Below are positions 1 through 64,000 of a DNA stretch of 64,000 nt, one piece after another. Source of the stretch: Pelagibacteraceae bacterium AG-470-G21 (GTDB taxonomy: Bacteria; Pseudomonadota; Alphaproteobacteria; Pelagibacterales; Pelagibacteraceae). The stretch is from the NCBI GenBank assembly GCA_003211555.1, contig QCSH01000006.1, positions 1 to 64,000 on the forward strand. Direction: 5' to 3'. Under the pieces are notes generated by a model. The model was not told the DNA's origin. It saw only the letters and a list, made by a program, of their open reading frames with translations, and made no database searches. Position 1 is the first letter of the stretch, and every line of letters begins with the position of its first letter. A program made the position numbers and the translations under genes.

Positions 1-903
1 ATACAAGGTGATCATTTAAAAAATTTAAATGTTAAGACTGATACTACCATTTTTTTAGCTCATGAAGCTCAACGAAGAGGTTTTAAGTTATTTTATTACT
101 ACCCAGAAAATTTATCAAATATAAGAGGTAAAACTATTAGCAAAGGTTACTTTATCAAAATTAATTATTCAAAAAAAAAATTCTATAAAATTTTAAAAAA
201 AACTAAATTAGATTTATCTTTAACAAATTATATATTAATTAGGCAAGATCCTCCTTTTAATTTGGAATATATTTCAACAACTTTAATGTTAGATAGGATC
301 AAATATAAAACAAAAATAATTAATGATCCAACAGCAGTAAGAAATATTTCAGAAAAATTTTATTCTCTAAATTTTGAAAAATATATGGCCAATACAATAT
401 TTACCAAAGATCTATTTGAAATAAAAAATTTTTTTAAAAAACATAAAAAAATAATAATAAAGCCAATTCATAGTTTTGGAGGAAACGATATCTATCTCAT
501 TGATGGAAAGTTTAGCGAAAGAAAAATAAAAAAAATATTAAAAAAACATGGACATATTATGTGTCAAAAGTTTTTAAGTAAAATTAAGTTTGGTGATAAA
601 AGAGTATTTATTATAAATGGCAAAGTGTGTGGGGCTATTTCAAGAGTTCCAAAATTAGGATCTATTTTAAGCAATATGAGCAAAGGCGCAAAGCCTAGGT
701 TGGCAAATTTAACAAAAAATGAACTAAAAATTTCAAATATTATATCAAAAAAAATAAAGAGAGATGGTATATATTTTGCCGGTATAGACTTCATAGATGG
801 AAAATTGAATGGAGATATAAATGTTACATCACCCACAGGAATAAAAACTTATTTTGATCTTTCAAATGTAAATTTAGCTGAGACTTTTTGGAAAGGTCTA
901 TAG
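1..903 (+). CDS. gshB: glutathione synthetase, 5' end cut by window
   Basis: ATP-grasp ligase that joins glycine to gamma-glutamylcysteine to make glutathione in the cytoplasm. The reading frame is open from base 1, so the first in-window start (TTG at 262) is not the real one. The frame upstream of it encodes family signatures: HEAQRRG near the N-terminus and IRQDPPFN just before the TTG. Later PIHSFGG and the NVTSPTG region fit the ATP-grasp fold. By comparison with the usual GshB N-terminus only a handful of codons are missing. The stop abuts the TTG start of the next gene with no spacer, so the two are probably co-transcribed. Confidence 0.9.
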   Translation: MQGDHLKNLNVKTDTTIFLAHEAQRRGFKLFYYYPENLSNIRGKTISKGYFIKINYSKKKFYKILKKTKLDLSLTNYILIRQDPPFNLEYISTTLMLDRIKYKTKIINDPTAVRNISEKFYSLNFEKYMANTIFTKDLFEIKNFFKKHKKIIIKPIHSFGGNDIYLIDGKFSERKIKKILKKHGHIMCQKFLSKIKFGDKRVFIINGKVCGAISRVPKLGSILSNMSKGAKPRLANLTKNELKISNIISKKIKRDGIYFAGIDFIDGKLNGDINVTSPTGIKTYFDLSNVNLAETFWKGL

Positions 904-1770
904 TTGAAAAAATTAACAAATCAGCAAAAAGGCTCCTCACTTGCTTTCATCGCTGTGATGTTCATTACTCCAGATTCACTTTTTATTAGATTATCTTCAA
1001 TAGATACATGGGGTTTACTTTTTTATAGAGGAGCAATACCCTTTGTTGCTGTATTAATAGGACTTTTAATTTTTTATAAAAAAAACTTTATTAGAGCTTT
1101 TTTAAATGTTGGATATGCTGGCATATTTTACATTGTAAGTTTTTCCATTTGTAACATTACATTTATAATATCAATACAAAATACCAATGTAGCCAATACA
1201 TTGATAATGATAGCAATGGCTCCTATGCTATCAGCTATTTTGGGTGCAATTTTTCTAAAGGAAATTCCTGATAAGAATACTTGGATAGCAATTGCTATTA
1301 CATTAGCTGCTGTGATTTACATATTTTATGACTCCCTAGAAATGGGTAACTTATTTGGTGACTTAATGGGTATAACAACTGCTTTTGGTTTGGCTACCAA
1401 TGCTGTAATAATTAGGTCTGCAAAAGATCGTGACTTGTTACCTTCGGCTGTATTAGGGAAACTTACAGTAGCATTGTTTGCTCTCTTTTTCGTGGAAAGT
1501 TACCAATTAGTTGAAAAAGACCTGATTTACATACCTTTAATGTGTATTTTATGTGTAGCAATTCCATTTGTTCTTGTAACTATAGCTCCTAGATTTATAC
1601 CAGCTGAGGAAGTAAATCTTTTTTTTCTTATGGAAACTATTCTAGGACCCATTTGGGTCTGGTTGGTCATCAAAGAACAGCCTAGCTTGGAAACGATTAT
1701 TGGAGGTTTGGTAATAATACTTACAATTGCTATTCACTCTTACTTAAAGTTAAGAACATCATTGAAATAA
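904..1770 (+). CDS. EamA-family (DMT) transporter
   Basis: Inner-membrane protein of 288 residues, almost entirely hydrophobic, with the two-fold repeat of about five helices each that is typical of EamA drug/metabolite transporters. The start is TTG immediately after the gshB stop; an internal ATG would remove the first helix. Motifs such as NTNVANTLIM at the end of repeat 1 and ILGPIWVW in repeat 2 are family-like. Substrate cannot be told from sequence; EamA proteins usually export amino acids or small metabolites. It is one of three EamA proteins in the window (others at 12156 and 27734). Confidence 0.85.
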   Translation: MKKLTNQQKGSSLAFIAVMFITPDSLFIRLSSIDTWGLLFYRGAIPFVAVLIGLLIFYKKNFIRAFLNVGYAGIFYIVSFSICNITFIISIQNTNVANTLIMIAMAPMLSAILGAIFLKEIPDKNTWIAIAITLAAVIYIFYDSLEMGNLFGDLMGITTAFGLATNAVIIRSAKDRDLLPSAVLGKLTVALFALFFVESYQLVEKDLIYIPLMCILCVAIPFVLVTIAPRFIPAEEVNLFFLMETILGPIWVWLVIKEQPSLETIIGGLVIILTIAIHSYLKLRTSLK

Positions 1771-1840
1771 AAAATTATTTATTTTTGTCACAAATTTGTC
1801 TTGATTTAAATTTAGATCGCTCATAAACACCGCTAATTTT

Positions 1841-3133
1841 ATGAACAAAATTATAAAAAATTCCTGGGCTCTTTTCACTGGTATGGCATTTATAATGCTC
1901 GCTCATGGTTTTCAAGGCACACTTTTAGGAGTAAGGGCAGTAAAAGAAAATTTTGGTCTTTCTTCGACTGGTTTTTTATTTTCTGGTTATTTCGTAGGAT
2001 ATTTTATAGGAGCAAAAATAATTCAACCTTTAATTCATAGAGTTGGACATATTAGAGTATTTGCTGCTTTCGCCTCACTAACATCAATTGTCGTATTGTT
2101 GCATTCAATCTTTGTAAATCCTTTTTCTTGGTTTGTGCTTAGAATGATTTCAGGATTTAGCATGGTATGTCTATATACTATTGCAGAAAGTTGGCTCAAT
2201 GATCGATCAACAAATAAAAATAGAGGAAGTGTTTTGTCAATATATATGATTGTTATGTACGGTTCGATGGCAATAGGAATGTTTTTTATAAATTTTAGTA
2301 AACCTGAAAACTTCCAACCTTTTATACTTATATCTTTATTTATGTCTATGTCTCTTATTCCTATACTTTTAACAAAGAGAAAGGCTCCTAATTTTAAAAA
2401 AATATCTGGTATGAATTTAAAAGAAGTTTATAAAGCATCTCCATTTGGAGTAGTAAGTTCTTTTTTATGTGGAATATCACATTCTGCAGTTTTCTCCCTC
2501 ATAGCAGTTTATGCTACTTCAATGAATTTTAGTATTTTAGAAATATCAATTGTTACTTTTTTATTTGCAATATCTGGAGCAATATCGCAGTGGCCAATTG
2601 GAAAACTATCAGATATTTTAGACAGAAGAATAGTAATTATTTATACAACTTTTGGAGCAGCAATATTTTGTTTCTTTGCAATTCTTTCTTCTGGCCAAAT
2701 GTATATGCCAGAAGGACTGGCAACTTCAAAGGTTTATTTTTATATTTGCATTATATGTTTTTCTTTTTGTAGTCTTCCAATGTTTGCATTAATTTTTGCA
2801 CATACAAATGATTTTATACCAAAAGAAAAATTTGTTGCTGCAGGTGCAGGATTGCAATTTGTTTTTGGCATGGGAGCAATTTGTGGACCTTTTTTATGCT
2901 CATTGTTTATGGAGTTTATGGGTGAAAATGGTTTTTTTGTATACCTAATAATATTTCACTCTTTAATTGGGTTTTTTGGAATATATAGAATGCAAATTAG
3001 AGATTCTGGAGATAATCCTGACTCGCAATTCGCACCAATGCCTCAAACAATAACTCCAGTTGGCTTAGAACTAAATCCATCTACAGAACCAATAGAGGAA
3101 CCAAATAAATTGAGCGAATTTAAAGAAAACTAG
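1841..3133 (+). CDS. MFS transporter
   Basis: 430-residue major facilitator with about twelve hydrophobic helices. The N-terminal half has the GYFVGYFIGAK helix-2 region and the equivalent loop motif is PLIHRVGHIRVF; the second half carries the matching PIGKLSDILDRR loop, the classical MFS motif A position. A hydrophilic, Pro-rich tail of about 50 residues follows the last helix. Substrate is unknown; overall arrangement resembles YcaD-type carriers. A 70-base gap separates it from the EamA gene, so it could have its own promoter. The next gene starts 19 bases downstream, probably in the same operon. Confidence 0.82.
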   Translation: MNKIIKNSWALFTGMAFIMLAHGFQGTLLGVRAVKENFGLSSTGFLFSGYFVGYFIGAKIIQPLIHRVGHIRVFAAFASLTSIVVLLHSIFVNPFSWFVLRMISGFSMVCLYTIAESWLNDRSTNKNRGSVLSIYMIVMYGSMAIGMFFINFSKPENFQPFILISLFMSMSLIPILLTKRKAPNFKKISGMNLKEVYKASPFGVVSSFLCGISHSAVFSLIAVYATSMNFSILEISIVTFLFAISGAISQWPIGKLSDILDRRIVIIYTTFGAAIFCFFAILSSGQMYMPEGLATSKVYFYICIICFSFCSLPMFALIFAHTNDFIPKEKFVAAGAGLQFVFGMGAICGPFLCSLFMEFMGENGFFVYLIIFHSLIGFFGIYRMQIRDSGDNPDSQFAPMPQTITPVGLELNPSTEPIEEPNKLSEFKEN

Positions 3134-3152
3134 TATAAATTTAAAAAATATT

Positions 3153-3818
3153 ATGAAAACAGCTATATTATTTGGATCAACTGGCTTGATTGGAGGATTA
3201 TTATTAAACTTATTAATTAAGGACGAAAATTATAAGAAAATTAAAATTTTTAACAGATCGCCTATAGAAATTAGTAATCCTAAAATAGAAATTATTCAGA
3301 CTGATTTTGCAAAATTAGAAAATTTTAAAAATCAAATGATTGGTGATGAATGTTTTTTTTGTATAGGTACAACAAAAAAAAAGACGCCTAGCAAACAAGA
3401 TTATATTAATATTGAATATAACTTACCAATTAAAATAGGAAAAATTTGTAAGGAAAATAACATTAAAATTTTTACTTATATATCCTCAATTGGCGCAGGA
3501 GCAAATAAATCGAATTTATATTTAAAGAATAAAGGTATGGCGGAAGAAGAGTTAAAAAAATTAAATTTTAAAAAGTTTATAGTGATTAGACCGTCATTTT
3601 TGATTGGTAATCGTAAAGAAGAAAGATTAGGAGAAAAGATTGGAATCTTTGCCATGAAATGCATCTCTCCATTTTTAGTTGATGGTTTAAAAAAATATAG
3701 ATCCATAAACTCAGAAATTGTAGCTAAATCAATTATTAAGATTATAAATAGTGATATACCAGGGGGTGTATTTGAACCACCGCAATTACTTTCAATCGAA
3801 AAAGGTCGAATTTTTTAA
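3153..3818 (+). CDS. NAD(P)-binding oxidoreductase, TIP30/atypical SDR type
   Basis: 221 residues with an N-terminal Rossmann signature (ILFGSTGLIGG, residues 5-15) and a later YISSIGAGAN plus KNKGMAEEEL stretch that corresponds to the atypical SDR active-site region, where Lys is kept but the YxxxK motif is not perfect. Length and pattern match the NAD(P)H-binding family that includes human TIP30/HTATIP2 and many uncharacterised bacterial proteins. Reaction unknown. Placed 19 bases after the MFS gene. Confidence 0.7.
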   Translation: MKTAILFGSTGLIGGLLLNLLIKDENYKKIKIFNRSPIEISNPKIEIIQTDFAKLENFKNQMIGDECFFCIGTTKKKTPSKQDYINIEYNLPIKIGKICKENNIKIFTYISSIGAGANKSNLYLKNKGMAEEELKKLNFKKFIVIRPSFLIGNRKEERLGEKIGIFAMKCISPFLVDGLKKYRSINSEIVAKSIIKIINSDIPGGVFEPPQLLSIEKGRIF

Positions 3819-3829
3819 TATAAAAAAAT

Positions 3830-3872
3830 CTTAAATTATTAAGAATAATGTTATAATTTTATCAAAAAGGAG
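3830..3872 (+). promoter_or_regulatory. candidate promoter and strong RBS for the GYD gene
   Basis: A perfect TATAAT lies at 3852-3857, with a weak -35 candidate CTTAAA at 3830-3835 (16-base spacer). A strong Shine-Dalgarno AAGGAG at 3867-3872 sits five bases before the ATG at 3878. The transcript leader would be very short. Most genes in this window lack a clear Shine-Dalgarno, so this one suggests a highly translated message. Confidence 0.45.
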
Positions 3873-3877
3873 AAGTT

Positions 3878-4201
3878 ATGGCTAAATTTTTTTTAATGGG
3901 TAATTTTACTGAAAAAGCTTTTGCAGGTTTCTTAAAAGATCCTGCATCTGATAGATCTGAAGCAGCTAGATTGTGCTCTGAAAGTGTGGGTGCAGAGATG
4001 AAATCATATACATATTTAAGAGGACCTTATGATTTTATGGTTGAAACGCACGGGACATTCGAGCAAATGGCAGCTATAAAGATGGCAACTGAAGGAAGTG
4101 GTGCTCTTAAAAATATCGCTATTTGTGAAGAAACACCAATGAATGATATTGCAAATCATGCAACAAAAGTATCTAGCGGGTATAAAGTACCTGGACAATA
4201 A
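3878..4201 (+). CDS. GYD-domain protein
   Basis: 107-residue soluble protein with the GYD-family pattern: an N-terminal strand (KFFLMGNFT), a helix, and the central YLRGPYDFMVETHG segment in which the RGPYD motif is diagnostic. GYD proteins are small alpha/beta dimers with a ferredoxin-like fold and no settled biochemical role. The start is fixed by AAGGAG at 3867. The gene looks monocistronic, with its own TATAAT upstream and a stable hairpin right after the stop. The strong ribosome site suggests it is abundant. Confidence 0.75.
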   Translation: MAKFFLMGNFTEKAFAGFLKDPASDRSEAARLCSESVGAEMKSYTYLRGPYDFMVETHGTFEQMAAIKMATEGSGALKNIAICEETPMNDIANHATKVSSGYKVPGQ

Positions 4202-4204
4202 TCT

Positions 4205-4240
4205 TTTTGGTAGTTTCTATAATAATTGAAGCTACCAAAA
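4205..4240 (+). terminator. terminator-like hairpin after the GYD gene
   Basis: A 13-base-pair stem (TTTTGGTAGTTTC pairing with GAAGCTACCAAAA, one G-U) around a 10-base AT loop begins four bases after the stop codon. Because both arms end in T/A runs it can act in either direction, although the downstream U-run is short. It probably ends or stabilises the GYD transcript. Confidence 0.5.
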
Positions 4241-4304
4241 TAAATTCTATAAATTGTCAAAATATCTCATTACAAATAAATGTAATTAATCTAATAAGAA
4301 TATA

Positions 4305-4760
4305 ATGAATAAAAGAAATTTCTTAAAATTATCAATATTTGGTTCCTTGCTTTACAGTATTTTTCCTAGAAAATTTTCATTAGCAGAAACAAAAATGATA
4401 ATTAACCAAAATTTAACTGAAGCCCAAAAAAAAATAATGTTTGAAGAAAAAACTGAAAGAGCTTTTTCTAGCCCATTAAATAAAGAAAAAAGAGAAGGTT
4501 ATTATCACTGCGCCAATTGTGGAGCTAAACTTTTTAAATCAGACTCTAAATTTGACAGCGGTACAGGATGGCCTTCATTTACAGAGGCGCTTCCTGGAGC
4601 ATTTAAAACTAAGATAGATTATAGTTTTGGTATGAAACGAATAGAGTATCATTGTGCAAAATGTGGTGCTCATCATGGTCATGTGTTTGAAGATGGACCG
4701 GGGGTATCCGGTAAAAGATATTGCAACAACGGCTTATGTTTAATCTTTAAGCCATCATAA
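4305..4760 (+). CDS. msrB: peptide-methionine (R)-S-oxide reductase, exported
   Basis: Repairs methionine-R-sulfoxide in proteins. The first 27 residues form a secretion signal (MNKRNF, a hydrophobic stretch, then SLA), so the enzyme probably works in the periplasm. The catalytic domain carries the two structural zinc CxxC pairs, CANCG and CAKCG, the GTGWPSF and HHGHVFEDGP motifs, and the catalytic cysteine in GKRYCNNG. The sequence after it (GLCLIF) differs from the common RYCINSASL form and adds a second Cys. At 151 residues it is full length. The 61-residue gene 15 bases downstream is probably in the same operon. Confidence 0.92.
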   Translation: MNKRNFLKLSIFGSLLYSIFPRKFSLAETKMIINQNLTEAQKKIMFEEKTERAFSSPLNKEKREGYYHCANCGAKLFKSDSKFDSGTGWPSFTEALPGAFKTKIDYSFGMKRIEYHCAKCGAHHGHVFEDGPGVSGKRYCNNGLCLIFKPS

Positions 4761-4775
4761 TAAAATGGAGGAATA

Positions 4776-4961
4776 ATGAAGATTTTAAGTGTTTTAAAAG
4801 ATGTTGAATTAGTGATAGCGGACATAGAAGTGAACTTAGGGAATGAAGTTAGAAATGCTCCAACATTATGTGCAAAATATAAGGGTAAAATAATACCTTT
4901 GAATACAGCACACGATGGCAGACCTGTACTTATGCGAGAAGAAAACGCCTTAGAAAATTAA
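4776..4961 (+). CDS. small unknown protein (61 aa)
   Basis: Not recognised. It encodes a short soluble protein beginning MKILSVLKDV and ending MREENALEN, with one Cys and no membrane segment. It looks real because a good GGAGG Shine-Dalgarno sits at 4767-4771, the start is only 15 bases after msrB, and codon use resembles the neighbours. Its place between msrB and sodB suggests a link to oxidative stress, but that is inference only. Confidence 0.55.
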   Translation: MKILSVLKDVELVIADIEVNLGNEVRNAPTLCAKYKGKIIPLNTAHDGRPVLMREENALEN

Positions 4962-4969
4962 TTTCAACT

Positions 4970-4984
4970 AAGTTGCGTCAACTT
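4970..4984. promoter_or_regulatory. perfect inverted repeat upstream of sodB
   Basis: AAGTTG-CGT-CAACTT is a perfect six-base inverted repeat, 39 bases before the sodB ATG, with further imperfect pairing outside it. It might be a regulator binding site for sodB or a small hairpin ending the msrB transcript. No U-run follows, so operator is slightly favoured. Confidence 0.3.
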
Positions 4985-5023
4985 AATTAGGTTCATAAAT
5001 CAGAAAGTATTATATTAAGAGAC

Positions 5024-5617
5024 ATGGCACATGAATTACCAAAATTAAACTATTCAAATGATGCTTTATCTCCAATAATGTCACAAGAAACATTAGAGCT
5101 GCATCACGGAAAACATCATCAAACATATATAACAAATTTAAACAACTTTATAAAAGATACAGAAATGACAGAAATGTCATTGGAAGATATTATAACAAAA
5201 AGCTCTGAAGATAGCTCTAAAGTTGGAATTTTTAATAATGCAAGTCAACATTGGAACCACAATCTTTTTTGGAAATGTATGAAACCAAATGGTGGAGGAA
5301 ATATTCCATCCAAACTTGAAAAAAAAATAATCGAAGATTTTGAAAGTATTGAAAAATTTAAAAATGATTTTAAACAAGCAGGCATTACACAATTTGGTTC
5401 TGGGTGGTGCTGGCTGTCTTTGCAAAATGATAAATTAGTTGTTTCAAAAACAGCTAATGCTGCAAATCCCCTAATTCAAAATATGAAACCAATCCTGGGA
5501 TGTGATGTTTGGGAACATTCATATTATATAGATTATCGAAATAGAAGACCTGAATATTTAGATAAATTTGTCGAAAATCTTGTTGATTGGGAATATGTTG
5601 AATCATTATTAATTTAA
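5024..5617 (+). CDS. sodB: superoxide dismutase, Fe type
   Basis: Converts superoxide to hydrogen peroxide and oxygen. Metal ligands are visible as His in LELHHGKHH, His in QHWNHNLFW, and Asp and His in DVWEHSYYIDY. The Gln in NNASQHWNH sits at the position characteristic of iron rather than manganese enzymes, where Mn-SOD has Gly and places its Gln near GSGW. No signal peptide, so cytoplasmic. At 197 residues it is the normal length. The following 85-residue gene begins 22 bases later and may be co-transcribed. Confidence 0.93.
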   Translation: MAHELPKLNYSNDALSPIMSQETLELHHGKHHQTYITNLNNFIKDTEMTEMSLEDIITKSSEDSSKVGIFNNASQHWNHNLFWKCMKPNGGGNIPSKLEKKIIEDFESIEKFKNDFKQAGITQFGSGWCWLSLQNDKLVVSKTANAANPLIQNMKPILGCDVWEHSYYIDYRNRRPEYLDKFVENLVDWEYVESLLI

Positions 5618-5639
5618 TTATTCAAAGAAAGGAAAAACT

Positions 5640-5897
5640 ATGAACTTTGTTGGAACAACAACATATGAAGGAACTAAAAAAGATGCAGATGAATTATACA
5701 GTATGTTTAAAGATGATCTTGCAAAATGCACGTCATCATTTGAATGGGCACACATTCGTGAAGGTAAAATGATTTTTATTGCAAATGTCACTGATGAAGA
5801 AAAATTTTATGCCTTATTTGAAGATCAAAGATCTAAAGACTGGAACGCAAAGTTTAATGCTAAGGATGAAGCTTGGAAACTTGAGAAAATAATGTAA
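5640..5897 (+). CDS. small unknown protein (85 aa)
   Basis: Soluble, 85 residues, not recognised. It has an alternating strand-helix-strand pattern (MNFVGTTTYEG, a helix near DADELYSMFKDDL, then GKMIFIANVTDEE) consistent with a small dimeric ferredoxin-like fold such as those of monooxygenase-like or GYD proteins. An AAAGGA element lies about eight bases before the ATG. Its position right after sodB suggests co-expression. No function is proposed. Confidence 0.6.
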   Translation: MNFVGTTTYEGTKKDADELYSMFKDDLAKCTSSFEWAHIREGKMIFIANVTDEEKFYALFEDQRSKDWNAKFNAKDEAWKLEKIM

Positions 5898-5946
5898 CTA
5901 GGCACTAGATTAGGCAAGTTAGAGATAAAACAAAGTTTGAGTAGTT

Positions 5947-6015
5947 ATGACGCCAGAAAACTCCCAGAAACTCTCGAAAATTATTCAAGAAGCTGGCGAT
6001 TATTTACGGGAATAG
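5947..6015 (+). pseudogene. truncated copy of the 9573 small gene
   Basis: A 22-codon frame, ATG to TAG, whose product reads MTPENSQKL then SKIIQEAGDYLRE. It matches the first 22 residues of the intact gene at 9573 (KIIQEAGDYL is identical), and the DNA ATTCAAGAAGCTGGCGATTA is close to identical to 9612-9631. The upstream bases AGAGATAAAACAA (5921-5933) also match those before the intact copy. Beyond the stop the similarity fades. The gene-free stretch 5898-6207 (310 bases) holds this remnant, the left copy of a direct repeat and otherwise only AT-rich sequence. Confidence 0.7.
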
Positions 6016-6121
6016 AGGTACAACATATTCCACATTAAGCTACAGTATTCTACAGTACTTATGCGTATATTAAAAAGTTACCTTAATATAAATCGCTTAA
6101 AGACTCATCAATTTAATTAAA

Positions 6122-6160
6122 AAACTCGATCTATAACTCGATAATAAATAGATAAGTAAA
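6122..6160 (+). repeat. left copy of imperfect direct repeat flanking the helicase
   Basis: Contains two AACTCGAT units (6123-6130 and 6135-6142) followed by AATAAATAGATAAGTAAA. It aligns with 9521-9557, which has the same paired AACTCGAT units and a similar AT tail. The two copies bracket the 6208-9480 gene. Confidence 0.6.
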
Positions 6161-6207
6161 GTGACAGACTGGTAACTAAGAATATAAAATTATATAATTT
6201 TTAGTTA

Positions 6208-9200
6208 ATGAATTTAAATAGACTTGAACATCCAAAACTTCACAAAATAAAAGAAAAATATTTTCAGTTTGCGACCTTTGAACAATTTGAAAATACTTTA
6301 ATTAATCTCTCAATTGATGATGATTCAAAAGGTGAAATTTTTGAAGTTTATATTGAGGCATTTTTAAAAACTACGAAATTATTTAATATTAAGCATGTTT
6401 ATTCTGCCCAAAGAAATTTTCCATCTGATTTATTTACAAAATTAGAAATCCCACGTACTGATAAAGGAATAGATGGAATAATAATTGATACAGAAAATAA
6501 TATAATTCCATATCAAGTTAAATTTAGGAGTTCAAGAAAGTTATCCTATGAAGAGCTCCAAGGATTTAAAGATCAAAGCTCTAGAGCAAATCAAAAAATA
6601 CTTTTTACGAATTGCAATTTTATAGCTGAAGAATATTTTAAAAGAGGTAACAATATTGCTTTTAGAGGTGTAGATTTTCATAATTTAACTAAAAATGAAA
6701 TTGAAAATATAAATAATATTTTTAAAAATAAAAATCTTTTAAAAAAGTCAGATAAAAAAATTGATAATTATCAGGTTAAAGCAATTGAAAGTATCATAAA
6801 TGATCTAAATAATAATGATCGAACCACATGTTTAATGGCATGTGGTACTGGAAAAACATATGTAGCATTATGGTTAATTGAGAGATTATTGCCAAAAAGA
6901 ATTATTGTCTTTGTCCCTTCAATTGCATTGTTAAAACAAATTCGAGGAGACTGGTTATCTAATACATCGCTAGAAAATTTAACATCATTTGCTGTCTGTT
7001 CAGATAAAACCGAGCCTAAATTGTATGATCAAATTAGACTTAACAAAAAAGATTTAAATTTTAAAATTGATACAGATCCTATAGAAATTAGAAAATTTAT
7101 ACAAAAAAAAGATAATTCAACTAAAATAATATTTACTACATATCACTCATCAGAAGCAGTTTCTAAAGCTTGTAAAGGAATTTCATTTGATATTGGAATA
7201 TTCGATGAAGCTCATAGAACAACTAATTTTTCTTTAAAACATCAAGAGACTAAATTTAATATGGGCTTGCTAAATAAAAATATATTAATCAAAAAACGTG
7301 TATTTTTTACAGCAACACAAAAAAGCTATAATTCAAAGATTGTAGATGAATATGGTAATCCAAAAATAAAATTTAATATGAATAATCCTGATATATACGG
7401 AAATGTAAGTTATAGATTAAATTTTTATGAAGCCCAAAAACTTGGCGCTATTAGTGATTACAGAATAGTTATTTCGGGAACAGAAAGTGCAGAACTAACA
7501 GAGGAATTAAGAAAAAGATCAGTTACTTACATTAAAAAAAATAAAATCATAACTGACCAAATAGCACATCAGGTTGCTATAAAAAAATCTATCCAAAAAT
7601 TTAATTTATCAAAAATTTTTACATTTCATTCACGAATTCCTCAAACCCAATCATTCGCAAAGAAAAATAAATTTAATACAGATATTTCTCATTTACTTCC
7701 AAATTTTTACATAAATTATATTGAAGCAAAAATGAGAACCACAGAAAGGGAAGAAATTATTAATAATTTTAAAAAAAGCAAGAAAGGATTAATTTCAAAC
7801 GCTCGTTGTTTAATAGAAGGTGTTGATGTGCCAGAAGTTGACGCAATTGCTTATGTTAGTCCAAAGAAAAGCAAAATAGATATAGTTCAATCTCTAGGAC
7901 GTGCCGTAAGAAATAGACATAATCAAAATAAAAAATATGGATACATATTAGTACCTATTTTTAAAGAAAAATTCAGAAGTGAAAAAATTACAGAAGCAAC
8001 TAAGCGCTCAAATTATGAAACAATATCGGAAGTACTTGATGCATTAAGAGAACAAGATGACAATTTAGATCTATTACTTAACGAAGCAAATCGAAATCAT
8101 AAAAGAGGACATGGTTACTTTTCTAAAACAATTAAAAAGTTAAGTGAAAAAATTATTTTTTTAGAAAATGAAATTAATATAAAAAATTTAAAAAAACATA
8201 TTTTCATAAAAGTATTAGAAACATTTAGAAATAATTGGGATGATATGTTTGGTACATTATTAAGATATAAAGATAAATTTGGAAATTGTAATGTCCCCTT
8301 CTTAGCAAAAGGTGAATTTAAAGAACTTGGAGAATGGGTTCATAATTTAAGATTAATTAGAAGACGAAAAAAATTGAATACTTTGTCAGTTGGAAACATC
8401 AATCAATTAAACAAAGAAGGTTTTAGATGGACTTTTGATAAAGAAACAGTTGCTTTTCCTACTAAATTTTTAACTAGAGGTGAAATATATAAAAAATTTA
8501 ATATAGCTGCTGTTCATCGATTGTGGTCATTAGTAAAACCTAAGGGGCAAATCTATTCTGGTGAGGCTGGAACATATGTTGATGTGTATGATTTAGACAA
8601 AGATAAAATTAAGAAAATATTAAATTTTGATTATTTTGTTGATGAAATATATTTAAAAAATATTTTTACATTAGACTACATTCTAAAAAAGCTCTTTAAG
8701 CAAAGATATTTTTTAGTTTCCGATAGAGAAATTTTTAAACATTATTTGGTTTCAAAGAAGATAAAAGTGCAATCATACTATGATGGATTTGTTGTTCCTT
8801 TCATAGAAAAATCTAAATTTAATATTAATGATTTTTTAAAAAAAGAAAAAATAGTACTTATGAAAAATTTTAATAATTTTTATATTTACAAAGATCTCAA
8901 AAACAAAAATATCTATACAGTTCCTTTTAAACCAATAGCTTATAAACTTGGCATAGATAGAATTAACAAAAAAGTGACATTTAGTGGTTTTTATGAAAAA
9001 AAAACTGTTGATGAGTTAAGTCAAAAAATTACAGAAGTAAGAAAATTAATAAAAGACAATAAGTATATTTATATTGACCAAGTATTTTATGATGGATCCT
9101 ATCAATGCAATTTTACTAAAAGGAGTATAACTAGATACAAAAATTATCTAAAAAAATATAAAAAAATCTCTATACCAGATGGTGAGTATGTTTTTTATAA

Positions 9201-9480
9201 AATTTCGAGTATTAAAAAATTTAAAGAAGCGTTAAAAATAGACTCTATTATAAGAAAAGAGTTTAGAGAAAAACATGATGTTCTTAGCTATTATTCAGAT
9301 TTTATAATTTATAAGAAATCAAAAGGAATTAGAACAGAATTAATATTAAAGAAAGATCCATTAATTTTAAAAAAAATTAATTTGGACTTTATCCCATTAA
9401 ATAAAAAAAAATTTTATGTATTTAAAACTTTAAACAAAGTAAAATTAAAAAAAATTCTTGATAACTATGGTTATAAATAA
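6208..9480 (+). CDS. nuclease-helicase: PD-(D/E)XK + SF2 helicase + HA domain
   Basis: Large (1090 aa) probable DNA-processing enzyme. Residues about 40-165 look like an Mrr-type restriction nuclease domain: Glu43/Glu50, GIDG with Asp89, and the QVK triad (Gln103-Lys105). Next comes a superfamily-2 helicase core: Walker A ACGTGKT (211-217), DEAH box (333-336), TAT motif III (368-370), and QSLGRAVRNR motif VI (561-570). A helicase-associated (HA) domain follows at about 677-744 (WDDMFGTLLRYKDKFGN to GFRWTF). The last 340 residues are Lys/Ile-rich and unassigned, perhaps target recognition, with a possible helix-turn-helix near residue 757. No methyltransferase or specificity gene is nearby, which argues against an ordinary restriction-modification system. 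It resembles stand-alone COG4889-like predicted helicases. Flanking repeats and a duplicated small gene suggest acquisition as an island. Phage defence is an inference. Confidence 0.85.
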   Translation: MNLNRLEHPKLHKIKEKYFQFATFEQFENTLINLSIDDDSKGEIFEVYIEAFLKTTKLFNIKHVYSAQRNFPSDLFTKLEIPRTDKGIDGIIIDTENNIIPYQVKFRSSRKLSYEELQGFKDQSSRANQKILFTNCNFIAEEYFKRGNNIAFRGVDFHNLTKNEIENINNIFKNKNLLKKSDKKIDNYQVKAIESIINDLNNNDRTTCLMACGTGKTYVALWLIERLLPKRIIVFVPSIALLKQIRGDWLSNTSLENLTSFAVCSDKTEPKLYDQIRLNKKDLNFKIDTDPIEIRKFIQKKDNSTKIIFTTYHSSEAVSKACKGISFDIGIFDEAHRTTNFSLKHQETKFNMGLLNKNILIKKRVFFTATQKSYNSKIVDEYGNPKIKFNMNNPDIYGNVSYRLNFYEAQKLGAISDYRIVISGTESAELTEELRKRSVTYIKKNKIITDQIAHQVAIKKSIQKFNLSKIFTFHSRIPQTQSFAKKNKFNTDISHLLPNFYINYIEAKMRTTEREEIINNFKKSKKGLISNARCLIEGVDVPEVDAIAYVSPKKSKIDIVQSLGRAVRNRHNQNKKYGYILVPIFKEKFRSEKITEATKRSNYETISEVLDALREQDDNLDLLLNEANRNHKRGHGYFSKTIKKLSEKIIFLENEINIKNLKKHIFIKVLETFRNNWDDMFGTLLRYKDKFGNCNVPFLAKGEFKELGEWVHNLRLIRRRKKLNTLSVGNINQLNKEGFRWTFDKETVAFPTKFLTRGEIYKKFNIAAVHRLWSLVKPKGQIYSGEAGTYVDVYDLDKDKIKKILNFDYFVDEIYLKNIFTLDYILKKLFKQRYFLVSDREIFKHYLVSKKIKVQSYYDGFVVPFIEKSKFNINDFLKKEKIVLMKNFNNFYIYKDLKNKNIYTVPFKPIAYKLGIDRINKKVTFSGFYEKKTVDELSQKITEVRKLIKDNKYIYIDQVFYDGSYQCNFTKRSITRYKNYLKKYKKISIPDGEYVFYKISSIKKFKEALKIDSIIRKEFREKHDVLSYYSDFIIYKKSKGIRTELILKKDPLILKKINLDFIPLNKKKFYVFKTLNKVKLKKILDNYGYK

Positions 9481-9520
9481 GTTTAATTAATGTGGCTCTG
9501 TGTTAATAGGATTTTATAGG

Positions 9521-9557
9521 ATAACTCGATAATAACTCGATAATGAAGAGATAAAAC
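9521..9557 (+). repeat. right copy of imperfect direct repeat flanking the helicase
   Basis: Carries AACTCGAT twice (9523-9530 and 9534-9541), then an AT-rich tail ending AGAGATAAAACAA. It aligns over about 37 bases, with a one-base gap, with 6122-6160. The AGAGATAAAACAA tail also matches 5921-5933 in front of the truncated small gene. Confidence 0.6.
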
Positions 9558-9572
9558 AAGAAATGGGGCAAT

Positions 9573-9800
9573 GTGAATAAAGAAAACGCAAGTAAACTGT
9601 GGAAAATCATACAGGAAGCTGGCGATTATTTGGAAGGACAGCTTCCAGAGCATCCTAATCATCCAAAAGGAAGGAACCCATACGCACATATAGCTTTAAG
9701 TATTAAAAATAGATTTAAGGTAAGCTATAAAGACATTGATAATAGTAAATTAAAAGATGTGCTTAACTATATTGAAGCACTAAAAAAAAATCCAAACTAA
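9573..9800 (+). CDS. small conserved-looking protein (75 aa), possible ORF6C-like domain
   Basis: Soluble 75-residue protein starting at GTG; the choice is supported by the truncated copy at 5947, which has ATG at the aligned position. The first half (KLWKIIQEAGDYLEG) is helical, followed by HPKGRNPYAHIA and IKNRFKVSYKDI. The RF-V-YKDI segment followed by a helix vaguely recalls the C-terminal ORF6C/P22AR domain of phage antirepressors. That resemblance is weak and by eye only. A fragment of the same gene lies on the other side of the helicase, so the family may mark an integration or recombination hotspot. Function unknown. Confidence 0.6.
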   Translation: MNKENASKLWKIIQEAGDYLEGQLPEHPNHPKGRNPYAHIALSIKNRFKVSYKDIDNSKLKDVLNYIEALKKNPN

Positions 9801-9807
9801 AGTATAA

Positions 9808-9867
9808 TTAACCTAAAAAATGTTGATAAGCAAAATAAGCTATTACTAATACAGCTACTACTTCCAT
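9808..9867 (-). CDS. possible 19-aa membrane microprotein
   Basis: A 19-codon frame encoding MEVVAVLVIAYFAYQHFLG, one hydrophobic helix. It follows a very similar 18-residue frame (9885-9941) that also begins ME-x-VA, both downstream of and co-oriented with the threonine aldolase gene. Frames this short arise by chance in AT-rich DNA; the shared start and hydrophobic pattern are the only support. Confidence 0.25.
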   Translation of the reverse strand: MEVVAVLVIAYFAYQHFLG

Positions 9868-9884
9868 TTAACCCCCTGATTTGA

Positions 9885-9941
9885 TTAAAGTGCACCAGTA
9901 GCAAACATTATAACAATTATTAAAAAAGCTACTGGTTCCAT
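9885..9941 (-). CDS. possible 18-aa membrane microprotein
   Basis: An 18-codon frame encoding MEPVAFLIIVIMFATGAL, 41 bases downstream of the threonine aldolase stop on the same strand. Its coding DNA contains a perfect nine-base inverted repeat (9894-9902 with 9928-9936). It could be a real single-helix peptide or simply the transcript's 3' region. Paired with the 9808 frame as a possible duplicate. Confidence 0.25.
   Translation of the reverse strand: MEPVAFLIIVIMFATGAL
9894..9936. repeat. perfect inverted repeat ACCAGTAGC / GCTACTGGT
   Basis: Nine-base arms at 9894-9902 and 9928-9936, separated by 25 AT-rich bases, downstream of the threonine aldolase gene. It may form the 3' hairpin of that operon's mRNA. 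The loop is long and there is no clean U-run, so it is not a classical terminator. Confidence 0.4.
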
Positions 9942-9982
9942 AAATTCACATTATATTTTAGATGATATGTTTTCAAGCACAT

Positions 9983-11032
9983 TTATTTAACAATGGTATT
10001 TAAAAATTCATTAACTTCTTCATTCTTTGTGTTCCAAGCAGTAACTAATCTAACTACTTTACCATCAAGTTCACCTTGACTCATCATATATTCCTCTGAA
10101 TTTAGATGTTCTACCATTTTTTTTGGTAATCTAACAAAAACTTCATTTGCTTCTGTAGGATATTCTAGTTTTATTTGGTTTGTTGAAACTAACCCATCAC
10201 TAAGTTTTTTTGCCATGTTGTTTGCATGTTTCGCATTTTTCAGCCAGACATCATTTGAAATATATCCATCTAATTGTGCCGAAACAAAACGCATTTTTGA
10301 CAAAAGATGCCCCGATCTTTTCAATAAAAAAGGTAAGTTACCAACTAAATCTTTATCAAATATTATAATAGCTTCCGCAGCCATACATCCATTTTTTGTT
10401 GCACCAAAAGATAAAATATCTATTCCAGATTTCCATGTCATCTCCGCTGGAGAGACATCCAAAGAAACTAAGGCATTTGCAAATCTTGCTCCATCCATAT
10501 GCATTTTTAAATTATGTTTGTGGGTAATTTCAGAAATATTTTTTATTTGTTCTAAAGTATAAACCTCACCAGTTTCCGTTGCCTGAGTAATACTTACTAT
10601 TGATGGTTGTGTATGATGAACAATTCCAAATCCTCCAATACTATTTTTTAGTTCTTCGGTTGTAATCTTGCCATCTTCTCCATTAAGTGGAACTAATTTT
10701 GCACCTCCAGTATAAAATTCAGGAGCTCCACATTCATCAACATTTATATGGGAAAATTTATGACAATATATGTTTCCAAATGATGGAGATATTGCCGAAA
10801 GCGCCAAAGCATTAGATGCCGTACCAGAAGCTGTGGGATAAACAATTACATCTTTTTCAAATATTTTTGAGAATTTTTCTTGCAAAACTCCAGATATTTC
10901 ATCATTTCCATAAGGGGGGACAATTCCATCGTTAGCTTTAATAACTGCCTCTAAAACCTCTGGACAAGCTCCTGTGACATTATCCGAAGCGAACTTAACT
11001 CTTTTTCTTTTTGTATTAATTTTCGTATTCAT
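9983..11032 (-). CDS. ltaE: threonine aldolase (low specificity)
   Basis: PLP enzyme that splits threonine (or allo-threonine) into glycine and acetaldehyde. Family marks are FASDNVTG at the N-terminus, the YPTASGTASN cofactor-binding segment, HMDGARFAN, and the PLP-lysine region LSFGATKNG. 349 residues is the usual length. The ATG lies two bases from the stop of the upstream amidinotransferase gene (11034-12149), so they form one operon with the EamA gene before it. Glycine made here can feed the amidinotransferase next door or the glycine-cleavage system at 23-27 kb. Annotation as the L-form enzyme is the default; stereospecificity cannot be read. Confidence 0.88.
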   Translation of the reverse strand: MNTKINTKRKRVKFASDNVTGACPEVLEAVIKANDGIVPPYGNDEISGVLQEKFSKIFEKDVIVYPTASGTASNALALSAISPSFGNIYCHKFSHINVDECGAPEFYTGGAKLVPLNGEDGKITTEELKNSIGGFGIVHHTQPSIVSITQATETGEVYTLEQIKNISEITHKHNLKMHMDGARFANALVSLDVSPAEMTWKSGIDILSFGATKNGCMAAEAIIIFDKDLVGNLPFLLKRSGHLLSKMRFVSAQLDGYISNDVWLKNAKHANNMAKKLSDGLVSTNQIKLEYPTEANEVFVRLPKKMVEHLNSEEYMMSQGELDGKVVRLVTAWNTKNEEVNEFLNTIVK

Positions 11033-11033
11033 A

Positions 11034-12149
11034 TTATTGCTTAGGAAAATAATCTTTTAAATTACCTTCTCTTAAAACATCAGCAGTACAACAATGCAAA
11101 CCTCCACCAAATGCATAAGCGTCCCTTAATTCAACCGGTATAACTTCCATTCCTAACTTATCTAATTGTTCAGCTTGATATTTTTCACTTTTTTCAACAC
11201 ATACTGTTTTGGCGTCTAAAACTAAAACATTCATAGACAGCCAAACTGAAGAATAGCATAGAGGAGGTGGTGTATTATGTGCTGGTTGAGCTGCATCAAT
11301 TATTTCCCATCCATTATCTTCAAATAATTTTCTTTGATCTTTTGGTAATCTTCGTTGTGGATTATTTATAATTAGACCTTCTTTGATAGGAGTAAATGTT
11401 GCATCAATATGTATTGGATATGGATCTCCTGGAAAATTTACAGCATGAACTCTATGATCTTTAAAATGTCTTTTTATCCAATCAATACCTTTTAAATTAG
11501 TTGTAAAACCATGCTGTACTACCAAATCTTTTCCAAATCTCAAAATGTCGGCTGCATCAAATAGTGGTTCTTCCTCTGTTGTTACAAAGTATTTTTTTTC
11601 TGTCCACTCTAGCCTTTTGGTTACTCCAATCTTATCTGATAAATAATCTTTACGATAATCTGCATCTGTCAATCTTGGTTTTGGAGCAGATTCATGTCTC
11701 ATATTTGGATCTTCATTATAATATTTTTTTAGTAATGGTCTGTAACAAAGATATTCGAACCATCTACATCTATAACTCATCGTAGCTTCCAAAATTTCAT
11801 TTCCAACTGTGAGGAGAACATCTCTAGGTGGCATACAGCCAAACATAGTTTCTGATTTCCAGTCAGGAGTTGAGGTTGCTTGATTAAAGTCTAATGGTGT
11901 AGGTCTATCTACTTTAATACCCCTTTTTTCCAATATATTAGAAAAATTATCCAAAAGTTCGTTTGCTTTATCAATCGTATCTTTAGTTCTAGGACCATAA
12001 CTTCCTCTCATATCAGAATCTTCTGGTACTTTTGCTTCAAGAGCTGGTTCAGGTGCAGGTATACATGTTCCATCAGCTCTTCCAACAATCACATGTTTTA
12101 ATGGATCCCATTCATTCCAGCTATTAACTATTATTTTATTTTCACTCAT
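11034..12149 (-). CDS. glycine amidinotransferase-like enzyme
   Basis: 371 residues, like the AGAT/StrB1 family that moves the amidino group of arginine onto an amine acceptor (glycine in AGAT, giving guanidinoacetate and ornithine). The N-terminal NSWNEWDPLKHVIVG is a strong family mark. The active-site triad regions are visible: Asp in FDAADILRFG, His in PIHIDATFTP, and the catalytic Cys in GGGLHCCTADV, where two adjacent Cys occur. The acceptor is inferred to be glycine because of the adjacent threonine aldolase. Downstream is ltaE (2 bases); upstream, six bases away, an EamA transporter that might export the product. Confidence 0.85.
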   Translation of the reverse strand: MSENKIIVNSWNEWDPLKHVIVGRADGTCIPAPEPALEAKVPEDSDMRGSYGPRTKDTIDKANELLDNFSNILEKRGIKVDRPTPLDFNQATSTPDWKSETMFGCMPPRDVLLTVGNEILEATMSYRCRWFEYLCYRPLLKKYYNEDPNMRHESAPKPRLTDADYRKDYLSDKIGVTKRLEWTEKKYFVTTEEEPLFDAADILRFGKDLVVQHGFTTNLKGIDWIKRHFKDHRVHAVNFPGDPYPIHIDATFTPIKEGLIINNPQRRLPKDQRKLFEDNGWEIIDAAQPAHNTPPPLCYSSVWLSMNVLVLDAKTVCVEKSEKYQAEQLDKLGMEVIPVELRDAYAFGGGLHCCTADVLREGNLKDYFPKQ

Positions 12150-12155
12150 AATGAT

Positions 12156-13061
12156 TTAGTTTAATCCAATAAATCGTCTATTGGTTTGCATAATCATACT
12201 GTAATAAAATATTGCTAAGAATATAAAGAAACCACCGATTATCGTATTCGTTGATGGAATTTCATTAATACCAAGCCAAGGAAGCCAAACCCAAAATATT
12301 CCACCGATAACTTCGGTCAAAGATAAAAGAGTTAAATCCGCTGCAGGAATATTTTTAGAACCTATTGAATAAAGAATTAGACCCATACAAACAAGAGTGC
12401 CATGCGTTGCAAATAGAGCCTCATTTTTGTTAGATGACAAAAAATTTAAGTCATTAGTAAAAAGCATTATTGCAGAAAAAAGAAAGCAAAATAACCCTGC
12501 AATTGCTACAGTTGTGAATTTAGGTGTTTCTTTTCTCCATCTTAAACTTACCGAAAAAATTGAAAAACCAAGAGCTGAAACAAGACCAAATATTAAACCC
12601 GCTAATGAACTTTCTTCTGTGTTACCCAGTGCCATCACTATTATTCCAAATGCTGCGACTAATATTGAGATCCAAACAGTAATTGAAATTTTTTCCTTAA
12701 GAAATAGAAAACCAAGTAATGCTGTTATGAATGGCATTGCTGCTAGACATAAAAGGGTTACTGCAGCAGTTGTATTTGTTATCGACCATATAAATGTGAT
12801 CATAGCAGTGCCCAATCCAACTCCACCAATAACTCCTGAAACTCCAATTTTGAGATAATTTTTATAAAATGATATTCCCTCTTCTAAATATAAGTAAATA
12901 TTTAGTAGTAAAAAGATGACGATACCTCTTGCAAATAAATATTGCCAAGGAACCGTTTCAGGTTGGTCTATATGTCTAACAACGTATGGGCCGAACGACC
13001 AAAGCAATCCAGCAAATAGAACAATTGGAATTGCTACTTTAGGATTTTTTAGATCAGGCAT
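12156..13061 (-). CDS. EamA-family (DMT) transporter
   Basis: 301-residue inner-membrane protein with ten hydrophobic segments in two EamA repeats; LCLAAMPFITALLGFLFLKE closes repeat 1 and SLTEVIGGIFWVW is the repeat 2 equivalent. It is the first gene of the minus-strand run EamA - amidinotransferase - threonine aldolase, with six bases to the next gene. Context suggests it carries an amino acid or guanidino compound made or used by those enzymes, but the direction and substrate are not shown by sequence. Confidence 0.85.
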   Translation of the reverse strand: MPDLKNPKVAIPIVLFAGLLWSFGPYVVRHIDQPETVPWQYLFARGIVIFLLLNIYLYLEEGISFYKNYLKIGVSGVIGGVGLGTAMITFIWSITNTTAAVTLLCLAAMPFITALLGFLFLKEKISITVWISILVAAFGIIVMALGNTEESSLAGLIFGLVSALGFSIFSVSLRWRKETPKFTTVAIAGLFCFLFSAIMLFTNDLNFLSSNKNEALFATHGTLVCMGLILYSIGSKNIPAADLTLLSLTEVIGGIFWVWLPWLGINEIPSTNTIIGGFFIFLAIFYYSMIMQTNRRFIGLN

Positions 13062-13107
13062 AAATTTAATTATTTTTATAAATTTTTGGTGATATTATTA
13101 AATTAAT

Positions 13108-13509
13108 ATGGATTTAGATATAATAAAAATTGCAGCTGATACATCTAATAATAAAATATTAGAAGATTATACTCATAAATCGAAATATAAAAACAAAACA
13201 TGTGGAGATTATATTGAAATAAGATTAGAGATTAAGAAAAATCAAATAAAAAATATTGGGTATCAAACTAAATCTTGTGTATATTGCCAAGCTTCAACAA
13301 ACTTAGTCACTAAAACTCTTATTAAAAAAACAAAAAATAAGTTAAATTATTTATTAGATAATCTTGTAGATTATTTTGAAGATGAAATTAAGCCTTTGCC
13401 AAAAGATTTAATTAAATTTAAAAAATTATTTAATAAAAAAAATATATCTAGAAAAAACTGTGTAATAATGCCACTAATTGCTCTAAAAAAAATGAGCATT
13501 GATGAATAA
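13108..13509 (+). CDS. Fe-S cluster scaffold, NifU-N/SufU-like
   Basis: 133 residues matching the IscU/SufU/NifU N-terminal domain. The three cluster-ligating cysteines are in place: KTCGDYIEI, SCVYCQAS (first Cys aligns with the family ligand) and RKNCVIMPL. The Asp next to the first Cys is the usual labilising residue. It would assemble [2Fe-2S] or [4Fe-4S] clusters for transfer to apo-proteins. It diverges from the EamA gene and overlaps the following HPP gene by 11 bases, so the two are co-transcribed. Confidence 0.82.
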   Translation: MDLDIIKIAADTSNNKILEDYTHKSKYKNKTCGDYIEIRLEIKKNQIKNIGYQTKSCVYCQASTNLVTKTLIKKTKNKLNYLLDNLVDYFEDEIKPLPKDLIKFKKLFNKKNISRKNCVIMPLIALKKMSIDE

Positions 13510-13966
13510 TTTAAATATTAAAAAATCTCTAATTGCTGCGGTGTTTTCAACATTTACAATAGGTGTATTATCAATGCTTACTTATAAGACACCTTATGGT
13601 CTGTTTATAATTGCTTCATTTGGATCAACAATGGTTTTGCTATACGGATATCCTGAAAGCCCATTTGCCAAACCTAAAAATATATTTTTTGGTCACTTAT
13701 TAACTGCATTTGTTGGAGTGTTGTTTGTAAATTATGTGCCTCTTCCAATTTACGTGATTATTCCATTAGCAGTTGGTGCCGGGGTGGGCTTAATGATCAT
13801 TCTTAATGTTACGCACCCTCCAGCCGGTGGCAATCCTATAATAGTGATAATAGGATCAGTTTCATTTGAATATTTAATATCTCCTGTTATCTCTGGATCA
13901 ATTATTGTGATAGTTTTCGGTGTAATTTTGAACAAATTTATTGCTAAGAGGAAATACCCAAATTAA
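13499..13966 (+). CDS. HPP-family membrane protein
   Basis: 155 residues with four to five hydrophobic helices and the name-giving HPP motif in NVTHPPAGGNP (about residues 103-113). HPP proteins are inner-membrane; some have been linked to nitrite transport in plastids and cyanobacteria, but most bacterial members have no assigned role. It overlaps the upstream Fe-S scaffold gene by 11 bases, which implies translational coupling. Confidence 0.82.
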   Translation: MMNNLNIKKSLIAAVFSTFTIGVLSMLTYKTPYGLFIIASFGSTMVLLYGYPESPFAKPKNIFFGHLLTAFVGVLFVNYVPLPIYVIIPLAVGAGVGLMIILNVTHPPAGGNPIIVIIGSVSFEYLISPVISGSIIVIVFGVILNKFIAKRKYPN

Positions 13967-14028
13967 CCACATTTTGTTTGCTAGACCTATTTAACTTGTG
14001 CTAGTCTTTTAAATAATAATTAATAATC

Positions 14029-14043
14029 TAGCTTTAAAAGCTA
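14029..14043. promoter_or_regulatory. inverted repeat in the fdh leader
   Basis: TAGCTTT-A-AAAGCTA is a perfect seven-base inverted repeat just before the ACAGGAG ribosome-binding site (14047-14053) of the formate dehydrogenase gene. It could be an operator or a small leader hairpin affecting translation. The whole 14000-14030 stretch is AT-rich and can hold a -10 element, but none stands out. Confidence 0.3.
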
Positions 14044-14058
14044 TTAACAGGAGTAAAA

Positions 14059-15258
14059 ATGAAAGTACTTTGTGTATTATATGATGATCCAAAAGGAGGT
14101 ATGCCAAATTCATATCCCTTATCGGATTTACCAAAATTAGAAAAATATCCAGATGGAATGACACTGCCATCACCAAAAGGTAGAGATTTTACACCAGGTG
14201 AATTGCTAGGATGTGTATCAGGAGAACTTGGTTTAAGAAAATTTTTAGAGGGTAATGGACATGAATTAGTAGTTACTAATAGTAAAGATGGTGACGGATG
14301 TGAGGCAGATAAACATATAGTCGATGCGGATATTGTTATCTCACAACCTTTTTTTCCATATTATTTAACTAAAGAGAGAATTGCAAAAGCTAAAAATTTG
14401 AAAATGGCAATTACAGCTGGTATTGGATCTGATCATGTTGATTTACAAGCAGCAATGGATAATAAAATTGATGTAGTTGAGGTAACATTTTGTAATTCAA
14501 GATCAGTAGCTGAACACATTGTAATGATGATTGTCTCAATGGTTCGAGATTATCATAATCAGCACAGAATAGTTAATGAAGGTGGATGGAATATTGCTGA
14601 TGCAGTTCAAAGAAGTTATGATGTAGAAGGAATGCATATAGGAACTGTTGCAGCAGGTAGAATTGGATTAGACGCATTAAGAAAAATGAAACCATTTGAT
14701 GTTCATTTACATTACTTTGATAGACATAAATTACCTGAAAGTGTTGAAAAAGAGTTAAATTTAACTTTTCATGAGTCAGTTGAATCTATGGTAAAAGTTT
14801 GCGATGTAGTAACAATCAATTGTCCACTTCATCCTGAAACTGAAAATTTATTTGACGATGAGATGATAAGTAAAATGAAAAAAGGTGCTTACATAGTAAA
14901 TACAGCTAGAGGTAAGATTTGTAATAAAGATGCTATAGCAAAAGCCTTAAAAAGTGGGCAACTAAGTGGATACGCAGGAGATGTATGGTTTCCACAACCA
15001 GCTCCAAATGATCATGTATGGAGAACAATGCCAAATCACGGAATGACTCCACACACTTCTGGTACATCTTTATCTGCTCAAGCCAGGTATGCAGATGGTG
15101 TAAGAGAAATATTAGAATGTTTCTTTGATGGAAATGAAATCAGAAATCAATATTTGATCGTAAAAGATGGTCAATTAGCAGGTATGGGCGCACATTCTTA
15201 CAGTAAAGGGTCCGCAACTAGTGGGTCGGAAGAAGCTGCTAAATATCAAAAAAAATAA
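14059..15258 (+). CDS. fdh: NAD-dependent formate dehydrogenase
   Basis: 399-residue metal-free enzyme oxidising formate to carbon dioxide with reduction of NAD. It belongs to the D-2-hydroxyacid dehydrogenase superfamily; the extra N-terminal KGGMPNSYP segment and the length match bacterial formate dehydrogenases rather than ordinary hydroxyacid dehydrogenases. Active-site pieces are present: GIGSDH, TFCNSRSVAEH (formate-binding Asn), NTARGKI (Arg), WFPQPAP (Gln) and MTPHTSG (catalytic His). The usual GxGxxG appears as VAAGRIG. A good ACAGGAG lies before the ATG and a hairpin follows the stop, so it is a stand-alone, well-translated gene. In a C1-active organism it is the terminal energy-yielding step. 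Confidence 0.93.
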   Translation: MKVLCVLYDDPKGGMPNSYPLSDLPKLEKYPDGMTLPSPKGRDFTPGELLGCVSGELGLRKFLEGNGHELVVTNSKDGDGCEADKHIVDADIVISQPFFPYYLTKERIAKAKNLKMAITAGIGSDHVDLQAAMDNKIDVVEVTFCNSRSVAEHIVMMIVSMVRDYHNQHRIVNEGGWNIADAVQRSYDVEGMHIGTVAAGRIGLDALRKMKPFDVHLHYFDRHKLPESVEKELNLTFHESVESMVKVCDVVTINCPLHPETENLFDDEMISKMKKGAYIVNTARGKICNKDAIAKALKSGQLSGYAGDVWFPQPAPNDHVWRTMPNHGMTPHTSGTSLSAQARYADGVREILECFFDGNEIRNQYLIVKDGQLAGMGAHSYSKGSATSGSEEAAKYQKK

Positions 15259-15270
15259 AATAGATTTATT

Positions 15271-15303
15271 AAAGGTATGCTACTTAAATAAGTAGCTACC
15301 TTT
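15271..15303 (+). terminator. hairpin after fdh
   Basis: AAAGGTATGCTACTT pairs with AAGTAGCTACCTTT (one bulged base) around a four-base loop, 12 bases after the stop. The 3' arm ends in TTT followed by AATACC, so the U-run is short. It most likely ends the fdh transcript. Confidence 0.65.
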
Positions 15304-15344
15304 AATACCATAGATTTAAACCCCCATTATTATATAATTATAAA

Positions 15345-15917
15345 ATGAGGTTATTTTATTACTTTTTATTATTATTCCTTATCTCAACATCATTCTCTTA
15401 TTCAAAAAATAAAGCATATTTTGCTGGTGGATGCTTCTGGTGCATGGAGGAGTCTTTTGAAATGTTGGAAGGTGTAGAAGAAGTTATATCAGGTTATTCA
15501 GGAGGTATCACTGTCAATCCAACATATAGAGAAGTGACTTACGGAGACACTGGTCATTTTGAGGTTGTTGAAATAATTTATGACAAAGAAAAGATATCCT
15601 ATAAAGAACTCTTAAAAAACTTCTGGCTTAATATTGACCCATTTGATGCTTACGGACAGTTTTGTGACAAAGGATACAGCTACAGATCTGTAGCATTTTA
15701 CGAAAATGACTATCAAAAAGATTTAATTGAGAAAGATGTAAAAAGATTAGAAAAGAAATTCAAAAAGAAAGTAGTAACTTATGTTAAAGAGTTTGAGATT
15801 TTTTACATAGCAGAAGATAAGCATCAAGATTACTATCAAGTATACTTAGAAAATTATTTAAAATATAAGAAAGCATGCAAAAGAGAGAGAATACTTGATA
15901 TTATTTGGGGATCATAA
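15345..15917 (+). CDS. msrA: peptide-methionine (S)-S-oxide reductase, exported
   Basis: Repairs methionine-S-sulfoxide in proteins. The first 20 residues are a signal peptide (MRLFYYFLLLFLISTSFSYS), so it probably acts outside the cytoplasm, like the exported MsrB at 4305. The catalytic motif GGCFWCMEE directly follows the signal; GYSGG, the TGHFEVVE segment, and the KHQDYYQ C-terminal region complete the family pattern. Other Cys (CDKGYSYRS and a C-terminal KKACKRE) could be recycling cysteines. The next gene begins three bases after the stop, so they share a transcript. Confidence 0.93.
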   Translation: MRLFYYFLLLFLISTSFSYSKNKAYFAGGCFWCMEESFEMLEGVEEVISGYSGGITVNPTYREVTYGDTGHFEVVEIIYDKEKISYKELLKNFWLNIDPFDAYGQFCDKGYSYRSVAFYENDYQKDLIEKDVKRLEKKFKKKVVTYVKEFEIFYIAEDKHQDYYQVYLENYLKYKKACKRERILDIIWGS

Positions 15918-15920
15918 TCA

Positions 15921-16928
15921 ATGCCTGTAACATGCAAATTTGTAGCTTTAAGAAACTATATCCCTACAGGTTTACCAAAAGAAACTGACTTTGAAATAAA
16001 AAAAAAAGAAATATCTTTAGATGATAATAATAATATTTTGGTTTTAAATTTATGGATTTCAGTTGATCCTTATATGAGAGCAAGAATGACTGAAAGAAAA
16101 AACTATAAACCACCCTTTAATATTGGTGAAGAGATGGAAGGTTATGCGCTAGGTATAATTAAAGAGTCTAAAGACAAAAATTTTAAAGAAGGAGATGTTG
16201 TCTTAAGTAATTTTGGAATGAGAGATTATTTTGTTTGCAAATTTAATGATTTAAAAAAAATTGAACCGATAAATATACCTATGCAAACATATTTGGGTCC
16301 ACTTGGAATGACAGGCCATACAGCATATATAGGACTTTTTAAACACGGTGATTTAAAACCTGGTCAAACCATTCTTGTTTCTTCGGCTGGTGGAAGTGTT
16401 GGATCTACTGTTTGTCAAATTGCAAAAAATATGGGATGTAAAGTAATTGCAAGTACTGGTTCAGATGAAAAGGTTAAATGGTTGAAAGAAGATTTAAAAA
16501 TTGATCATGCTTTTAATTATAAAAAAATTGAAAATCTTGTTTTGCATCTGAAAGAGACTTGTCCTGAGGGATATGATTTATATTTTGATAATGTTGGTGG
16601 TGATTTCCTAGAGTCAGCTATTTTCCAAATGAAGAATTTTGGAAGAATTGTAATTTGTGGAAGAATATCCCAAATGAATATGACAAATCCGGGCTCTGGT
16701 TTAAAGAATATGGCTCATGTTCTTGTAAAAAGATTAACTATCAAAGGTTTTATAATCTTTGATCATGAAAATGATCGGGAGCCCTTTGAATCAAATATGA
16801 CTAAATGGCTATTAGAAGGTAAAATGAAATTTAGAGAAACCGTTTACGAAGGTATAGAAAATACTCCAAAATCATTCATTGATTTATTAGAAGGTAAAAA
16901 TATAGGAAAAATGCTTGTAAAAATTTAA
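15921..16928 (+). CDS. zinc-free MDR oxidoreductase, CurA/LTB4-dehydrogenase type
   Basis: 335-residue NADPH-dependent medium-chain reductase lacking zinc ligands. The N-terminal part has the VDPYMRARM motif characteristic of the leukotriene B4 12-hydroxydehydrogenase/2-alkenal reductase group; GPLGMTGHTAYIGLF and the cofactor motif SSAGGSVGS follow. Such enzymes reduce double bonds of alpha,beta-unsaturated carbonyls, for example lipid peroxidation products. Sitting three bases after msrA, it fits an oxidative-damage repair operon. Exact substrate unknown. Confidence 0.85.
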   Translation: MPVTCKFVALRNYIPTGLPKETDFEIKKKEISLDDNNNILVLNLWISVDPYMRARMTERKNYKPPFNIGEEMEGYALGIIKESKDKNFKEGDVVLSNFGMRDYFVCKFNDLKKIEPINIPMQTYLGPLGMTGHTAYIGLFKHGDLKPGQTILVSSAGGSVGSTVCQIAKNMGCKVIASTGSDEKVKWLKEDLKIDHAFNYKKIENLVLHLKETCPEGYDLYFDNVGGDFLESAIFQMKNFGRIVICGRISQMNMTNPGSGLKNMAHVLVKRLTIKGFIIFDHENDREPFESNMTKWLLEGKMKFRETVYEGIENTPKSFIDLLEGKNIGKMLVKI

Positions 16929-16937
16929 TTAATTTTT

Positions 16938-17108
16938 ATGAATTTTTTAAAGAAGTTTTACAGACCCTTTTTATTAACCTATATATTTTTGAGTATTGCT
17001 ATCAGTTTCTATCCATCATTTAATTTTTATTCACTTAAAGGTCAAATTCTCATAATTGCTGTATCTTTTTTCAATGGGTTGATGGGATTTTACGTAAAAA
17101 AATTATAA
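16938..17108 (+). CDS. small membrane protein (56 aa)
   Basis: A 56-codon frame beginning MNFLKKFYRP and ending GLMGFYVKKL, with two clear hydrophobic helices (about residues 11-26 and 36-53) separated by a short polar turn and basic ends, a plausible two-pass inner-membrane protein. It starts nine bases after the MDR gene on the same strand. Its stop codon overlaps the 3' end of the convergent FAD oxidoreductase by six bases. No function can be suggested. Confidence 0.6.
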   Translation: MNFLKKFYRPFLLTYIFLSIAISFYPSFNFYSLKGQILIIAVSFFNGLMGFYVKKL

Positions 17109-18206
17109 GACGTAAGGCTCAGGTCTAGCTGAACTATTTAATACTCTTTCGACTGCAAAAACACTAATATCAATAGTTTGATAGCTACCTGTGGTTATTA
17201 ATTCAGTAAGAGCTCTACCAATTCCTGGTGCTTGCATTAAACCTCTGCCGGTAAATCCTGAAGCCATGTAAACATTTTCATATTTTGGATGTTTTCCAAC
17301 TACAGCATTATTATCTAATTTGTTACAATCATAGTATCCAGCCCAACCACCTGTTAATTTTAGTTCTTCGAAGGCTGGTATTCTTTTTGCCAAAGCGGGC
17401 CAAACTAATTCCTCAAAATCATTCCATGCTGGCTCTAGATCCTCTGCATCAAACACTGAGATTGGGGAACCTGCTAAATATTCTTTTCCCTCTGGTCGCC
17501 AATATACTCCTGTTGTTAAATCACCAGTTAATGGCATCTCTGGGATATGCTTAGGACATTTAACTCTAAATACTGTATGTTTTTGTGGCACAACTGGAAT
17601 ATCTTCAAGCAACTCTTTTGTCCAACATCCAGCTGCAGAAACAATTGTCTTGGCATTAATTTCAGAAAGACTTTTAACTTCTCCCTTGATAAATTCAGCT
17701 CCAAGATCAATTGCCTTATGTTTTAAAGCACTATGAAATAAAAATGGATCAATCCATCCCTCACTTTTATTATCAGTAAATGTTGCAGTTTCAATTCCTT
17801 CATCATTAATATAAGGAAAATGTTTTTTCAATTCATCACCTTTAATATTTTTTGTCCCCGCTTCGCATTCTTTATGATTTTCTAAAGCTCTGTATTGCTC
17901 TTCTGCATGATCTGGTCCAAACATCAGAAGGTATCCATTTGGCACCATGCTAGCTGTTGGATTTGGATTTTTTTCAGTTTTCAATAACTTTGGAATTTGA
18001 AATATAAATTCTCTTGCAAATTTGCCTAAAAGAATATTTTCTTTTTGAAAAAATTGTCGCCTAAATCCACCAAGTGACAATGGGAATGAAGCTGTTTTAT
18101 AAGTTGGGTCTTTTTCAATAACTTTTACTTTTCTGCCTTCTTTTGACATAAAATATGCGGTTGCAGCTCCAATTATACCACCACCAATTATTACAACATC
18201 ATCCAT
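17103..18206 (-). CDS. FAD-dependent oxidoreductase, DAO/FOXRED1-like
   Basis: 367-residue flavoprotein of the D-amino-acid oxidase/sarcosine oxidase superfamily. The N-terminal dinucleotide motif is VIIGGGIIGAATAYF; SLGGFRRQFF, VSAAGCWTKE and the C-terminal ASGFTGRGLMQAPGIGRA are family hallmarks. Substrates are likely secondary amines or D-amino acids. The TspO gene starts one base upstream (operon order tspO then this gene). No glycine-oxidase or sarcosine-oxidase partner subunits are nearby. Confidence 0.82.
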   Translation of the reverse strand: MDDVVIIGGGIIGAATAYFMSKEGRKVKVIEKDPTYKTASFPLSLGGFRRQFFQKENILLGKFAREFIFQIPKLLKTEKNPNPTASMVPNGYLLMFGPDHAEEQYRALENHKECEAGTKNIKGDELKKHFPYINDEGIETATFTDNKSEGWIDPFLFHSALKHKAIDLGAEFIKGEVKSLSEINAKTIVSAAGCWTKELLEDIPVVPQKHTVFRVKCPKHIPEMPLTGDLTTGVYWRPEGKEYLAGSPISVFDAEDLEPAWNDFEELVWPALAKRIPAFEELKLTGGWAGYYDCNKLDNNAVVGKHPKYENVYMASGFTGRGLMQAPGIGRALTELITTGSYQTIDISVFAVERVLNSSARPEPYVL

Positions 18207-18207
18207 A

Positions 18208-18675
18208 TTAGTTTATCAAAAAAATATTTATATTTAAAAGCAAAGCAAAACAACACCATAATAAATATGGAATCATTAAGTACATGCTCAAAAGACTTAC
18301 ATTCTTATATTTAAATACCAATAAAACAATAAATATAATTAACACAAGAAGATTTAAAATTGCTAAAGAAATATTATGGAAACCAAAAAAAACAATACTC
18401 CAAGTTGTATTAAAAAAAAGATGAATGAAATATAAGAACACAATATTTAAATTTTTTGTGTTTTTATGCCACGCATTCCATATGGCTATTGCCATAAATA
18501 AATAAAGTAATGTCCATATCGGTCCAAATATCCAATCTGGTGGATTATATTGGGGTTTAGATAAATTTGAATACCATGGTTCTTTAAAATTTATAGTAAC
18601 CAAACCTCCAATGAATGAAGCTGAAAACGTAGTAATTGAAAAGAGAATAAAAGATAAAATTTTATTTTTTAGCAT
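18208..18675 (-). CDS. tspO: TspO/MBR family tryptophan-rich sensory protein
   Basis: 155 residues with five predicted membrane helices and the family signature KEPWYSNLSKPQYNPPDWIFGPIW-type segment near residues 31-54 (only partly quoted here), followed by LLYLFMAIAIWNAW. TspO binds porphyrins and in Rhodobacter modulates light- and oxygen-controlled gene expression, so it is noteworthy beside a proteorhodopsin-bearing genome. It is one base away from the FAD oxidoreductase and diverges from the SDR gene, with about 24 bases between the two starts. Confidence 0.9.
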   Translation of the reverse strand: MLKNKILSFILFSITTFSASFIGGLVTINFKEPWYSNLSKPQYNPPDWIFGPIWTLLYLFMAIAIWNAWHKNTKNLNIVFLYFIHLFFNTTWSIVFFGFHNISLAILNLLVLIIFIVLLVFKYKNVSLLSMYLMIPYLLWCCFALLLNINIFLIN

Positions 18676-18699
18676 TTAAGTACTATACAGCAGTTGAAT

Positions 18700-19464
18700 A
18701 TGAATAAAAAAGTAATTTGGATCACAGGTGGTAGCACAGGAATTGGCAAAGCACTCGCATTAAAATTTGCTAATAATGGATGGACAGTTGCTATTTCAGC
18801 AAGAAGAGAACATTTGTTAAAAGAAGTTGAAGACAAGCACCAAAATATTAAATCTTTTCCACTTGATGTAAATTATAAAGAAAAGTGTAAATCTGTTTAT
18901 GAAAATATTAAAAAAGAGCTTGGAGATATAGATATTTGTTTTTTTTCCACTGGTACTTGGGATCCTAAAAAAGAGAGGGAGATTGATTTAGAACAAATTG
19001 AAAATGTATTTAAAGTAAACTTTTTTGGAACATTAAATTGTATAAAAGCTGTTGAAACTCATTTTCGTGATAGAGGAAAAGGAACAATTACAATTGTATC
19101 CTCCATTGCTGGATATAAAGGTTTACCAAATTCTACAGGCTATGGACCATCTAAAGCTGCTTTAAATAATTTGGCTGAAAGTCTTCATTTTGATTTTGGT
19201 AGATATGGTGTGAGAGTTTGTTTGGTTTCTCCAGGATTTATAAAAACACCTATGACTGATAAAAATGATTTTAAAATGCCTTTTTTAAAAACACCCGAAT
19301 ATTCAGCTGATAAAATTTATGATGGTCTTATTAATGGATCAAATTTTGAAATACATTATCCAAAAGAATTAACTTTAATTCTTAAATTTTTAAAAATTAT
19401 ACCTGATCGACTTTATTTTTATTTAATAGGAAAATTAACTAAACTACAAAAAAAAGAAAGCTAA
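18700..19464 (+). CDS. short-chain dehydrogenase/reductase
   Basis: Classical SDR with TGGSTGIGKALA (cofactor), then the catalytic SSIAG and YGPSKAAL (Tyr-x3-Lys). I place the start at the ATG at 18700; a TTG six bases upstream adds only two residues. The C-terminal tail of about 40 residues is basic and hydrophobic and may contact the membrane. It converges on the DUF3833 gene (four-base overlap). SDRs of this kind accompany Cfa/DUF1365/DUF3833 clusters in other proteobacteria, so it may belong functionally to the lipid cluster on the opposite strand. Confidence 0.83.
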   Translation: MNKKVIWITGGSTGIGKALALKFANNGWTVAISARREHLLKEVEDKHQNIKSFPLDVNYKEKCKSVYENIKKELGDIDICFFSTGTWDPKKEREIDLEQIENVFKVNFFGTLNCIKAVETHFRDRGKGTITIVSSIAGYKGLPNSTGYGPSKAALNNLAESLHFDFGRYGVRVCLVSPGFIKTPMTDKNDFKMPFLKTPEYSADKIYDGLINGSNFEIHYPKELTLILKFLKIIPDRLYFYLIGKLTKLQKKES

Positions 19465-20009
19465 TCTTTAACGAACATTACAGTCAACTCTGCAACTTTA
19501 ATTCCAAATTTAGTCATTCTGGCTCTATTGATGGCTACTCTTTCATCTTGCATAAATATCCAATCATCAAAAGTAATTTTTATATTTTTTCCTTTCACTG
19601 GTACTAATAAAACATATTCAAATTTAAAAGCTGGTCCATATGAATATCCTCTAGCTTTACCTACAACATCTCCAGCTGTGCCCTCGTAATTATGTTCATC
19701 AATTTTATCGATTACCCATTGCCTATTTTGAATTTCACCATCATTCCATACAAACCTTTCGTCTAAAATAAGTTGTTTACCATCCCATTTTCCATCTAAG
19801 TCTGCTGAAAATTGCCTGGTAACTTTACCTGATCTATTCTGCAGTATTCCCCAAGCTTTAACATTTCCACTTAGGTATTCTTCGATTATTAATCTTGGTT
19901 TTTGATTTTTAAAGTCTTCTGGTTTCATAGATTGATTATTTATACAGCTTGTAATTAATCCTGTTAAAATTATCAATAAAAATACTTTAAGATTTTTTCT
20001 CTTGATCAT
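19461..20009 (-). CDS. DUF3833 lipoprotein
   Basis: 182 residues with a lipoprotein signal peptide ending in the lipobox LITSC, so it is probably anchored in the envelope. The body (GILQNRSGKVTRQF, LDERFVWNDGEIQNR, DVVGKARGYSYGP) matches the DUF3833 family, which recurs beside cyclopropane-fatty-acid synthase-like genes. No enzymatic role is known. Last gene of the minus-strand lipid cluster, one base after the cfa-like gene. Confidence 0.8.
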   Translation of the reverse strand: MIKRKNLKVFLLIILTGLITSCINNQSMKPEDFKNQKPRLIIEEYLSGNVKAWGILQNRSGKVTRQFSADLDGKWDGKQLILDERFVWNDGEIQNRQWVIDKIDEHNYEGTAGDVVGKARGYSYGPAFKFEYVLLVPVKGKNIKITFDDWIFMQDERVAINRARMTKFGIKVAELTVMFVKD

Positions 20010-20010
20010 A

Positions 20011-21192
20011 TTAGATTTTATTTTGCATAGAAAATTGAATTAAATCTATATTCTTCGATTTAAAGCCTGCCTCGCAGTAAGACAAATAAAAATGCCACAT
20101 ACGTTTAAAATTATTATCAAAACCCTGTTTTGAAATATCTTCCCATTTCTTCAGAAATTCGTCTCGCCATAACTTTAGAGTATTCGAGTAATGAGAGCCA
20201 TAAGATTCATATTTTCTGATTTTCAAACCACTGCTACTAGATAAATCGTATAATTTTTTTTTCGATGGCAAAAAACCGCCTGGAAATATGTATTTTTGGA
20301 TAAAATCTTCTTTATTTTTATATCTTTCAAATAGACTATCATCGATTGTTATGGCCTGTATTGCTGCTTTGCCACTATCAGATAAATTTTTTTTAATACT
20401 TTTAAAGTAATTTACTAAATAATTTTCACCAACTGCCTCTATCATTTCTATAGATGCAATAGAATCATACTTACTTTTTATATCTCTATAATCTTTCAGT
20501 AATATATTTACTTTTTCATTTAATCCATTTTCATATATTCTTTTTTTTGAAAATTCGAATTGTTCTTTAGAAATTGTTATACAGTCTAATTTTACATCGT
20601 AATTTTTACCTAGATATTCAGCGAAGCCGCCCCACCCGCAACCTATTTCTAAAATTTTATTTCCTGTATTTGGTTTTATTAACTCGGTTAGTTTTTTATA
20701 TTTATTTAATTGAGCAGAAAATAGATCATCTTTTTGTTTTTCAAAAATTGCACTTGAATATGTTAGCGAAGGATCAAGCCATAATGAAAAGAAATCATTT
20801 CCTAGATCATAATGCTTTGAAATATTTTTTTTACTCCTATCTCTATTGTTATTTATAAAGATACTCTTCAATTTATTAATTATCGATAGATCAAAAATTC
20901 CTGAAAATTTATAAACCAGTTTTATGTTTTTAGCTGTTATTTCGATAAGATTGGTTAAATTATTTGTCTCAAATTCTTTACGCATATAAGCTTCTGCCAA
21001 ACCTACACTCCCTGATTTTATTATTTGAAGAGTTAATCCTGGTTTATTAATTTTAATCTTTGCTTTGAGTAATTCATTTTCATTACCAAACTTATATATC
21101 TTATTATCATGGTTTTCGATTTCGATATATCCATGCTTTATGAGTTTAAGCGAATTAAATACAATTTTATCTGATAGGTAATTAAAGTTCAT
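20011..21192 (-). CDS. Cfa-like SAM-dependent lipid methyltransferase
   Basis: 393 residues of the cyclopropane-fatty-acyl-phospholipid synthase family, which transfers the SAM methyl group to the double bond of unsaturated acyl chains. Visible marks are SKHYDLGNDFF, the SAM motif ILEIGCGWGGFAEY, ASIEMIEAVGE and KYIFPGG. Whether it makes cyclopropane or methyl-branched products cannot be told. It overlaps the DUF1365 gene by four bases, as in other bacterial clusters of DUF1365, COG2907 and Cfa genes. Confidence 0.88.
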   Translation of the reverse strand: MNFNYLSDKIVFNSLKLIKHGYIEIENHDNKIYKFGNENELLKAKIKINKPGLTLQIIKSGSVGLAEAYMRKEFETNNLTNLIEITAKNIKLVYKFSGIFDLSIINKLKSIFINNNRDRSKKNISKHYDLGNDFFSLWLDPSLTYSSAIFEKQKDDLFSAQLNKYKKLTELIKPNTGNKILEIGCGWGGFAEYLGKNYDVKLDCITISKEQFEFSKKRIYENGLNEKVNILLKDYRDIKSKYDSIASIEMIEAVGENYLVNYFKSIKKNLSDSGKAAIQAITIDDSLFERYKNKEDFIQKYIFPGGFLPSKKKLYDLSSSSGLKIRKYESYGSHYSNTLKLWRDEFLKKWEDISKQGFDNNFKRMWHFYLSYCEAGFKSKNIDLIQFSMQNKI

Positions 21193-21956
21193 TTTTTTTC
21201 AAATGTAATATTATTTTTTAAATTTATCTTTTTTTTCACTAACTTAACTCCCTTTAACCATAATTTTAATGCTTCAAAATGAATTGCGGCAATAACTTTA
21301 AAAGTCATTAATGGATGAGAAATGTAAGATAAAAGCATATTTTTATTACTTATTTCTTTAGCAACACCATCCTGTGAAGCGTATAGTAGTTTTCCTTCCA
21401 TATCACTTTGGTCAATGCTCACAGATAGCTTCTTTTCTGGTTTAATGATTCGAAAACTATATTTACTTTTCATCTCAATAAATGGAGAAACAAAAAACTT
21501 CTTATCACAACTATTTGTGATAATATTTTCATCTTCAACTTTAAATATATAAGTGTGTTGTTCGCCAAATGTATTTTTGACTTCATATAATACAGCAATA
21601 ATTTTTGAATGATTATCATAAACAAAAAAAATACTTAAAGGATTAAATACATAGCCAAAAATTCTGGGATAACAAAGTAATTTTACTTTTATATTTTCAA
21701 ATTTAATATTATTTGATTTTAAATTTTCTATTACCCAATTTTTTAAGTTGCTTCCGTCTCTAGGTCCATGATCTTTGTCACAAAAACTTAAAATATTAAA
21801 ACTATTATTTGAAAATATTTTAATTTTTTTTTGTATAAGATTAATTTCGTCGAGATCTAAAAAAAGTGAGAAAACATTATACTTGAAATAGTGGTATTTT
21901 GGCTTAAATCTTTTATGAATTACTTTGCCCTCATAAATATAGGAATTTTTAATCAT
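21189..21956 (-). CDS. DUF1365-family protein
   Basis: 255 residues; YEGKVIHKRFKPKYHYFKY at the start and YPRIFGYVFNPLSIFF in the middle are characteristic of DUF1365 (COG3496). The function is unresolved, but the family nearly always sits between a COG2907 flavoprotein and a Cfa-like methyltransferase, which implicates it in unsaturated fatty-acid modification. It overlaps both neighbours by four and eight bases, indicating translational coupling. Confidence 0.85.
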   Translation of the reverse strand: MIKNSYIYEGKVIHKRFKPKYHYFKYNVFSLFLDLDEINLIQKKIKIFSNNSFNILSFCDKDHGPRDGSNLKNWVIENLKSNNIKFENIKVKLLCYPRIFGYVFNPLSIFFVYDNHSKIIAVLYEVKNTFGEQHTYIFKVEDENIITNSCDKKFFVSPFIEMKSKYSFRIIKPEKKLSVSIDQSDMEGKLLYASQDGVAKEISNKNMLLSYISHPLMTFKVIAAIHFEALKLWLKGVKLVKKKINLKNNITFEKK

Positions 21957-23187
21957 TTAGGTTTTCAATCATATTAATGGATGATTTTATTCCATCTTCA
22001 TGAAAACCGTAACCAAAATAACTTCCACAAAACAATACATTTCTTTTATTTTGTATTTCTTTTAATGCTTTTTGGTTCATCAAAGCGTCTTGGTCGAAAT
22101 AAGGGTGAGTAAAAGTAACTTTTTGAAGGATTTTTTTTTCTTCGATTTGAAAAAAAGGATTTAGTGTTAAAAAAATATTTTTTTCAGTTTTTAAATTTTG
22201 TAACAAGTTTAGCCAATAAGTTAGTGATGTTTTGGCAATATCTGATTTATCAACTGAAGAATTCCATGAAGACCAGACTTTTTTATTAGTTGGCATACAT
22301 ATCTCATCGGTATGTATTACTGCAAGATTAGATTTGTATTTAAAATTTGAAAGTATTTTTTTTTCATCTTCTGTTGGGTCATTTAAAATTTTCAATGCAT
22401 CATCAGCGTGAGTAGCTATAACAACTTTATCATAATCAAAAAATTCGTTACTGGCACCATAATAAACTTGAACACCATTATTATTTCTTTTTACTAAATT
22501 AATTTTGTAATTTTTAAAGTATTCTCCACTAATTTGAGTTAAAACTTTCTCAACATAAGTTCTACTTCTATTAGTTACGGTGTACCATTGAGGTCTATTT
22601 TTTAATTTAAAAAGTCCGTGATTTTGAAAAAATTTTAAAAAAAATTTGATTGGCATTTGATTTGCCTCCATTGGTGGCATAGACCAAATAGCAGAAACCA
22701 TTGGAATTAAATGAAAATTAATAAAATTTTTTGACCATTTATTTTTCTTAAGAAATTCTTCAAGAGTAATCTCTTCATTTAAATCTTTTATTTGATCACA
22801 TTTTTTATAAAAATTTATAATATCAAAAAACATTTTTAAAAATTTAAAATTAAAAAGATTAGCTTTGTTTGCAAACATTCCGTTTAAACCTCTGCCACAA
22901 TATTCATAATTTGTATCTTTTACAGAAACAGAAAATGACATATCGCTTTTTTCAATTTCAATTTTTAATTCGTTAAAAAAATTTATGAGATTTGGATAAG
23001 TTTCATAATTAAAAACAATAAAGCCAATATCTACAGGAACTTTTTTACCATTAATTAAAGTATCTAAGGTATATGAATGACCACCAAAATGATCTTCACT
23101 TTCAAATAAATCAACATGGTGTTTTTTGGAAAGCTTTTGTGCTGCTGATAAACCAGAAATTCCTGATCCAATTACTGCAATTCGCAT
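21949..23187 (-). CDS. COG2907-like FAD oxidoreductase
   Basis: 412 residues. The N-terminal FAD-binding motif is IAVIGSGISGLSAAQKLS, followed by DLFESEDHFGGHSYT as in amine-oxidase/desaturase-type flavoproteins; the C-terminus has VLFCGSYFGYGFHEDGIKS. This family (COG2907) accompanies DUF1365 and Cfa-like genes and probably oxidises or desaturates an acyl chain. The start codon is only five bases downstream of the gcvP stop with no terminator between, so it can be read from the glycine-cleavage operon. Confidence 0.85.
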   Translation of the reverse strand: MRIAVIGSGISGLSAAQKLSKKHHVDLFESEDHFGGHSYTLDTLINGKKVPVDIGFIVFNYETYPNLINFFNELKIEIEKSDMSFSVSVKDTNYEYCGRGLNGMFANKANLFNFKFLKMFFDIINFYKKCDQIKDLNEEITLEEFLKKNKWSKNFINFHLIPMVSAIWSMPPMEANQMPIKFFLKFFQNHGLFKLKNRPQWYTVTNRSRTYVEKVLTQISGEYFKNYKINLVKRNNNGVQVYYGASNEFFDYDKVVIATHADDALKILNDPTEDEKKILSNFKYKSNLAVIHTDEICMPTNKKVWSSWNSSVDKSDIAKTSLTYWLNLLQNLKTEKNIFLTLNPFFQIEEKKILQKVTFTHPYFDQDALMNQKALKEIQNKRNVLFCGSYFGYGFHEDGIKSSINMIENLND

Positions 23188-23192
23188 TAAGG

Positions 23193-26063
23193 CTATGCTG
23201 CGTCTTCTTTAAACTCATCCATGCTTGGACATGTACAGAATATATTTTTATCTCCATAAACATTGTCTACCCGGGCAACTGGAGGCCAAAATTTATTTTG
23301 TTTTAGAAAACTTGCAGGATATGCTGCTTCTTGTCTTGAATATTTATGTTCCCATACATCTGATGATAATTCGGTATCAGTGTGAGGAGCATTTTTAATT
23401 GGATTATCAATTTTATCAAATTCACCTGATTTAATTTTTTCAATTTCTTGTTTAATCTTAATTAAAGTGTCACAAAATCTGTCTATTTCTGATAACCCTT
23501 CACTTTCGGTTGGCTCTATCATCATAGTGCCAGCAACAGGCCATGACATAGTTGGTGCGTGAAATCCAAAATCTATCATTCTTTTAGCAATATCTTCTTC
23601 TGTTACCCCTGTTTCAGATTTAATATTTCTAATATCAATTATGCACTCATGTGCAACATTGCCATTTGCACCTTTGTACAAAATCGGAAAGTGATCTTTT
23701 AGTCTGTGAGCAATATAATTTGCGTTTAAAATTGCAACTTGAGTAGCAAGCTTTAATCCTTCTGATCCCATCATTTTAATATACATCCAAGAGATTGATA
23801 GAATACTTGAGCTACCCCAAGGAGCTGCTGATACTGCTCCAATTCCACTTGTTGGTCCACAATCTTTTATTACTGGATGATTAGGCAGATAAACTTGTAA
23901 ATGTTTTTTACAAGCTATAGGTCCCATTCCAGGTCCACCACCACCGTGAGGAATACAAAATGTTTTATGCAGATTAATATGACAAACATCTGGACCAAAA
24001 TTTCCAGGCTTTGCAACTCCAACAAGGGCATTTAAATTTGCTCCATCCATATAGACCTGTCCACCATGTTTATGAACTAACTCACAAATATCAGTTATTT
24101 TTTCCTCAAATACTCCATGGGTAGATGGGTAAGTTACCATTAAAGCTGCAAGATTTTCTGAATGTTGCTCTACTTTTTTCTTTAAATCATCGAAATCTAC
24201 ATTTCCCTCTTTATCACAATTAACAACAACCACTTTCATTCCAACCATTTGTGCGCTTGCTGGATTTGTACCATGTGCCGAACTTGGGATTAAACATATA
24301 TTACGATGAGCCTCATCTCTATCTAGGTGGTACTTTCTTATAACCATTAGACCTGCATATTCTCCTTGGGCGCCAGCATTAGGTTGTAGAGAAACACCGG
24401 AAAAACCTGTTATAGATCTCAACCAATTTTTTAAATCAGTAAACAAATCTCTAAAACCTTCCATTTGTTCAACTGGAACAAAAGGATGAGGTTCTGCAAA
24501 TTCTTTCCAAGAAATCGGGATCATTTCAGCAGCAGCATTTAACTTCATTGTGCACGAACCAAGTGCTATCATAGTTCTATTCAATGCTATATCCTTATCC
24601 TCTAGTTTTTTAAGATATCTAAGCATTTCAGTTTCTGAATGATATAAGTTAAAAATTGGATGCTCTAAATATTTTGAAGTTCTTAATAAATTTTTTGGTA
24701 AATTAGGTAATTTAACTGAAGGATCCTCTTTTTTTATTGATTCTGCGGCATTAAAAATTTTTAATAATTGATTTACTCTATAAACGTTTTTTCTTTCATC
24801 GAAAGAGACAGCAAGCATTTCAGAATTTACTTTTCGTATATTAACTTTCTGATTTAGAGCATTTTTATAAATTTGATCAGTCTTTTCTTTGGTAATAATT
24901 GTAACAGTATCGAAAAAATAATCAGAATAAATTTCATAACCTGACTGTTTTATTTTATCAGCAAAACTTTTTGCTAATTGAGAAACTCTTTCAGAAATAT
25001 TTTTAATTCCATCTGGACCATGATAAATAGCATATGCTGCTGAAACAATTGCTAATAAAGCTTGTGCAGTACAAATATTGCTTGTCGCCTTATCTCTTCT
25101 GATGTGTTGCTCTCTAGTTTGTAAAGATAATCTGTATGCCTTGTTACCATGTCTATCAATTGACACACCAACAATTCTACCAGGCATCGATCTCTTATAC
25201 TCGTCTTTAGTTGCAAAAAATGCTGCATGTGGACCTCCATACCCCATTGGTATTCCAAATCGCTGAGAGCTTCCTACTGCTATATCAGCACCAAGTTCTC
25301 TTGGTGTTTTTAATTTTGCCAAAGCTAATAAATCACAAGCTAATACAGCCTTACCGTTTTTTTTATGAATTTTGCTAATTGCTTCACTTGGGTCTTTAAT
25401 ATCTCCTAAAGTTCCAGGATATTGTAAAATTCCACAAACTAGATCTTCTTTTAATTGGTCTAAAACTTCATCTTCTTTTCCAACTAAAACTTTTAAACCC
25501 ATTGGTTCAGCTCTAGTTTGAATTACGTTTATTGTTTGAGGATGGCAATCCTCAGATACAAAAACTAAATTACTATCTTTTTTATTTAATCTATGACTAA
25601 GACCCATGGCTTCTGCTGCTGCTGTACCTTCGTCCAATAAAGAAGCATTAGCGATATCCATACCAGTAAAATCAACAATCATTTGTTGAAAGTTTAACAA
25701 CATCTCAAGTCTTCCTTGAGCTACTTCAGGCTGATAAGGTGTATATGATGTATACCAACCTGGATTTTCTAAAATATTTCTTAAAATTACATATGGCGTA
25801 TAAGTTCCATAATAACCCATTCCAATAAAATTTGAGTAAACATGATTTTTTTTTGAAATTGCTCTTAATTTTCTTAACGCCTCATATTCTGAATTAGACT
25901 CACCAATATTAAGTTCACCTTTAAACATTATTTTTTCTGGAACAGTGTTATTCATTAAATCATCTATTGATTGATAATTTAATTCTTTTAACATTTTTGA
26001 TTGGTCTTCTTTAGAAGGTCCGATGTGTCTTTTTAAAAAATCTTTTTCTGAATTTGGTAACAT
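23193..26063 (-). CDS. gcvP: glycine dehydrogenase (decarboxylating), P-protein
   Basis: 956-residue fused P-protein, the PLP-dependent subunit that decarboxylates glycine and passes the aminomethyl group to lipoylated GcvH. The PLP-lysine region is HINLHKTFCIPHGGGGPG in the second half. The N-terminus starts FLKRHIGPSKEDQ, typical of GcvP. It overlaps the gcvH stop by one base. Third gene of gcvTHP, under a glycine riboswitch. Confidence 0.96.
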   Translation of the reverse strand: MLPNSEKDFLKRHIGPSKEDQSKMLKELNYQSIDDLMNNTVPEKIMFKGELNIGESNSEYEALRKLRAISKKNHVYSNFIGMGYYGTYTPYVILRNILENPGWYTSYTPYQPEVAQGRLEMLLNFQQMIVDFTGMDIANASLLDEGTAAAEAMGLSHRLNKKDSNLVFVSEDCHPQTINVIQTRAEPMGLKVLVGKEDEVLDQLKEDLVCGILQYPGTLGDIKDPSEAISKIHKKNGKAVLACDLLALAKLKTPRELGADIAVGSSQRFGIPMGYGGPHAAFFATKDEYKRSMPGRIVGVSIDRHGNKAYRLSLQTREQHIRRDKATSNICTAQALLAIVSAAYAIYHGPDGIKNISERVSQLAKSFADKIKQSGYEIYSDYFFDTVTIITKEKTDQIYKNALNQKVNIRKVNSEMLAVSFDERKNVYRVNQLLKIFNAAESIKKEDPSVKLPNLPKNLLRTSKYLEHPIFNLYHSETEMLRYLKKLEDKDIALNRTMIALGSCTMKLNAAAEMIPISWKEFAEPHPFVPVEQMEGFRDLFTDLKNWLRSITGFSGVSLQPNAGAQGEYAGLMVIRKYHLDRDEAHRNICLIPSSAHGTNPASAQMVGMKVVVVNCDKEGNVDFDDLKKKVEQHSENLAALMVTYPSTHGVFEEKITDICELVHKHGGQVYMDGANLNALVGVAKPGNFGPDVCHINLHKTFCIPHGGGGPGMGPIACKKHLQVYLPNHPVIKDCGPTSGIGAVSAAPWGSSSILSISWMYIKMMGSEGLKLATQVAILNANYIAHRLKDHFPILYKGANGNVAHECIIDIRNIKSETGVTEEDIAKRMIDFGFHAPTMSWPVAGTMMIEPTESEGLSEIDRFCDTLIKIKQEIEKIKSGEFDKIDNPIKNAPHTDTELSSDVWEHKYSRQEAAYPASFLKQNKFWPPVARVDNVYGDKNIFCTCPSMDEFKEDAA

Positions 26064-26443
26064 TATGCTGATGTCTCCTTTGCAAACTTTTCATATTCTT
26101 CTTTATTCATAAGACTATCCATTTCGGTTTTGTCTTTTATTTTAAGTTTAAAAAACCACGCAGACTCCTCTGGATCTTCATTTATTTTTGAAGGATCATC
26201 AATTATCATTTGATTCGTATCTATAACCTCTCCACTAACAGGAGTATAAACATCACTAGCAGCTTTCGTTGACTCAACCACTCCAGCAGTTCCATCTTTA
26301 TCAACATTTGAACCTTTCTCTGGTAGTTCAGTAAATACTATATCCCCAAGCATTTCTGTTGCATGCTTGGTTATTCCAATTGTAGCTTCTTCTCCATCTA
26401 GTTTAATCCACTCATGTTCTTTTGAATATTTAACTTCAGACAT
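26063..26443 (-). CDS. gcvH: glycine cleavage H-protein
   Basis: 126-residue lipoyl carrier that shuttles the aminomethyl intermediate between the P- and T-proteins. The N-terminal [20 protein letters not shown] and the lipoylated lysine region [12 protein letters not shown] are diagnostic. It overlaps gcvT by eight bases and gcvP by one, so the three are translated as a unit. Confidence 0.96.
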
Positions 26444-27542
26444 TAATTTCCCCTTTTACGTAATTTTTTTTATAAAACGGTAAGTTACAAATATTTGCAG
26501 GAATTTTTTTTCCTCTAACTTCAAGAAATATTTTTGTATTTACAGTTGAATAACTATTATCAACATATCCCATTGCTATTGGATGTTCAACGCTTGGTCC
26601 AAATGTGCCACTTGTTACTTTCCCAATTTCTTGATTTTTATCATTGTAAATTTTGGTATTTCCTCTAGCAATTACTTTGCTGTCTGGTTTTATGCCAACT
26701 CTCAATTTTTTTACTCCACTTTGAAATTGGTTTTTTAAAACTTCTGATCCAACAAATTCAGTCTCAATTCTGCTCTTAGGTATTGCCCATTTTAGATTAG
26801 CTTCGATAGGACTTGTATCGTTGTCTAAATCATTTCCATACAAGCAGAGTCCAGCTTCCATTCTTAATGTATCTCTTGCTCCTAAACCAATCAATTTAGA
26901 TTCATTTTCTATCAAACTTTCTACAAAAGTTTCAGCATCACTATGTTTTATAGAAATTTCAAATCCATCCTCACCAGTATACCCTGATCTAGTTATGTAT
27001 ACTTTTTCATTTTTATAGACATAGTTGTTTCCGTTCATAAATTTTAGACTGTCACAACCAGGTATAACTTTATTTAAAACATTTTTCGCTTCGGGGCCCT
27101 GTAATGCAATTAATGACAATGACTCGTCAAGATTTAATTTATATTGATTATCAAGTTTAGATTTTATTACTTCATAATCAGTATATTTGCATGCAGCATT
27201 TAGGATAATTAAAAATCCATCAGATGTTTTGGTAATTATCAGATCGTCCTGAATTCCTCCTTTGTTATTCATTAAAAATGAATACTTACTTTGATTAGTT
27301 TTCATTTTTTTCAAATCCGCAGGAAAAATCTTCTCAAGATCATTTATAAGATCATCACCACCCGATATAAATAATTGACCCATATGAGAAACATCAAAAA
27401 TACCAGAGTGTGAACGTGTGTACTTATGCTCTTGTATAATTCCATCTTTATATTGGATGGGCATTTGATATCCAGCGAACACTACAAGCTTTCCACCATA
27501 CTTGATGTGGAGATTATATAATGATGTTTTTTTAATATTCAT
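26436..27542 (-). CDS. gcvT: glycine cleavage T-protein (aminomethyltransferase)
   Basis: 368 residues; transfers the C1 unit from aminomethyl-GcvH to tetrahydrofolate, releasing ammonia. Family signs are [32 protein letters not shown] and [15 protein letters not shown]. It is the first gene of gcvTHP, and its leader carries a tandem glycine riboswitch that ends about a dozen bases before the ATG. Confidence 0.96.
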
Positions 27543-27554
27543 ATTAACTCTTTA

Positions 27555-27700
27555 AACCCCCTCTGTCTTTTTGCCTGAGAGATTTGCTCCTTCGGCGAGA
27601 ATAATTCTCTTTCCAGAGTTAATATGTACGGTCCTTTTGCCTGAGAGTTTCCGGGGTGGTTGCTCCTTCGGCGCTACAAATGTAGTCTCTCCCGTATAAA
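27555..27700 (-). ncRNA. tandem glycine riboswitch (gcvT leader)
   Basis: On the minus strand two aptamers follow one another. Each has the conserved core GCCGAAGGAGCAA (complements of 27660-27672 and 27584-27596) and CTCTCAGGCAAAA (complements of 27635-27647 and 27569-27581). The first aptamer spans about 27695-27629, the second about 27621-27556, with only a short linker, as in cooperative tandem glycine riboswitches. The second lies just before the gcvT ATG (27542). Family knowledge says glycine binding turns on gcvTHP; no obvious terminator is visible between aptamer 2 and the ATG, so control may act on translation start. Confidence 0.96.
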
Positions 27701-27733
27701 TTCTTATAACATACCTAATATAAATTTATAGCT

Positions 27734-28606
27734 CTAATTTGTTGCACTTTGTTTTTTCATAAGTGAAAGAAATTGAATTAAAACCGCAAATATCACTATT
27801 AAACCACCAATTAAAACACTGGTTGGAGGATTTTCATCTATAAACATCCATGCCCAAAAAGGTCCCAAAACTGCTTCAGATAACATAATAATTCCAACTA
27901 AAGCCGAAGGTGTAGATCTTGCACCGATTGTAATAAAAATAAAACCAAAACCAAGTTGAAAAAAGCCAGCTAAAAACCCTAAAAAAATATCGTTGAAAGA
28001 TATAAAAATTGTTTTTGACATTAAATATCCTATTATCAAAGCAATAACACCTGCAATAAATTGCAATGGAACCATATCGACACTTGGAAATTTTCTAACA
28101 ATCAAAATTAATGTAGCAAATGATACTGGCATTATAAAAGCAGCAATATTTCCACTCATTTGTCCAACTGTTAATGAACTTCCAACCATCAAAATTATAC
28201 CTGAGATTGCTAAAATTATAGAAGTTAATGTGATTAAGTTAATTTTTTCTTTTAAAAAGATATATCCAAAAATTGCTAAAAATAATGTTTGAGTTTGAAT
28301 TATAAAATTAGTATTTGCAACTGAGGTATTATACATGGCAAAAACATAACCACTGAACCCACAGGCAAGAATAATACCGCCTATAAGACCTGGTATTCCA
28401 GATTTATAAAATGCTGAAATAAAATTTTTTTTGTAAGTAATAATTAAAAAGATCAAAACTACTATTATAAAAAAAACTGACCTCCAAAATAGAATTTGCC
28501 ATAAAGTAGAGCCTTCAAAAGATTTAACTATCAATCCTCCAAAACTCAAACTGAAAGCCCCTAAAAAAATTAAAAATGGTCCAGGTAACTTTATTATAAG
28601 ATTCAT
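27734..28606 (-). CDS. EamA-family (DMT) transporter
   Basis: 290-residue ten-helix membrane protein; MYNTSVANTNFIIQTQTLFLA-type end of repeat 1 and MLSEAVLGPFWAW in repeat 2 are typical EamA. It overlaps pxpC by four bases and so belongs to the pxpBC transcript, suggesting transport of pyroglutamate, glutamate or a related compound. The stop lies 34 bases before the riboswitch region of gcvT. Confidence 0.85.
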   Translation of the reverse strand: MNLIIKLPGPFLIFLGAFSLSFGGLIVKSFEGSTLWQILFWRSVFFIIVVLIFLIITYKKNFISAFYKSGIPGLIGGIILACGFSGYVFAMYNTSVANTNFIIQTQTLFLAIFGYIFLKEKINLITLTSIILAISGIILMVGSSLTVGQMSGNIAAFIMPVSFATLILIVRKFPSVDMVPLQFIAGVIALIIGYLMSKTIFISFNDIFLGFLAGFFQLGFGFIFITIGARSTPSALVGIIMLSEAVLGPFWAWMFIDENPPTSVLIGGLIVIFAVLIQFLSLMKKQSATN

Positions 28607-29568
28607 TTAATTTGAGAGATTAGATTGTCGGTCTCCATATTATAAAGTTTATATAATGTTTCTGCGTCCTCTAAACTTACATCTTTAAACTTAATGTTCG
28701 ATCCAGGAGTTAATTGGACTAATCGATCATAATCAGCAGATATAACAGTTGCAATCTTAGGATAACCGCCAATGGTTCCATGATCTGATAACATGATTAT
28801 TGGATCTCCATCAGATGTGATTTGAATAACACCTTTAACTAAACCTTCAGATTTTATATTTGGATCAATAATATTCTCAATTTTTGGACCATCTAATCTC
28901 ATACCCATTCTGTCAGAAAGCTTTGTTACTTTAAAGTTTTCTTTAAAAAATTTAGACTTTGATGAATTTGAAAAATAATGAAAATTTGTACCTTTAATAA
29001 CCCTTATATGCTGAATAGTTCCACCTAAATAATCTAGTTTTCTTTTATTAAAGGAATTATTAATATTAATTATTTCAATTTCTAAATCATTAAAAAATTT
29101 TTTCCCATTGTTTGGGCCAATATTTGCTTGTGTATTTATTGAACAACTTCCCCAATAATAATCAATATCAAAAGTTCCATTGACTGATAAATATCCATAT
29201 ACTGATTTGTTAGTTGACTGGATATCTATCTCGTCTCCATTTTTTAATGAATAACATTGATAGCAATTCCCATCGATTGAACCTTCCTTTGTTATAATTT
29301 TAAAAGATACATTTCCTGAAATACAAAAAAATATCTCATCTCCAAAATATTTTAAATGGGGGCCTTGGTAAGCAAATTCTATTACAGGTGAGTTATAATT
29401 GTTTTGTAAAATTGAATTTAACAACTGAAAATTTCTCTTATCCATTACTCCGCTAAATGGAATACCAATATGGTATAAATTATCTCTTCCTAAATCTTGA
29501 TATGTCGTATTGATACCAGATCTTAAAACTTTAAAAAAATTTTTATTTTTTGATTTCATTATATTCAT
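28603..29568 (-). CDS. pxpC: 5-oxoprolinase subunit C (KipA-like)
   Basis: 321 residues of the biotin-dependent carboxyltransferase-like AHS2 domain family; INTTYQDLGRDN-, GIPFSGVMD and SEGLVKGVIQI are recognisable. With PxpA and PxpB it forms the bacterial ATP-dependent 5-oxoprolinase that opens pyroglutamate to glutamate. The pxpB gene overlaps the start by 26 bases, so translational coupling is likely. A second in-frame ATG three codons in would shorten the protein slightly. Confidence 0.88.
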   Translation of the reverse strand: MNIMKSKNKNFFKVLRSGINTTYQDLGRDNLYHIGIPFSGVMDKRNFQLLNSILQNNYNSPVIEFAYQGPHLKYFGDEIFFCISGNVSFKIITKEGSIDGNCYQCYSLKNGDEIDIQSTNKSVYGYLSVNGTFDIDYYWGSCSINTQANIGPNNGKKFFNDLEIEIININNSFNKRKLDYLGGTIQHIRVIKGTNFHYFSNSSKSKFFKENFKVTKLSDRMGMRLDGPKIENIIDPNIKSEGLVKGVIQITSDGDPIIMLSDHGTIGGYPKIATVISADYDRLVQLTPGSNIKFKDVSLEDAETLYKLYNMETDNLISQIK

Positions 29569-30217
29569 CTAAAGTTATTCTATAAAATTTAATTGTATCT
29601 CCTGGATTGATAAGATTTGGTCTTGATTGATTTGATGTATCAAAAATATTTTGTGGAGTATTACCTAATATATTCCAGCCCCCAGGTGTCTCAAACGAGT
29701 ATATATTACAAAACTGCTCTGTTATACCAACTGATCCTTTTGGAACTTTAACTCGTGGGGTTTCTAATCTTTTTAGTCTCATTTCTTGATTTAAATCTCC
29801 GAGAAAAGGCATACCTGCTACAAATCCTGTCATATAGCAAAAGTAATTTTTACTAAAAAATTTTTCTAATATTATTTCTGCCTTTAATTTTAATTTATTT
29901 TCAATTCTTTCAATATCTAATGCAAATTTATTTTCACAACAAACTGGTATTTCTATTATGTTTTTTTCTAATATAGTATTTTTTTTAATTTCAATTTTTT
30001 CAATTTTTTTTTTCAAAGATACAAAGGAATGAAAATTTAAATCATATGAAATTATTAATTTATTATATGATGGTGTTAAATTAGTAATACCTTCTATATT
30101 TAATTCTTTTATATTATAAAAGTATTTGATGACACTTGAATTAACTTCTTGATTCACTTCATTTCCAAAATCACAATACAAAGCTGCGTCACCAAGATTT
30201 AATATATTTTTTATCAT
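29543..30217 (-). CDS. pxpB: 5-oxoprolinase subunit B (KipI-like)
   Basis: 224 residues of the AHS1/KipI family: FVAGMPFLGDLNQ, RLETPRVKVPKGSVGI and TPGGWNILGNTP are hallmark segments. It pairs with PxpC. The start lies only three bases from the leftmost possible start of the divergent pxpA (21 bases from the preferred one), an unusually tight head-to-head arrangement. Confidence 0.88.
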   Translation of the reverse strand: MIKNILNLGDAALYCDFGNEVNQEVNSSVIKYFYNIKELNIEGITNLTPSYNKLIISYDLNFHSFVSLKKKIEKIEIKKNTILEKNIIEIPVCCENKFALDIERIENKLKLKAEIILEKFFSKNYFCYMTGFVAGMPFLGDLNQEMRLKRLETPRVKVPKGSVGITEQFCNIYSFETPGGWNILGNTPQNIFDTSNQSRPNLINPGDTIKFYRITLDEYNEIKK

Positions 30218-30238
30218 ACCATGTTATACTTATGTATT

Positions 30239-31018
30239 ATGACTATTGAAATTAATATCAATTGTGATTTAGGAGAAAAATCAAAGCATCATTCAAATAA
30301 AAATGATCCAAAATTATTGGAAATTGTCAATTCGGCTAATATTGCTTGTGGATTTCATGCCGGGGATGAAGAAAGCATGAATGATGTTATTGAAATTTCA
30401 AAAAATAATGGAGTGAGTATTGGCGCTCATCCTTCGTTTAATGATCCAGAAAACTTTGGACGAAAAAGAATAAACCTTGGTGAAAAAGAAATAAACAAAT
30501 TGTTAATTGACCAGTATGAAATTCTACAGACAATTGCTGAAAAACATGCAGAAAAGGTAACACATATTAAACCACACGGTGCTCTTAATAACATGGCTTG
30601 TGAAGATATTGACTTAGCAACAATTATTGCAAAATCTATATACGATATTGATAAGTCACTTATATATTTGGTTCCAACTGGATCTAAAATGGAGGAAGCA
30701 GCTAAAAAATTTAATATGAAAATAGCTTGTGAAATTTTTGCTGATAGAAATTATGAAGATGATGGAAACCTTGTATCAAGAAAGAAGCCAAATGCACTTA
30801 TAACTGACGCACATGTTGCTAAAACTCATGTTTTAAGCATGATTGAAAATCAGGCTCTTAATTGTCACAGTGGGAAGCAGATACCTTGCGAAATAGATTC
30901 AGTTTGCATACATGGTGATAATGATAGTTCTTTAGCAACTGCTATAGCTGTCAAAGAAAACTTGGCAAATAACGGATTAAAACTAAAAACATTAAACAAT
31001 ATGAGGAAATTTACATAA
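30239..31018 (+). CDS. pxpA: 5-oxoprolinase subunit A (LamB/YcsF)
   Basis: 259 residues from the preferred ATG at 30239 (MTIEININCDLGE); the upstream ATG at 30221 would add six residues that the family lacks. NCDLGE, ANIACGFHAGDE, GAHPSFND and HIKPHGALNN are LamB/YcsF motifs. Catalyses pyroglutamate hydrolysis to glutamate with PxpBC. It diverges from pxpBC, and its TAA overlaps the ATG of the TPR gene by one base. Confidence 0.9.
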   Translation: MTIEININCDLGEKSKHHSNKNDPKLLEIVNSANIACGFHAGDEESMNDVIEISKNNGVSIGAHPSFNDPENFGRKRINLGEKEINKLLIDQYEILQTIAEKHAEKVTHIKPHGALNNMACEDIDLATIIAKSIYDIDKSLIYLVPTGSKMEEAAKKFNMKIACEIFADRNYEDDGNLVSRKKPNALITDAHVAKTHVLSMIENQALNCHSGKQIPCEIDSVCIHGDNDSSLATAIAVKENLANNGLKLKTLNNMRKFT

Positions 31019-31503
31019 TGATTAAAACAATTTTAATATCTTCAATTTTATTTATATCTTTAATATCAAATTCACTTTCTGCAGGGTCATCTGATACTGG
31101 ATCTAAAAACACATTATACGACAAAGCTGTTAATTTAATAAATATTGCAAAGAAAATGGAGGAGAAAGGAAAGTCAGAAAAGGCCAAGAAAAGATATCAA
31201 AAAGCCCAAAAATTCTTAATCAAATCTAATAAAGAAAAACCAAACAAAGCAGATACTCTAAATTATTTAGGTTTTACAACCAGAAAACTTGGAGATTTTG
31301 AAGGCGGAGAAAAATACTATCTTAAAGGATTAGAAATTAATCCACAACACAAAGGTATTAATGAGTATCTTGGCGAGTTATATGTTGCAACTAATAGAAT
31401 AGACCTTGCCAAAGAAAGATTAAAGGTGTTAAAGGGATGTAATTGTGAAGAGTACGGTGAACTTAAAGAAGTGATTGAAGGTACAAAGAAATCTAAATAC
31501 TAG
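31018..31503 (+). CDS. exported TPR-repeat protein (161 aa)
   Basis: A signal peptide (MIKTILISSILFISLISNSL then SA) precedes helical repeats: KPNKADTLNYLGFTTRKLGD and the following NPQHKGINEYLGELYVATNR are two TPR units. Probably a periplasmic scaffold protein. Translationally coupled to pxpA by a one-base overlap and convergent (four-base overlap) with dctM. Confidence 0.72.
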   Translation: MIKTILISSILFISLISNSLSAGSSDTGSKNTLYDKAVNLINIAKKMEEKGKSEKAKKRYQKAQKFLIKSNKEKPNKADTLNYLGFTTRKLGDFEGGEKYYLKGLEINPQHKGINEYLGELYVATNRIDLAKERLKVLKGCNCEEYGELKEVIEGTKKSKY

Positions 31504-32810
31504 TTTATATTTTTAATCATTTGTTCTGGCATCCATAAAGCAATTTCAGGAAAAATAACAACTAATATTACAGCTAAAATCATCAGTAAAAAAAGCGGGA
31601 AAGCACTTTTTGCAATGAACCCCATATCTTTGTTAGCCATTCCTTGAAGCACAAAAAGATTAAAACCAACAGGTGGAGTTATCTGGGCCATTTCGACAAC
31701 GATAACTAAAAATATTCCAAACCAAATCATATCAAAGCCCGCTTGTCTTATCATTGGTTCAATAATTGCCATTGTTAAAACAACTGCTGAAATACCATCT
31801 AAAAACATTCCAAGTATTATATAAAAGATCATTAATACGAAAATTAAAACATATGGAGAAAGATCCATGCTTTCAATCCATATTGCAAGATTTCTAGGTA
31901 ACCCAGTAAATCCCATGGCTAAAGATAGAAATGTAGCGCCCGCCAATATAAAAGCAATCATGCAAGAAGTTTTTGTTGCTCCCAATAGAGACGCTTTAAA
32001 TGTTTTTAAAGTCAGACTTTTTTGAAAATATGATAAAATTAATGCTCCAACAACACCCAACGATGCTGCTTCTGTTGCAGTAGCAATTCCAGTATAAATT
32101 GAACCTATTACAGATAATATAAGTAATATAACTGGGATTAGTTTTCCTGATTTTCTAAATTTTTCAATAAAACTAAAGTTTTGTTTAGATACTGGCATTA
32201 ATTTTTTGTTTATAGATGACCAAATTATTACATAAGCCATAAATATTAGAGCGATCATTATTCCTGGTAAAACTCCTGCAATAAAAAGTTTAGCAATAGA
32301 CTCTTGCACCGTAACACCGTAAATAATCAAAATAATTGATGGTGGAATTAAAAGTCCAAGCGTTCCTGAGCCAGCCAAACTTCCAAGCAATATGCTTTCA
32401 GGATATTTTCGTTTCCTAAGTTCTGGAATAGACATTTTTCCTACTGTGGCTACTGTAGCTGCAGATGATCCAGATATCGCTGCAAATAACGCGCATCCAA
32501 CTACATTAACATGAACTAGTCCACCAGGTAATTTTTGCATCCAAGGCGATAATCCCTCAAATAGGTTTTCAGAGAGTTTTGTCCTAAATAATATTTCTCC
32601 CATCCAAACAAACAAAGGCAAAGCAGTTAGAGTCCATGAGGAGGAGGCACCCCAAATTGTGGTAGCCATTGCATCTCCAACTGGCCTTGTTGTGAATAAC
32701 ATCATACCAATGGATGAAACACCTATCATACTTATTGCAACCCAAATTCCAGATCCTAAAAATAATAAAAGGACAGTTATAAAAAAAATAGTTAGAAATA
32801 TTTCAGTCAT
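31500..32810 (-). CDS. dctM: TRAP transporter large permease
   Basis: 436-residue DctM-type permease with about twelve hydrophobic helices; SGSSAATVATVGKMSIPELR, GTLGLLIPPSIILIIYG-type segments and ITPPVGFNLFV are diagnostic. It moves an organic acid with sodium using the DctP binding protein and the DctQ subunit. The start overlaps dctQ by eight bases. Substrate is not shown; neighbours (5-oxoprolinase) do not prove it. Confidence 0.92.
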   Translation of the reverse strand: MTEIFLTIFFITVLLLFLGSGIWVAISMIGVSSIGMMLFTTRPVGDAMATTIWGASSSWTLTALPLFVWMGEILFRTKLSENLFEGLSPWMQKLPGGLVHVNVVGCALFAAISGSSAATVATVGKMSIPELRKRKYPESILLGSLAGSGTLGLLIPPSIILIIYGVTVQESIAKLFIAGVLPGIMIALIFMAYVIIWSSINKKLMPVSKQNFSFIEKFRKSGKLIPVILLILSVIGSIYTGIATATEAASLGVVGALILSYFQKSLTLKTFKASLLGATKTSCMIAFILAGATFLSLAMGFTGLPRNLAIWIESMDLSPYVLIFVLMIFYIILGMFLDGISAVVLTMAIIEPMIRQAGFDMIWFGIFLVIVVEMAQITPPVGFNLFVLQGMANKDMGFIAKSAFPLFLLMILAVILVVIFPEIALWMPEQMIKNIN

Positions 32811-33294
32811 TATTATTTAATTTAATTTTTAAAATTAATTGATGAGTAACACATATAAAAAATATTAGTGAACCTAGAGCGACACTCGTCTGTGGTATCC
32901 AGATTAAAATTTCATCAGCACCTTCGCTTCGTTCTTGAAATTCATAAGATATTTTTAACATTTTTAAAAAATAAAATGCTAAATATGCTGAAAAGATCGT
33001 AGCAACTGTTAAACTCCATAGTTCTAAAAATCTTTTTCTAATTCCAGTTGCTTTCTCTAAAAATAAAGTAATTCTGATATGTCCACCTTCTACAAATGTA
33101 TATGAAAGAGCAAAAAAAGATGATGCGGCCATACAGTAGCCTGAGTACTCTGCTAGACCTCTAATATAAAAACCAAATATCCTTGATGAAATTCCTAATA
33201 AAATAAAAATTGCAACTAATATAAGAAAGAAAGCAGCTATATAGCCTGAGTAACTATAAAGGTTATTTAAAATTTTATTAACTTTTGTAAACAT
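32803..33294 (-). CDS. dctQ: TRAP transporter small permease
   Basis: 163 residues with four hydrophobic helices; the central GHIRITLFLEKATG segment is the DctQ signature. It is the membrane partner of DctM. The ATG at 33294 directly abuts the U-run of the rho-independent terminator at 33295-33323, so only transcripts that read through the hairpin can express it. Confidence 0.88.
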   Translation of the reverse strand: MFTKVNKILNNLYSYSGYIAAFFLILVAIFILLGISSRIFGFYIRGLAEYSGYCMAASSFFALSYTFVEGGHIRITLFLEKATGIRKRFLELWSLTVATIFSAYLAFYFLKMLKISYEFQERSEGADEILIWIPQTSVALGSLIFFICVTHQLILKIKLNNND

Positions 33295-33323
33295 AAAAAA
33301 AGGCCGTCTTAGACGGCCTTTTT
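33295..33323 (-). terminator. intra-operon terminator between dctP and dctQ
   Basis: On the minus strand GGCCGTC-TAA-GACGGCC is a perfect seven-base-pair GC-rich stem with a three-base loop, preceded by A-run and followed by TTTTTTT, a textbook intrinsic terminator. It lies 12 bases after the dctP stop and its U-run runs into the dctQ ATG. Confidence 0.9.
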
Positions 33324-33335
33324 AATTATAATGAA

Positions 33336-34307
33336 TTAATTATAAGCAGCAAGAACACTGGCACCTCTTTCGCCAGCTTTTTTCTTCCATTCTTCTGCCA
33401 TTGTAGCACCTACTTTTTTGAAATGACTTTCTAGGGCTGAATTTACCTTGCCTACACTCATCCCTGCATCTGCCAAAGCTTTTTTATCAGCGACATTTCC
33501 TTTTTTTGAAAGTGCCCAACCTTTTTTTTCAGCAATAGCAGCTTCATCCATAATCATTTGCTGTGTGGCTTTATCTAATTTATTCCAAGATCCTCTATGA
33601 GCTACAACCATATTTTTTGGAAACCAGGCTGCTATATCATAAAAATACTTTACTCCATTTTCCCATATTTTTTTATTTTTACCTGTGGTTGGTGAAGTTA
33701 TCATGCTTTCTACAGCTCCAGTTGAAAATGCTTGGCTAATTTCAGCTGCCTCAATTTTTGTTGGAGCCATACCTGTTAATTCAGCCATTCTGATTGTTGC
33801 AGAGTTGTATGCACGGAATTTTAAACCCTTTAAATCTTCAACACTTTTTATTTCTTTTTTGCTATATAGACCTTGTGCTGGCCATGGTACTGCATATAAA
33901 AAAACCAAACCTTTCTGATCTAATCCTTTTTTTATTCCTGGTTTAGAAGCTTGGTATAGTTTCATTGCATCATCATAGGATGTTGCTAAAAATGGTTGTG
34001 AGTCGATTTCAAGTAGAGGGTCTTCTTTACCTAAAGCAGACATAAATCTCTCTCCTATTTGAGCTTGACCAGTTCTCACAGCCCTAAATATCTCTCCACC
34101 TTTAAATAGAGATCCACCAGGGTGAGTAACGATTGTTAATTTACCCCCACTTTTTTCTGAAACGTTTTTAGCAAATTCAGCTGCATTAGCAGAATGGAAA
34201 TTACTTGCACCATAAGCTAGTGCCATATCCCACTTTTCAGCTGCATTTAAATTAGCAGTTAAAAGAACAGAAAATAAAATAGAGACAAAAATTTTGAAAA
34301 GTTTCAT
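33336..34307 (-). CDS. dctP: TRAP transporter substrate-binding protein
   Basis: 323 residues with a signal peptide (about 22 residues, ending LNAAEKW). The mature part has the DctP pattern: SGGKLTIVTHPGGSLFKGG, DLKGLKFRAYNSATIRMAE (containing the substrate-carboxylate Arg) and AVESMITSP. First gene of the dctPQM group; the terminator after it would make the binding protein far more abundant than the permease, as expected for binding-protein transporters. Confidence 0.9.
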   Translation of the reverse strand: MKLFKIFVSILFSVLLTANLNAAEKWDMALAYGASNFHSANAAEFAKNVSEKSGGKLTIVTHPGGSLFKGGEIFRAVRTGQAQIGERFMSALGKEDPLLEIDSQPFLATSYDDAMKLYQASKPGIKKGLDQKGLVFLYAVPWPAQGLYSKKEIKSVEDLKGLKFRAYNSATIRMAELTGMAPTKIEAAEISQAFSTGAVESMITSPTTGKNKKIWENGVKYFYDIAAWFPKNMVVAHRGSWNKLDKATQQMIMDEAAIAEKKGWALSKKGNVADKKALADAGMSVGKVNSALESHFKKVGATMAEEWKKKAGERGASVLAAYN

Positions 34308-34419
34308 AAATCCTCCATATTTCTAAAAAACATATCTCATTATGTATTAGATATTAAATCAATAAAAATTTTATAAGATTTATTGAAAAATAATAAATAA
34401 TTACTATTATAATAATATA

Positions 34420-35031
34420 TTGATCGAACAATCCCTTATATTGCTGCAAATTGTATTTATAGATATTATTCTTGCTGCAGATAATGCGATAATAATTGGT
34501 TTAATTGCAGCCAATTTTGTTCCAAAAAACAGAAAAAAGATAATATTTTGGGGTGTAGTGGGAGCATTAGTCTTCAAAGTTATTTTTGCAATCTTTGCAA
34601 CATATTTATTTAAGTTTTATTTTATAAAAATTCTTGGTGGATTACTTCTGATTTGGATTGTTAATGATTTGAGAAAAGATTTATTTGAAATTCAAAAAGT
34701 CAAATCTCCTAAAAAAAAATCTATGGAACCATCATTTATTAAAAGTATTTACAAGGTATTGTTTGCTGACATAACGATTAGTTTTGATAACGTAATTGGG
34801 GTAGTAGGGGCAGCAAAAGGAAATTTTGGATTTATGATTTTTGGTTTAGTATTATCAGTTGTACTAACTGGAGCCTTAGCAACCTATTTAGCAAATTATA
34901 TTCAAAAACACTTGTGGATTGCTTATGTTGGTTTGGGATTTATATTATTAGTTGCTATTCAATTGGTGATTGGTGGATTAGTGGATTTAGAAATTTTAAA
35001 TATAAACGAAAAATATATTAAATACTTTTAA
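34420..35031 (+). CDS. TerC-family membrane protein
   Basis: 203 residues, about six helices, starting at TTG. The acidic membrane motifs DIILAADNAIII and ADITISFDNVIGV form the internal duplication characteristic of TerC/YjbE proteins, several of which export manganese. Cation role inferred. Diverges from dctP with 112 bases between, which must hold the promoters of both. Confidence 0.85.
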   Translation: MIEQSLILLQIVFIDIILAADNAIIIGLIAANFVPKNRKKIIFWGVVGALVFKVIFAIFATYLFKFYFIKILGGLLLIWIVNDLRKDLFEIQKVKSPKKKSMEPSFIKSIYKVLFADITISFDNVIGVVGAAKGNFGFMIFGLVLSVVLTGALATYLANYIQKHLWIAYVGLGFILLVAIQLVIGGLVDLEILNINEKYIKYF

Positions 35032-35034
35032 TAT

Positions 35035-35454
35035 CTACCAACTACCTGTGTTTTCCATTGATGACCAAGGTTCTTTTGGAGGAAGGTTTCCTTCCTGAAG
35101 AATTTCAATTGATATTTTATCTGGTGATTTTACAAATGCCATGTGACCATCTCTAGGAGGTCTATTAATTGTGTACCCCATATCTATCAATCTTTGGCAT
35201 ATTTCATATATATTTTTAACTTTATAAGCTAAGTGTCCAAAATTTCTTGATCCTTCACCTAAGTTATCTCCATCCCAATTGTAAGTAAGTTCTATTTCTG
35301 CATTTTTATCGTTTGGAGCAGATAAAAAAATTAATGTGTATCTACCTTTTTCATTTTCCATTCTCTTTGTCTCTTTTAGACCCAATCCATCACAAAAAAA
35401 TCTTAGAGAGTCATCAATGTTAGAAATTCTAATCATTGTATGTAAATATTTCAT
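35035..35454 (-). CDS. gloA: glyoxalase I-like VOC protein
   Basis: 139-residue vicinal-oxygen-chelate fold protein. Metal ligands match lactoylglutathione lyase: His5 in KYLHTMIRI, Glu in AEIELTYNW, His in NFGHLAYKV and Glu in ISIEILQEG. It would turn the methylglyoxal-glutathione adduct into lactoylglutathione, consistent with gshB at the left edge. It lies 20 bases downstream of guaA on the same strand. Confidence 0.85.
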   Translation of the reverse strand: MKYLHTMIRISNIDDSLRFFCDGLGLKETKRMENEKGRYTLIFLSAPNDKNAEIELTYNWDGDNLGEGSRNFGHLAYKVKNIYEICQRLIDMGYTINRPPRDGHMAFVKSPDKISIEILQEGNLPPKEPWSSMENTGSW

Positions 35455-35474
35455 AAATAAAGTATAATTTAATT

Positions 35475-37046
35475 CTATTCTAGTTCAATAGTACTTGGTG
35501 GTTTCGAAGTCACATCATAAACTACTCTATTAATACCTCTGATATTGTTTACTATTTTATTAGATATCATTTGCATAAATGATTTATTAAACTGAAAATA
35601 ATCTGCTGTCATTCCATCTTCTGAAGTGATTGCTCTTAGTAAACATAAATATTCATAAGTTCTATTATCTCCCATGACACCTACAGTTTTTACAGGTAGT
35701 AATGCGGCGTATGCCTGCCATATCTTATCATAAAGATTATATTCTTTTAAAGCACTTATAAAATAATTATCTGCTTCTTTTAGTATTTTAATTTTTTCGT
35801 CTGTAATTACGCCTGGCATCCTAATAGCTAAACCAGGTCCAGGAAATGGGTGTCTTGATATTATTTCTTTACTTAAATTTAATTCTAAACCAAGCTTCCG
35901 CACTTCATCTTTAAATAAATATTTTAAAGGTTCAACCAATTTTAATTTCATTTTTTTGGGTAATCCACCAACATTATGATGAGACTTAATTTTGGACGTT
36001 TGACTTCCGGTTACAGACTTACTTTCAATTAAATCAGGATAAAGAGTTCCTTGTGCCAAATATTTTACGTTTTTAATTTTTTTTGCATATTTCTCAAAGA
36101 TTTTGATGAATAAATTTCCGATAACTTTTCTTTTTTTTTCTGGATCACTAATATTTTTTAATTTTTTTATAAAGATTTTTTCAGCATTCACATAAATTAA
36201 ATTAAGCTTTAATTTATTTTTAAAAAGATTTACTACTTGTTTCTCTTCATTTTTCCTAAGTAGTCCAGTATTAACAAATATGCAAGTTAGATTTTTTCCT
36301 ATTGCATTATTTATTAAATTTGCAACAACACTACTATCTACACCTCCTGATAATGCACAAATTACCTTAGAATTTCCAACTTGATCTTTAATCTGGTTTA
36401 TTAGTTTCAGTTTTTGATTTTTAGGTGACCAGTTTTTTTTAATTTTGCAAATTTTTAACGCAAAATTTCTTAAAATAACTTTTCCTTTATTTGTATGAGA
36501 AACTTCTGGATGGAACTGTATACCGTAAATTTTTTTTTTTAAATTTTCAATCATACATAATTTTGAGTTGGATGACTTTGCTATTACTTTAAAATTTTTG
36601 GGTAGTTTTTTGACTTCGTCACCATGACTCATCCAAACATTAGCGGTATTTTTAGTAAAAAAATTTTGCGTTAGTATACTTTTTTTTAATTTAACAACTT
36701 TAGCCAATCCAAATTCTCTTGATTTTGCTTGCTTTACTGTTCCTCCTAACTCTTTTGAAATTATTTGATGGCCAAAACAAATTCCCAATATTGGGATATT
36801 TAATTTGAGAATATTTTTATTAAAATTAATCTTTTTATTTTGGTAAACATTGAGAGGACCTCCAGACAAAATTATTCCTTTTATATTTTTTTCAAATTTA
36901 TAATTTTTTGATTTATTGTGGCTGATTATTTCACAAAAAATATTTAGTTCTCTAACTTTTCTGGCTATTAATTGTGTAAACTGGGAACCAAAATCAATTA
37001 TAAGAATTTTATCAAGATTATTTTCAAGAAGCATCTTGTTTTTCAA
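35475..37046 (-). CDS. guaA: GMP synthase (glutamine-hydrolysing)
   Basis: 523 residues: an N-terminal class-I glutamine amidotransferase (nucleophile in LGICFGHQ, His/Glu in FHPEVSHT) and a C-terminal ATP-pyrophosphatase ([11 protein letters not shown]) plus dimerisation domain ending PSTIELE. Makes GMP from XMP. It overlaps the TPR gene by 23 bases and follows guaB by one gene, so the two guanine-branch enzymes share a transcript. The start [20 protein letters not shown] may be shorter (second Met). Confidence 0.95.
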
Positions 37047-37458
37047 ACTCTTTTAAGCGTTTGTTAATAGATGCTATTTTATCACATAAATTTGAACAAA
37101 TTTTCTTAAAGTCTTCTCTTAGCTGTTCTGCTTTTGAAAAATTAGATCTTTCTAATTCAATGTCTATTAATAAATACATTGCTTCCTCGTTTTTTGGTTC
37201 AAGCAATAAAACTGTATTTATATTTTTTTCTAATTCTCTTTTATTTTCTTCTTTTTTAAAAATTTTTGCTAAATAAAGATAAGATTTTGAATCTTTTGGA
37301 TTGTATACAATATTTCTTTGGAATAAGAATTTTGAGTCATCATAACTTTCTTTTTCATAAAGTTCCTTTGCATCATTAAAAAAATCTTTTTGCTCTGCAT
37401 TTGCAATATAATTTAAATTAAATGTAACTATTAATAAGAGTATTAATTTTTTTATCAT
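37024..37458 (-). CDS. exported TPR-like protein (144 aa)
   Basis: A signal peptide ([21 protein letters not shown]) precedes a helical repeat region with TPR spacing: [60 protein letters not shown]. Wedged between guaB and guaA and overlapping both (4 and 23 bases). No link to purine synthesis is known; a role in the envelope is more likely. Confidence 0.72.
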
Positions 37459-38519
37459 TTTTTTATTTCGTCTATATTATGTACCATACTTTCGTAAAAC
37501 CCTGCTTTAGTAATTTTGACAAACTTGGGTTTTTTTCTTAAATCTTTAATTTTTTTTGCACCTAGATAACCCATAGATGATTTTAGACCACCTATAAGTT
37601 GATAAAAAATTTTTTCAACTGATCCTTTATATTTAACAAATCCTTCGACACCTTCTGGAACATATTTTGATGTATCTTTTTGTTTTTTTTGAAAATATCT
37701 ATCCGCTGAGCCTTTGTTCATGGCCCCAATAGATCCCATTCCTCTAAAACTTTTAAATAATTTATTACCTCTTTTTATAATTTTACCAGGAGCTTGATCA
37801 GTACCTGCAAACAAAGATCCTATCATTACTGCATCTGCGCCTGCTGCGAGTGCTTTCGCTATATCACCAGAGAATTTAATTCCCCCATCGGCGATTAATG
37901 TTGCGTTGCTTTTACCCATGCCTTTCTTCACATCTAAAATAGCACTCAGTTGTGGCACGCCTATTCCTGCAACCAAACGAGTTGTGCAAATTGAACCTGG
38001 TCCAATACCAACTTTTACAATGTCAACTCCTTGCTTAATTAAAAATTTAGCAGCTTCACTTGTAGCAACATTGCCAGCACATAGCGCTGTTTTTCTTGGT
38101 TTAATTTTTTTGATTATTTTTATTATTTCCCCTACTTTTTTTGTATGTCCATGCGCTGTATCAACAACAATTAAATCTATATTTTCTTTTAAAATTTTTT
38201 GTGCTCTTAATTGCTCATTCTTACTTGCCCCCACAGCTGCAGCAACTAAAATTTTTTTTGCTTTTACTTTTCTGATTTCTCTTATTTGTTCATCTATTGT
38301 TAAATTTCTGTGAATGACACCAATTCCTCCATTTTTTGCAATTGAAATAGCCATGTTCGACTCTGTAACGGTATCCATTGCTGAAGTTAAAAGTGGTATC
38401 GAAATGCTCAAATATTTCGAGAGTTTCACGTCTGTTTTAACATCTGAAGGCAAAATTTCTGAATAGTTAGGCGCTAATGTTACGTCGTCGAAAGTAAGTG
38501 CTTCTTTGATGGGATCCAT
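37455..38519 (-). CDS. guaB: IMP dehydrogenase lacking CBS domains
   Basis: Oxidises IMP to XMP with NAD, the committed guanine step. At 354 residues it is some 130 shorter than usual: the flow from VIHRNLTIDEQIREIRKVKA (ends about residue 87) goes straight to KKILVAAAVG, where the two CBS (Bateman) domains normally sit. The barrel and active site are intact: VDTAHGH, KVGIGPGSICTTR with catalytic Cys178, DGGIKFSGD, and the flap FRGMGSIGAM. It therefore lacks the nucleotide-sensing regulatory module. Upstream is rlmE (37 bases), downstream a TPR gene and guaA. Confidence 0.93.
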   Translation of the reverse strand: MDPIKEALTFDDVTLAPNYSEILPSDVKTDVKLSKYLSISIPLLTSAMDTVTESNMAISIAKNGGIGVIHRNLTIDEQIREIRKVKAKKILVAAAVGASKNEQLRAQKILKENIDLIVVDTAHGHTKKVGEIIKIIKKIKPRKTALCAGNVATSEAAKFLIKQGVDIVKVGIGPGSICTTRLVAGIGVPQLSAILDVKKGMGKSNATLIADGGIKFSGDIAKALAAGADAVMIGSLFAGTDQAPGKIIKRGNKLFKSFRGMGSIGAMNKGSADRYFQKKQKDTSKYVPEGVEGFVKYKGSVEKIFYQLIGGLKSSMGYLGAKKIKDLRKKPKFVKITKAGFYESMVHNIDEIKK

Positions 38520-38556
38520 GTCCTTATATAAACGATTCTTTAAAAAATGAAAGTAT

Positions 38557-39168
38557 CTATCTTAAATTTTTGCAGATTAAGAAACTTTCTTTAGAGTCTT
38601 TTCTACTAGCTGGAGGCTTATAAATATTAAATTTAACGAAATTTTTTTTAGATAAGGCCACAATCTCATTGAAAGATGTTCCCATAAATATTTTTGAGAC
38701 AAAGTATCCGCTTGGTTTCAAATATTTAGTAGCGAACTCTAATGCTTCAATAACCAATTCTCCTGTCACCATTGAGTCTAAACTTTTATTACCAGTTGTA
38801 TTTACTGCCATATCAGAAATTATTAAGTCAATTTTTTCACTAAAATATTTAGTAATTTTATATTGTTGATCAGAGTCTGTAAAATCTCCTTTTAGTAATT
38901 TTACATTCTTTATTTCTTTTATCTCACTTAAATCAATTGCCAAATGTTGCTTACATTTAAACTTGCTAGATATATATTGAGACCAGCTTCCTGGAGCGGC
39001 CCCAAGATCTATTATGGACATATTATTTTTTAAAATTTTAAACTTTTGATCTATTTCTTTTAATTTATATACAGCTCTAGATCGATAACCTTCAACTTTG
39101 GATTGTCTGACGTAGATATCTCTTCTTTGTTTGTTTATCCAATTTTTTGATATTCTATTTTTTTTCAA
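38557..39168 (-). CDS. rlmE: 23S rRNA 2'-O-methyltransferase
   Basis: 203 residues of the RrmJ/FtsJ family, which methylates U2552 of 23S rRNA. SAM motif IDLGAAPGSWSQY and the catalytic K-D-K-E residues (first Lys in YRSRAVYKL, Asp in ISDMAVNTTG, Lys in FVSKIFMG, Glu near the C-terminus in SKESF) are visible. It overlaps the glycosyltransferase gene by four bases. Confidence 0.93.
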   Translation of the reverse strand: MKKNRISKNWINKQRRDIYVRQSKVEGYRSRAVYKLKEIDQKFKILKNNMSIIDLGAAPGSWSQYISSKFKCKQHLAIDLSEIKEIKNVKLLKGDFTDSDQQYKITKYFSEKIDLIISDMAVNTTGNKSLDSMVTGELVIEALEFATKYLKPSGYFVSKIFMGTSFNEIVALSKKNFVKFNIYKPPASRKDSKESFLICKNLR

Positions 39169-40079
39169 TTAGCTTTGAACCTTAAAGATTTAGAAATTTT
39201 TGTATTATCTAAAGTTGTGAATTCTATTTCTAAACTTTTATCATTTCTCATATCTACATTTTTAACTTTAATACCACTGGCTAAATGCATAATACCAATT
39301 TTTTGATTTGGTAAAAAAGGTTCTACAAAAATTTTATTCTCTACATCATATTTTGGGAGTAAATTACTTGCTAACCAATTACAATTATGTGGAAGAAATT
39401 CAACATCAACATTATCAATATAGACACACATATTAATTGCTAGTTGCTCTGAGCCAAATATTTGACCATGGCCAAGCGTGGTTTTTAAGTTTTTCTGCCA
39501 ATCTTGCCAGCACTTTGATTTTTTCTCTAAAGAAAATACACCAATATTTATATGTGGAGCGAATGCTAATTTTCGAGCCTTATTAATGTCGATTTTTGAT
39601 TTGATTGCATGTTTGAAGTTTTGAGATTTTATAATTGCTAGTTTGCCAAACAACCATTTTACATTACTTAAAACTCTGTAACCTGGTGTTATAGTTTGTG
39701 TAATTCCTAATTTTCCATTATCACAAGCTTTGAAATATAAATCTATTGAACTCCAATCCTGCACCCAGGCATCACAATCAATCCATAAATATTTTTTATA
39801 ATTAGGAAAATATTCAGGCAGAAAAGCTCTTGAAACCTGGCTCTTCAGCCAATCTTTACCTTTAACTTTTGATTGGGGAACTTCAATATCCCATTTAGCT
39901 TTTTTTACTTCATCAACTTTACTTTTTAATTTTTCATTTTGATCTTCAGTTAAACCAGCATCAAGTATGCAAATTGCAGTGTTTTTGCTTTGATCAAATT
40001 GTTTAACAGAATCAATTAATTCGTTGAGAAGTTCAAAATAATTGGAGTCGGCCAAAGAAATTATTACGTTTTCTTTCAT
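39165..40079 (-). CDS. GT8-like glycosyltransferase
   Basis: 304 residues with a GT-A nucleotide-sugar fold. The metal-binding DxD is in WIDCDAWVQD at about residue 109-118; DWLKSQVSRAFLPEYFPNYK precedes it, as in GT8 enzymes. No membrane segment. Overlaps pssA by one base and rlmE by four. Probably decorates a surface glycan or lipid; acceptor unknown. Confidence 0.7.
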   Translation of the reverse strand: MKENVIISLADSNYFELLNELIDSVKQFDQSKNTAICILDAGLTEDQNEKLKSKVDEVKKAKWDIEVPQSKVKGKDWLKSQVSRAFLPEYFPNYKKYLWIDCDAWVQDWSSIDLYFKACDNGKLGITQTITPGYRVLSNVKWLFGKLAIIKSQNFKHAIKSKIDINKARKLAFAPHINIGVFSLEKKSKCWQDWQKNLKTTLGHGQIFGSEQLAINMCVYIDNVDVEFLPHNCNWLASNLLPKYDVENKIFVEPFLPNQKIGIMHLASGIKVKNVDMRNDKSLEIEFTTLDNTKISKSLRFKAN

Positions 40080-40876
40080 TACAAAATATCTTCATGATGA
40101 TCAATTCCTTCGTCTTTTCCAGTGTTTTGTTTATTTAAAAATAGGTAATGAATTGAACTTACTGGTATCATCAGTAGATATATTATTCCTGAGATAATAA
40201 TTGTATTAAAAGTATAAATTAGTAATAAACCAAAATATAAAATAATTCCAAAAAGAAGAAATATTGAAGTACTTCTAGGCACAACAATTCTTTTTAAAGA
40301 GTAAGTTGGAATTTTACTAATTAAAAGAATTGAAATTATTATGAATAAAGATGGAACAACAACGTTCTTATTAATGTTAAAAAATTGAATTTCACTAAAA
40401 CTATAAATTAATGGCATTAATACTAACACTCCTCCAGCAGGTGAAGGTATACCTTCAAAAAAATTATCTCTCCATGATGGTTCTCCTCCTGAAGAAACGT
40501 TAAATCTTGCAAGTCTTAAAGCAACGCACACAACATAGATCAAAGATATCAACCAACCAAATCTTCCAATATTATCTAATGCCCAAAAGTACATTATAAA
40601 TGCTGGAGCAACACCAAAACTAATTACATCTGTTAATGAATCTAATTCTTTACCTACTTTAGATGTTGCTTTTATTAATCTTGCTATTCTTCCGTCAAGT
40701 CCATCTATAATTGCGGCAATCAATACTGCAATAACTGACAACTCAAATCTTCCATCAAATGCAAACTTAATAGAAGTTAAACCGATACAAACTCCAACTA
40801 AAGTCATAATATTAGGTAAGATGACTCTAGAATTTTTATTTGATACTAGTTTAATATTTTTTTTAGGATTTTCCAT
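40079..40876 (-). CDS. pssA: CDP-diacylglycerol-serine O-phosphatidyltransferase
   Basis: 265-residue integral membrane enzyme making phosphatidylserine. The CDP-alcohol phosphotransferase motif is clear: DGLDGRIARL followed by GKELDSLTD with the catalytic Asp residues. About seven hydrophobic segments. The gene starts right after psd with no spacer, forming the phosphatidylethanolamine module. Confidence 0.93.
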   Translation of the reverse strand: MENPKKNIKLVSNKNSRVILPNIMTLVGVCIGLTSIKFAFDGRFELSVIAVLIAAIIDGLDGRIARLIKATSKVGKELDSLTDVISFGVAPAFIMYFWALDNIGRFGWLISLIYVVCVALRLARFNVSSGGEPSWRDNFFEGIPSPAGGVLVLMPLIYSFSEIQFFNINKNVVVPSLFIIISILLISKIPTYSLKRIVVPRSTSIFLLFGIILYFGLLLIYTFNTIIISGIIYLLMIPVSSIHYLFLNKQNTGKDEGIDHHEDIL

Positions 40877-41524
40877 TTATCTTTTAGCAATCAATGTTTC
40901 TCCTGCGACTGCTCTTTGATTAACTTTAACTAATGGTTCATAGTTTTCAAAATATAAATCTGCTCTACTTCCAAATCTTATCATTCCTATTCTAGATCCT
41001 TGACTAATATTTTCTTCAACTGAAGTATCTGTTACTATTCTTCTTGCAACTAAACCAGCAATTTGAACGACGATTATATCTTCACCATGAGAATTTTTTA
41101 TTTTATAATAATTTCTCTCATTATCTTCACTTGCCTTATCCAATGAAGCGTTGATAAATTTGCCTGGCTTATATAAAATTTCTTCAATTTTTCCTGAGCA
41201 CGGCGACCTATTTACGTGGCAATCAAATACGTTCATAAAAATACTAACTTTCTTATATTTTTTATTTTCAAGGCCAAGCTCTTTTGGACCATTTGTATCT
41301 AAAACTTGTAGAATTAGTCCATCAGCTGGACTAGTTAAATAATTTTCATCGTCTATTGGAATTCTTTCAGGATCTCTAAAAAAATAATAACACCAAATAC
41401 TTAAAACTAATCCAACAAAACCCAAAAATCCATGAATGAAATATAGTATTACAGTTGCAACAACAAATATAACTATAAATTTATAGCCTTCGTTGTGTAT
41501 CTTTGGAAAAATTTTATCTATCAT
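40877..41524 (-). CDS. psd: phosphatidylserine decarboxylase (short type)
   Basis: 215 residues, the short Psd-A class. The enzyme is made as a proenzyme that self-cleaves at the Gly-Ser pair in GMIRFGSRADLYF (about residue 180), creating the pyruvoyl group. SPADGLI and MNVFDCHVNRSP are family marks. Two N-terminal hydrophobic helices anchor it. First gene of the minus-strand run that continues to guaA. Confidence 0.94.
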   Translation of the reverse strand: MIDKIFPKIHNEGYKFIVIFVVATVILYFIHGFLGFVGLVLSIWCYYFFRDPERIPIDDENYLTSPADGLILQVLDTNGPKELGLENKKYKKVSIFMNVFDCHVNRSPCSGKIEEILYKPGKFINASLDKASEDNERNYYKIKNSHGEDIIVVQIAGLVARRIVTDTSVEENISQGSRIGMIRFGSRADLYFENYEPLVKVNQRAVAGETLIAKR

Positions 41525-41598
41525 AATCGTTCAATTGATAATTCTGGATTAATATGTATATAAAAAGTATAAATTCAATTATTAAGATACATCAAAAA

Positions 41599-42813
41599 AT
41601 GAGCAAAATTAAGGTAAAAAATCCTATTGTCGAGCTAGATGGCGATGAAATGACCAGAGTAATTTGGGAATTCATTAAAAATAAATTAATTCTACCTTAC
41701 TTAGATCTAAGTATTGAGTACTTTGATCTAGGAATGAAAAGTAGGGATAACACAGAAGACAAGATCACAATTGATTGTGCAAATGCAATAAAGAAAAATG
41801 GAGTTGGAATTAAATGTGCAACTATTACTCCTGATGAGGCAAGAGTAGATGAATTTAATTTAAAAAAAATGTGGAGATCTCCTAATGGGACTATTAGAAA
41901 TATTATTGGAGGTACAGTATTTAGAGAACCAATAATTTGTAAAAATATACCTAAACTTGTTCCATCATGGACAGATCCTTTGATTATTGGAAGACATGCT
42001 TTTGGAGATCAATACAGGGCTACAGATTTTTTAGTGCCAGGAAAAGGAAAATTAGAAGTAAAGTGGACTTCTGACGATGGAAGTGACGAGAAAAAATATG
42101 AGGTATTCAACTTCCCAGGACCAGGAATCGCACTTTCAATGTATAATTTAGATAAGTCTATAGAAGACTTTGCAAGATCATGCTTTAATTATGGATTAAT
42201 AAAAAAGTGGCCAGTATATTTATCGACAAAAAATACAATCCTAAAAAAATATGATGGAAGATTTAAAGATATATTTCAAAGTGTTTTTGAAAAAGATTTT
42301 AAATCAGAGTTTGAAAGATATAAGATAACTTACGAGCATAGATTAATCGATGATATGGTTGCTTGTGCAATGAAATGGCACGGTAAGTATATTTGGGCAT
42401 GTAAAAATTATGATGGCGATGTACAATCTGATACTGTTGCCCAAGGCTACGGATCTTTAGGTTTAATGACAAGTGTATTGTTAGCGCCTGATGGTAGAAC
42501 AATGGAAGCAGAAGCAGCTCATGGAACTGTAACTCGACATTTTAGAATGCATCAGCAAGGTAAAGAAACATCAACTAATCCAATTGCATCTATATTTGCT
42601 TGGACAAGAGGTTTGGCACATAGAGGAAAGTTAGATAGTAATGATGAATTAATTAAATTTTCCAAAACACTTGAAGAAGTATGTGTTGATTCAGTTGAAT
42701 CAGGTTCAATGACTAAAGATTTAGCTATACTAATTGGTCCTTCAACAAAATATTTAACAACTAACCAGTTTTTAGATGTAATTGATGGAAGTTTAAAACA
42801 AAAATTAAATTAA
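41599..42813 (+). CDS. icd: isocitrate dehydrogenase (NADP, eukaryote-like type)
   Basis: Oxidatively decarboxylates isocitrate to 2-oxoglutarate. I start it at the ATG at 41599 ([20 protein letters not shown]); an upstream in-frame ATG at 41554 would add 15 residues unlike the family. The resulting 404 residues match the homodimeric IDH group shared with eukaryotes. [10 protein letters not shown] (isocitrate binding), FGDQYRATD and AAHGTVTRH are diagnostic. Converges on alaS with a nine-base overlap. Confidence 0.94.
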
Positions 42814-45468
42814 CGTTTTTAGTTTTTCTAAAGCTTCTTCGATTTTATTTAAATCCTGGCCTCCAGCTTGTGCAAAATCTTTGCGGCCCCCACCACCTTT
42901 TCCACCAATAATTTCAGATCCTAGTTTTGCAAATTTAACAGCATCGTATTTGTTTGTTAAATTTTCAGTTACACCTACCGCAAGACCAACTTTCTCATCT
43001 TTATTTGCAAATACAACTACTATTCCCTCGCCTAAATCTTTTTTACCTGCATCAACCAGTTTTCTTAGGTCTTTTGGAGATAAATCTTTAACTTTTTGTA
43101 ATCTCACTTTAGTGCCATTTATATTTTCGTCTTTAATTATGTTTTTTGTTTTGTCGCCTAAAACTGACTGAACATTTAATTGTTCTAGTTGTTTATTTAG
43201 GTCTTTAATTAATCCTTTCATATCTTTATTTTCTAGATTTGGTTTTCCACCCAATTTAATTATTTGTGCAGACACTTCTTTAATATTGTCTTCATCCTTT
43301 TGTGCAGAAAGGTTTGTTAATTTTTCCTTATTTTTAATATATATTTCGAGTTGTTTGTCCCTCAAAGCTTCAACTCTTCTCACTCCAGCAGCTATTGAGG
43401 ATTGGCTAACAGTTTTAAATTTCCCTATATCTCCTGTATTTTTCACGTGTGTTCCACCACATAACTCTGTTGAAAAATAAGAGTTATTTTCTGCTCCCAT
43501 AGAAACTACTCTCACTTCTTCTCCATATTTTTCTCCAAAAAAAGCTAAAGCACCTTTTTCAATTGCAGCTTTCGGCGTCATAATTCTTGTAGTTACATCA
43601 GTTTTGTTTTGGACGTATTCATTAACTAATTTATCGATAATTGTTAATTCATCCTCTGTAATTGGTTTCATATGACTAAAGTCAAATCTTAACCTGTCAG
43701 GCGCTACTAAAGATCCTTTTTGCATAACGTGTTTTCCCAATGTTCTTCTCAAAGACTCATGTAGTAAGTGGGTTGCAGAATGATATGCTTTAAGATTATT
43801 ACGTCTTTCAATATCTATTTTCATTTCTACAACGTCTTTAATCTTAATATTTCCAGATTTTAGAATTCCATGATGCACAAACAAATCTCCAAGTTTTTTT
43901 TGAGTATCTGTAACCTCAAATACTGAATTACCAGATACTATTGTTCCTTGGTCTCCCACTTGTCCACCAGACTCTCCATAAAAAGGTGTTTGATTAGTAA
44001 TAATTATTCCTTCCTCACCATTTGAAATATTTTGTACTTCTTTATTATTTTTAATGATGGATAACACCACTCCCTCTGATTGGTTAAACTCATATCCAAG
44101 AAACTCTGTAGGTCCTATTTTATCTTTTATACCAAACCAGATTTCTTCTTCAGAGGTATCTCCAGAACCTTTCCAATTTTGTTTTGCAAGCTCTTTACTC
44201 TTTTTCATTAATTCATCAAATTTATTTTGATCAACGGTCAAAGATTTATTTTTTAAAATATCTTCGGTTAGATCTAACGGAAAACCATAAGTATCATATA
44301 ATTTAAACGCTACTTCACCTGGTAAAACTTTTTTTATTTTTGAAATTTCATCATTCAAAATTTTAATTCCTCTATCAAGTAATACTAAAAACTTTTCTTC
44401 TTCCATTTTTAACGTTTCTTTAATTAAAGTTTCTGATCTTTCTAGTTCAGGATAATTTCCCTTCATTTCATCTTTCAATGCATCAAAGATTTTATTGAAG
44501 ATCGGTTCTTTAGAACCCAACAAATGAGAATGTCTCATTCCTCTTCTCATTATTCTTCTAAGAACATAACCCCTACCTTCATTCGAGGGTAATACGCCTT
44601 CTGCAAGAAGAAAGGAGCTAGCTCTTAAGTGATCTGCAATTACTCTAAAGCTTGATAAATTATTTTCATCTTGTTTTAATTTTGTAAATTCAGAAATAGA
44701 GCTGATTAATTTTTTAAAGTGATCTGTCTCATAATTATCATGTGTACCCTGAAGTAACGCTGCTATTCTTTCTAAACCCATCCCAGTATCTACTGAAGGT
44801 TTCGGAAGGTTAATTCTTTTATCTTTTGAAACTTGTTCAAATTGCATGAAGACCAAATTCCATATCTCAATGTATCTATCACCATCTTCATCTTTAGTTC
44901 CGGGTAAACCGCCTTTTAAATGATCTCCATGATCATAAAATATCTCTGAACAAGGTCCACAAGGGCCCGTTTCGCCCATTGACCAAAAGTTATCTGAAGT
45001 TGCTATCCTAATAATTCTATCATCGCTAAAACCCGCTATTTTCTTCCAAAAATTGAAGGCTTCGTCGTCTTCATGAAATACTGTTACATATAATCTATCT
45101 TTATTTAATCCAAAATCTTTAGTAATTAAGTTCCAAGCAAGTTCAATTCCCCTTTCCTTGAAATAATCTCCAAAAGAAAAATTTCCAAGCATTTCAAAAA
45201 ATGTATGGTGTCTTGGAGTGTAGCCTACGTTTTCAAGATCATTATGTTTACCTCCTGCTCTTACGCATTTTTGTGAAGTAGTTGCTCTTTGATAATCTCT
45301 CTTTTCTAATCCTGTAAAAACATTTTTAAACTGGACCATACCAGAATTCGCAAACATTAGCGTTGGATCGTTATTTGGAACCAAGTTGCTAGATTCAACT
45401 ATCTTGTGATCATTTTTTGCAAAATATTCTAAAAAAGTTGATCTAATCTCGTTTAATGTTTTTGCCAT
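42805..45468 (-). CDS. alaS: alanyl-tRNA synthetase
   Basis: 887 residues from the ATG at 45468 ([20 protein letters not shown]). A longer frame upstream is open but would run into the recA terminator and adds non-family sequence. Class II motifs [15 protein letters not shown] and GMGLERI, the editing-domain zinc-like motif ([24 protein letters not shown]), and the C-terminal Gly-rich [16 protein letters not shown] are all in place. Confidence 0.96.
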
Positions 45469-45516
45469 ATTTGTTAAAATACAGCTTTTTCTATTGATGT
45501 CTATAACACTTAAGGG

Positions 45517-45546
45517 AAAAAAGGCGCCCATTCGAGCGCCTTTTTA
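45517..45546 (-). terminator. rho-independent terminator of recA
   Basis: On the minus strand GGCGCTC-GAAT-GGGCGCC (seven pairs including one U-G) is flanked by A-run and T-run of six, 18 bases after the recA stop. It separates recA from alaS, which begins about 50 bases further on. Confidence 0.9.
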
Positions 45547-45564
45547 ATAACTAAAAGTTATCTG

Positions 45565-46692
45565 CTAATTTTTTTTAGTAGGAATTTCCTCTTCTTCTTT
45601 TTTTTGAGCCTCTACTTTTTCTTCACTTAGTGGATTCCCTTCAATTTTCTTCGAAATCACACCAGCTTTTTCTCTAATAGCCATTTCAATTTCAGCAGCG
45701 GCTTTGGGATTTTGTTCAAGGTAAAGTTTTGCATTTTCTCTACCTTGCCCAATTTTTTCACCTTTATAAGCGTACCAAGCTCCAGATTTCTCAACGATAT
45801 CTGCTTTGGCGCCAAGGTCTATTAGTTCCCCTACTTTACTAATTCCTTTTCCATACATTAAGTCAAACTCAACAACTTTAAAAGGCGGTGCAACTTTATT
45901 TTTAACAACTTTAACTCTTGTATTGTTACCAATAATTTGTTCCTTATCTTTGATTGCTCCAATCCTTCTGATATCCATTCTAACTGATGAATAGAATTTC
46001 AATGAATTTCCACCTGATGTTGTTTCTGGACTTCCAAACATAACTCCAATTTTCATTCTAATTTGGTTAATAAATATAACCATTGTATTAGTCCTTGAAA
46101 TTGAGCCTGTTAATTTTCTTAATGCTTGAGACATCAATCTTGCTTGAAGACCTACATGATGATCTCCCATATCACCTTCAATTTCAGCTCTTGGTGTCAA
46201 TGCTGCAACAGAATCGACTACTAGAACGGACATTGAGCCAGATTTAATTAATGTGTCAGTTATTTCTAAAGCTTGTTCACCAGTATCAGGTTGAGAAATT
46301 AACAATTCCTCTGTATCAACTCCTAATTTTTTTGCATAAACTGGATCTAATGCATGTTCTGCATCAACAAATCCGCAAATTCCCCCTGCTTTCTGTGCTT
46401 CTGCAACTACTTGTAATGCTAAAGTAGTTTTTCCAGAAGACTCTGGACCATAGATTTCAATAATTCTTCCTTTTGGTAATCCACCAATTCCTAGAGCAAG
46501 GTCTAGACTTAATGAACCAGTAGAAACTGACTCAATGTCCATTGCTTTTTGCTCACCAAGCTTCATTACGGAGCCTTTTCCAAAGCTATCTGTAATTTGG
46601 CTGATTGCTGCGTCTAATGCTTTATTTTTTTCTTTATTTTCCAAATCTTTGTCTTTTGCGGTTTTCACCACTTTTAGGTTATTTTTAGTCAT
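45565..46692 (-). CDS. recA: RecA recombinase
   Basis: 375 residues; central homologous-recombination ATPase and co-protease for LexA and UmuD. Walker A is GPESSGKTT, and [19 protein letters not shown] is a highly conserved L2 region. An extra N-terminal stretch of about 20 residues precedes ALDAAISQI, and the acidic tail ends [13 protein letters not shown] likely LexA box lies upstream (46743-46757). Monocistronic with its own terminator. Confidence 0.97.
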
Positions 46693-46742
46693 TTTTTGCC
46701 TCTTTTTTTGCTTTTTTTAACACTCGAATCATGAATTTAAAT

Positions 46743-46757
46743 GTACACATTTTGTTC
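46743..46757 (-). promoter_or_regulatory. candidate LexA box upstream of recA
   Basis: On the minus strand GAAC-AAAATGT-GTAC, one mismatch from the alphaproteobacterial consensus GAAC-N7-GAAC, 51 bases before the recA ATG. Supported by the perfect box before umuD in this same window. Confidence 0.55.
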
Positions 46758-46799
46758 TCATTAGCAATATATTTTTAAAAAAACCCCAAAATTGTTGAA

Positions 46800-48092
46800 T
46801 TATTTAAGTTTTAAGTACTCGCTATTCAGTAAACCTATAGCTTTGAGAAGATTATATTGGGCAATAAGATTATTTCTCTCTGACTCTGCTAAAGAAATTT
46901 TTGCAGCTAACAATAAAGAATTTGATTGGATAACATCTAGCGTTGTTCTTGAACCTCTTTCATACTCTGCAGCTATTCCTTCATTGGCAATTTTTGCTGC
47001 TCTAACTTGGGATCTTACTGAATTTAAAAAACTTTTGGATGCCTCAAGATTTGACCAGGCACTCCCAACATTTTTTTCTGTTGTTTTAACTGCATCCTCA
47101 AATAATAAAATTTTTCTAGTTTTTAAATTTGTATTTTTATTTATTTTTGCACGCTTACTTCCACCAGAATAAAATGGCCAACTAATTGTTGCTTTCAATG
47201 TATCTTTTTCTCTTTGATCATATGTCGAACTAAAATCATCTGCATAAGATCTCTCTAAAGATAAAGATGCGCTAGGTTTTAAATCACTTTCAGCTATAGC
47301 AATATCCATTTCAGACTGATTTAACTCTATTTTAGCAATTTTTATATCTGGATTGTTATTTCTAGCTAAATTAATTGCCGAACTCAGCTCACTTGGAATA
47401 CTCACAATTGCTCTATTTGTCTTTTTTAATTCATTAGTATTTAAAAGTTTACCAATAATATTTTCATAATTTAATTTATTTATCATTAATTCGCTTCTTG
47501 CTTGAGTTAGTTGAGCACTGGCACCTGCGAGAGAGGACTCCGTTTGTGATAAATCTGCAGTTTTTATTTGACCTCTATCTAATCTAACTTTATCATTTTC
47601 AAGTTGTTTGATAAGTAAGTTTAAATTTTGTCTGTTAATTGCAACTTTTTCTCTTGATAAAATTACCGATGTAAAAGCTTCGATTGCACTATATAGAATA
47701 TCTTGCTCTTTTTTAAATAATTTTGCATTTGAAAGTTCTAAACTTACTAAATTCTTTTCATAATTAAGGTCTCTTCCAAAATCTAATAAAGTTTGTTCTA
47801 TTTTTATAGATGTTGTGAATGGATCTGAGTCGCTGATTGACGCATCACCACCACTCTGGTTAGTTAGTTTATTTGTTTCTTCTAAACTTTTAGACCCACT
47901 TAAACTCAAGGAAGGCATATAATCTGCTTTAGAGATATTTAAATCTTCTTCTGATGCTTTTATATTTTCTCTTTCGGCATTTAATTGTTTATTATTATTA
48001 TAAGTTTCATTCAATGCTTCGTATAATGTTACTGCTAGTGATTGAGTAGTTACACAAACAAAACTGAAAATTATTATTAGGATTTTTTTCAT
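46800..48092 (-). CDS. tolC: TolC-family outer-membrane efflux protein
   Basis: 430 residues with a signal peptide (about 20 residues ending SLA) and the two-fold coiled-coil/beta repeat of TolC: LYEALNETYNNNKQL, YMPSLSLSGS in repeat 1 and AINLARNNNPDIKIAKIEL, DLKPSASLSLERS in repeat 2. Forms the trimeric exit duct for type I secretion or RND/MFS efflux. No membrane-fusion or inner-membrane partner gene is adjacent, so it probably serves distant systems. It abuts the glycerate kinase gene (one-base overlap). Confidence 0.88.
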   Translation of the reverse strand: MKKILIIIFSFVCVTTQSLAVTLYEALNETYNNNKQLNAERENIKASEEDLNISKADYMPSLSLSGSKSLEETNKLTNQSGGDASISDSDPFTTSIKIEQTLLDFGRDLNYEKNLVSLELSNAKLFKKEQDILYSAIEAFTSVILSREKVAINRQNLNLLIKQLENDKVRLDRGQIKTADLSQTESSLAGASAQLTQARSELMINKLNYENIIGKLLNTNELKKTNRAIVSIPSELSSAINLARNNNPDIKIAKIELNQSEMDIAIAESDLKPSASLSLERSYADDFSSTYDQREKDTLKATISWPFYSGGSKRAKINKNTNLKTRKILLFEDAVKTTEKNVGSAWSNLEASKSFLNSVRSQVRAAKIANEGIAAEYERGSRTTLDVIQSNSLLLAAKISLAESERNNLIAQYNLLKAIGLLNSEYLKLK

Positions 48093-49018
48093 TAATTATA
48101 CTTTACTGAATTAATTTGATGATTAGAATTTAATTTAATAACTATAGATGCATATTTTGGAGCATATTTAAACATATTTTGAGTAATTCTTTGGTAAGTT
48201 TGCATAAAGTTTAAAACTTCTTTTTTTGTCATAATCTTTTGTTTTATTTTTTTATTTTTATTTTTTAATTTAAGTTTTTTCTCCTGAATAATTCTCCACT
48301 TTTGTAATAAACTAAAATTTTCTGCACGTAAAAATAATAAACAATTAATTTTACTATAAAGTTGTTTATACTCCTTTTTAAGCTGATTATTAACGTATTT
48401 TCTCCAGATTAGTTTTTTATCCTGATTTTTTTCCATTAAATTAATATCTTTTTTTAATGTTTTTATACTTTCAGCTCTTGCACCAACACACCATCCTTCA
48501 AATATAATTACATCTGGCTTACTATTCACTTTATACCAATTATTTTTTGTGAATCTATCATCAATGGCTTTATCAAATTTAGGTAAATTAATTGATTTAA
48601 ATTTCCTAGAATTTGCTTTTTTAATAAAATCAGACATATAAGAAATATCGTGTGTACCTGGAACTCCTCTTGTTAATAATAACGGGTGAATTTTTTTTGA
48701 TAATTTTGCCCTATCTTTTTTAGTTTTGTAAATATCATCTATTGATATTTTAAAAACATTTAATTTAAAATATTTTTTCAAGATTATCATTAGTATAGAG
48801 CTAATAGTTGTTTTTCCTGTTCCCTGTCCTCCTGTAAGACCTACTATATAAGGTTTTTTTAGATTTGTTCTTTTTGCTATCCAAAAACTCAGTGGAACAA
48901 GATAATTTTTTAGCATTTTATCTTTATTTTTAAATTTATCTGAAGATGTTTCTTGAGTTAATATAAATTTATAACAATCTTTTTTTACTTTGCTTAAGCA
49001 GTCTTCAATTAAATTCAT
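48092..49018 (-). CDS. D-glycerate 3-kinase-like P-loop kinase
   Basis: 308 residues. Walker A is LTGGQGTGKTT, followed by ISIDDIYKTK; HPLLLTRGVPGTHD and VIIFEGWCVGAR are strongly reminiscent of the plant/yeast-type glycerate kinase (GLYK) family. It would phosphorylate glycerate to 3-phosphoglycerate, closing the C2/photorespiration-like route from glycolate or glycine-serine. The phosphoribulokinase/uridine-kinase superfamily is the fallback call. Lies five bases after the GFA gene and overlaps tolC. Confidence 0.78.
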   Translation of the reverse strand: MNLIEDCLSKVKKDCYKFILTQETSSDKFKNKDKMLKNYLVPLSFWIAKRTNLKKPYIVGLTGGQGTGKTTISSILMIILKKYFKLNVFKISIDDIYKTKKDRAKLSKKIHPLLLTRGVPGTHDISYMSDFIKKANSRKFKSINLPKFDKAIDDRFTKNNWYKVNSKPDVIIFEGWCVGARAESIKTLKKDINLMEKNQDKKLIWRKYVNNQLKKEYKQLYSKINCLLFLRAENFSLLQKWRIIQEKKLKLKNKNKKIKQKIMTKKEVLNFMQTYQRITQNMFKYAPKYASIVIKLNSNHQINSVKYN

Positions 49019-49023
49019 GTATT

Positions 49024-49386
49024 TTATTTTTTATCAAGCGGATGATTATTACCATCGTTGATCAATACATCTGCATACTCAAAAGGATCAACTCCTTCAA
49101 CGCATGCTATGTTAATCATATGTAATTTTGGATTGCTTCTTGGTCTTGTATGAGTGAAAATTCCACAGATAGAACAAAAATAGTGTTTAGCCATTTTAGT
49201 ATAAAATTGATATAAAGTTAATTTATCTTCTCCTTTAGTGATCTTCATATCATTTTCTCCAATTGGAGACATAACATAGCCTTTTCTTTTGCATACAGAA
49301 CAATTACATCTTAAAACTTTTTCAAATTTATCTGGAACATTAACTTCAGCTTCAACGGCACCACAATGACATGTTAGTTTTTTCAT
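49024..49386 (-). CDS. GFA/CENP-V-family zinc protein
   Basis: 120 residues with the zinc-binding cysteines of the glutathione-dependent formaldehyde-activating family: LTCHCGAVEAEV, LRCNCSVCKRKG and YFCSICGIFTHTRP. Family members bind the glutathione-formaldehyde adduct or have unrelated roles; activity is often unproven. First gene of a three-gene minus-strand run with the glycerate kinase and tolC. Confidence 0.82.
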   Translation of the reverse strand: MKKLTCHCGAVEAEVNVPDKFEKVLRCNCSVCKRKGYVMSPIGENDMKITKGEDKLTLYQFYTKMAKHYFCSICGIFTHTRPRSNPKLHMINIACVEGVDPFEYADVLINDGNNHPLDKK

Positions 49387-49465
49387 TTTTTATCCTTTAA
49401 ATTTTTTGATAATTTTTTTATTTTAACTTTTAACTTATATTTTCTTAAACTATAACTTGTTAAAG

Positions 49466-49474
49466 TTATCCACA
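49466..49474 (+). promoter_or_regulatory. perfect DnaA box TTATCCACA
   Basis: An exact consensus DnaA box in the 215-base gap between the GFA gene and umuD. A single box is not enough for an origin; it may influence umuDC or GFA transcription or be fortuitous. Confidence 0.4.
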
Positions 49475-49504
49475 GTCATACTAAATCTTGTTTCAATGTT
49501 CTCG

Positions 49505-49526
49505 TTTTGATTCACTTTTGATTCAC
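49505..49526 (+). repeat. tandem 11-base direct repeat TTTTGATTCAC x2
   Basis: Two identical head-to-tail copies (49505-49515, 49516-49526), spaced one DNA turn apart, about 25 bases upstream of the TTGACA element of umuD. The one-turn spacing is typical of sites for a regulator binding one DNA face. Confidence 0.5.
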
Positions 49527-49550
49527 TTACAGACTCAAAATACAACCTGA

Positions 49551-49579
49551 TTGACACTATTGTATAACTCATATAGTAA
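49551..49579 (+). promoter_or_regulatory. umuDC promoter
   Basis: A perfect -35 TTGACA at 49551-49556; the -10 is either TATAGT at 49572-49577 (15-base spacer) or TAGTAA at 49574-49579 (17). Either puts the transcription start at or inside the LexA box just downstream. Confidence 0.6.
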
Positions 49580-49582
49580 TTA

Positions 49583-49597
49583 GAACAAAACAAGAAC
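49583..49597 (+). promoter_or_regulatory. LexA (SOS) box of umuDC
   Basis: GAAC-AAAACAA-GAAC, an exact match to the alphaproteobacterial LexA consensus GAAC-N7-GAAC. It ends four bases before the umuD ATG and would cover the transcription start, giving tight repression until DNA damage. Confidence 0.85.
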
Positions 49598-49601
49598 ACT
49601 T

Positions 49602-49997
49602 ATGAAGCTAACAATACCTTATTACTTACATAAAGCAGGAGCAGGTTTTCCGTCACCTGCAACCGACTATATAGAAGAAGACATAGATTTAAACGTACAT
49701 CTAATCAAGAATGTTCCAGCAACTTTCATCATAAGAGTTCAGGGGAAATCAATGGTGGATGTTGGAATAAATGATGGGGATTTATTAGTTGTAGATAAAA
49801 GCTTAACTCCAAAAAATTTTTCAACTGTTATAGCAAATGTTCATGATGAACTTGTTGTAAAAACTCTAGTTAGAGAAAAAGATAAACAATTTTTAACATC
49901 TGGCTCTAAAGAATTTTCTGATCGAATTTTAATAAATGAAGAACAAGATATTTTCATTTGGGGAGTAGTTACCTATGTCATACATTCAGTACACTAG
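49602..49997 (+). CDS. umuD: UmuD-like S24 self-cleaving protein
   Basis: 131-residue partner of UmuC. The catalytic serine is in [16 protein letters not shown] and the lysine in [11 protein letters not shown]. The [10 protein letters not shown] segment aligns with the residues right after the E. coli cleavage point, which here would be Ala-Gly (KAG-AGF) near residue 16. The N-terminal arm removed by RecA-stimulated cleavage is thus several residues shorter than in E. coli. Controlled by the LexA box at 49583 and overlapping umuC by 23 bases. Confidence 0.9.
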
Positions 49998-51252
49998 AAA
50001 ATTAGCATTAATTGATTGTAATTCTTTCTATGTTTCTTGTGAAAGATTATTTAATCCAAAAATAAGGAAAAAGCCTGTTGTAGTTTTATCTAATAATGAT
50101 GGTTGTATAGTTTCACGGTCCACTGAAGCAAAGGCTTTGGGAATTAAAATGGGCGAGCCCTACTTTAAAGCAAAAGATATTATTATCAAAAATGATGTAC
50201 AAGTATTTTCATCAAATTATTCTTTGTATGGGGATTTATCCAGAAGAGTAATGAGGACTTTAAAAAGATTTAATTCTGATATTGAAGTTTACTCAATTGA
50301 TGAAGCATTTATGGATTTGTCAAATTTTTCTGACAATGAAGTAGAGAAAGTTGGAAGGGAAATTAGAGAAACAGTTTTAAAGTGGACTGGTATTCCAACA
50401 AGTATAGGAATAGCTAAAACTAAAACTTTAAGTAAAATTGCAAATCATATAGCTAAGAAAAAACAATCGGGTGTTACAAGTCTAATTGGAATAGAAAATC
50501 TTGATCCTATTTTAGAGAAAATAGATATCAACGATGTTTGGGGTGTTGGGAGACAGATGACAAAGTTTTATCAAAAAAATGGAATTTATAACGCTAAACA
50601 ATTAAAAAATAAATCCAATACCTGGATTAAAAAATCCTCAAATGTTCTAAGTTCAAGAACTGCAATGGAACTTAGAGGTGTGCCTTGTATCGATCTAGAA
50701 AAAACTGCATCAAAAAGAAAAAGCTGTGTAGTATCAAGATCATTTGGAAAAAGAATAGAGAGATTTCAAGAACTGGAAGAAGCTGTTGCTAGTTATTGTT
50801 TAAACGCATCAGAAAAAATAAGATCTGAAAATCTTGTTGCAAAAGCCGTTATGGTATTTGTTAGAACCAGTCCATTTCAAAAACAATTTGGTTTTTATTC
50901 AAACTCTAGAACTGTTGATTTTCCTATAGCAACTAACAATAGTATAGAGATAGTAAAAAATGCCTTATCTGTCTTAAAAGTAATTTTTAGAAAAGGACAT
51001 CGTTATCAAAAAGCAGGAGTTATGCTAACCGGGTTAACAGACGCTGAGAATAACGAAAACCTATTTTCATCTGCAAAAGATGAGAAAATTAATAGATTAA
51101 TGAGATCAATTGATAATACAAATTATAGATATGGCAGATCCACACTAAGTCTTGCAAGTGCTGGTGTTAGAAGATCATGGAGCATGAAAAGAGATTATAA
51201 CTCAAAAATAGATACAGCTGATTTTTATTGTTTACCAACGATTAGAGCTTAA
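49975..51252 (+). CDS. umuC: DNA polymerase V catalytic subunit
   Basis: 425-residue Y-family polymerase for translesion synthesis. Catalytic acidic motifs are [16 protein letters not shown] and [28 protein letters not shown] and VWGVGRQM (helix-hairpin-helix) follow. The start overlaps umuD by 23 bases, implying coupled translation. With umuD it forms the SOS mutagenesis operon. Confidence 0.94.
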
Positions 51253-51259
51253 TAAGCAA

Positions 51260-52741
51260 CTATCTCATCGAAAAAGGATCAAGAGTTGGCTCGTCAGATG
51301 TATAGTACCAAGTAGTTTTTACCCTAGTGTAATCTTTAATAGACTCTAAACCGGCCTCTTTTCCGTATCCACTGTCTTTTATTCCACCAAATGGTGCTGA
51401 TGGAGAAATTAAACGATAAGTATTAACAAAAGTAATACCTGCTCTAATAGCTTTTGAAACTCTTAGTCCTTTTGCAAAATCACTTGTGTAAACTCCAGAT
51501 GATAATCCATATTGATTATCATTCATCTTAGAAATTACTTCTTCCTCTGTATCAAACTTCATTACAGAAAGAACGGGTCCAAACAATTCATTTTCAGCTG
51601 CTGGTAAATTATGGTTATCGCATTCAATAATAGTTGGTGGAAAATAAAATCCTTCATTAGAAAATGGATGTCTTTTACCCCCACATCTAACTTTTCCACC
51701 TTGCTCGGCTGTTAGTTTGATATTTTTTTCTATGACCTCTAATTGTTTAAAATTACTTAATGGTCCCATTTCTGTTTCAGGATCCATGGGAGCACCAATT
51801 TTTATTTTTTCAGCCCTTGAAATTAACTTATCTAAAAATTCATTGTAAATATTTTTTTGAAGGTATAATCTTGAACCTGCTATACAACTTTGACCACTTG
51901 CTCCAAATATTCCTGCTGTAATACCATTAATTGCATTCTCTTGTTTTGCATCATCAAAAACAGCTACTGGACTTTTTCCACCTAGTTCCAAGCTGACTTC
52001 TGATAAATTTTCGGCAGAGTTTCGAATTATATGTCGTGCAGTTTCGGGGCCACCTGTGAAGGCAACTTTTTCAACCAAGTTATGCGTTGTTAATGCTTTC
52101 CCACATGGATCACCAAATCCTGTGATAACATTTACTACACCTTTTGGTATTCCTGTCTCTTCTATTAGTTTTGCAAATTCAAACATTACAGCAGGTGCTA
52201 ACTCAGAAGATTTTATTACAACTGTATTTCCCATTGCCAGAGCAGGAGCTAGCTTCGTTGCTGTTAAAAACATTTGAGAATTCCATGGTACTATTGCTGC
52301 AATTACACCTATTGGTATTCGGGTTGTAATAGCTTGGATATTCGGTTTATCTATAGGTAATACAGTGCCTTCAACTTTATCAGCCAACCCAGCGTAATAA
52401 TCATAATACTCAGCAATATATATTGCTTGTTTATTTGTTTCTCTAAAAAGCTTCCCAGTATCTATTGTTTCAATTTTTCCAAGAAGTTCTGCATTTTCTC
52501 TTAACTTGTTTCCGATTGCTCTTAAAAATTTTGCCCTGTCTCTTGGTAACAACTTTGACCATTCTCCTTCAAATGCGTTATGAGCAGCTTTTACAGCCTT
52601 ATCTACATCACTGGCGCTAGCTTCAGGTACTCTTGCCCAAGGTTTATTGTTTTCTGGGTTTAATGTTTCAAATGTTTTATCAGTGTCAGAGTCTAACCAT
52701 TCTCCACCAATAAACATTTTATAATTTTTTAATTCAGTCAT
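51260..52741 (-). CDS. aldehyde dehydrogenase (TgnC-like context)
   Basis: 493-residue NAD(P)-dependent ALDH. Catalytic Glu is in SLELGGKSP and catalytic Cys in ASGQSCIAGSRL; the N-terminal FIGGEWLDS is typical. Last gene of a four-gene minus-strand cluster: LLM monooxygenase, DUF1185 protein, alpha/beta hydrolase, ALDH. In trigonelline degradation the ALDH TgnC oxidises a ring-opened hydroxybutyrolactone intermediate; this gene is a candidate for that step. Overlaps the hydrolase by eight bases. Confidence 0.88.
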   Translation of the reverse strand: MTELKNYKMFIGGEWLDSDTDKTFETLNPENNKPWARVPEASASDVDKAVKAAHNAFEGEWSKLLPRDRAKFLRAIGNKLRENAELLGKIETIDTGKLFRETNKQAIYIAEYYDYYAGLADKVEGTVLPIDKPNIQAITTRIPIGVIAAIVPWNSQMFLTATKLAPALAMGNTVVIKSSELAPAVMFEFAKLIEETGIPKGVVNVITGFGDPCGKALTTHNLVEKVAFTGGPETARHIIRNSAENLSEVSLELGGKSPVAVFDDAKQENAINGITAGIFGASGQSCIAGSRLYLQKNIYNEFLDKLISRAEKIKIGAPMDPETEMGPLSNFKQLEVIEKNIKLTAEQGGKVRCGGKRHPFSNEGFYFPPTIIECDNHNLPAAENELFGPVLSVMKFDTEEEVISKMNDNQYGLSSGVYTSDFAKGLRVSKAIRAGITFVNTYRLISPSAPFGGIKDSGYGKEAGLESIKDYTRVKTTWYYTSDEPTLDPFSMR

Positions 52742-53504
52742 TAATTAACTCTTTGATAGCTTTATTTACATCATACGAATACTCGATACCACAAAGATGT
52801 TTTCCTTTAGGAATAATTTTAACATATGAATTATTAATAACCTTACTTAAATTATTTGACATTTCAGGAGTTGAGCCATCGTCATTTTCTCCAGTAATTA
52901 CAAGTGTTTTTATATTAATTTTTTCAAAAACTTCTTCATCTTTATGTGTTACGAATAATTCATAAACTTTAAGAAAATTTTCCACATCGTTTTCATCTAA
53001 AATTTTTATTATTTTATTTTTCTCAGATTTATGGTTTTCTAAAAAATCATCTGATAACCATCTTTTAAGAGATGAATGTGGTATTTTTTTTTCCTTTTTC
53101 ATATTTTCAAATCTATCATTAACTAATTTTTGTTGCTCGTTACTTCTATTAAAAATTGATCCAAATAATGTTAAACTTTTAAGTTTGTCAGAATACTTCG
53201 TTGCAAAATTTCTTGCAATTAAAGATCCAATAGAAAAACCAACTAGATGAATTTTATCTATCTCTAAATGATTTAATAAATTTATTAATTGGTTGGTAAA
53301 ATCATCAAATGAAATAGTATTTAAATTTAAAGGTGTTTTTCCGTGTCCAAGAATATCGTAAACGAGTACTGTATTTTCAAATTCTCTTATTTGATTATCC
53401 CAAATAGAATGATTTAAACCAACGCCATGTATAAAAACAATTGGTACATCTTCCTTTTTGTTAATTAGATAAAAAGTACCGTTGGAATCAAAACCACTTT
53501 CCAT
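52734..53504 (-). CDS. alpha/beta hydrolase (TgnD-like context)
   Basis: 256 residues. Oxyanion region VFIHGVGLNHSIWD, nucleophile Ser in LVGFSIGSL, acid Asp in TGENDDGSTPEM and base His in PKGKHLCGIEY make a full catalytic set. In the trigonelline route TgnD hydrolyses an N-methylformamido succinate; the cluster position fits, but many hydrolases look alike. Confidence 0.85.
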   Translation of the reverse strand: MESGFDSNGTFYLINKKEDVPIVFIHGVGLNHSIWDNQIREFENTVLVYDILGHGKTPLNLNTISFDDFTNQLINLLNHLEIDKIHLVGFSIGSLIARNFATKYSDKLKSLTLFGSIFNRSNEQQKLVNDRFENMKKEKKIPHSSLKRWLSDDFLENHKSEKNKIIKILDENDVENFLKVYELFVTHKDEEVFEKINIKTLVITGENDDGSTPEMSNNLSKVINNSYVKIIPKGKHLCGIEYSYDVNKAIKELIND

Positions 53505-53507
53505 TTT

Positions 53508-54095
53508 TTATTTCGGTTCAATACCCATCTCTTTCATATCTTGATATCTATCACCTGTTCTTGCATGTGCTCTTCCAGATGAAGCACCTCCGATCGCAAT
53601 AACTATTTCATCATCAAATGGAGCATCATGAATAGTAAATTCATGTGTTAAGTAATAAGGTCTTAATCCTGCATCAGTTTTATGCATCATTGGTATTGAA
53701 ATTTTTGATCCTGCTGGTCCTCTTGTATTTGTAAAGCTTAAATAGGATGTACCACCTACCGCATCTCTAAATTTATTACCAAACCTTAAGGTATGTATAA
53801 AAGCGGATGCATGTTCTATTTCACCTTTTAGTCCTACAACACCTGCCTTGCCATAAGCTAAAATTTTTTCAGGCGCTCCTATTTCTTTTATCAATTCTGG
53901 AACTAATAAATCTCCCAGCTTAGGTGCTAAATCTAAAATTATAGGTTTCAAATCTTCAACGAAACCTTGTCCATCCCATGGATTTTTAATAATTGCTGCA
54001 ACTGAAACTAATAAAACTGGTTCTTTTGCTTTCTTACCCCCTTCAATAAATGATTTATCTACAAATTTTGCAAATTTTCTAAGTTCTAGTTCCAT
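53508..54095 (-). CDS. DUF1185 (amino acid synthesis family) protein
   Basis: 195 residues matching the AA_synth/DUF1185 family (PF06684): EPVLLVSVAAIIKNPW, LAYGKAGVVGLKGEIEHA and the C-terminal GRAHARTGDRYQDMKE are characteristic. Structures exist for the family but no enzyme activity is established. Its place, one base from the monooxygenase gene and three from the hydrolase, implies a step or helper role in the same catabolic pathway. Confidence 0.82.
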   Translation of the reverse strand: MELELRKFAKFVDKSFIEGGKKAKEPVLLVSVAAIIKNPWDGQGFVEDLKPIILDLAPKLGDLLVPELIKEIGAPEKILAYGKAGVVGLKGEIEHASAFIHTLRFGNKFRDAVGGTSYLSFTNTRGPAGSKISIPMMHKTDAGLRPYYLTHEFTIHDAPFDDEIVIAIGGASSGRAHARTGDRYQDMKEMGIEPK

Positions 54096-55261
54096 TAACT
54101 AGCTTTTTCTAAGTCTGAGGAATTTAAATTAATTTTTGGTATTACTTCATCATTAAATAACTTAATACTTCTCATGCAATCTTCATGTTTCATTCCAGGA
54201 AAGTTCGACCAAACTTGAAGGTTTTGTAAATTTAATTCAGATTTTAATTCATTTATTTTATTTACAACATATTCAGGTGTGCCAAATAATAAATTTCTTT
54301 TATGTAAAAAATTGTAGTCTAACAAATCTAGTTTATTTTTAGTTTCAGGCAGTTCTTCTCCTGGATCCATATGATTACCAAGACCTCTCCAGTGACAAAC
54401 CCATTTCATATAATTGATAATGTGCTCACCTGCTAATTTTTCGGCTTCTTGCATAGTTTCTGCAACAAACATGTCTCTGACTAGTGAAACACCTTCGCCA
54501 AGAGCAACATCTCTATTCTCAACTTCAGATTTTGCTTGTTGGTAAATTTCAAATCTTTTTTTTAGAGCTTTTACTGTTGGTATCCACATAATAGTATTTA
54601 ATCCGTTTCGAGCTGCCCATTCAATTGATCTGGCTCCATCCACAACTTGCCAAATCGGAGGATGAGGAGTTTGTTTAGGTTTGGGAACAACACTTAATTT
54701 TTTTATTTCGTTTGTTTCAATATCAACAAATTTTTTATTTGGCGGACTCATATCATGTTGCCAAACAAAATTAGGTGCTGGGTAAGTATAGAATTCACCT
54801 TTATGACTGAAAAATTCTTCGGTCCAAGCTTTTTTCATAATAGTTAAAGTTTCTTCAAATAATCTAAAATTTTTTGCTTGGTCTTTTAGATCTGCTTCTT
54901 TATTCATATTTAAAGCTTCTCTACCATATACACCTCTCCCTATTCCTACTTCTACTCTCCCATTTGAAAGTTGATCTAATAATGCAATATCTTCCGCCAG
55001 TCTGATTGGATTATGAAATGTTATCACATTACATGCTTGTCCAATCCTAATTTGTTTTGTTCTTGCGGCAGCATCAACTCCCATCATCAAAGGATTTGTG
55101 CAAGACTCCATTCCTTCATGATTAAAATGATGTTCAGTATACCAAATCGAATCCCAACTATTTTCATCACAATAATTTGTGATTTGTCTAGTTTCTTCTA
55201 ATAAAGTTTCGTATGGTTTATGTTTCCAATTAGTAGTGTTACAAAAGTATCCAAATTTCAT
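54095..55261 (-). CDS. LLM-class flavin-dependent monooxygenase (TgnB-like context)
   Basis: 388-residue luciferase-like TIM-barrel enzyme using reduced flavin and oxygen. WDSIWYTEHHFNHEG, RIGQACNVITFHNPIRLAED and DQLSNGRVEVGIGRGVYGRE are hallmark segments. First gene of the cluster. In Acinetobacter the related oxygenase TgnB opens the trigonelline ring. A separate flavin reductase, which such enzymes need, is not in the cluster. The 126 bases upstream (55262-55387) hold its promoter; nothing specific stands out there. Confidence 0.85.
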   Translation of the reverse strand: MKFGYFCNTTNWKHKPYETLLEETRQITNYCDENSWDSIWYTEHHFNHEGMESCTNPLMMGVDAAARTKQIRIGQACNVITFHNPIRLAEDIALLDQLSNGRVEVGIGRGVYGREALNMNKEADLKDQAKNFRLFEETLTIMKKAWTEEFFSHKGEFYTYPAPNFVWQHDMSPPNKKFVDIETNEIKKLSVVPKPKQTPHPPIWQVVDGARSIEWAARNGLNTIMWIPTVKALKKRFEIYQQAKSEVENRDVALGEGVSLVRDMFVAETMQEAEKLAGEHIINYMKWVCHWRGLGNHMDPGEELPETKNKLDLLDYNFLHKRNLLFGTPEYVVNKINELKSELNLQNLQVWSNFPGMKHEDCMRSIKLFNDEVIPKINLNSSDLEKAS

Positions 55262-55387
55262 AAAGCCTCCTTTAAAATTTACTTTTAAAGACGACCGATC
55301 CCACTTTCGTAAATTTTTATATTAACGACGAGTTATGTATCGCTTTATGAATAAATAATATTATTTTGGTGAAAATTTTCAATAGAA

Positions 55388-56257
55388 TTATTTAATCGTA
55401 TCAACATTATCTATATTATTTAGAGAATTATTGAACTCCTCTAAGTTTTCTCTTCTTGAAATATATATTATATAGAGAGCAAAAATGACCACTGATGCTA
55501 AAGGAATTGCAGTTATAATACTAATGTAATCTGCAATAAGAATTAAATAAATAGCATAAAAAAGAATAGACCTAATGATAACTGTAGATTTAAATATAGC
55601 GATAATTGCGAAGGAATGTTTTATTAAATTTACAAAGCTCATTTTGGATGGACCAAAATATCTTGTGCCTCTTATGGATGGAGATGATAATTTATCTTTT
55701 TCTAGCTTTGCTAAAGCTCCAGAGAAACTGCACCAGGTAGATTTATCATTTATCAATTTTTCAACAGTTGATTTAGGAAGACAAGTATAATTTCCAAATT
55801 TAATTGATTGACCTGTAAATACATAAGTAATTATTTTATGCAAATGATAACAAATTTTAAAGATAATATTTTCTGATCTTTTTACTCTTTCTCCAACAAT
55901 CACTTTTCCATCATCATAATTAATATACTCAAGAAAATTTTTGATTTCCTCAGGTCTATCCTCGCCATCTGAATCCATTGGTATTACATAATCAAATTCT
56001 TTATTTTGAAATATATGTTTAAGTCCAGTTGCAATACATCTTCCATGACCCTGATTTTTTTTGATATTCAAAATTTCTATTGAAGATAAATTTTCTGTCT
56101 GATTGGTTGTTAATATATTTTCTTCTGTTGATGCATCATTAACTATAACAAGAGAAAATTCAGCATCTAAGTCTTTTACAATTGTATTTATTTCTTCAAG
56201 TAATTTTGAAGCTGATTTCCAGTCATTGTAAACTGGTGTTAAAATAGTAATTTTCAT
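55388..56257 (-). CDS. family-2 glycosyltransferase, dolichyl-P-mannose synthase-like
   Basis: 289 residues: a GT-A domain with LTPVYNDWKSASKLLEE, VNDASTEEN and the metal-binding MDSDGEDRPEE, then a C-terminal pair of hydrophobic helices (residues about 225-270). Such enzymes load a sugar onto polyprenyl phosphate for use by GT39/GT83 enzymes, one of which is two genes upstream. Overall a lipid-linked sugar module for surface glycan modification. Confidence 0.85.
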   Translation of the reverse strand: MKITILTPVYNDWKSASKLLEEINTIVKDLDAEFSLVIVNDASTEENILTTNQTENLSSIEILNIKKNQGHGRCIATGLKHIFQNKEFDYVIPMDSDGEDRPEEIKNFLEYINYDDGKVIVGERVKRSENIIFKICYHLHKIITYVFTGQSIKFGNYTCLPKSTVEKLINDKSTWCSFSGALAKLEKDKLSSPSIRGTRYFGPSKMSFVNLIKHSFAIIAIFKSTVIIRSILFYAIYLILIADYISIITAIPLASVVIFALYIIYISRRENLEEFNNSLNNIDNVDTIK

Positions 56258-56261
56258 TTAT

Positions 56262-56366
56262 TTAACTTGTAAGCAACCTCAATAAAGAAGCTACAATTCC
56301 ATGACCTGACAACTCTATTACTACAACAATAAAGACGATAAAAAGTATGTTTTTATTGAATTTCAT
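56262..56366 (-). CDS. 34-aa membrane protein between glycosyltransferases
   Basis: A 34-codon frame beginning MKFNKNILFIVFIVVVIELS and ending SLLRLLTS: a basic N-terminus, one strong transmembrane helix, and an amphipathic tail. It fits exactly between the GT39 stop (two-base gap) and the GT2 start (four-base gap), the packing of a true operon gene. It could be a small subunit of the glycan machinery; nothing more can be said. Confidence 0.55.
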   Translation of the reverse strand: MKFNKNILFIVFIVVVIELSGHGIVASLLRLLTS

Positions 56367-56368
56367 AT

Positions 56369-57688
56369 CTATGACCCAACACAAATCTTATCAATACACA
56401 TATATTTTTCAAATGAATTCAATTTTTCTTTTGTTACAAAGCCTTTCCAAATAGGTCTTGAATTTATGTGATAAGATAAATTTCCAGCTACCCATTCATC
56501 TCCAAGTACATATTTAATAGGTTCGTCATGTTGCTCATGCCATGCTATTTGAACTTTAATTGCAATATCTCTACCTGGATAATCAGTTCTTTTATCTGCC
56601 TTAGAAATAGAGACATAACCATATAAAAATGGAGATAATAGAAATAAAAATAAAAATCCTATTAAAAAAGTGTTTAGTTTCTTTAAGTTAATTTGAGTTT
56701 TAAATATATAAATAAAAAAAGTTCCAAAGAATAAGTAGAATGGTGTCATCCACATAGTTCTAATCTTTGATCCTGTTATTAATGCTGTCATAAATACCAA
56801 GATAATTGGCACTAAATTAATAAATATCAAAAATAATAGTTTTTCGTCTTTAAAATTTAATTTTTTAGGAATTTTTTTTATCAGTAACCAAACTAAAAAT
56901 AAAAATGGTATCAAAATACCAATTTGTTTTAATGTAAAAAGTAAAGGATATTTAAGATGATTAATTATTTGTCCTTCATCCAAACCTGCACGGGCAAAAC
57001 CATACTTTATAGTAATAAAATCGTTGTTAAATAACCATATTAAATGTGGAATTAATATTACAAGAAATACTTCTAATGAAACTATATATTTAAAATCAAA
57101 TTTCTTTGATTTTTTAAAAAATATTAAATATGCAAACATTAAATCTATTGCGATTAATAAATAAATAAATAGATACTTAGATAGAATACCAAGCGCTGCT
57201 GTAGCACCCAATAATATACAATCATAAAGCTCAACTTTTTTACTCTTATATATTTTCCAAGCAAAATAAATCGTAAGGCACCAAAAGGGTAATTGACATA
57301 CATTTACATTAAATTCGGGGGTTGTGAAATTATAAAAGTATATTCCTTCAATCATAAAAACTGATAATAAACTTAAAGTACCGTCATTTAAGATTTCTTC
57401 TGAAAGTTTAAAAATAATAAAAAAAGATATGACAACAAATATTTGACTTAAAAAATAATATGCCCAATCTTGTGGCCCAAATATTTGAAAAAAAACTTCT
57501 GAGAAAAAAGCACTTAATGGTGGATGTTTATTAAATCCCCAATCTAAATTACTACCCCATGCTAATGCTTCGATGGTATCTAAAGGTAAATTAGAATTTG
57601 TAATAGTTGGAACAACTGTCCATAAAATTAAGTGTGAAGTAACAAAAATATAAAAAATATTATTTATATTTCTTTTATTTATGGCCAT
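56369..57688 (-). CDS. GT39/ArnT-like membrane glycosyltransferase
   Basis: About 439 residues from the ATG at 57688; a GTG 36 bases upstream would add 12 residues. The first periplasmic loop has the acidic catalytic motif PLDTIEALAWGS and HPPLSAFF, typical of ArnT/PMT-type enzymes that use polyprenyl-phosphate sugars. About ten hydrophobic helices follow and a periplasmic C-terminal region with several Cys. Likely transfers a sugar to lipid A, lipid or protein at the outer face of the inner membrane. Confidence 0.82.
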   Translation of the reverse strand: MAINKRNINNIFYIFVTSHLILWTVVPTITNSNLPLDTIEALAWGSNLDWGFNKHPPLSAFFSEVFFQIFGPQDWAYYFLSQIFVVISFFIIFKLSEEILNDGTLSLLSVFMIEGIYFYNFTTPEFNVNVCQLPFWCLTIYFAWKIYKSKKVELYDCILLGATAALGILSKYLFIYLLIAIDLMFAYLIFFKKSKKFDFKYIVSLEVFLVILIPHLIWLFNNDFITIKYGFARAGLDEGQIINHLKYPLLFTLKQIGILIPFLFLVWLLIKKIPKKLNFKDEKLLFLIFINLVPIILVFMTALITGSKIRTMWMTPFYLFFGTFFIYIFKTQINLKKLNTFLIGFLFLFLLSPFLYGYVSISKADKRTDYPGRDIAIKVQIAWHEQHDEPIKYVLGDEWVAGNLSYHINSRPIWKGFVTKEKLNSFEKYMCIDKICVGS

Positions 57689-57767
57689 TTTAAACAATCT
57701 ATATGAATAAACCTTTCTTGACACTCATTTATTCATGAATATATTCACCGACACAAAATAGCTTAGT

Positions 57768-58184
57768 ATGGTAAGAATTTCAAAAACTTATACTCCTAAA
57801 GAAAAAGAAAAATATATGTGTGCTAAACATTTAGCATTCTTTAAGATAAAATTAACAGAATGGAAAAAAGATCTAAAGAGATCAAATAACGAAGCAATAT
57901 TTCAAGCTTCTATGGATGACAATAGTGCATCAGCTGACATAGTAGATCAAGCAAGTTCTTACACAGAAAAAAATGTAGAAATGAGAGCTATTAATAGACA
58001 AATTAAATTAATTTCAAAAATTGATGGTGCATTAAAAAAAATTCAGGATGGAACTTATGGTTTCTGTGAAGAAACTGGAGAACCTATTGGATTAAAAAGA
58101 TTGATGGCAAGACCTGTAGCAACACTTTGTATTGCTGCGCAAGAAAAGCACGAAAAAAATGAAAAAGTTTATGCTGACGATTAG
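57768..58184 (+). CDS. dksA: DksA/TraR-family regulator with degenerate zinc finger
   Basis: 138 residues that bind the RNA polymerase secondary channel and, with ppGpp, adjust rRNA and amino-acid promoters. The coiled coil with the DxxDxA-type tip is seen as DDNSASADIVDQASSY. The C-terminal finger reads YGFCEETGEP and TLCIAAQEK, i.e. Cys, Thr, Cys, Ala at the four zinc positions, so a classical four-Cys zinc site is absent, as in Pseudomonas DksA2. Overlaps the end of the convergent GST gene by four bases. Confidence 0.9.
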   Translation: MVRISKTYTPKEKEKYMCAKHLAFFKIKLTEWKKDLKRSNNEAIFQASMDDNSASADIVDQASSYTEKNVEMRAINRQIKLISKIDGALKKIQDGTYGFCEETGEPIGLKRLMARPVATLCIAAQEKHEKNEKVYADD

Positions 58185-58804
58185 GGTAAATCTATTTCAT
58201 TATCTTTATTTAAAGCTTTAAATCCTTTTATAACTGCTGGTCGGTTAGCAATTTCAATAAACCATCTAGATAAATTTTTGAAATTATTTAAACCAATGTC
58301 ATGTCTTTTATGTCTTGCAATCCATGACCATGTGGCAATATCAGCAATAGAATAACTATCATTTGCTAAAAATTTAGTTTGAGACAATCTAGCTTCAAGA
58401 TCTTCATATATTTTTCTTGTTATTTTGAAGTATCTCTCCTCTCCCCAATCACTTTTTCCTTGATGATAATAATGAAACTGATGATGTTGACCTATCATGG
58501 GGCCTACAATAGCCATTTGAGCCATTAACCACTGATTAATCTCTAATCTATCTGTTTCAGGATAAAGCTTGTTACTTTTCTCACCTAAATACATGAGAAT
58601 AACCCCTGACTCGAATACTGTTTTATTATTTTCATGATCTTTAATTACAGGGATTTTATTAAAAGGACTTATTTTTTTAAATTCTGGTTTAAATTGATCA
58701 CCACTTAGATTTATCTTTGTCAGTTTATAATCGAAATTAATTTCCTCTAACATGATGCTAATTTTCCAACCGTTGGGAGTATCAGCTGTAAAGAGTTCGA
58801 TCAT
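58181..58804 (-). CDS. glutathione S-transferase, Nu/YfcG-like
   Basis: 207 residues: thioredoxin-like N-domain (ELFTADTPNGWKISIMLEE, with Thr/Asn at the glutathione site as in YfcG/Nu-class, and NKIPVIKD with cis-Pro) and an all-helical C-domain (YSIADIATWSWIARHK). Nu-class members often show disulfide-bond reductase activity. Overlaps the ferredoxin reductase gene by four bases. Confidence 0.88.
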   Translation of the reverse strand: MIELFTADTPNGWKISIMLEEINFDYKLTKINLSGDQFKPEFKKISPFNKIPVIKDHENNKTVFESGVILMYLGEKSNKLYPETDRLEINQWLMAQMAIVGPMIGQHHQFHYYHQGKSDWGEERYFKITRKIYEDLEARLSQTKFLANDSYSIADIATWSWIARHKRHDIGLNNFKNLSRWFIEIANRPAVIKGFKALNKDNEIDLP

Positions 58805-59817
58805 TCTTTCACACCTAGTCTATCTTTGATAGTGCTGGATGCAGTTGTAAACTCAAATCTATATTTCTCATCTGGTCTTGCATATTTAAAGCAGCCCCTA
58901 GCAGCTAAAGCTCCTTCATGAAAACCTGATAGTATTAACTTTAATTTTCCAGGATAAGTGCAAATATCTCCAATTGCAAATATTCCTTTTTTATTTGTCT
59001 CAAAATTTTCTGTATTAACGGGTATAGTTTTTTTATCTAAATTTAGTCCCCACTCAGCAATTGGTCCTAATTGCATAATTAATCCAAAAAAACCGAGAAC
59101 ATAATCAGCTTTAACAACTTTACTTTCACCTGTTTCATTTTTTATTTCTACACCTTCCAATGACCCATTCCCTTTAACATCTTTAATTGAATATCTAGTA
59201 ATCAAATTAATTTTTTTATTCTCACTTAATTTTTTTATTTTATTAACACTTGCTGCCGCCCCTTTAAATTCGTCTCTTCTGTGAACAAGTGTTACCTTAG
59301 AGGAATTTGATAACTCGATAGCCCAATCAAGAGCACTATCTCCACCTCCAAAAATAACTACCGATTTATCTTTAAAAATAGTTTTATCTTTTATTGAGTA
59401 TAATACTGAAGTTCCATCAAACTTTTCAGCGCTTTTGGTTGGAAATTTTCTTGGTTCAAAAGAACCTACTCCACCTGCAATAATAATATTTGGAGTTTCA
59501 AATTCTTTTCCATTTAATGTCTTAACAATCCATCTATCGTTCTCATTTTTTAATTCTTGAACTCTGTCATTTAAATGAAAATCAAAATTAAACGGTTTGA
59601 TTTGTTTAATTAAATTATTTGTAAGCTCTTTCCCTGTGCATTTAGGAATTGCTGGAATATCATAAATTGGTTTGTCAGGATAAAGCTCAATACATTGACC
59701 TCCAATTTTATCTAAGTTATCAACTATTTCGCATTTTAATCCTATGATGCCTAATTGATGTGCACAAAATAAACCTGTGGGTCCAGCACCAACGATTACT
59801 ACATCAGTTTTAATCAT
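58801..59817 (-). CDS. ferredoxin-NADP reductase (thioredoxin-reductase-like)
   Basis: 338 residues from the ATG at 59817; a longer frame would overlap the ferredoxin gene extensively. FAD motif VVIVGAGPTGLFCAHQLG, NADP motif VVIFGGGDSALDWA, and FAIGDICTYPGKL are TrxR-like, but no CxxC redox pair is present, marking it as the FNR type. Its ATG shares one base with the ferredoxin stop (TAATG), so the two partners are translated together. Confidence 0.9.
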   Translation of the reverse strand: MIKTDVVIVGAGPTGLFCAHQLGIIGLKCEIVDNLDKIGGQCIELYPDKPIYDIPAIPKCTGKELTNNLIKQIKPFNFDFHLNDRVQELKNENDRWIVKTLNGKEFETPNIIIAGGVGSFEPRKFPTKSAEKFDGTSVLYSIKDKTIFKDKSVVIFGGGDSALDWAIELSNSSKVTLVHRRDEFKGAAASVNKIKKLSENKKINLITRYSIKDVKGNGSLEGVEIKNETGESKVVKADYVLGFFGLIMQLGPIAEWGLNLDKKTIPVNTENFETNKKGIFAIGDICTYPGKLKLILSGFHEGALAARGCFKYARPDEKYRFEFTTASSTIKDRLGVKE

Positions 59818-60140
59818 TATACCTGTTTCTCTGGCATGTGAACGGTTAAACCATCTAAATCGTCTGAGACAATTAATTGACAACTTAGTCTGCTATTTGA
59901 TTTAGGTTCAAAGGCTTGATCTAACATATCGTCTTCTCCCATTTCTTTCTCCGGAAGTTTACTAAACCATTTATCATCATTAATATATACATGACATGTA
60001 GCACATGACATGCCTCCTCCACAATCTGCATCAATGCCAGGAATATTATTTTGAACAGCACCTTCCATTACACTAAGACCATTGGTAATTTCAGCTTCAT
60101 GCTCAGTACCATTAAATTCAATATATTTTATTTTTGCCAT
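59817..60140 (-). CDS. 2Fe-2S ferredoxin (adrenodoxin type)
   Basis: 107 residues. The four cluster Cys are Cys-x5-Cys-x2-Cys in DADCGGGMSCATCHVY plus LSCQLIV. Acidic patches (GEDDMLDQAFEP) suit docking with a reductase. Coupled to the reductase gene by a one-base overlap and lying downstream of proteorhodopsin; this trio recurs in SAR11. Upstream 60141-60220 contains its promoter region, after the proteorhodopsin terminator. Confidence 0.92.
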   Translation of the reverse strand: MAKIKYIEFNGTEHEAEITNGLSVMEGAVQNNIPGIDADCGGGMSCATCHVYINDDKWFSKLPEKEMGEDDMLDQAFEPKSNSRLSCQLIVSDDLDGLTVHMPEKQV

Positions 60141-60220
60141 GTTTAATATTTAAGTTTTTTAAATTAGTTTGCGACTGCGGCAAATTTTAGATGCTTTTAA
60201 TTATTATGGATTGAATGACC

Positions 60221-60259
60221 AAAAAAAAAGGCAGGTATGATTTTTCATACCCGCCTTTT
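60221..60259 (-). terminator. terminator of the proteorhodopsin gene
   Basis: On the minus strand an 11-base-pair stem, GGCGGGTATGA with TCATACCTGCC (one G-U), closes on a short A-rich loop and is followed by about nine T. It begins some 20 bases after the proteorhodopsin stop, so most transcripts end before the ferredoxin gene. Confidence 0.9.
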
Positions 60260-60279
60260 AAATATTAAAAGCTAATTAT

Positions 60280-61053
60280 TTAGCCTCTAGCTCTCGCTCC
60301 ACCTTGTGAAACTGCTGCTGACCAGATTACTAGACCAAAAGCAATTTTGTTGATGAAGTCAGCTAGGTTGTAAATCACGTTCAATGAGTTAGCATCTACT
60401 CCACCTACTAGGTAACCAAAAATATAACCTAATGGGTAAATAGCCCAACCAACTGTTACGATCATTCTCATAGCGCCCCATGCAGTTGCTAATGGTTTGT
60501 TTCCAGTTTTAGCTGCAATTTTACCAGCTTCACCAGAGAATATTTCATATAAGATGTAGATCCATCCAGCCATACCGACTATGAAACCAAGCATAGCATT
60601 GATGTAACCTGCTTCTCCTAAATATCCACCAATTAACATCACAAGCGAACCAATTAATAATCTCCAGAAAATTGCTCCTGGAATTTTCTTAACTGCTGCT
60701 AGAATTAAGTAGAACTCGATCATCTGTAATGGTACAGTGATTAACCAATCAATATATCTATATACTGTTGGAGAATCTCCAGTCATTACCCATACATCTC
60801 TCATGTACATGTAGTGAATGAATGCAACACCAGTTACAAGACCAGCTACTGTTACTGAAGTCTTCCAGCCTGCTGCAACAGTATTTCTTTCCATAAAGAA
60901 GAATACTGTAGCTGCTGCCATACCCATTGCGATTACCCAAAAGGAAATCCCAACAAAGTCGTCAGAAGCCAACATCGCAGTTGCTGCGTTTGCTGCACCA
61001 GTAAGACCAAATAAGGCCACCGCTGCTAATGCAAACATTTTAAGTTTTTTCAT
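60280..61053 (-). CDS. proteorhodopsin (predicted blue-absorbing)
   Basis: 257-residue light-driven proton pump with seven helices and a cleavable signal. Retinal lysine is Lys236 (NLADFINKIAFG), proton acceptor Asp102 and donor Glu113 lie in RYIDWLITVPLQMIEFYLIL with Thr106, and the acceptor-partner His is His80 (FIHYMYMRD). The spectral-tuning position (105 in the usual numbering) is Gln110 here, which predicts blue absorption. A strong AGAGGGAG Shine-Dalgarno sits six bases before the ATG, and a good terminator follows. No retinal-synthesis genes are in the window. Confidence 0.97.
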   Translation of the reverse strand: MKKLKMFALAAVALFGLTGAANAATAMLASDDFVGISFWVIAMGMAAATVFFFMERNTVAAGWKTSVTVAGLVTGVAFIHYMYMRDVWVMTGDSPTVYRYIDWLITVPLQMIEFYLILAAVKKIPGAIFWRLLIGSLVMLIGGYLGEAGYINAMLGFIVGMAGWIYILYEIFSGEAGKIAAKTGNKPLATAWGAMRMIVTVGWAIYPLGYIFGYLVGGVDANSLNVIYNLADFINKIAFGLVIWSAAVSQGGARARG

Positions 61054-61059
61054 AAAAAA

Positions 61060-61110
61060 CTCCCTCTCGTTAGTTTTTTTTAGTTTAAATTTAAACTACG
61101 GACAAACCAA
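61060..61110 (-). promoter_or_regulatory. proteorhodopsin promoter with 18-bp palindrome and RBS
   Basis: Reading on the minus strand: a candidate -35 TTGGTT (complement of 61105-61110), 17-base spacer and -10 TAAACT (61082-61087). The -10 lies inside the perfect palindrome TAGTTTAAATTTAAACTA (61081-61098), which could be an operator. The ribosome site AGAGGGAG is at 61060-61067. Confidence 0.45.
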
Positions 61111-61267
61111 ATTGATTTATCCAAAGTTATGGGCTTAATATCAAATATAATTAGTTTGTTGAAGGCTTTTTGCCGCGTTATAAGTGTTGATTTTACTGAC
61201 TTTTTAAAATTAAATACAACCTGTTGCACAAATTCAATAGAAAAATGACATTAAAAAGCAAATCAAA

Positions 61268-63163
61268 ATGAGCAAAAATTATAAAGAAATTTACGCAGAA
61301 TCTTTAAACAACCCTGAAGAATTTTGGAAAAATGTTTCTGAAGATGTGTTTTGGTTCAAAAAACCATCAAAAATTTTAAACAAAAGCAAACCTCCGTTTT
61401 ACAAATGGTTTGAAGACGGCACAACTAATACATGTTATAATGCATTAGACCATCATATTGATCAAGGCAGAGGTGATAAAACAGCTTTAATCTACGACAG
61501 CCCAATTACTAACAACAAAGCGAAATTTACTTTCAATGAGTTAAAAGAAAAGGTCTCAAAATTTGCTGGTGCTTTGGATAAAGAGGGAGTTAGTAAAGGA
61601 GATCGTGTAATTATTTATATGCCAATGATACCGGAGGCAGTTGTAGCTATGCTTGCATGTGGAAGAATTGGAGCAATTCATTCTGTTGTCTTTGGTGGGT
61701 TTGCATCAAATGAGTTAGCCAGCAGAATAGATGACAGTAAAGCAAAAATTTTAATTACAGCCTCATGCGGTTTTGAACCAGGAAGAACAGTTGAGTATAG
61801 ACCACTAGTCGATGGGGCTTTAAAATTAGCAAAACACCAAGTTGAAAAAGTTATTTTATTTCAAAGAAAAGATCATGAAATAAAATTAAATAAGCCATTA
61901 GAGATAAGTTGGGATGAAGCTCTGTCAGGAGCAAATAATAAAGATTGCGTAGAGATGGGCGCAAATGATTACGCATATATTTTATACACTTCTGGAACAA
62001 CAGGAATTCCTAAAGGAATTGTTAGAGATATTGGAGGCCATATAGTTGCTCTCAAATGGACAATGAAAAATATTTACAATATTGATCAAGATGATGTTTG
62101 GTGGTCAGCTAGTGATATTGGTTGGATAGTAGGACATTCCTATATTATCTATGCACCTCTTTTTAAAGGTTGTACTACGCTACTATTTGAAGGAAAGCCA
62201 GTGGGTACGCCTGACGCTGGGGTTTTTTGGAGAATTATTTCAGAGTATAAAGTTAAATCCTTATTCACAGCACCAACTGCATTTAGAGCAATTAAAAAAG
62301 AAGATCCAGATGGTAAGTTTTTTTCAAAATATGATTTGAGTTCATTTGAGTCACTTTTTTTAGCAGGTGAGAGAGCAGATCCAGATACAATTAAATGGGC
62401 AGAAAATTTGCTTAAAGTTCCAGTTATTGATCATTGGTGGCAAACTGAAACTAGTTGGGCAATAAGTTCAAACTGTACAGGAATTGAGATGCAAGAAACA
62501 AAATATGGGTCAGCCTGTAAAGCTGTTCCAGGCTATGACGTAAAAATAATTAAACCAGATCAGTCGATAGCAAAACCAAATGAGATGGGAGATATTGTAG
62601 TTAAACTTCCGTTGCCTCCGGGAACGTTTCCAACTTTATGGAATGCAGATAAAAGATATGAAGAAAATTACATGTCAAATTATGATGGATATTATCAAAC
62701 TTATGATGCAGGTCACATTGATGATGATGGATATATTTGGATTATGTCTAGAACAGACGATATAATTAATGTAGCTGGTCATAGATTATCAACTGGAGCG
62801 ATAGAGGAAGTATTGTCTGAACATCAATCTGTTGCTGAGTGTGCAGTGATAGGAATAAAAGATCAATTGAAAGGACAATTGCCAGTTGGTTTAATTGCTT
62901 TAAAAGCTGGTGTTTCTAGGGATAATGAAACAATTTCAAAAGAATGTATCCAAATGGTAAGAGATAAAGTTGGTCCTGTAGCAGCTTTTAAAATTGCAAT
63001 TGTTGTAAAGAGATTGCCCAAAACTAGATCTGGAAAAATATTGAGAGGAACAATTAGAAAAATCGCAGATAAAGAGGATTACAAAATGCCAGCTACAATA
63101 GATGATCCTGCAATACTTGATGAAATTAAAGAAGATTTAATAAATAGCAATATTTTAAAATAA
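61268..63163 (+). CDS. prpE: propionyl/acetyl-CoA synthetase
   Basis: 631-residue AMP-forming acyl-CoA synthetase. YTSGTTGIPKGIVRD is the P-loop, HWWQTETSWAI the substrate pocket motif, and PKTRSGKILRG carries the acetylation-regulated lysine. YAESLNNPEEFW at the N-terminus and SVVFGGFASNEL fit the PrpE group. Activates propionate or acetate for entry to central metabolism. The gap 61111-61267 upstream holds its promoter region. Confidence 0.9.
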   Translation: MSKNYKEIYAESLNNPEEFWKNVSEDVFWFKKPSKILNKSKPPFYKWFEDGTTNTCYNALDHHIDQGRGDKTALIYDSPITNNKAKFTFNELKEKVSKFAGALDKEGVSKGDRVIIYMPMIPEAVVAMLACGRIGAIHSVVFGGFASNELASRIDDSKAKILITASCGFEPGRTVEYRPLVDGALKLAKHQVEKVILFQRKDHEIKLNKPLEISWDEALSGANNKDCVEMGANDYAYILYTSGTTGIPKGIVRDIGGHIVALKWTMKNIYNIDQDDVWWSASDIGWIVGHSYIIYAPLFKGCTTLLFEGKPVGTPDAGVFWRIISEYKVKSLFTAPTAFRAIKKEDPDGKFFSKYDLSSFESLFLAGERADPDTIKWAENLLKVPVIDHWWQTETSWAISSNCTGIEMQETKYGSACKAVPGYDVKIIKPDQSIAKPNEMGDIVVKLPLPPGTFPTLWNADKRYEENYMSNYDGYYQTYDAGHIDDDGYIWIMSRTDDIINVAGHRLSTGAIEEVLSEHQSVAECAVIGIKDQLKGQLPVGLIALKAGVSRDNETISKECIQMVRDKVGPVAAFKIAIVVKRLPKTRSGKILRGTIRKIADKEDYKMPATIDDPAILDEIKEDLINSNILK

Positions 63164-63495
63164 TGTTCAAGACTTATATTTTTTTAGTCGGAGCAATTAT
63201 CTGTGAAGTTTGTGGTACAATGCTTCTACCAGTAACTCAAAATTTTACAAAATTAACTCCAACAGTTTTTTTAGCCGGTTTTTATTTATCAGCATTTTAT
63301 CTGCTTACATTTGTTGTTGATAAACTTCCAATTGCAATTGTTTATGGAACTTGGAGTGGTCTTGGAATTTTTACTATAGCAATACTAGGTTACATTTTTT
63401 TTAAACAATCATTAAGTTGGCAAGCAATATTGGGTATGTTTCTTATAGTTGTTGGTGTTACTTTGGTAAATATGTATTCAAGTAAAACAATATAA
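63163..63495 (+). CDS. SMR-family multidrug/cation exporter
   Basis: 110 residues, four helices. The membrane glutamate of the EmrE family is Glu15 (GAIICEVCGT), and PIAIVYGTWSGLGI is the family helix-3 motif. Starts in an ATAATG overlap with the prpE stop, so it is in the same operon. May export quaternary amines or guanidinium-type compounds; substrate unproven. Confidence 0.88.
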   Translation: MFKTYIFLVGAIICEVCGTMLLPVTQNFTKLTPTVFLAGFYLSAFYLLTFVVDKLPIAIVYGTWSGLGIFTIAILGYIFFKQSLSWQAILGMFLIVVGVTLVNMYSSKTI

Positions 63496-63496
63496 C

Positions 63497-64000
63497 TTAA
63501 TTGAAAAGTATTGGTTTGCCAGAGGGATCCCCGATTATTTCATCATCTTTCATTTTGATATTACCATTGATAATTGTGTAGACGGGAGAGCCTTTAAATT
63601 TATATCCATCAAACGGACTCCACCCACATTTACTGTGAATATTTTCATTTTTAATCTCAATAACTCTGCTCATATCAATTATAGTAAAATCAGCATCATA
63701 ATCTTTTTTTATAAAACCTTTATTTTTAATGCCAAATACAGAAACTGGATTTTCACATAAAAGTTTAATTAATTGGTCTAATGTCAGTTTTTTATCATTT
63801 ACATGATTTAACATAACTGGCAATAAAGTTTGTACACCAGGCATGCCTGAAGGTGACTGGGGATACTCTTTCAATTTATTTTCTTTTAAATGAGGTGCGT
63901 GGTCTGAACCAATTGTATCATTATAATTATTTCTTACAGCATACCATAATCTATCATAATGAGATTTATCTCTTAGAGGGGGGTTCATCTGAGCGAAAGT
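63497..64000 (-). CDS. dihydroorotase-type amidohydrolase, 5' part beyond window
   Basis: C-terminal part, 168 residues in the window, open to the right edge (codons for TFAQ precede the MNPPLRDK segment). NPPLRD, GSDHAPH with the metal-binding Asp-His, SGMPGVQTLLP and DADFTIIDM are typical of class I dihydroorotases/allantoinases. It would close dihydroorotate from carbamoyl aspartate in pyrimidine synthesis. Stop lies two bases from the SMR stop, convergent. Confidence 0.82.
   Translation of the reverse strand, partial: TFAQMNPPLRDKSHYDRLWYAVRNNYNDTIGSDHAPHLKENKLKEYPQSPSGMPGVQTLLPVMLNHVNDKKLTLDQLIKLLCENPVSVFGIKNKGFIKKDYDADFTIIDMSRVIEIKNENIHSKCGWSPFDGYKFKGSPVYTIINGNIKMKDDEIIGDPSGKPILFN

Follow-up and report, generated by a model that had tools for sequence, protein, structure and literature searches.

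Does a compact four-gene cluster in a marine Pelagibacteraceae genome serve the breakdown of trigonelline, or of another plankton compound? The osmolytes trigonelline and homarine are widespread in plankton, and SAR11-type bacteria are among the most abundant heterotrophs of the ocean. The window analysed here is a stretch of 64,000 nucleotides (contig QCSH01000006.1 of Pelagibacteraceae bacterium AG-470-G21), for which the original prediction had proposed a trigonelline-like cluster whose monooxygenase, hydrolase and aldehyde dehydrogenase (ALDH) match the TgnB, TgnD and TgnC types. Judged from sequence, the chances are evenly balanced that the four genes form one catabolic operon, a divergent tgn-type module for cleavage of N-methyl-heterocycle rings. 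"Trigonelline-like" is a fair label for it; "trigonelline pathway" is not.

The operon lies on the minus strand at 51260-55261 in the order LLM, DUF1185, alpha/beta hydrolase, ALDH, and its features are as follows.

55262..55387, no strand: 126-base gap upstream of the LLM gene, candidate promoter region; weak consensus match only
54095..55261, minus strand: LLM-class (luciferase-like) flavin monooxygenase, 388 aa; PF00296 (Bac_luciferase), 157.5 bits against a curated cut-off of 27.9; EHH motif conserved
53508..54095, minus strand: DUF1185 / AA_synth protein, 195 aa; PF06684, 211.6 bits against a curated cut-off of 27
52734..53504, minus strand: alpha/beta hydrolase, 256 aa; PF00561 (Abhydrolase_1), 84.1 bits
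51260..52741, minus strand: aldehyde dehydrogenase, 493 aa, predicted TgnC-type; PF00171 (Aldedh), 528 bits

The tight packing that had been described was borne out: all four reading frames are intact, the Pfam families are as named, and the junctions are short, with a one-base overlap (TAATG) between LLM and DUF1185, a 3-base gap between DUF1185 and hydrolase and an 8-base overlap between hydrolase and ALDH. In the upstream gap, TTGAAA-16-TATTAT (minus strand, 55382-55355) gives 10/12 matches, and such sites are no commoner in the region than in shuffles. The dN/dS ratios, which are rough because dS is near saturation, were about 0.03-0.12 for LLM, DUF1185 and ALDH and 0.17-0.41 for the hydrolase. 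As the same gene set and order recur in relatives and these ratios are low, the operon is not a chance arrangement.

The ALDH gives the clearest link to the tgn system. It is 52% identical to TgnC and forms with it a single 17-row clade (support 100/99), which persisted in a second tree built from more rows, while E. coli BetB, GabD, PuuC, PatD and AldA, as well as TgnE, fall outside. Identity to TgnE is 31-32%, with no grouping, and the score of 471.5 bits against the NCBIfam betaine aldehyde dehydrogenase model TIGR01804 is under the equivalog cut-off of 668.6. The motifs GQSC and ELGGK are present. The enzyme is thus assigned by its phylogeny to the TgnC type, as had been predicted, and stands apart from betaine-aldehyde and succinate-semialdehyde dehydrogenases.

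The DUF1185 protein is likewise 52% identical to its counterpart in the A. baylyi tgn cluster, which has been identified with TgnF (PMC7913881). Its AlphaFold model (pLDDT 88) matches the DUF1185 structures 3byq (Z 23.5) and 2qtp (Z 20.9). The match to the Rid protein PA0814 (Z 6.2) was level with PurM and OmpA-like domains; the idea of a RidA homologue was set aside, as the resemblance lies at the level of fold and is tied with unrelated folds. Among 68 full-length tgn loci, DUF1185, TgnD and TgnC occur in 68/68 and TgnA in 67/68, and TgnE is within reach in only 23. The expectation that DUF1185 would gain a functional context here was therefore right as to the tgn-type context, which is real, but not as to its novelty, since the family already accompanies TgnB/C/D in every one of these loci. 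DUF1185 tracks the ring-cleavage core and not TgnE, which shifts what should be tested for this family.

The proposed equivalence of the monooxygenase with TgnB did not hold. The window LLM is 26% identical to A. baylyi TgnB and falls in a separate, well-supported LLM clade in two trees; it scores under every NCBIfam subfamily cut-off compared and is 55% identical to a homologue in an alphaproteobacterial genome (G271). A search of 292 genomes of the window's order for TgnB orthologues gave none, the best match being 28%. LLMs akin to that of the window occur without DUF1185 in Peribacillus, Sulfitobacter and another genome (G182). The structure model of the LLM (pLDDT 69) was too poor to be used. 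We regard the protein as a putative ring-opening oxygenase; because it is not TgnB, the substrate is probably not trigonelline, and since it lies in a different branch, a related compound from plankton, for instance homarine, is its probable target. In the published pathway the trigonelline ring is opened by TgnA/TgnB, and steric reasons are thought to keep TgnAB from accepting homarine (PMC8269262); breakdown of homarine would accordingly call for another LLM.

The hydrolase is 24% identical to TgnD and belongs to a distant clade, with the fold family and catalytic triad (Ser91-Asp208-His236, aligned with TgnD) in common. It appears to hold the TgnD position and is a candidate N-formyl/enamide hydrolase. 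Of the predicted match to TgnB, TgnD and TgnC, the enzyme set and the ALDH therefore stood, the LLM did not, and the hydrolase is doubtful. Grouping of monooxygenase and ALDH with unrelated families had been named as the outcome that would speak against the original prediction; it applies to the monooxygenase but not to the ALDH. The operon would be a tgn-like module in which the ring-opening enzyme has been replaced, and trigonelline itself is not supported.

Neither a flavin reductase nor a transporter was found adjacent to the operon, in agreement with the original prediction, and the operon has no TgnE-type dehydrogenase, regulator or tgn permease. A PF01613 flavin reductase was found neither in the window's genome, which is 84% complete, nor in the complete genome of the relative G012; an FMN_red (PF03358) gene sits elsewhere, away from the operon. 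Two candidates for the missing partners were discarded. A gene of 168-169 aa that precedes the LLM in a second family (L037, L039) has no Pfam match and a signal-peptide-like start, and was rejected as a flavin reductase. A Peripla_BP_6 protein, encoded among Liv-type ABC genes that border the cluster in some relatives and considered as a cluster-specific transporter, looks like a core gene since relatives without the cluster carry it too.

We infer the following order of reactions. With O2 and with reduced FMN from a reductase encoded elsewhere, the LLM would cleave the ring of a betaine, namely an N-methylated pyridinium carboxylate; the product would be an N-formyl-N-methyl enamide that ends in an aldehyde or a lactol. 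Oxidation of this aldehyde to a carboxylate would fall to the TgnC-type ALDH. The hydrolase would take off the N-formyl group and/or split the enamine, so that formate is set free along with methylamine or an amino acid bearing a methyl group. DUF1185 may assist, perhaps by handling an imine/enamine or an aldehyde adduct. Our best guess for the substrate is homarine (N-methylpicolinate), the leading though unproven candidate.

The LLM is encoded in 100/297 genomes of the window's order (49/150 among good genomes). With the G271 LLM as query, no further carriers were found at a strict cut-off in a phylum-wide sample of 398 genomes. In 57 of the 100 LLM-bearing genomes a thiamine-diphosphate enzyme is also encoded, its gene lying between LLM and DUF1185 in the sister clusters read; the window's form is without it. 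This enzyme, needed by no tgn step, counts against a tgn-type module, as do the lack of a linked flavin reductase, the distance of LLM and hydrolase from TgnB and TgnD, and the occurrence of related LLMs without DUF1185; the ALDH and DUF1185 held in common could have been taken over for another chemistry. The G271 copy speaks for such a module: its genes for flavin reductase (PF01613), LLM, DUF1185, hydrolase and ALDH are consecutive, which supplies the reductase that a two-component oxygenase requires. Betaine/carnitine genes beside the cluster in some relatives also speak for it. If the module does open N-methylpyridinium rings, it would be a large sink for trigonelline and homarine, given that the oxygenase is present in one third of the order's sampled genomes, and would release methylamine, formate or glutamate.

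Ferrer-Gonzalez and colleagues are said to have described, in 2026, a six-gene homABCDER operon with SAR11 among its carriers. The cluster may be the SAR11 form of this homarine pathway (Ferrer-Gonzalez et al., Nat Microbiol 11:1531), which leads from homarine to N-methylglutamate and involves N-methylglutamate dehydrogenase; we take this as a serious possibility while leaning somewhat against it. PMC13390433 cites this paper and the part that Mgd plays in the breakdown of homarine, the gene row in G271 with its neighbouring LysR-like gene fits, and opening of homarine at C5-C6 followed by oxidation and deformylation would yield a glutamate-like skeleton. Yet a thiamine-diphosphate enzyme is unexpected in that route, and the window cluster showed no imine reductase. 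Were this correct, the finding would be already known, and the reading would be the specific-substrate version of the divergent tgn-type module.

The thiamine-diphosphate enzyme would instead fit a non-pyridine substrate, for example a different quaternary amine or a precursor of a 2-oxo acid; this enzyme of the sister clusters would decarboxylate the acid, and the ALDH would oxidise the resulting aldehyde. The neighbourhood agrees: betaine/carnitine genes (GMC, TauD, BKACE, 3HCDH) lie beside the cluster in several relatives, and a Parasedimentitalea plasmid carries DUF1185, hydrolase, RidA, ALDH and LLM together with carnitine genes. However, the thiamine-diphosphate gene is dispensable, since the near-complete genomes G012 and G718 do without it and in G805 and G886 it is broken by stops, and the ALDH groups with TgnC and not with betaine-aldehyde dehydrogenase; we consider such a substrate rather unlikely. 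It is a speculative view, and one we would not favour at present, that SAR11 holds a second, independently assembled pathway for N-methyl-heterocycle ring cleavage, combining TgnC-type ALDH and DUF1185 with a different LLM and an optional thiamine-diphosphate step, DUF1185 being a conserved catalytic partner (imine/enamine) and not a helper of succinate-semialdehyde dehydrogenase.

Degradation of trigonelline itself, by a tgn pathway of SAR11 whose oxygenase is not orthologous, would accord with the TgnC-type ALDH and the tgn DUF1185, and trigonelline has been found in marine plankton samples (PMC8269262). We nevertheless hold it to be improbable, and rejected it as the leading reading, on account of the LLM clade and the lack of TgnB orthologues in the 292 genomes of the order; the hydrolase is probably no TgnD orthologue, and TgnE-type dehydrogenase and permease are missing from the operon. 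In true tgn loci of marine Rhodobacterales, TgnB has stayed 72-75% identical to the Acinetobacter enzyme, and the presence of another LLM thus hints at another substrate. That the genes are a loose set for general detoxification (clearance of aldehydes and esters), with no dedicated pathway, is very unlikely: all four belong to large families and no specific NCBIfam cut-off is reached by any of the three enzymes, but order and spacing are fixed across genera, presence is patchy as is typical of an accessory catabolic operon, and the genes co-occur in organisms with complete modules.

Returning to the divergent tgn-type module, we compared it with known systems. The trigonelline cluster of Acinetobacter baylyi, TgnA-F (Perchat et al. 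2018 PNAS, as cited in PMC7913881), shares with the window an LLM, an alpha/beta hydrolase, a TgnC-type ALDH and DUF1185 in one operon, but its LLM and hydrolase belong to other clades, its order is DUF1185-hydrolase-reductase-LLM-ALDH, and it has the flavin reductase, TgnE, regulator and permease that the window operon lacks. Rhizobial and Agrobacterium clusters (L002, L004, L076) combine the same five families as flavin reductase-ALDH-LLM-hydrolase-DUF1185, with identities to the window of 53-57% for DUF1185, 40% for ALDH, 27-28% for hydrolase and 24-26% for LLM; unlike the window operon, they are joined to a carboxymuconolactone-decarboxylase-like gene and have an ABC transporter for amino acids close by. 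In the E. coli Rut pyrimidine pathway (RutA LLM, RutF reductase, RutD hydrolase, RutC) an LLM also opens an N-heterocycle before an alpha/beta hydrolase acts, but RutA is about 19% and RutD 17% identical, and the operon has neither ALDH nor DUF1185; this is analogy only. The G271 module (L065) agrees with the window in gene order (DUF1185 61%, ALDH 52% and hydrolase 30% identical), and differs by its adjacent flavin reductase and a Rieske-type oxygenase gene upstream. With the 2026 homarine pathway, the window operon would have the expected substrate class in common.

All four genes of the proposed cluster were found as intact open reading frames on the minus strand at 51260-55261, in the 5′ to 3′ order luciferase-like flavin monooxygenase (LLM), DUF1185 protein, alpha/beta hydrolase and aldehyde dehydrogenase (ALDH). 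Their products matched the Pfam families Bac_luciferase, AA_synth (DUF1185), Abhydrolase and Aldedh, every score being far above the cut-off. Since successive genes are separated by a 1-base overlap (LLM/DUF1185), a 3-base gap (DUF1185/hydrolase) and an 8-base overlap (hydrolase/ALDH), co-transcription is very likely. The G+C content of the cluster is 32% vs. 30% for the window. This low G+C, together with genome sizes of roughly 1.1-1.5 Mb throughout a large, presumably alphaproteobacterial order, fits a SAR11 bacterium. The flanking neighbours are as follows:

49602-51252, ALDH side, umuD/umuC-like genes, convergent with the ALDH gene
LLM side, family 2 glycosyltransferase gene

The umuD/umuC-like pair, by sequence an S24 peptidase and a Y-family polymerase-like protein, is intact and ends 7 bases from the ALDH gene. 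Sampling of the order showed an LLM of the window type in 100 of 297 genomes (49/150 among those of good quality), and the window cluster is a real, conserved operon.

A 17-row clade of the ALDH tree (support 100/99) unites the window protein and its relatives with the TgnC group of the Acinetobacter trigonelline (tgn) pathway and with two further alphaproteobacterial modules; TgnE and E. coli BetB, GabD, PuuC, PatD and AldA lie outside it. This tree was built without the hydroxymuconic-semialdehyde-type ALDHs, which are the best PDB match by sequence; the TgnC-type group was kept at support 99 in a larger quick tree. The window LLM and other luciferase-like proteins make up an 18-row clade (99/99), while TgnB and the rhizobial proteins form a clade of their own (99/98). 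The original prediction of a trigonelline-like cluster therefore stands for the ALDH and fails for the oxygenase. The window hydrolase retains the Ser-Asp-His triad and is placed far from TgnD. A TgnB query against 292 genomes of the order gave a best match of 28% identity; the match examined in the relative G004 was a different LLM adjoining carnitine-type genes. This second, unrelated pair of LLM and alpha/beta hydrolase lies at L030:12125-17189 (G004) and in L031 (G005), by genes for BKACE, 3-hydroxyacyl-CoA dehydrogenase, thioesterase and TauD. One region of Parasedimentitalea marina plasmid pW43B (L169) holds genes for DUF1185, CoA transferase, hydrolase, RidA, ALDH (56% identical to that of the window) and LLM, together with carnitinyl-CoA dehydratase, 3-hydroxyacyl-CoA dehydrogenase and BKACE.

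Two cluster forms exist in the order, with and without a thiamine-diphosphate enzyme of ~566 AA. Presence counts compared between genomes place the enzyme in 57 of the 100 LLM-bearing genomes, and in the clusters inspected gene by gene its position is constant:

L030:4821-6518 (G004), thiamine-diphosphate enzyme gene, between LLM and DUF1185; likewise in L032, L033, L034 and L037-L039

The enzyme scored nearly equally, under both cut-offs, against the sulfoacetaldehyde acetyltransferase and acetolactate synthase models. It is absent from the window's form and from the near-complete genomes G012 and G718. Five in-frame stops in the gene in genomes G805 and G886 point to its loss, the alternative being an assembly error. 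The window LLM groups with the form lacking this enzyme (89% identity to G012, 75% to G004), whereas the hydrolase (67% to G004 vs. 48% to G012) and ALDH (92% vs. 75%) group with the other, and judged from these sequences the window operon is a mosaic, with its LLM from one form and its hydrolase and ALDH from the other. The same pattern was obtained when the hydrolase and LLM trees were enlarged by 28 loci; these also revealed a similar but separate exchange in genomes G839 and G751. Between the two forms the greatest divergence is in the hydrolase, with DUF1185 constant at ~92%, a hint that the hydrolase is matched to the product.

A PF01613 flavin reductase was found neither in the AG-470-G21 genome (84% complete) nor in the complete genome G012. 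Both carry elsewhere a PF03358 gene, present also in relatives without the cluster, whose product could be a source of FMNH2 for the LLM. In G271, an alphaproteobacterium outside the order, a PF01613 flavin reductase gene directly precedes the four genes, otherwise arranged as in the window, which supports a two-component oxygenase. A Rieske-type oxygenase gene lies ahead of this reductase on the same strand (L065:11777-12979), possibly encoding an N-demethylase or other entry step. No dedicated transporter was found for the cluster; a cluster-specific ABC transporter was rejected, as the substrate-binding protein of the ABC genes adjoining the cluster in some relatives occurs also in genomes without the cluster.

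As a tgn reference we used Acinetobacter baylyi DSM 14961 (L082), obtained by scanning named genomes for TgnB-like proteins. Its gene order is GntR-like regulator, DUF1185, hydrolase (TgnD), flavin reductase (TgnA), LLM (TgnB), ALDH (TgnC), cytosine-permease-type transporter, porin-like protein, second ALDH (TgnE) and a CMD-family gene. These Tgn names are presumed from family and position and from what is generally known of the pathway (Perchat et al. 2018). Immediately upstream of the Acinetobacter cluster (L074:250-5404, A. junii plasmid; L082:1-3409) are heterotetrameric sarcosine-oxidase-like genes, whose product may be an N-methylamino-acid dehydrogenase serving the methylamine that is released. 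Among 68 loci of the scan, each at least 14 kb long, TgnB was accompanied by DUF1185, TgnD and TgnC in all 68 and by TgnA in 67. DUF1185 is thus part of the ring-cleavage core, and did not gain its functional context from the window cluster, as had been proposed, but had one already. TgnF is taken to be the DUF1185 protein on the statement that HcdD, of DUF1185 type, is its homologue (PMC7913881). The role published for it, that of helping TgnE, may not be the whole account, because a TgnE-like gene (at least 50% identity) lies within 7 kb in only 23/68 loci (L082 and, in general, L078-L157). The DUF1185 fold is Bacillus chorismate mutase-like (PMC2954203). The predicted model of the window protein agrees with that fold. 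Rid enamine deaminases share this fold class; the model matched a Rid protein at Z 6.2, level with unrelated folds, so that activity on an imine or enamine is no more than a suggestion.

On the tgn model, opening of an N-methylpyridinium ring would fall to the LLM, oxidation of the aldehyde to the ALDH and removal of the N-formyl group to the hydrolase. What this scheme chiefly leaves unexplained is the thiamine-diphosphate enzyme found in the sister form. Heal et al. considered TgnAB unlikely to use homarine on steric grounds (PMC8269262). On that view a pathway for homarine requires an oxygenase of another kind, and a non-TgnB LLM is what is seen in the window. Homarine is the most likely candidate substrate. 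A homarine pathway with N-methylglutamate dehydrogenase, published in 2026, is cited in PMC13390433. The window operon is widespread and testable, but it is of a known kind, the tgn-type module, and its homarine version could already be in the literature. Compared with A. baylyi tgn, the window ALDH and DUF1185 are alike (52% identity each), whereas the LLM (26%) and hydrolase (24%) are distant; the operon represents a variant tgn-type module whose oxygenase has been replaced.
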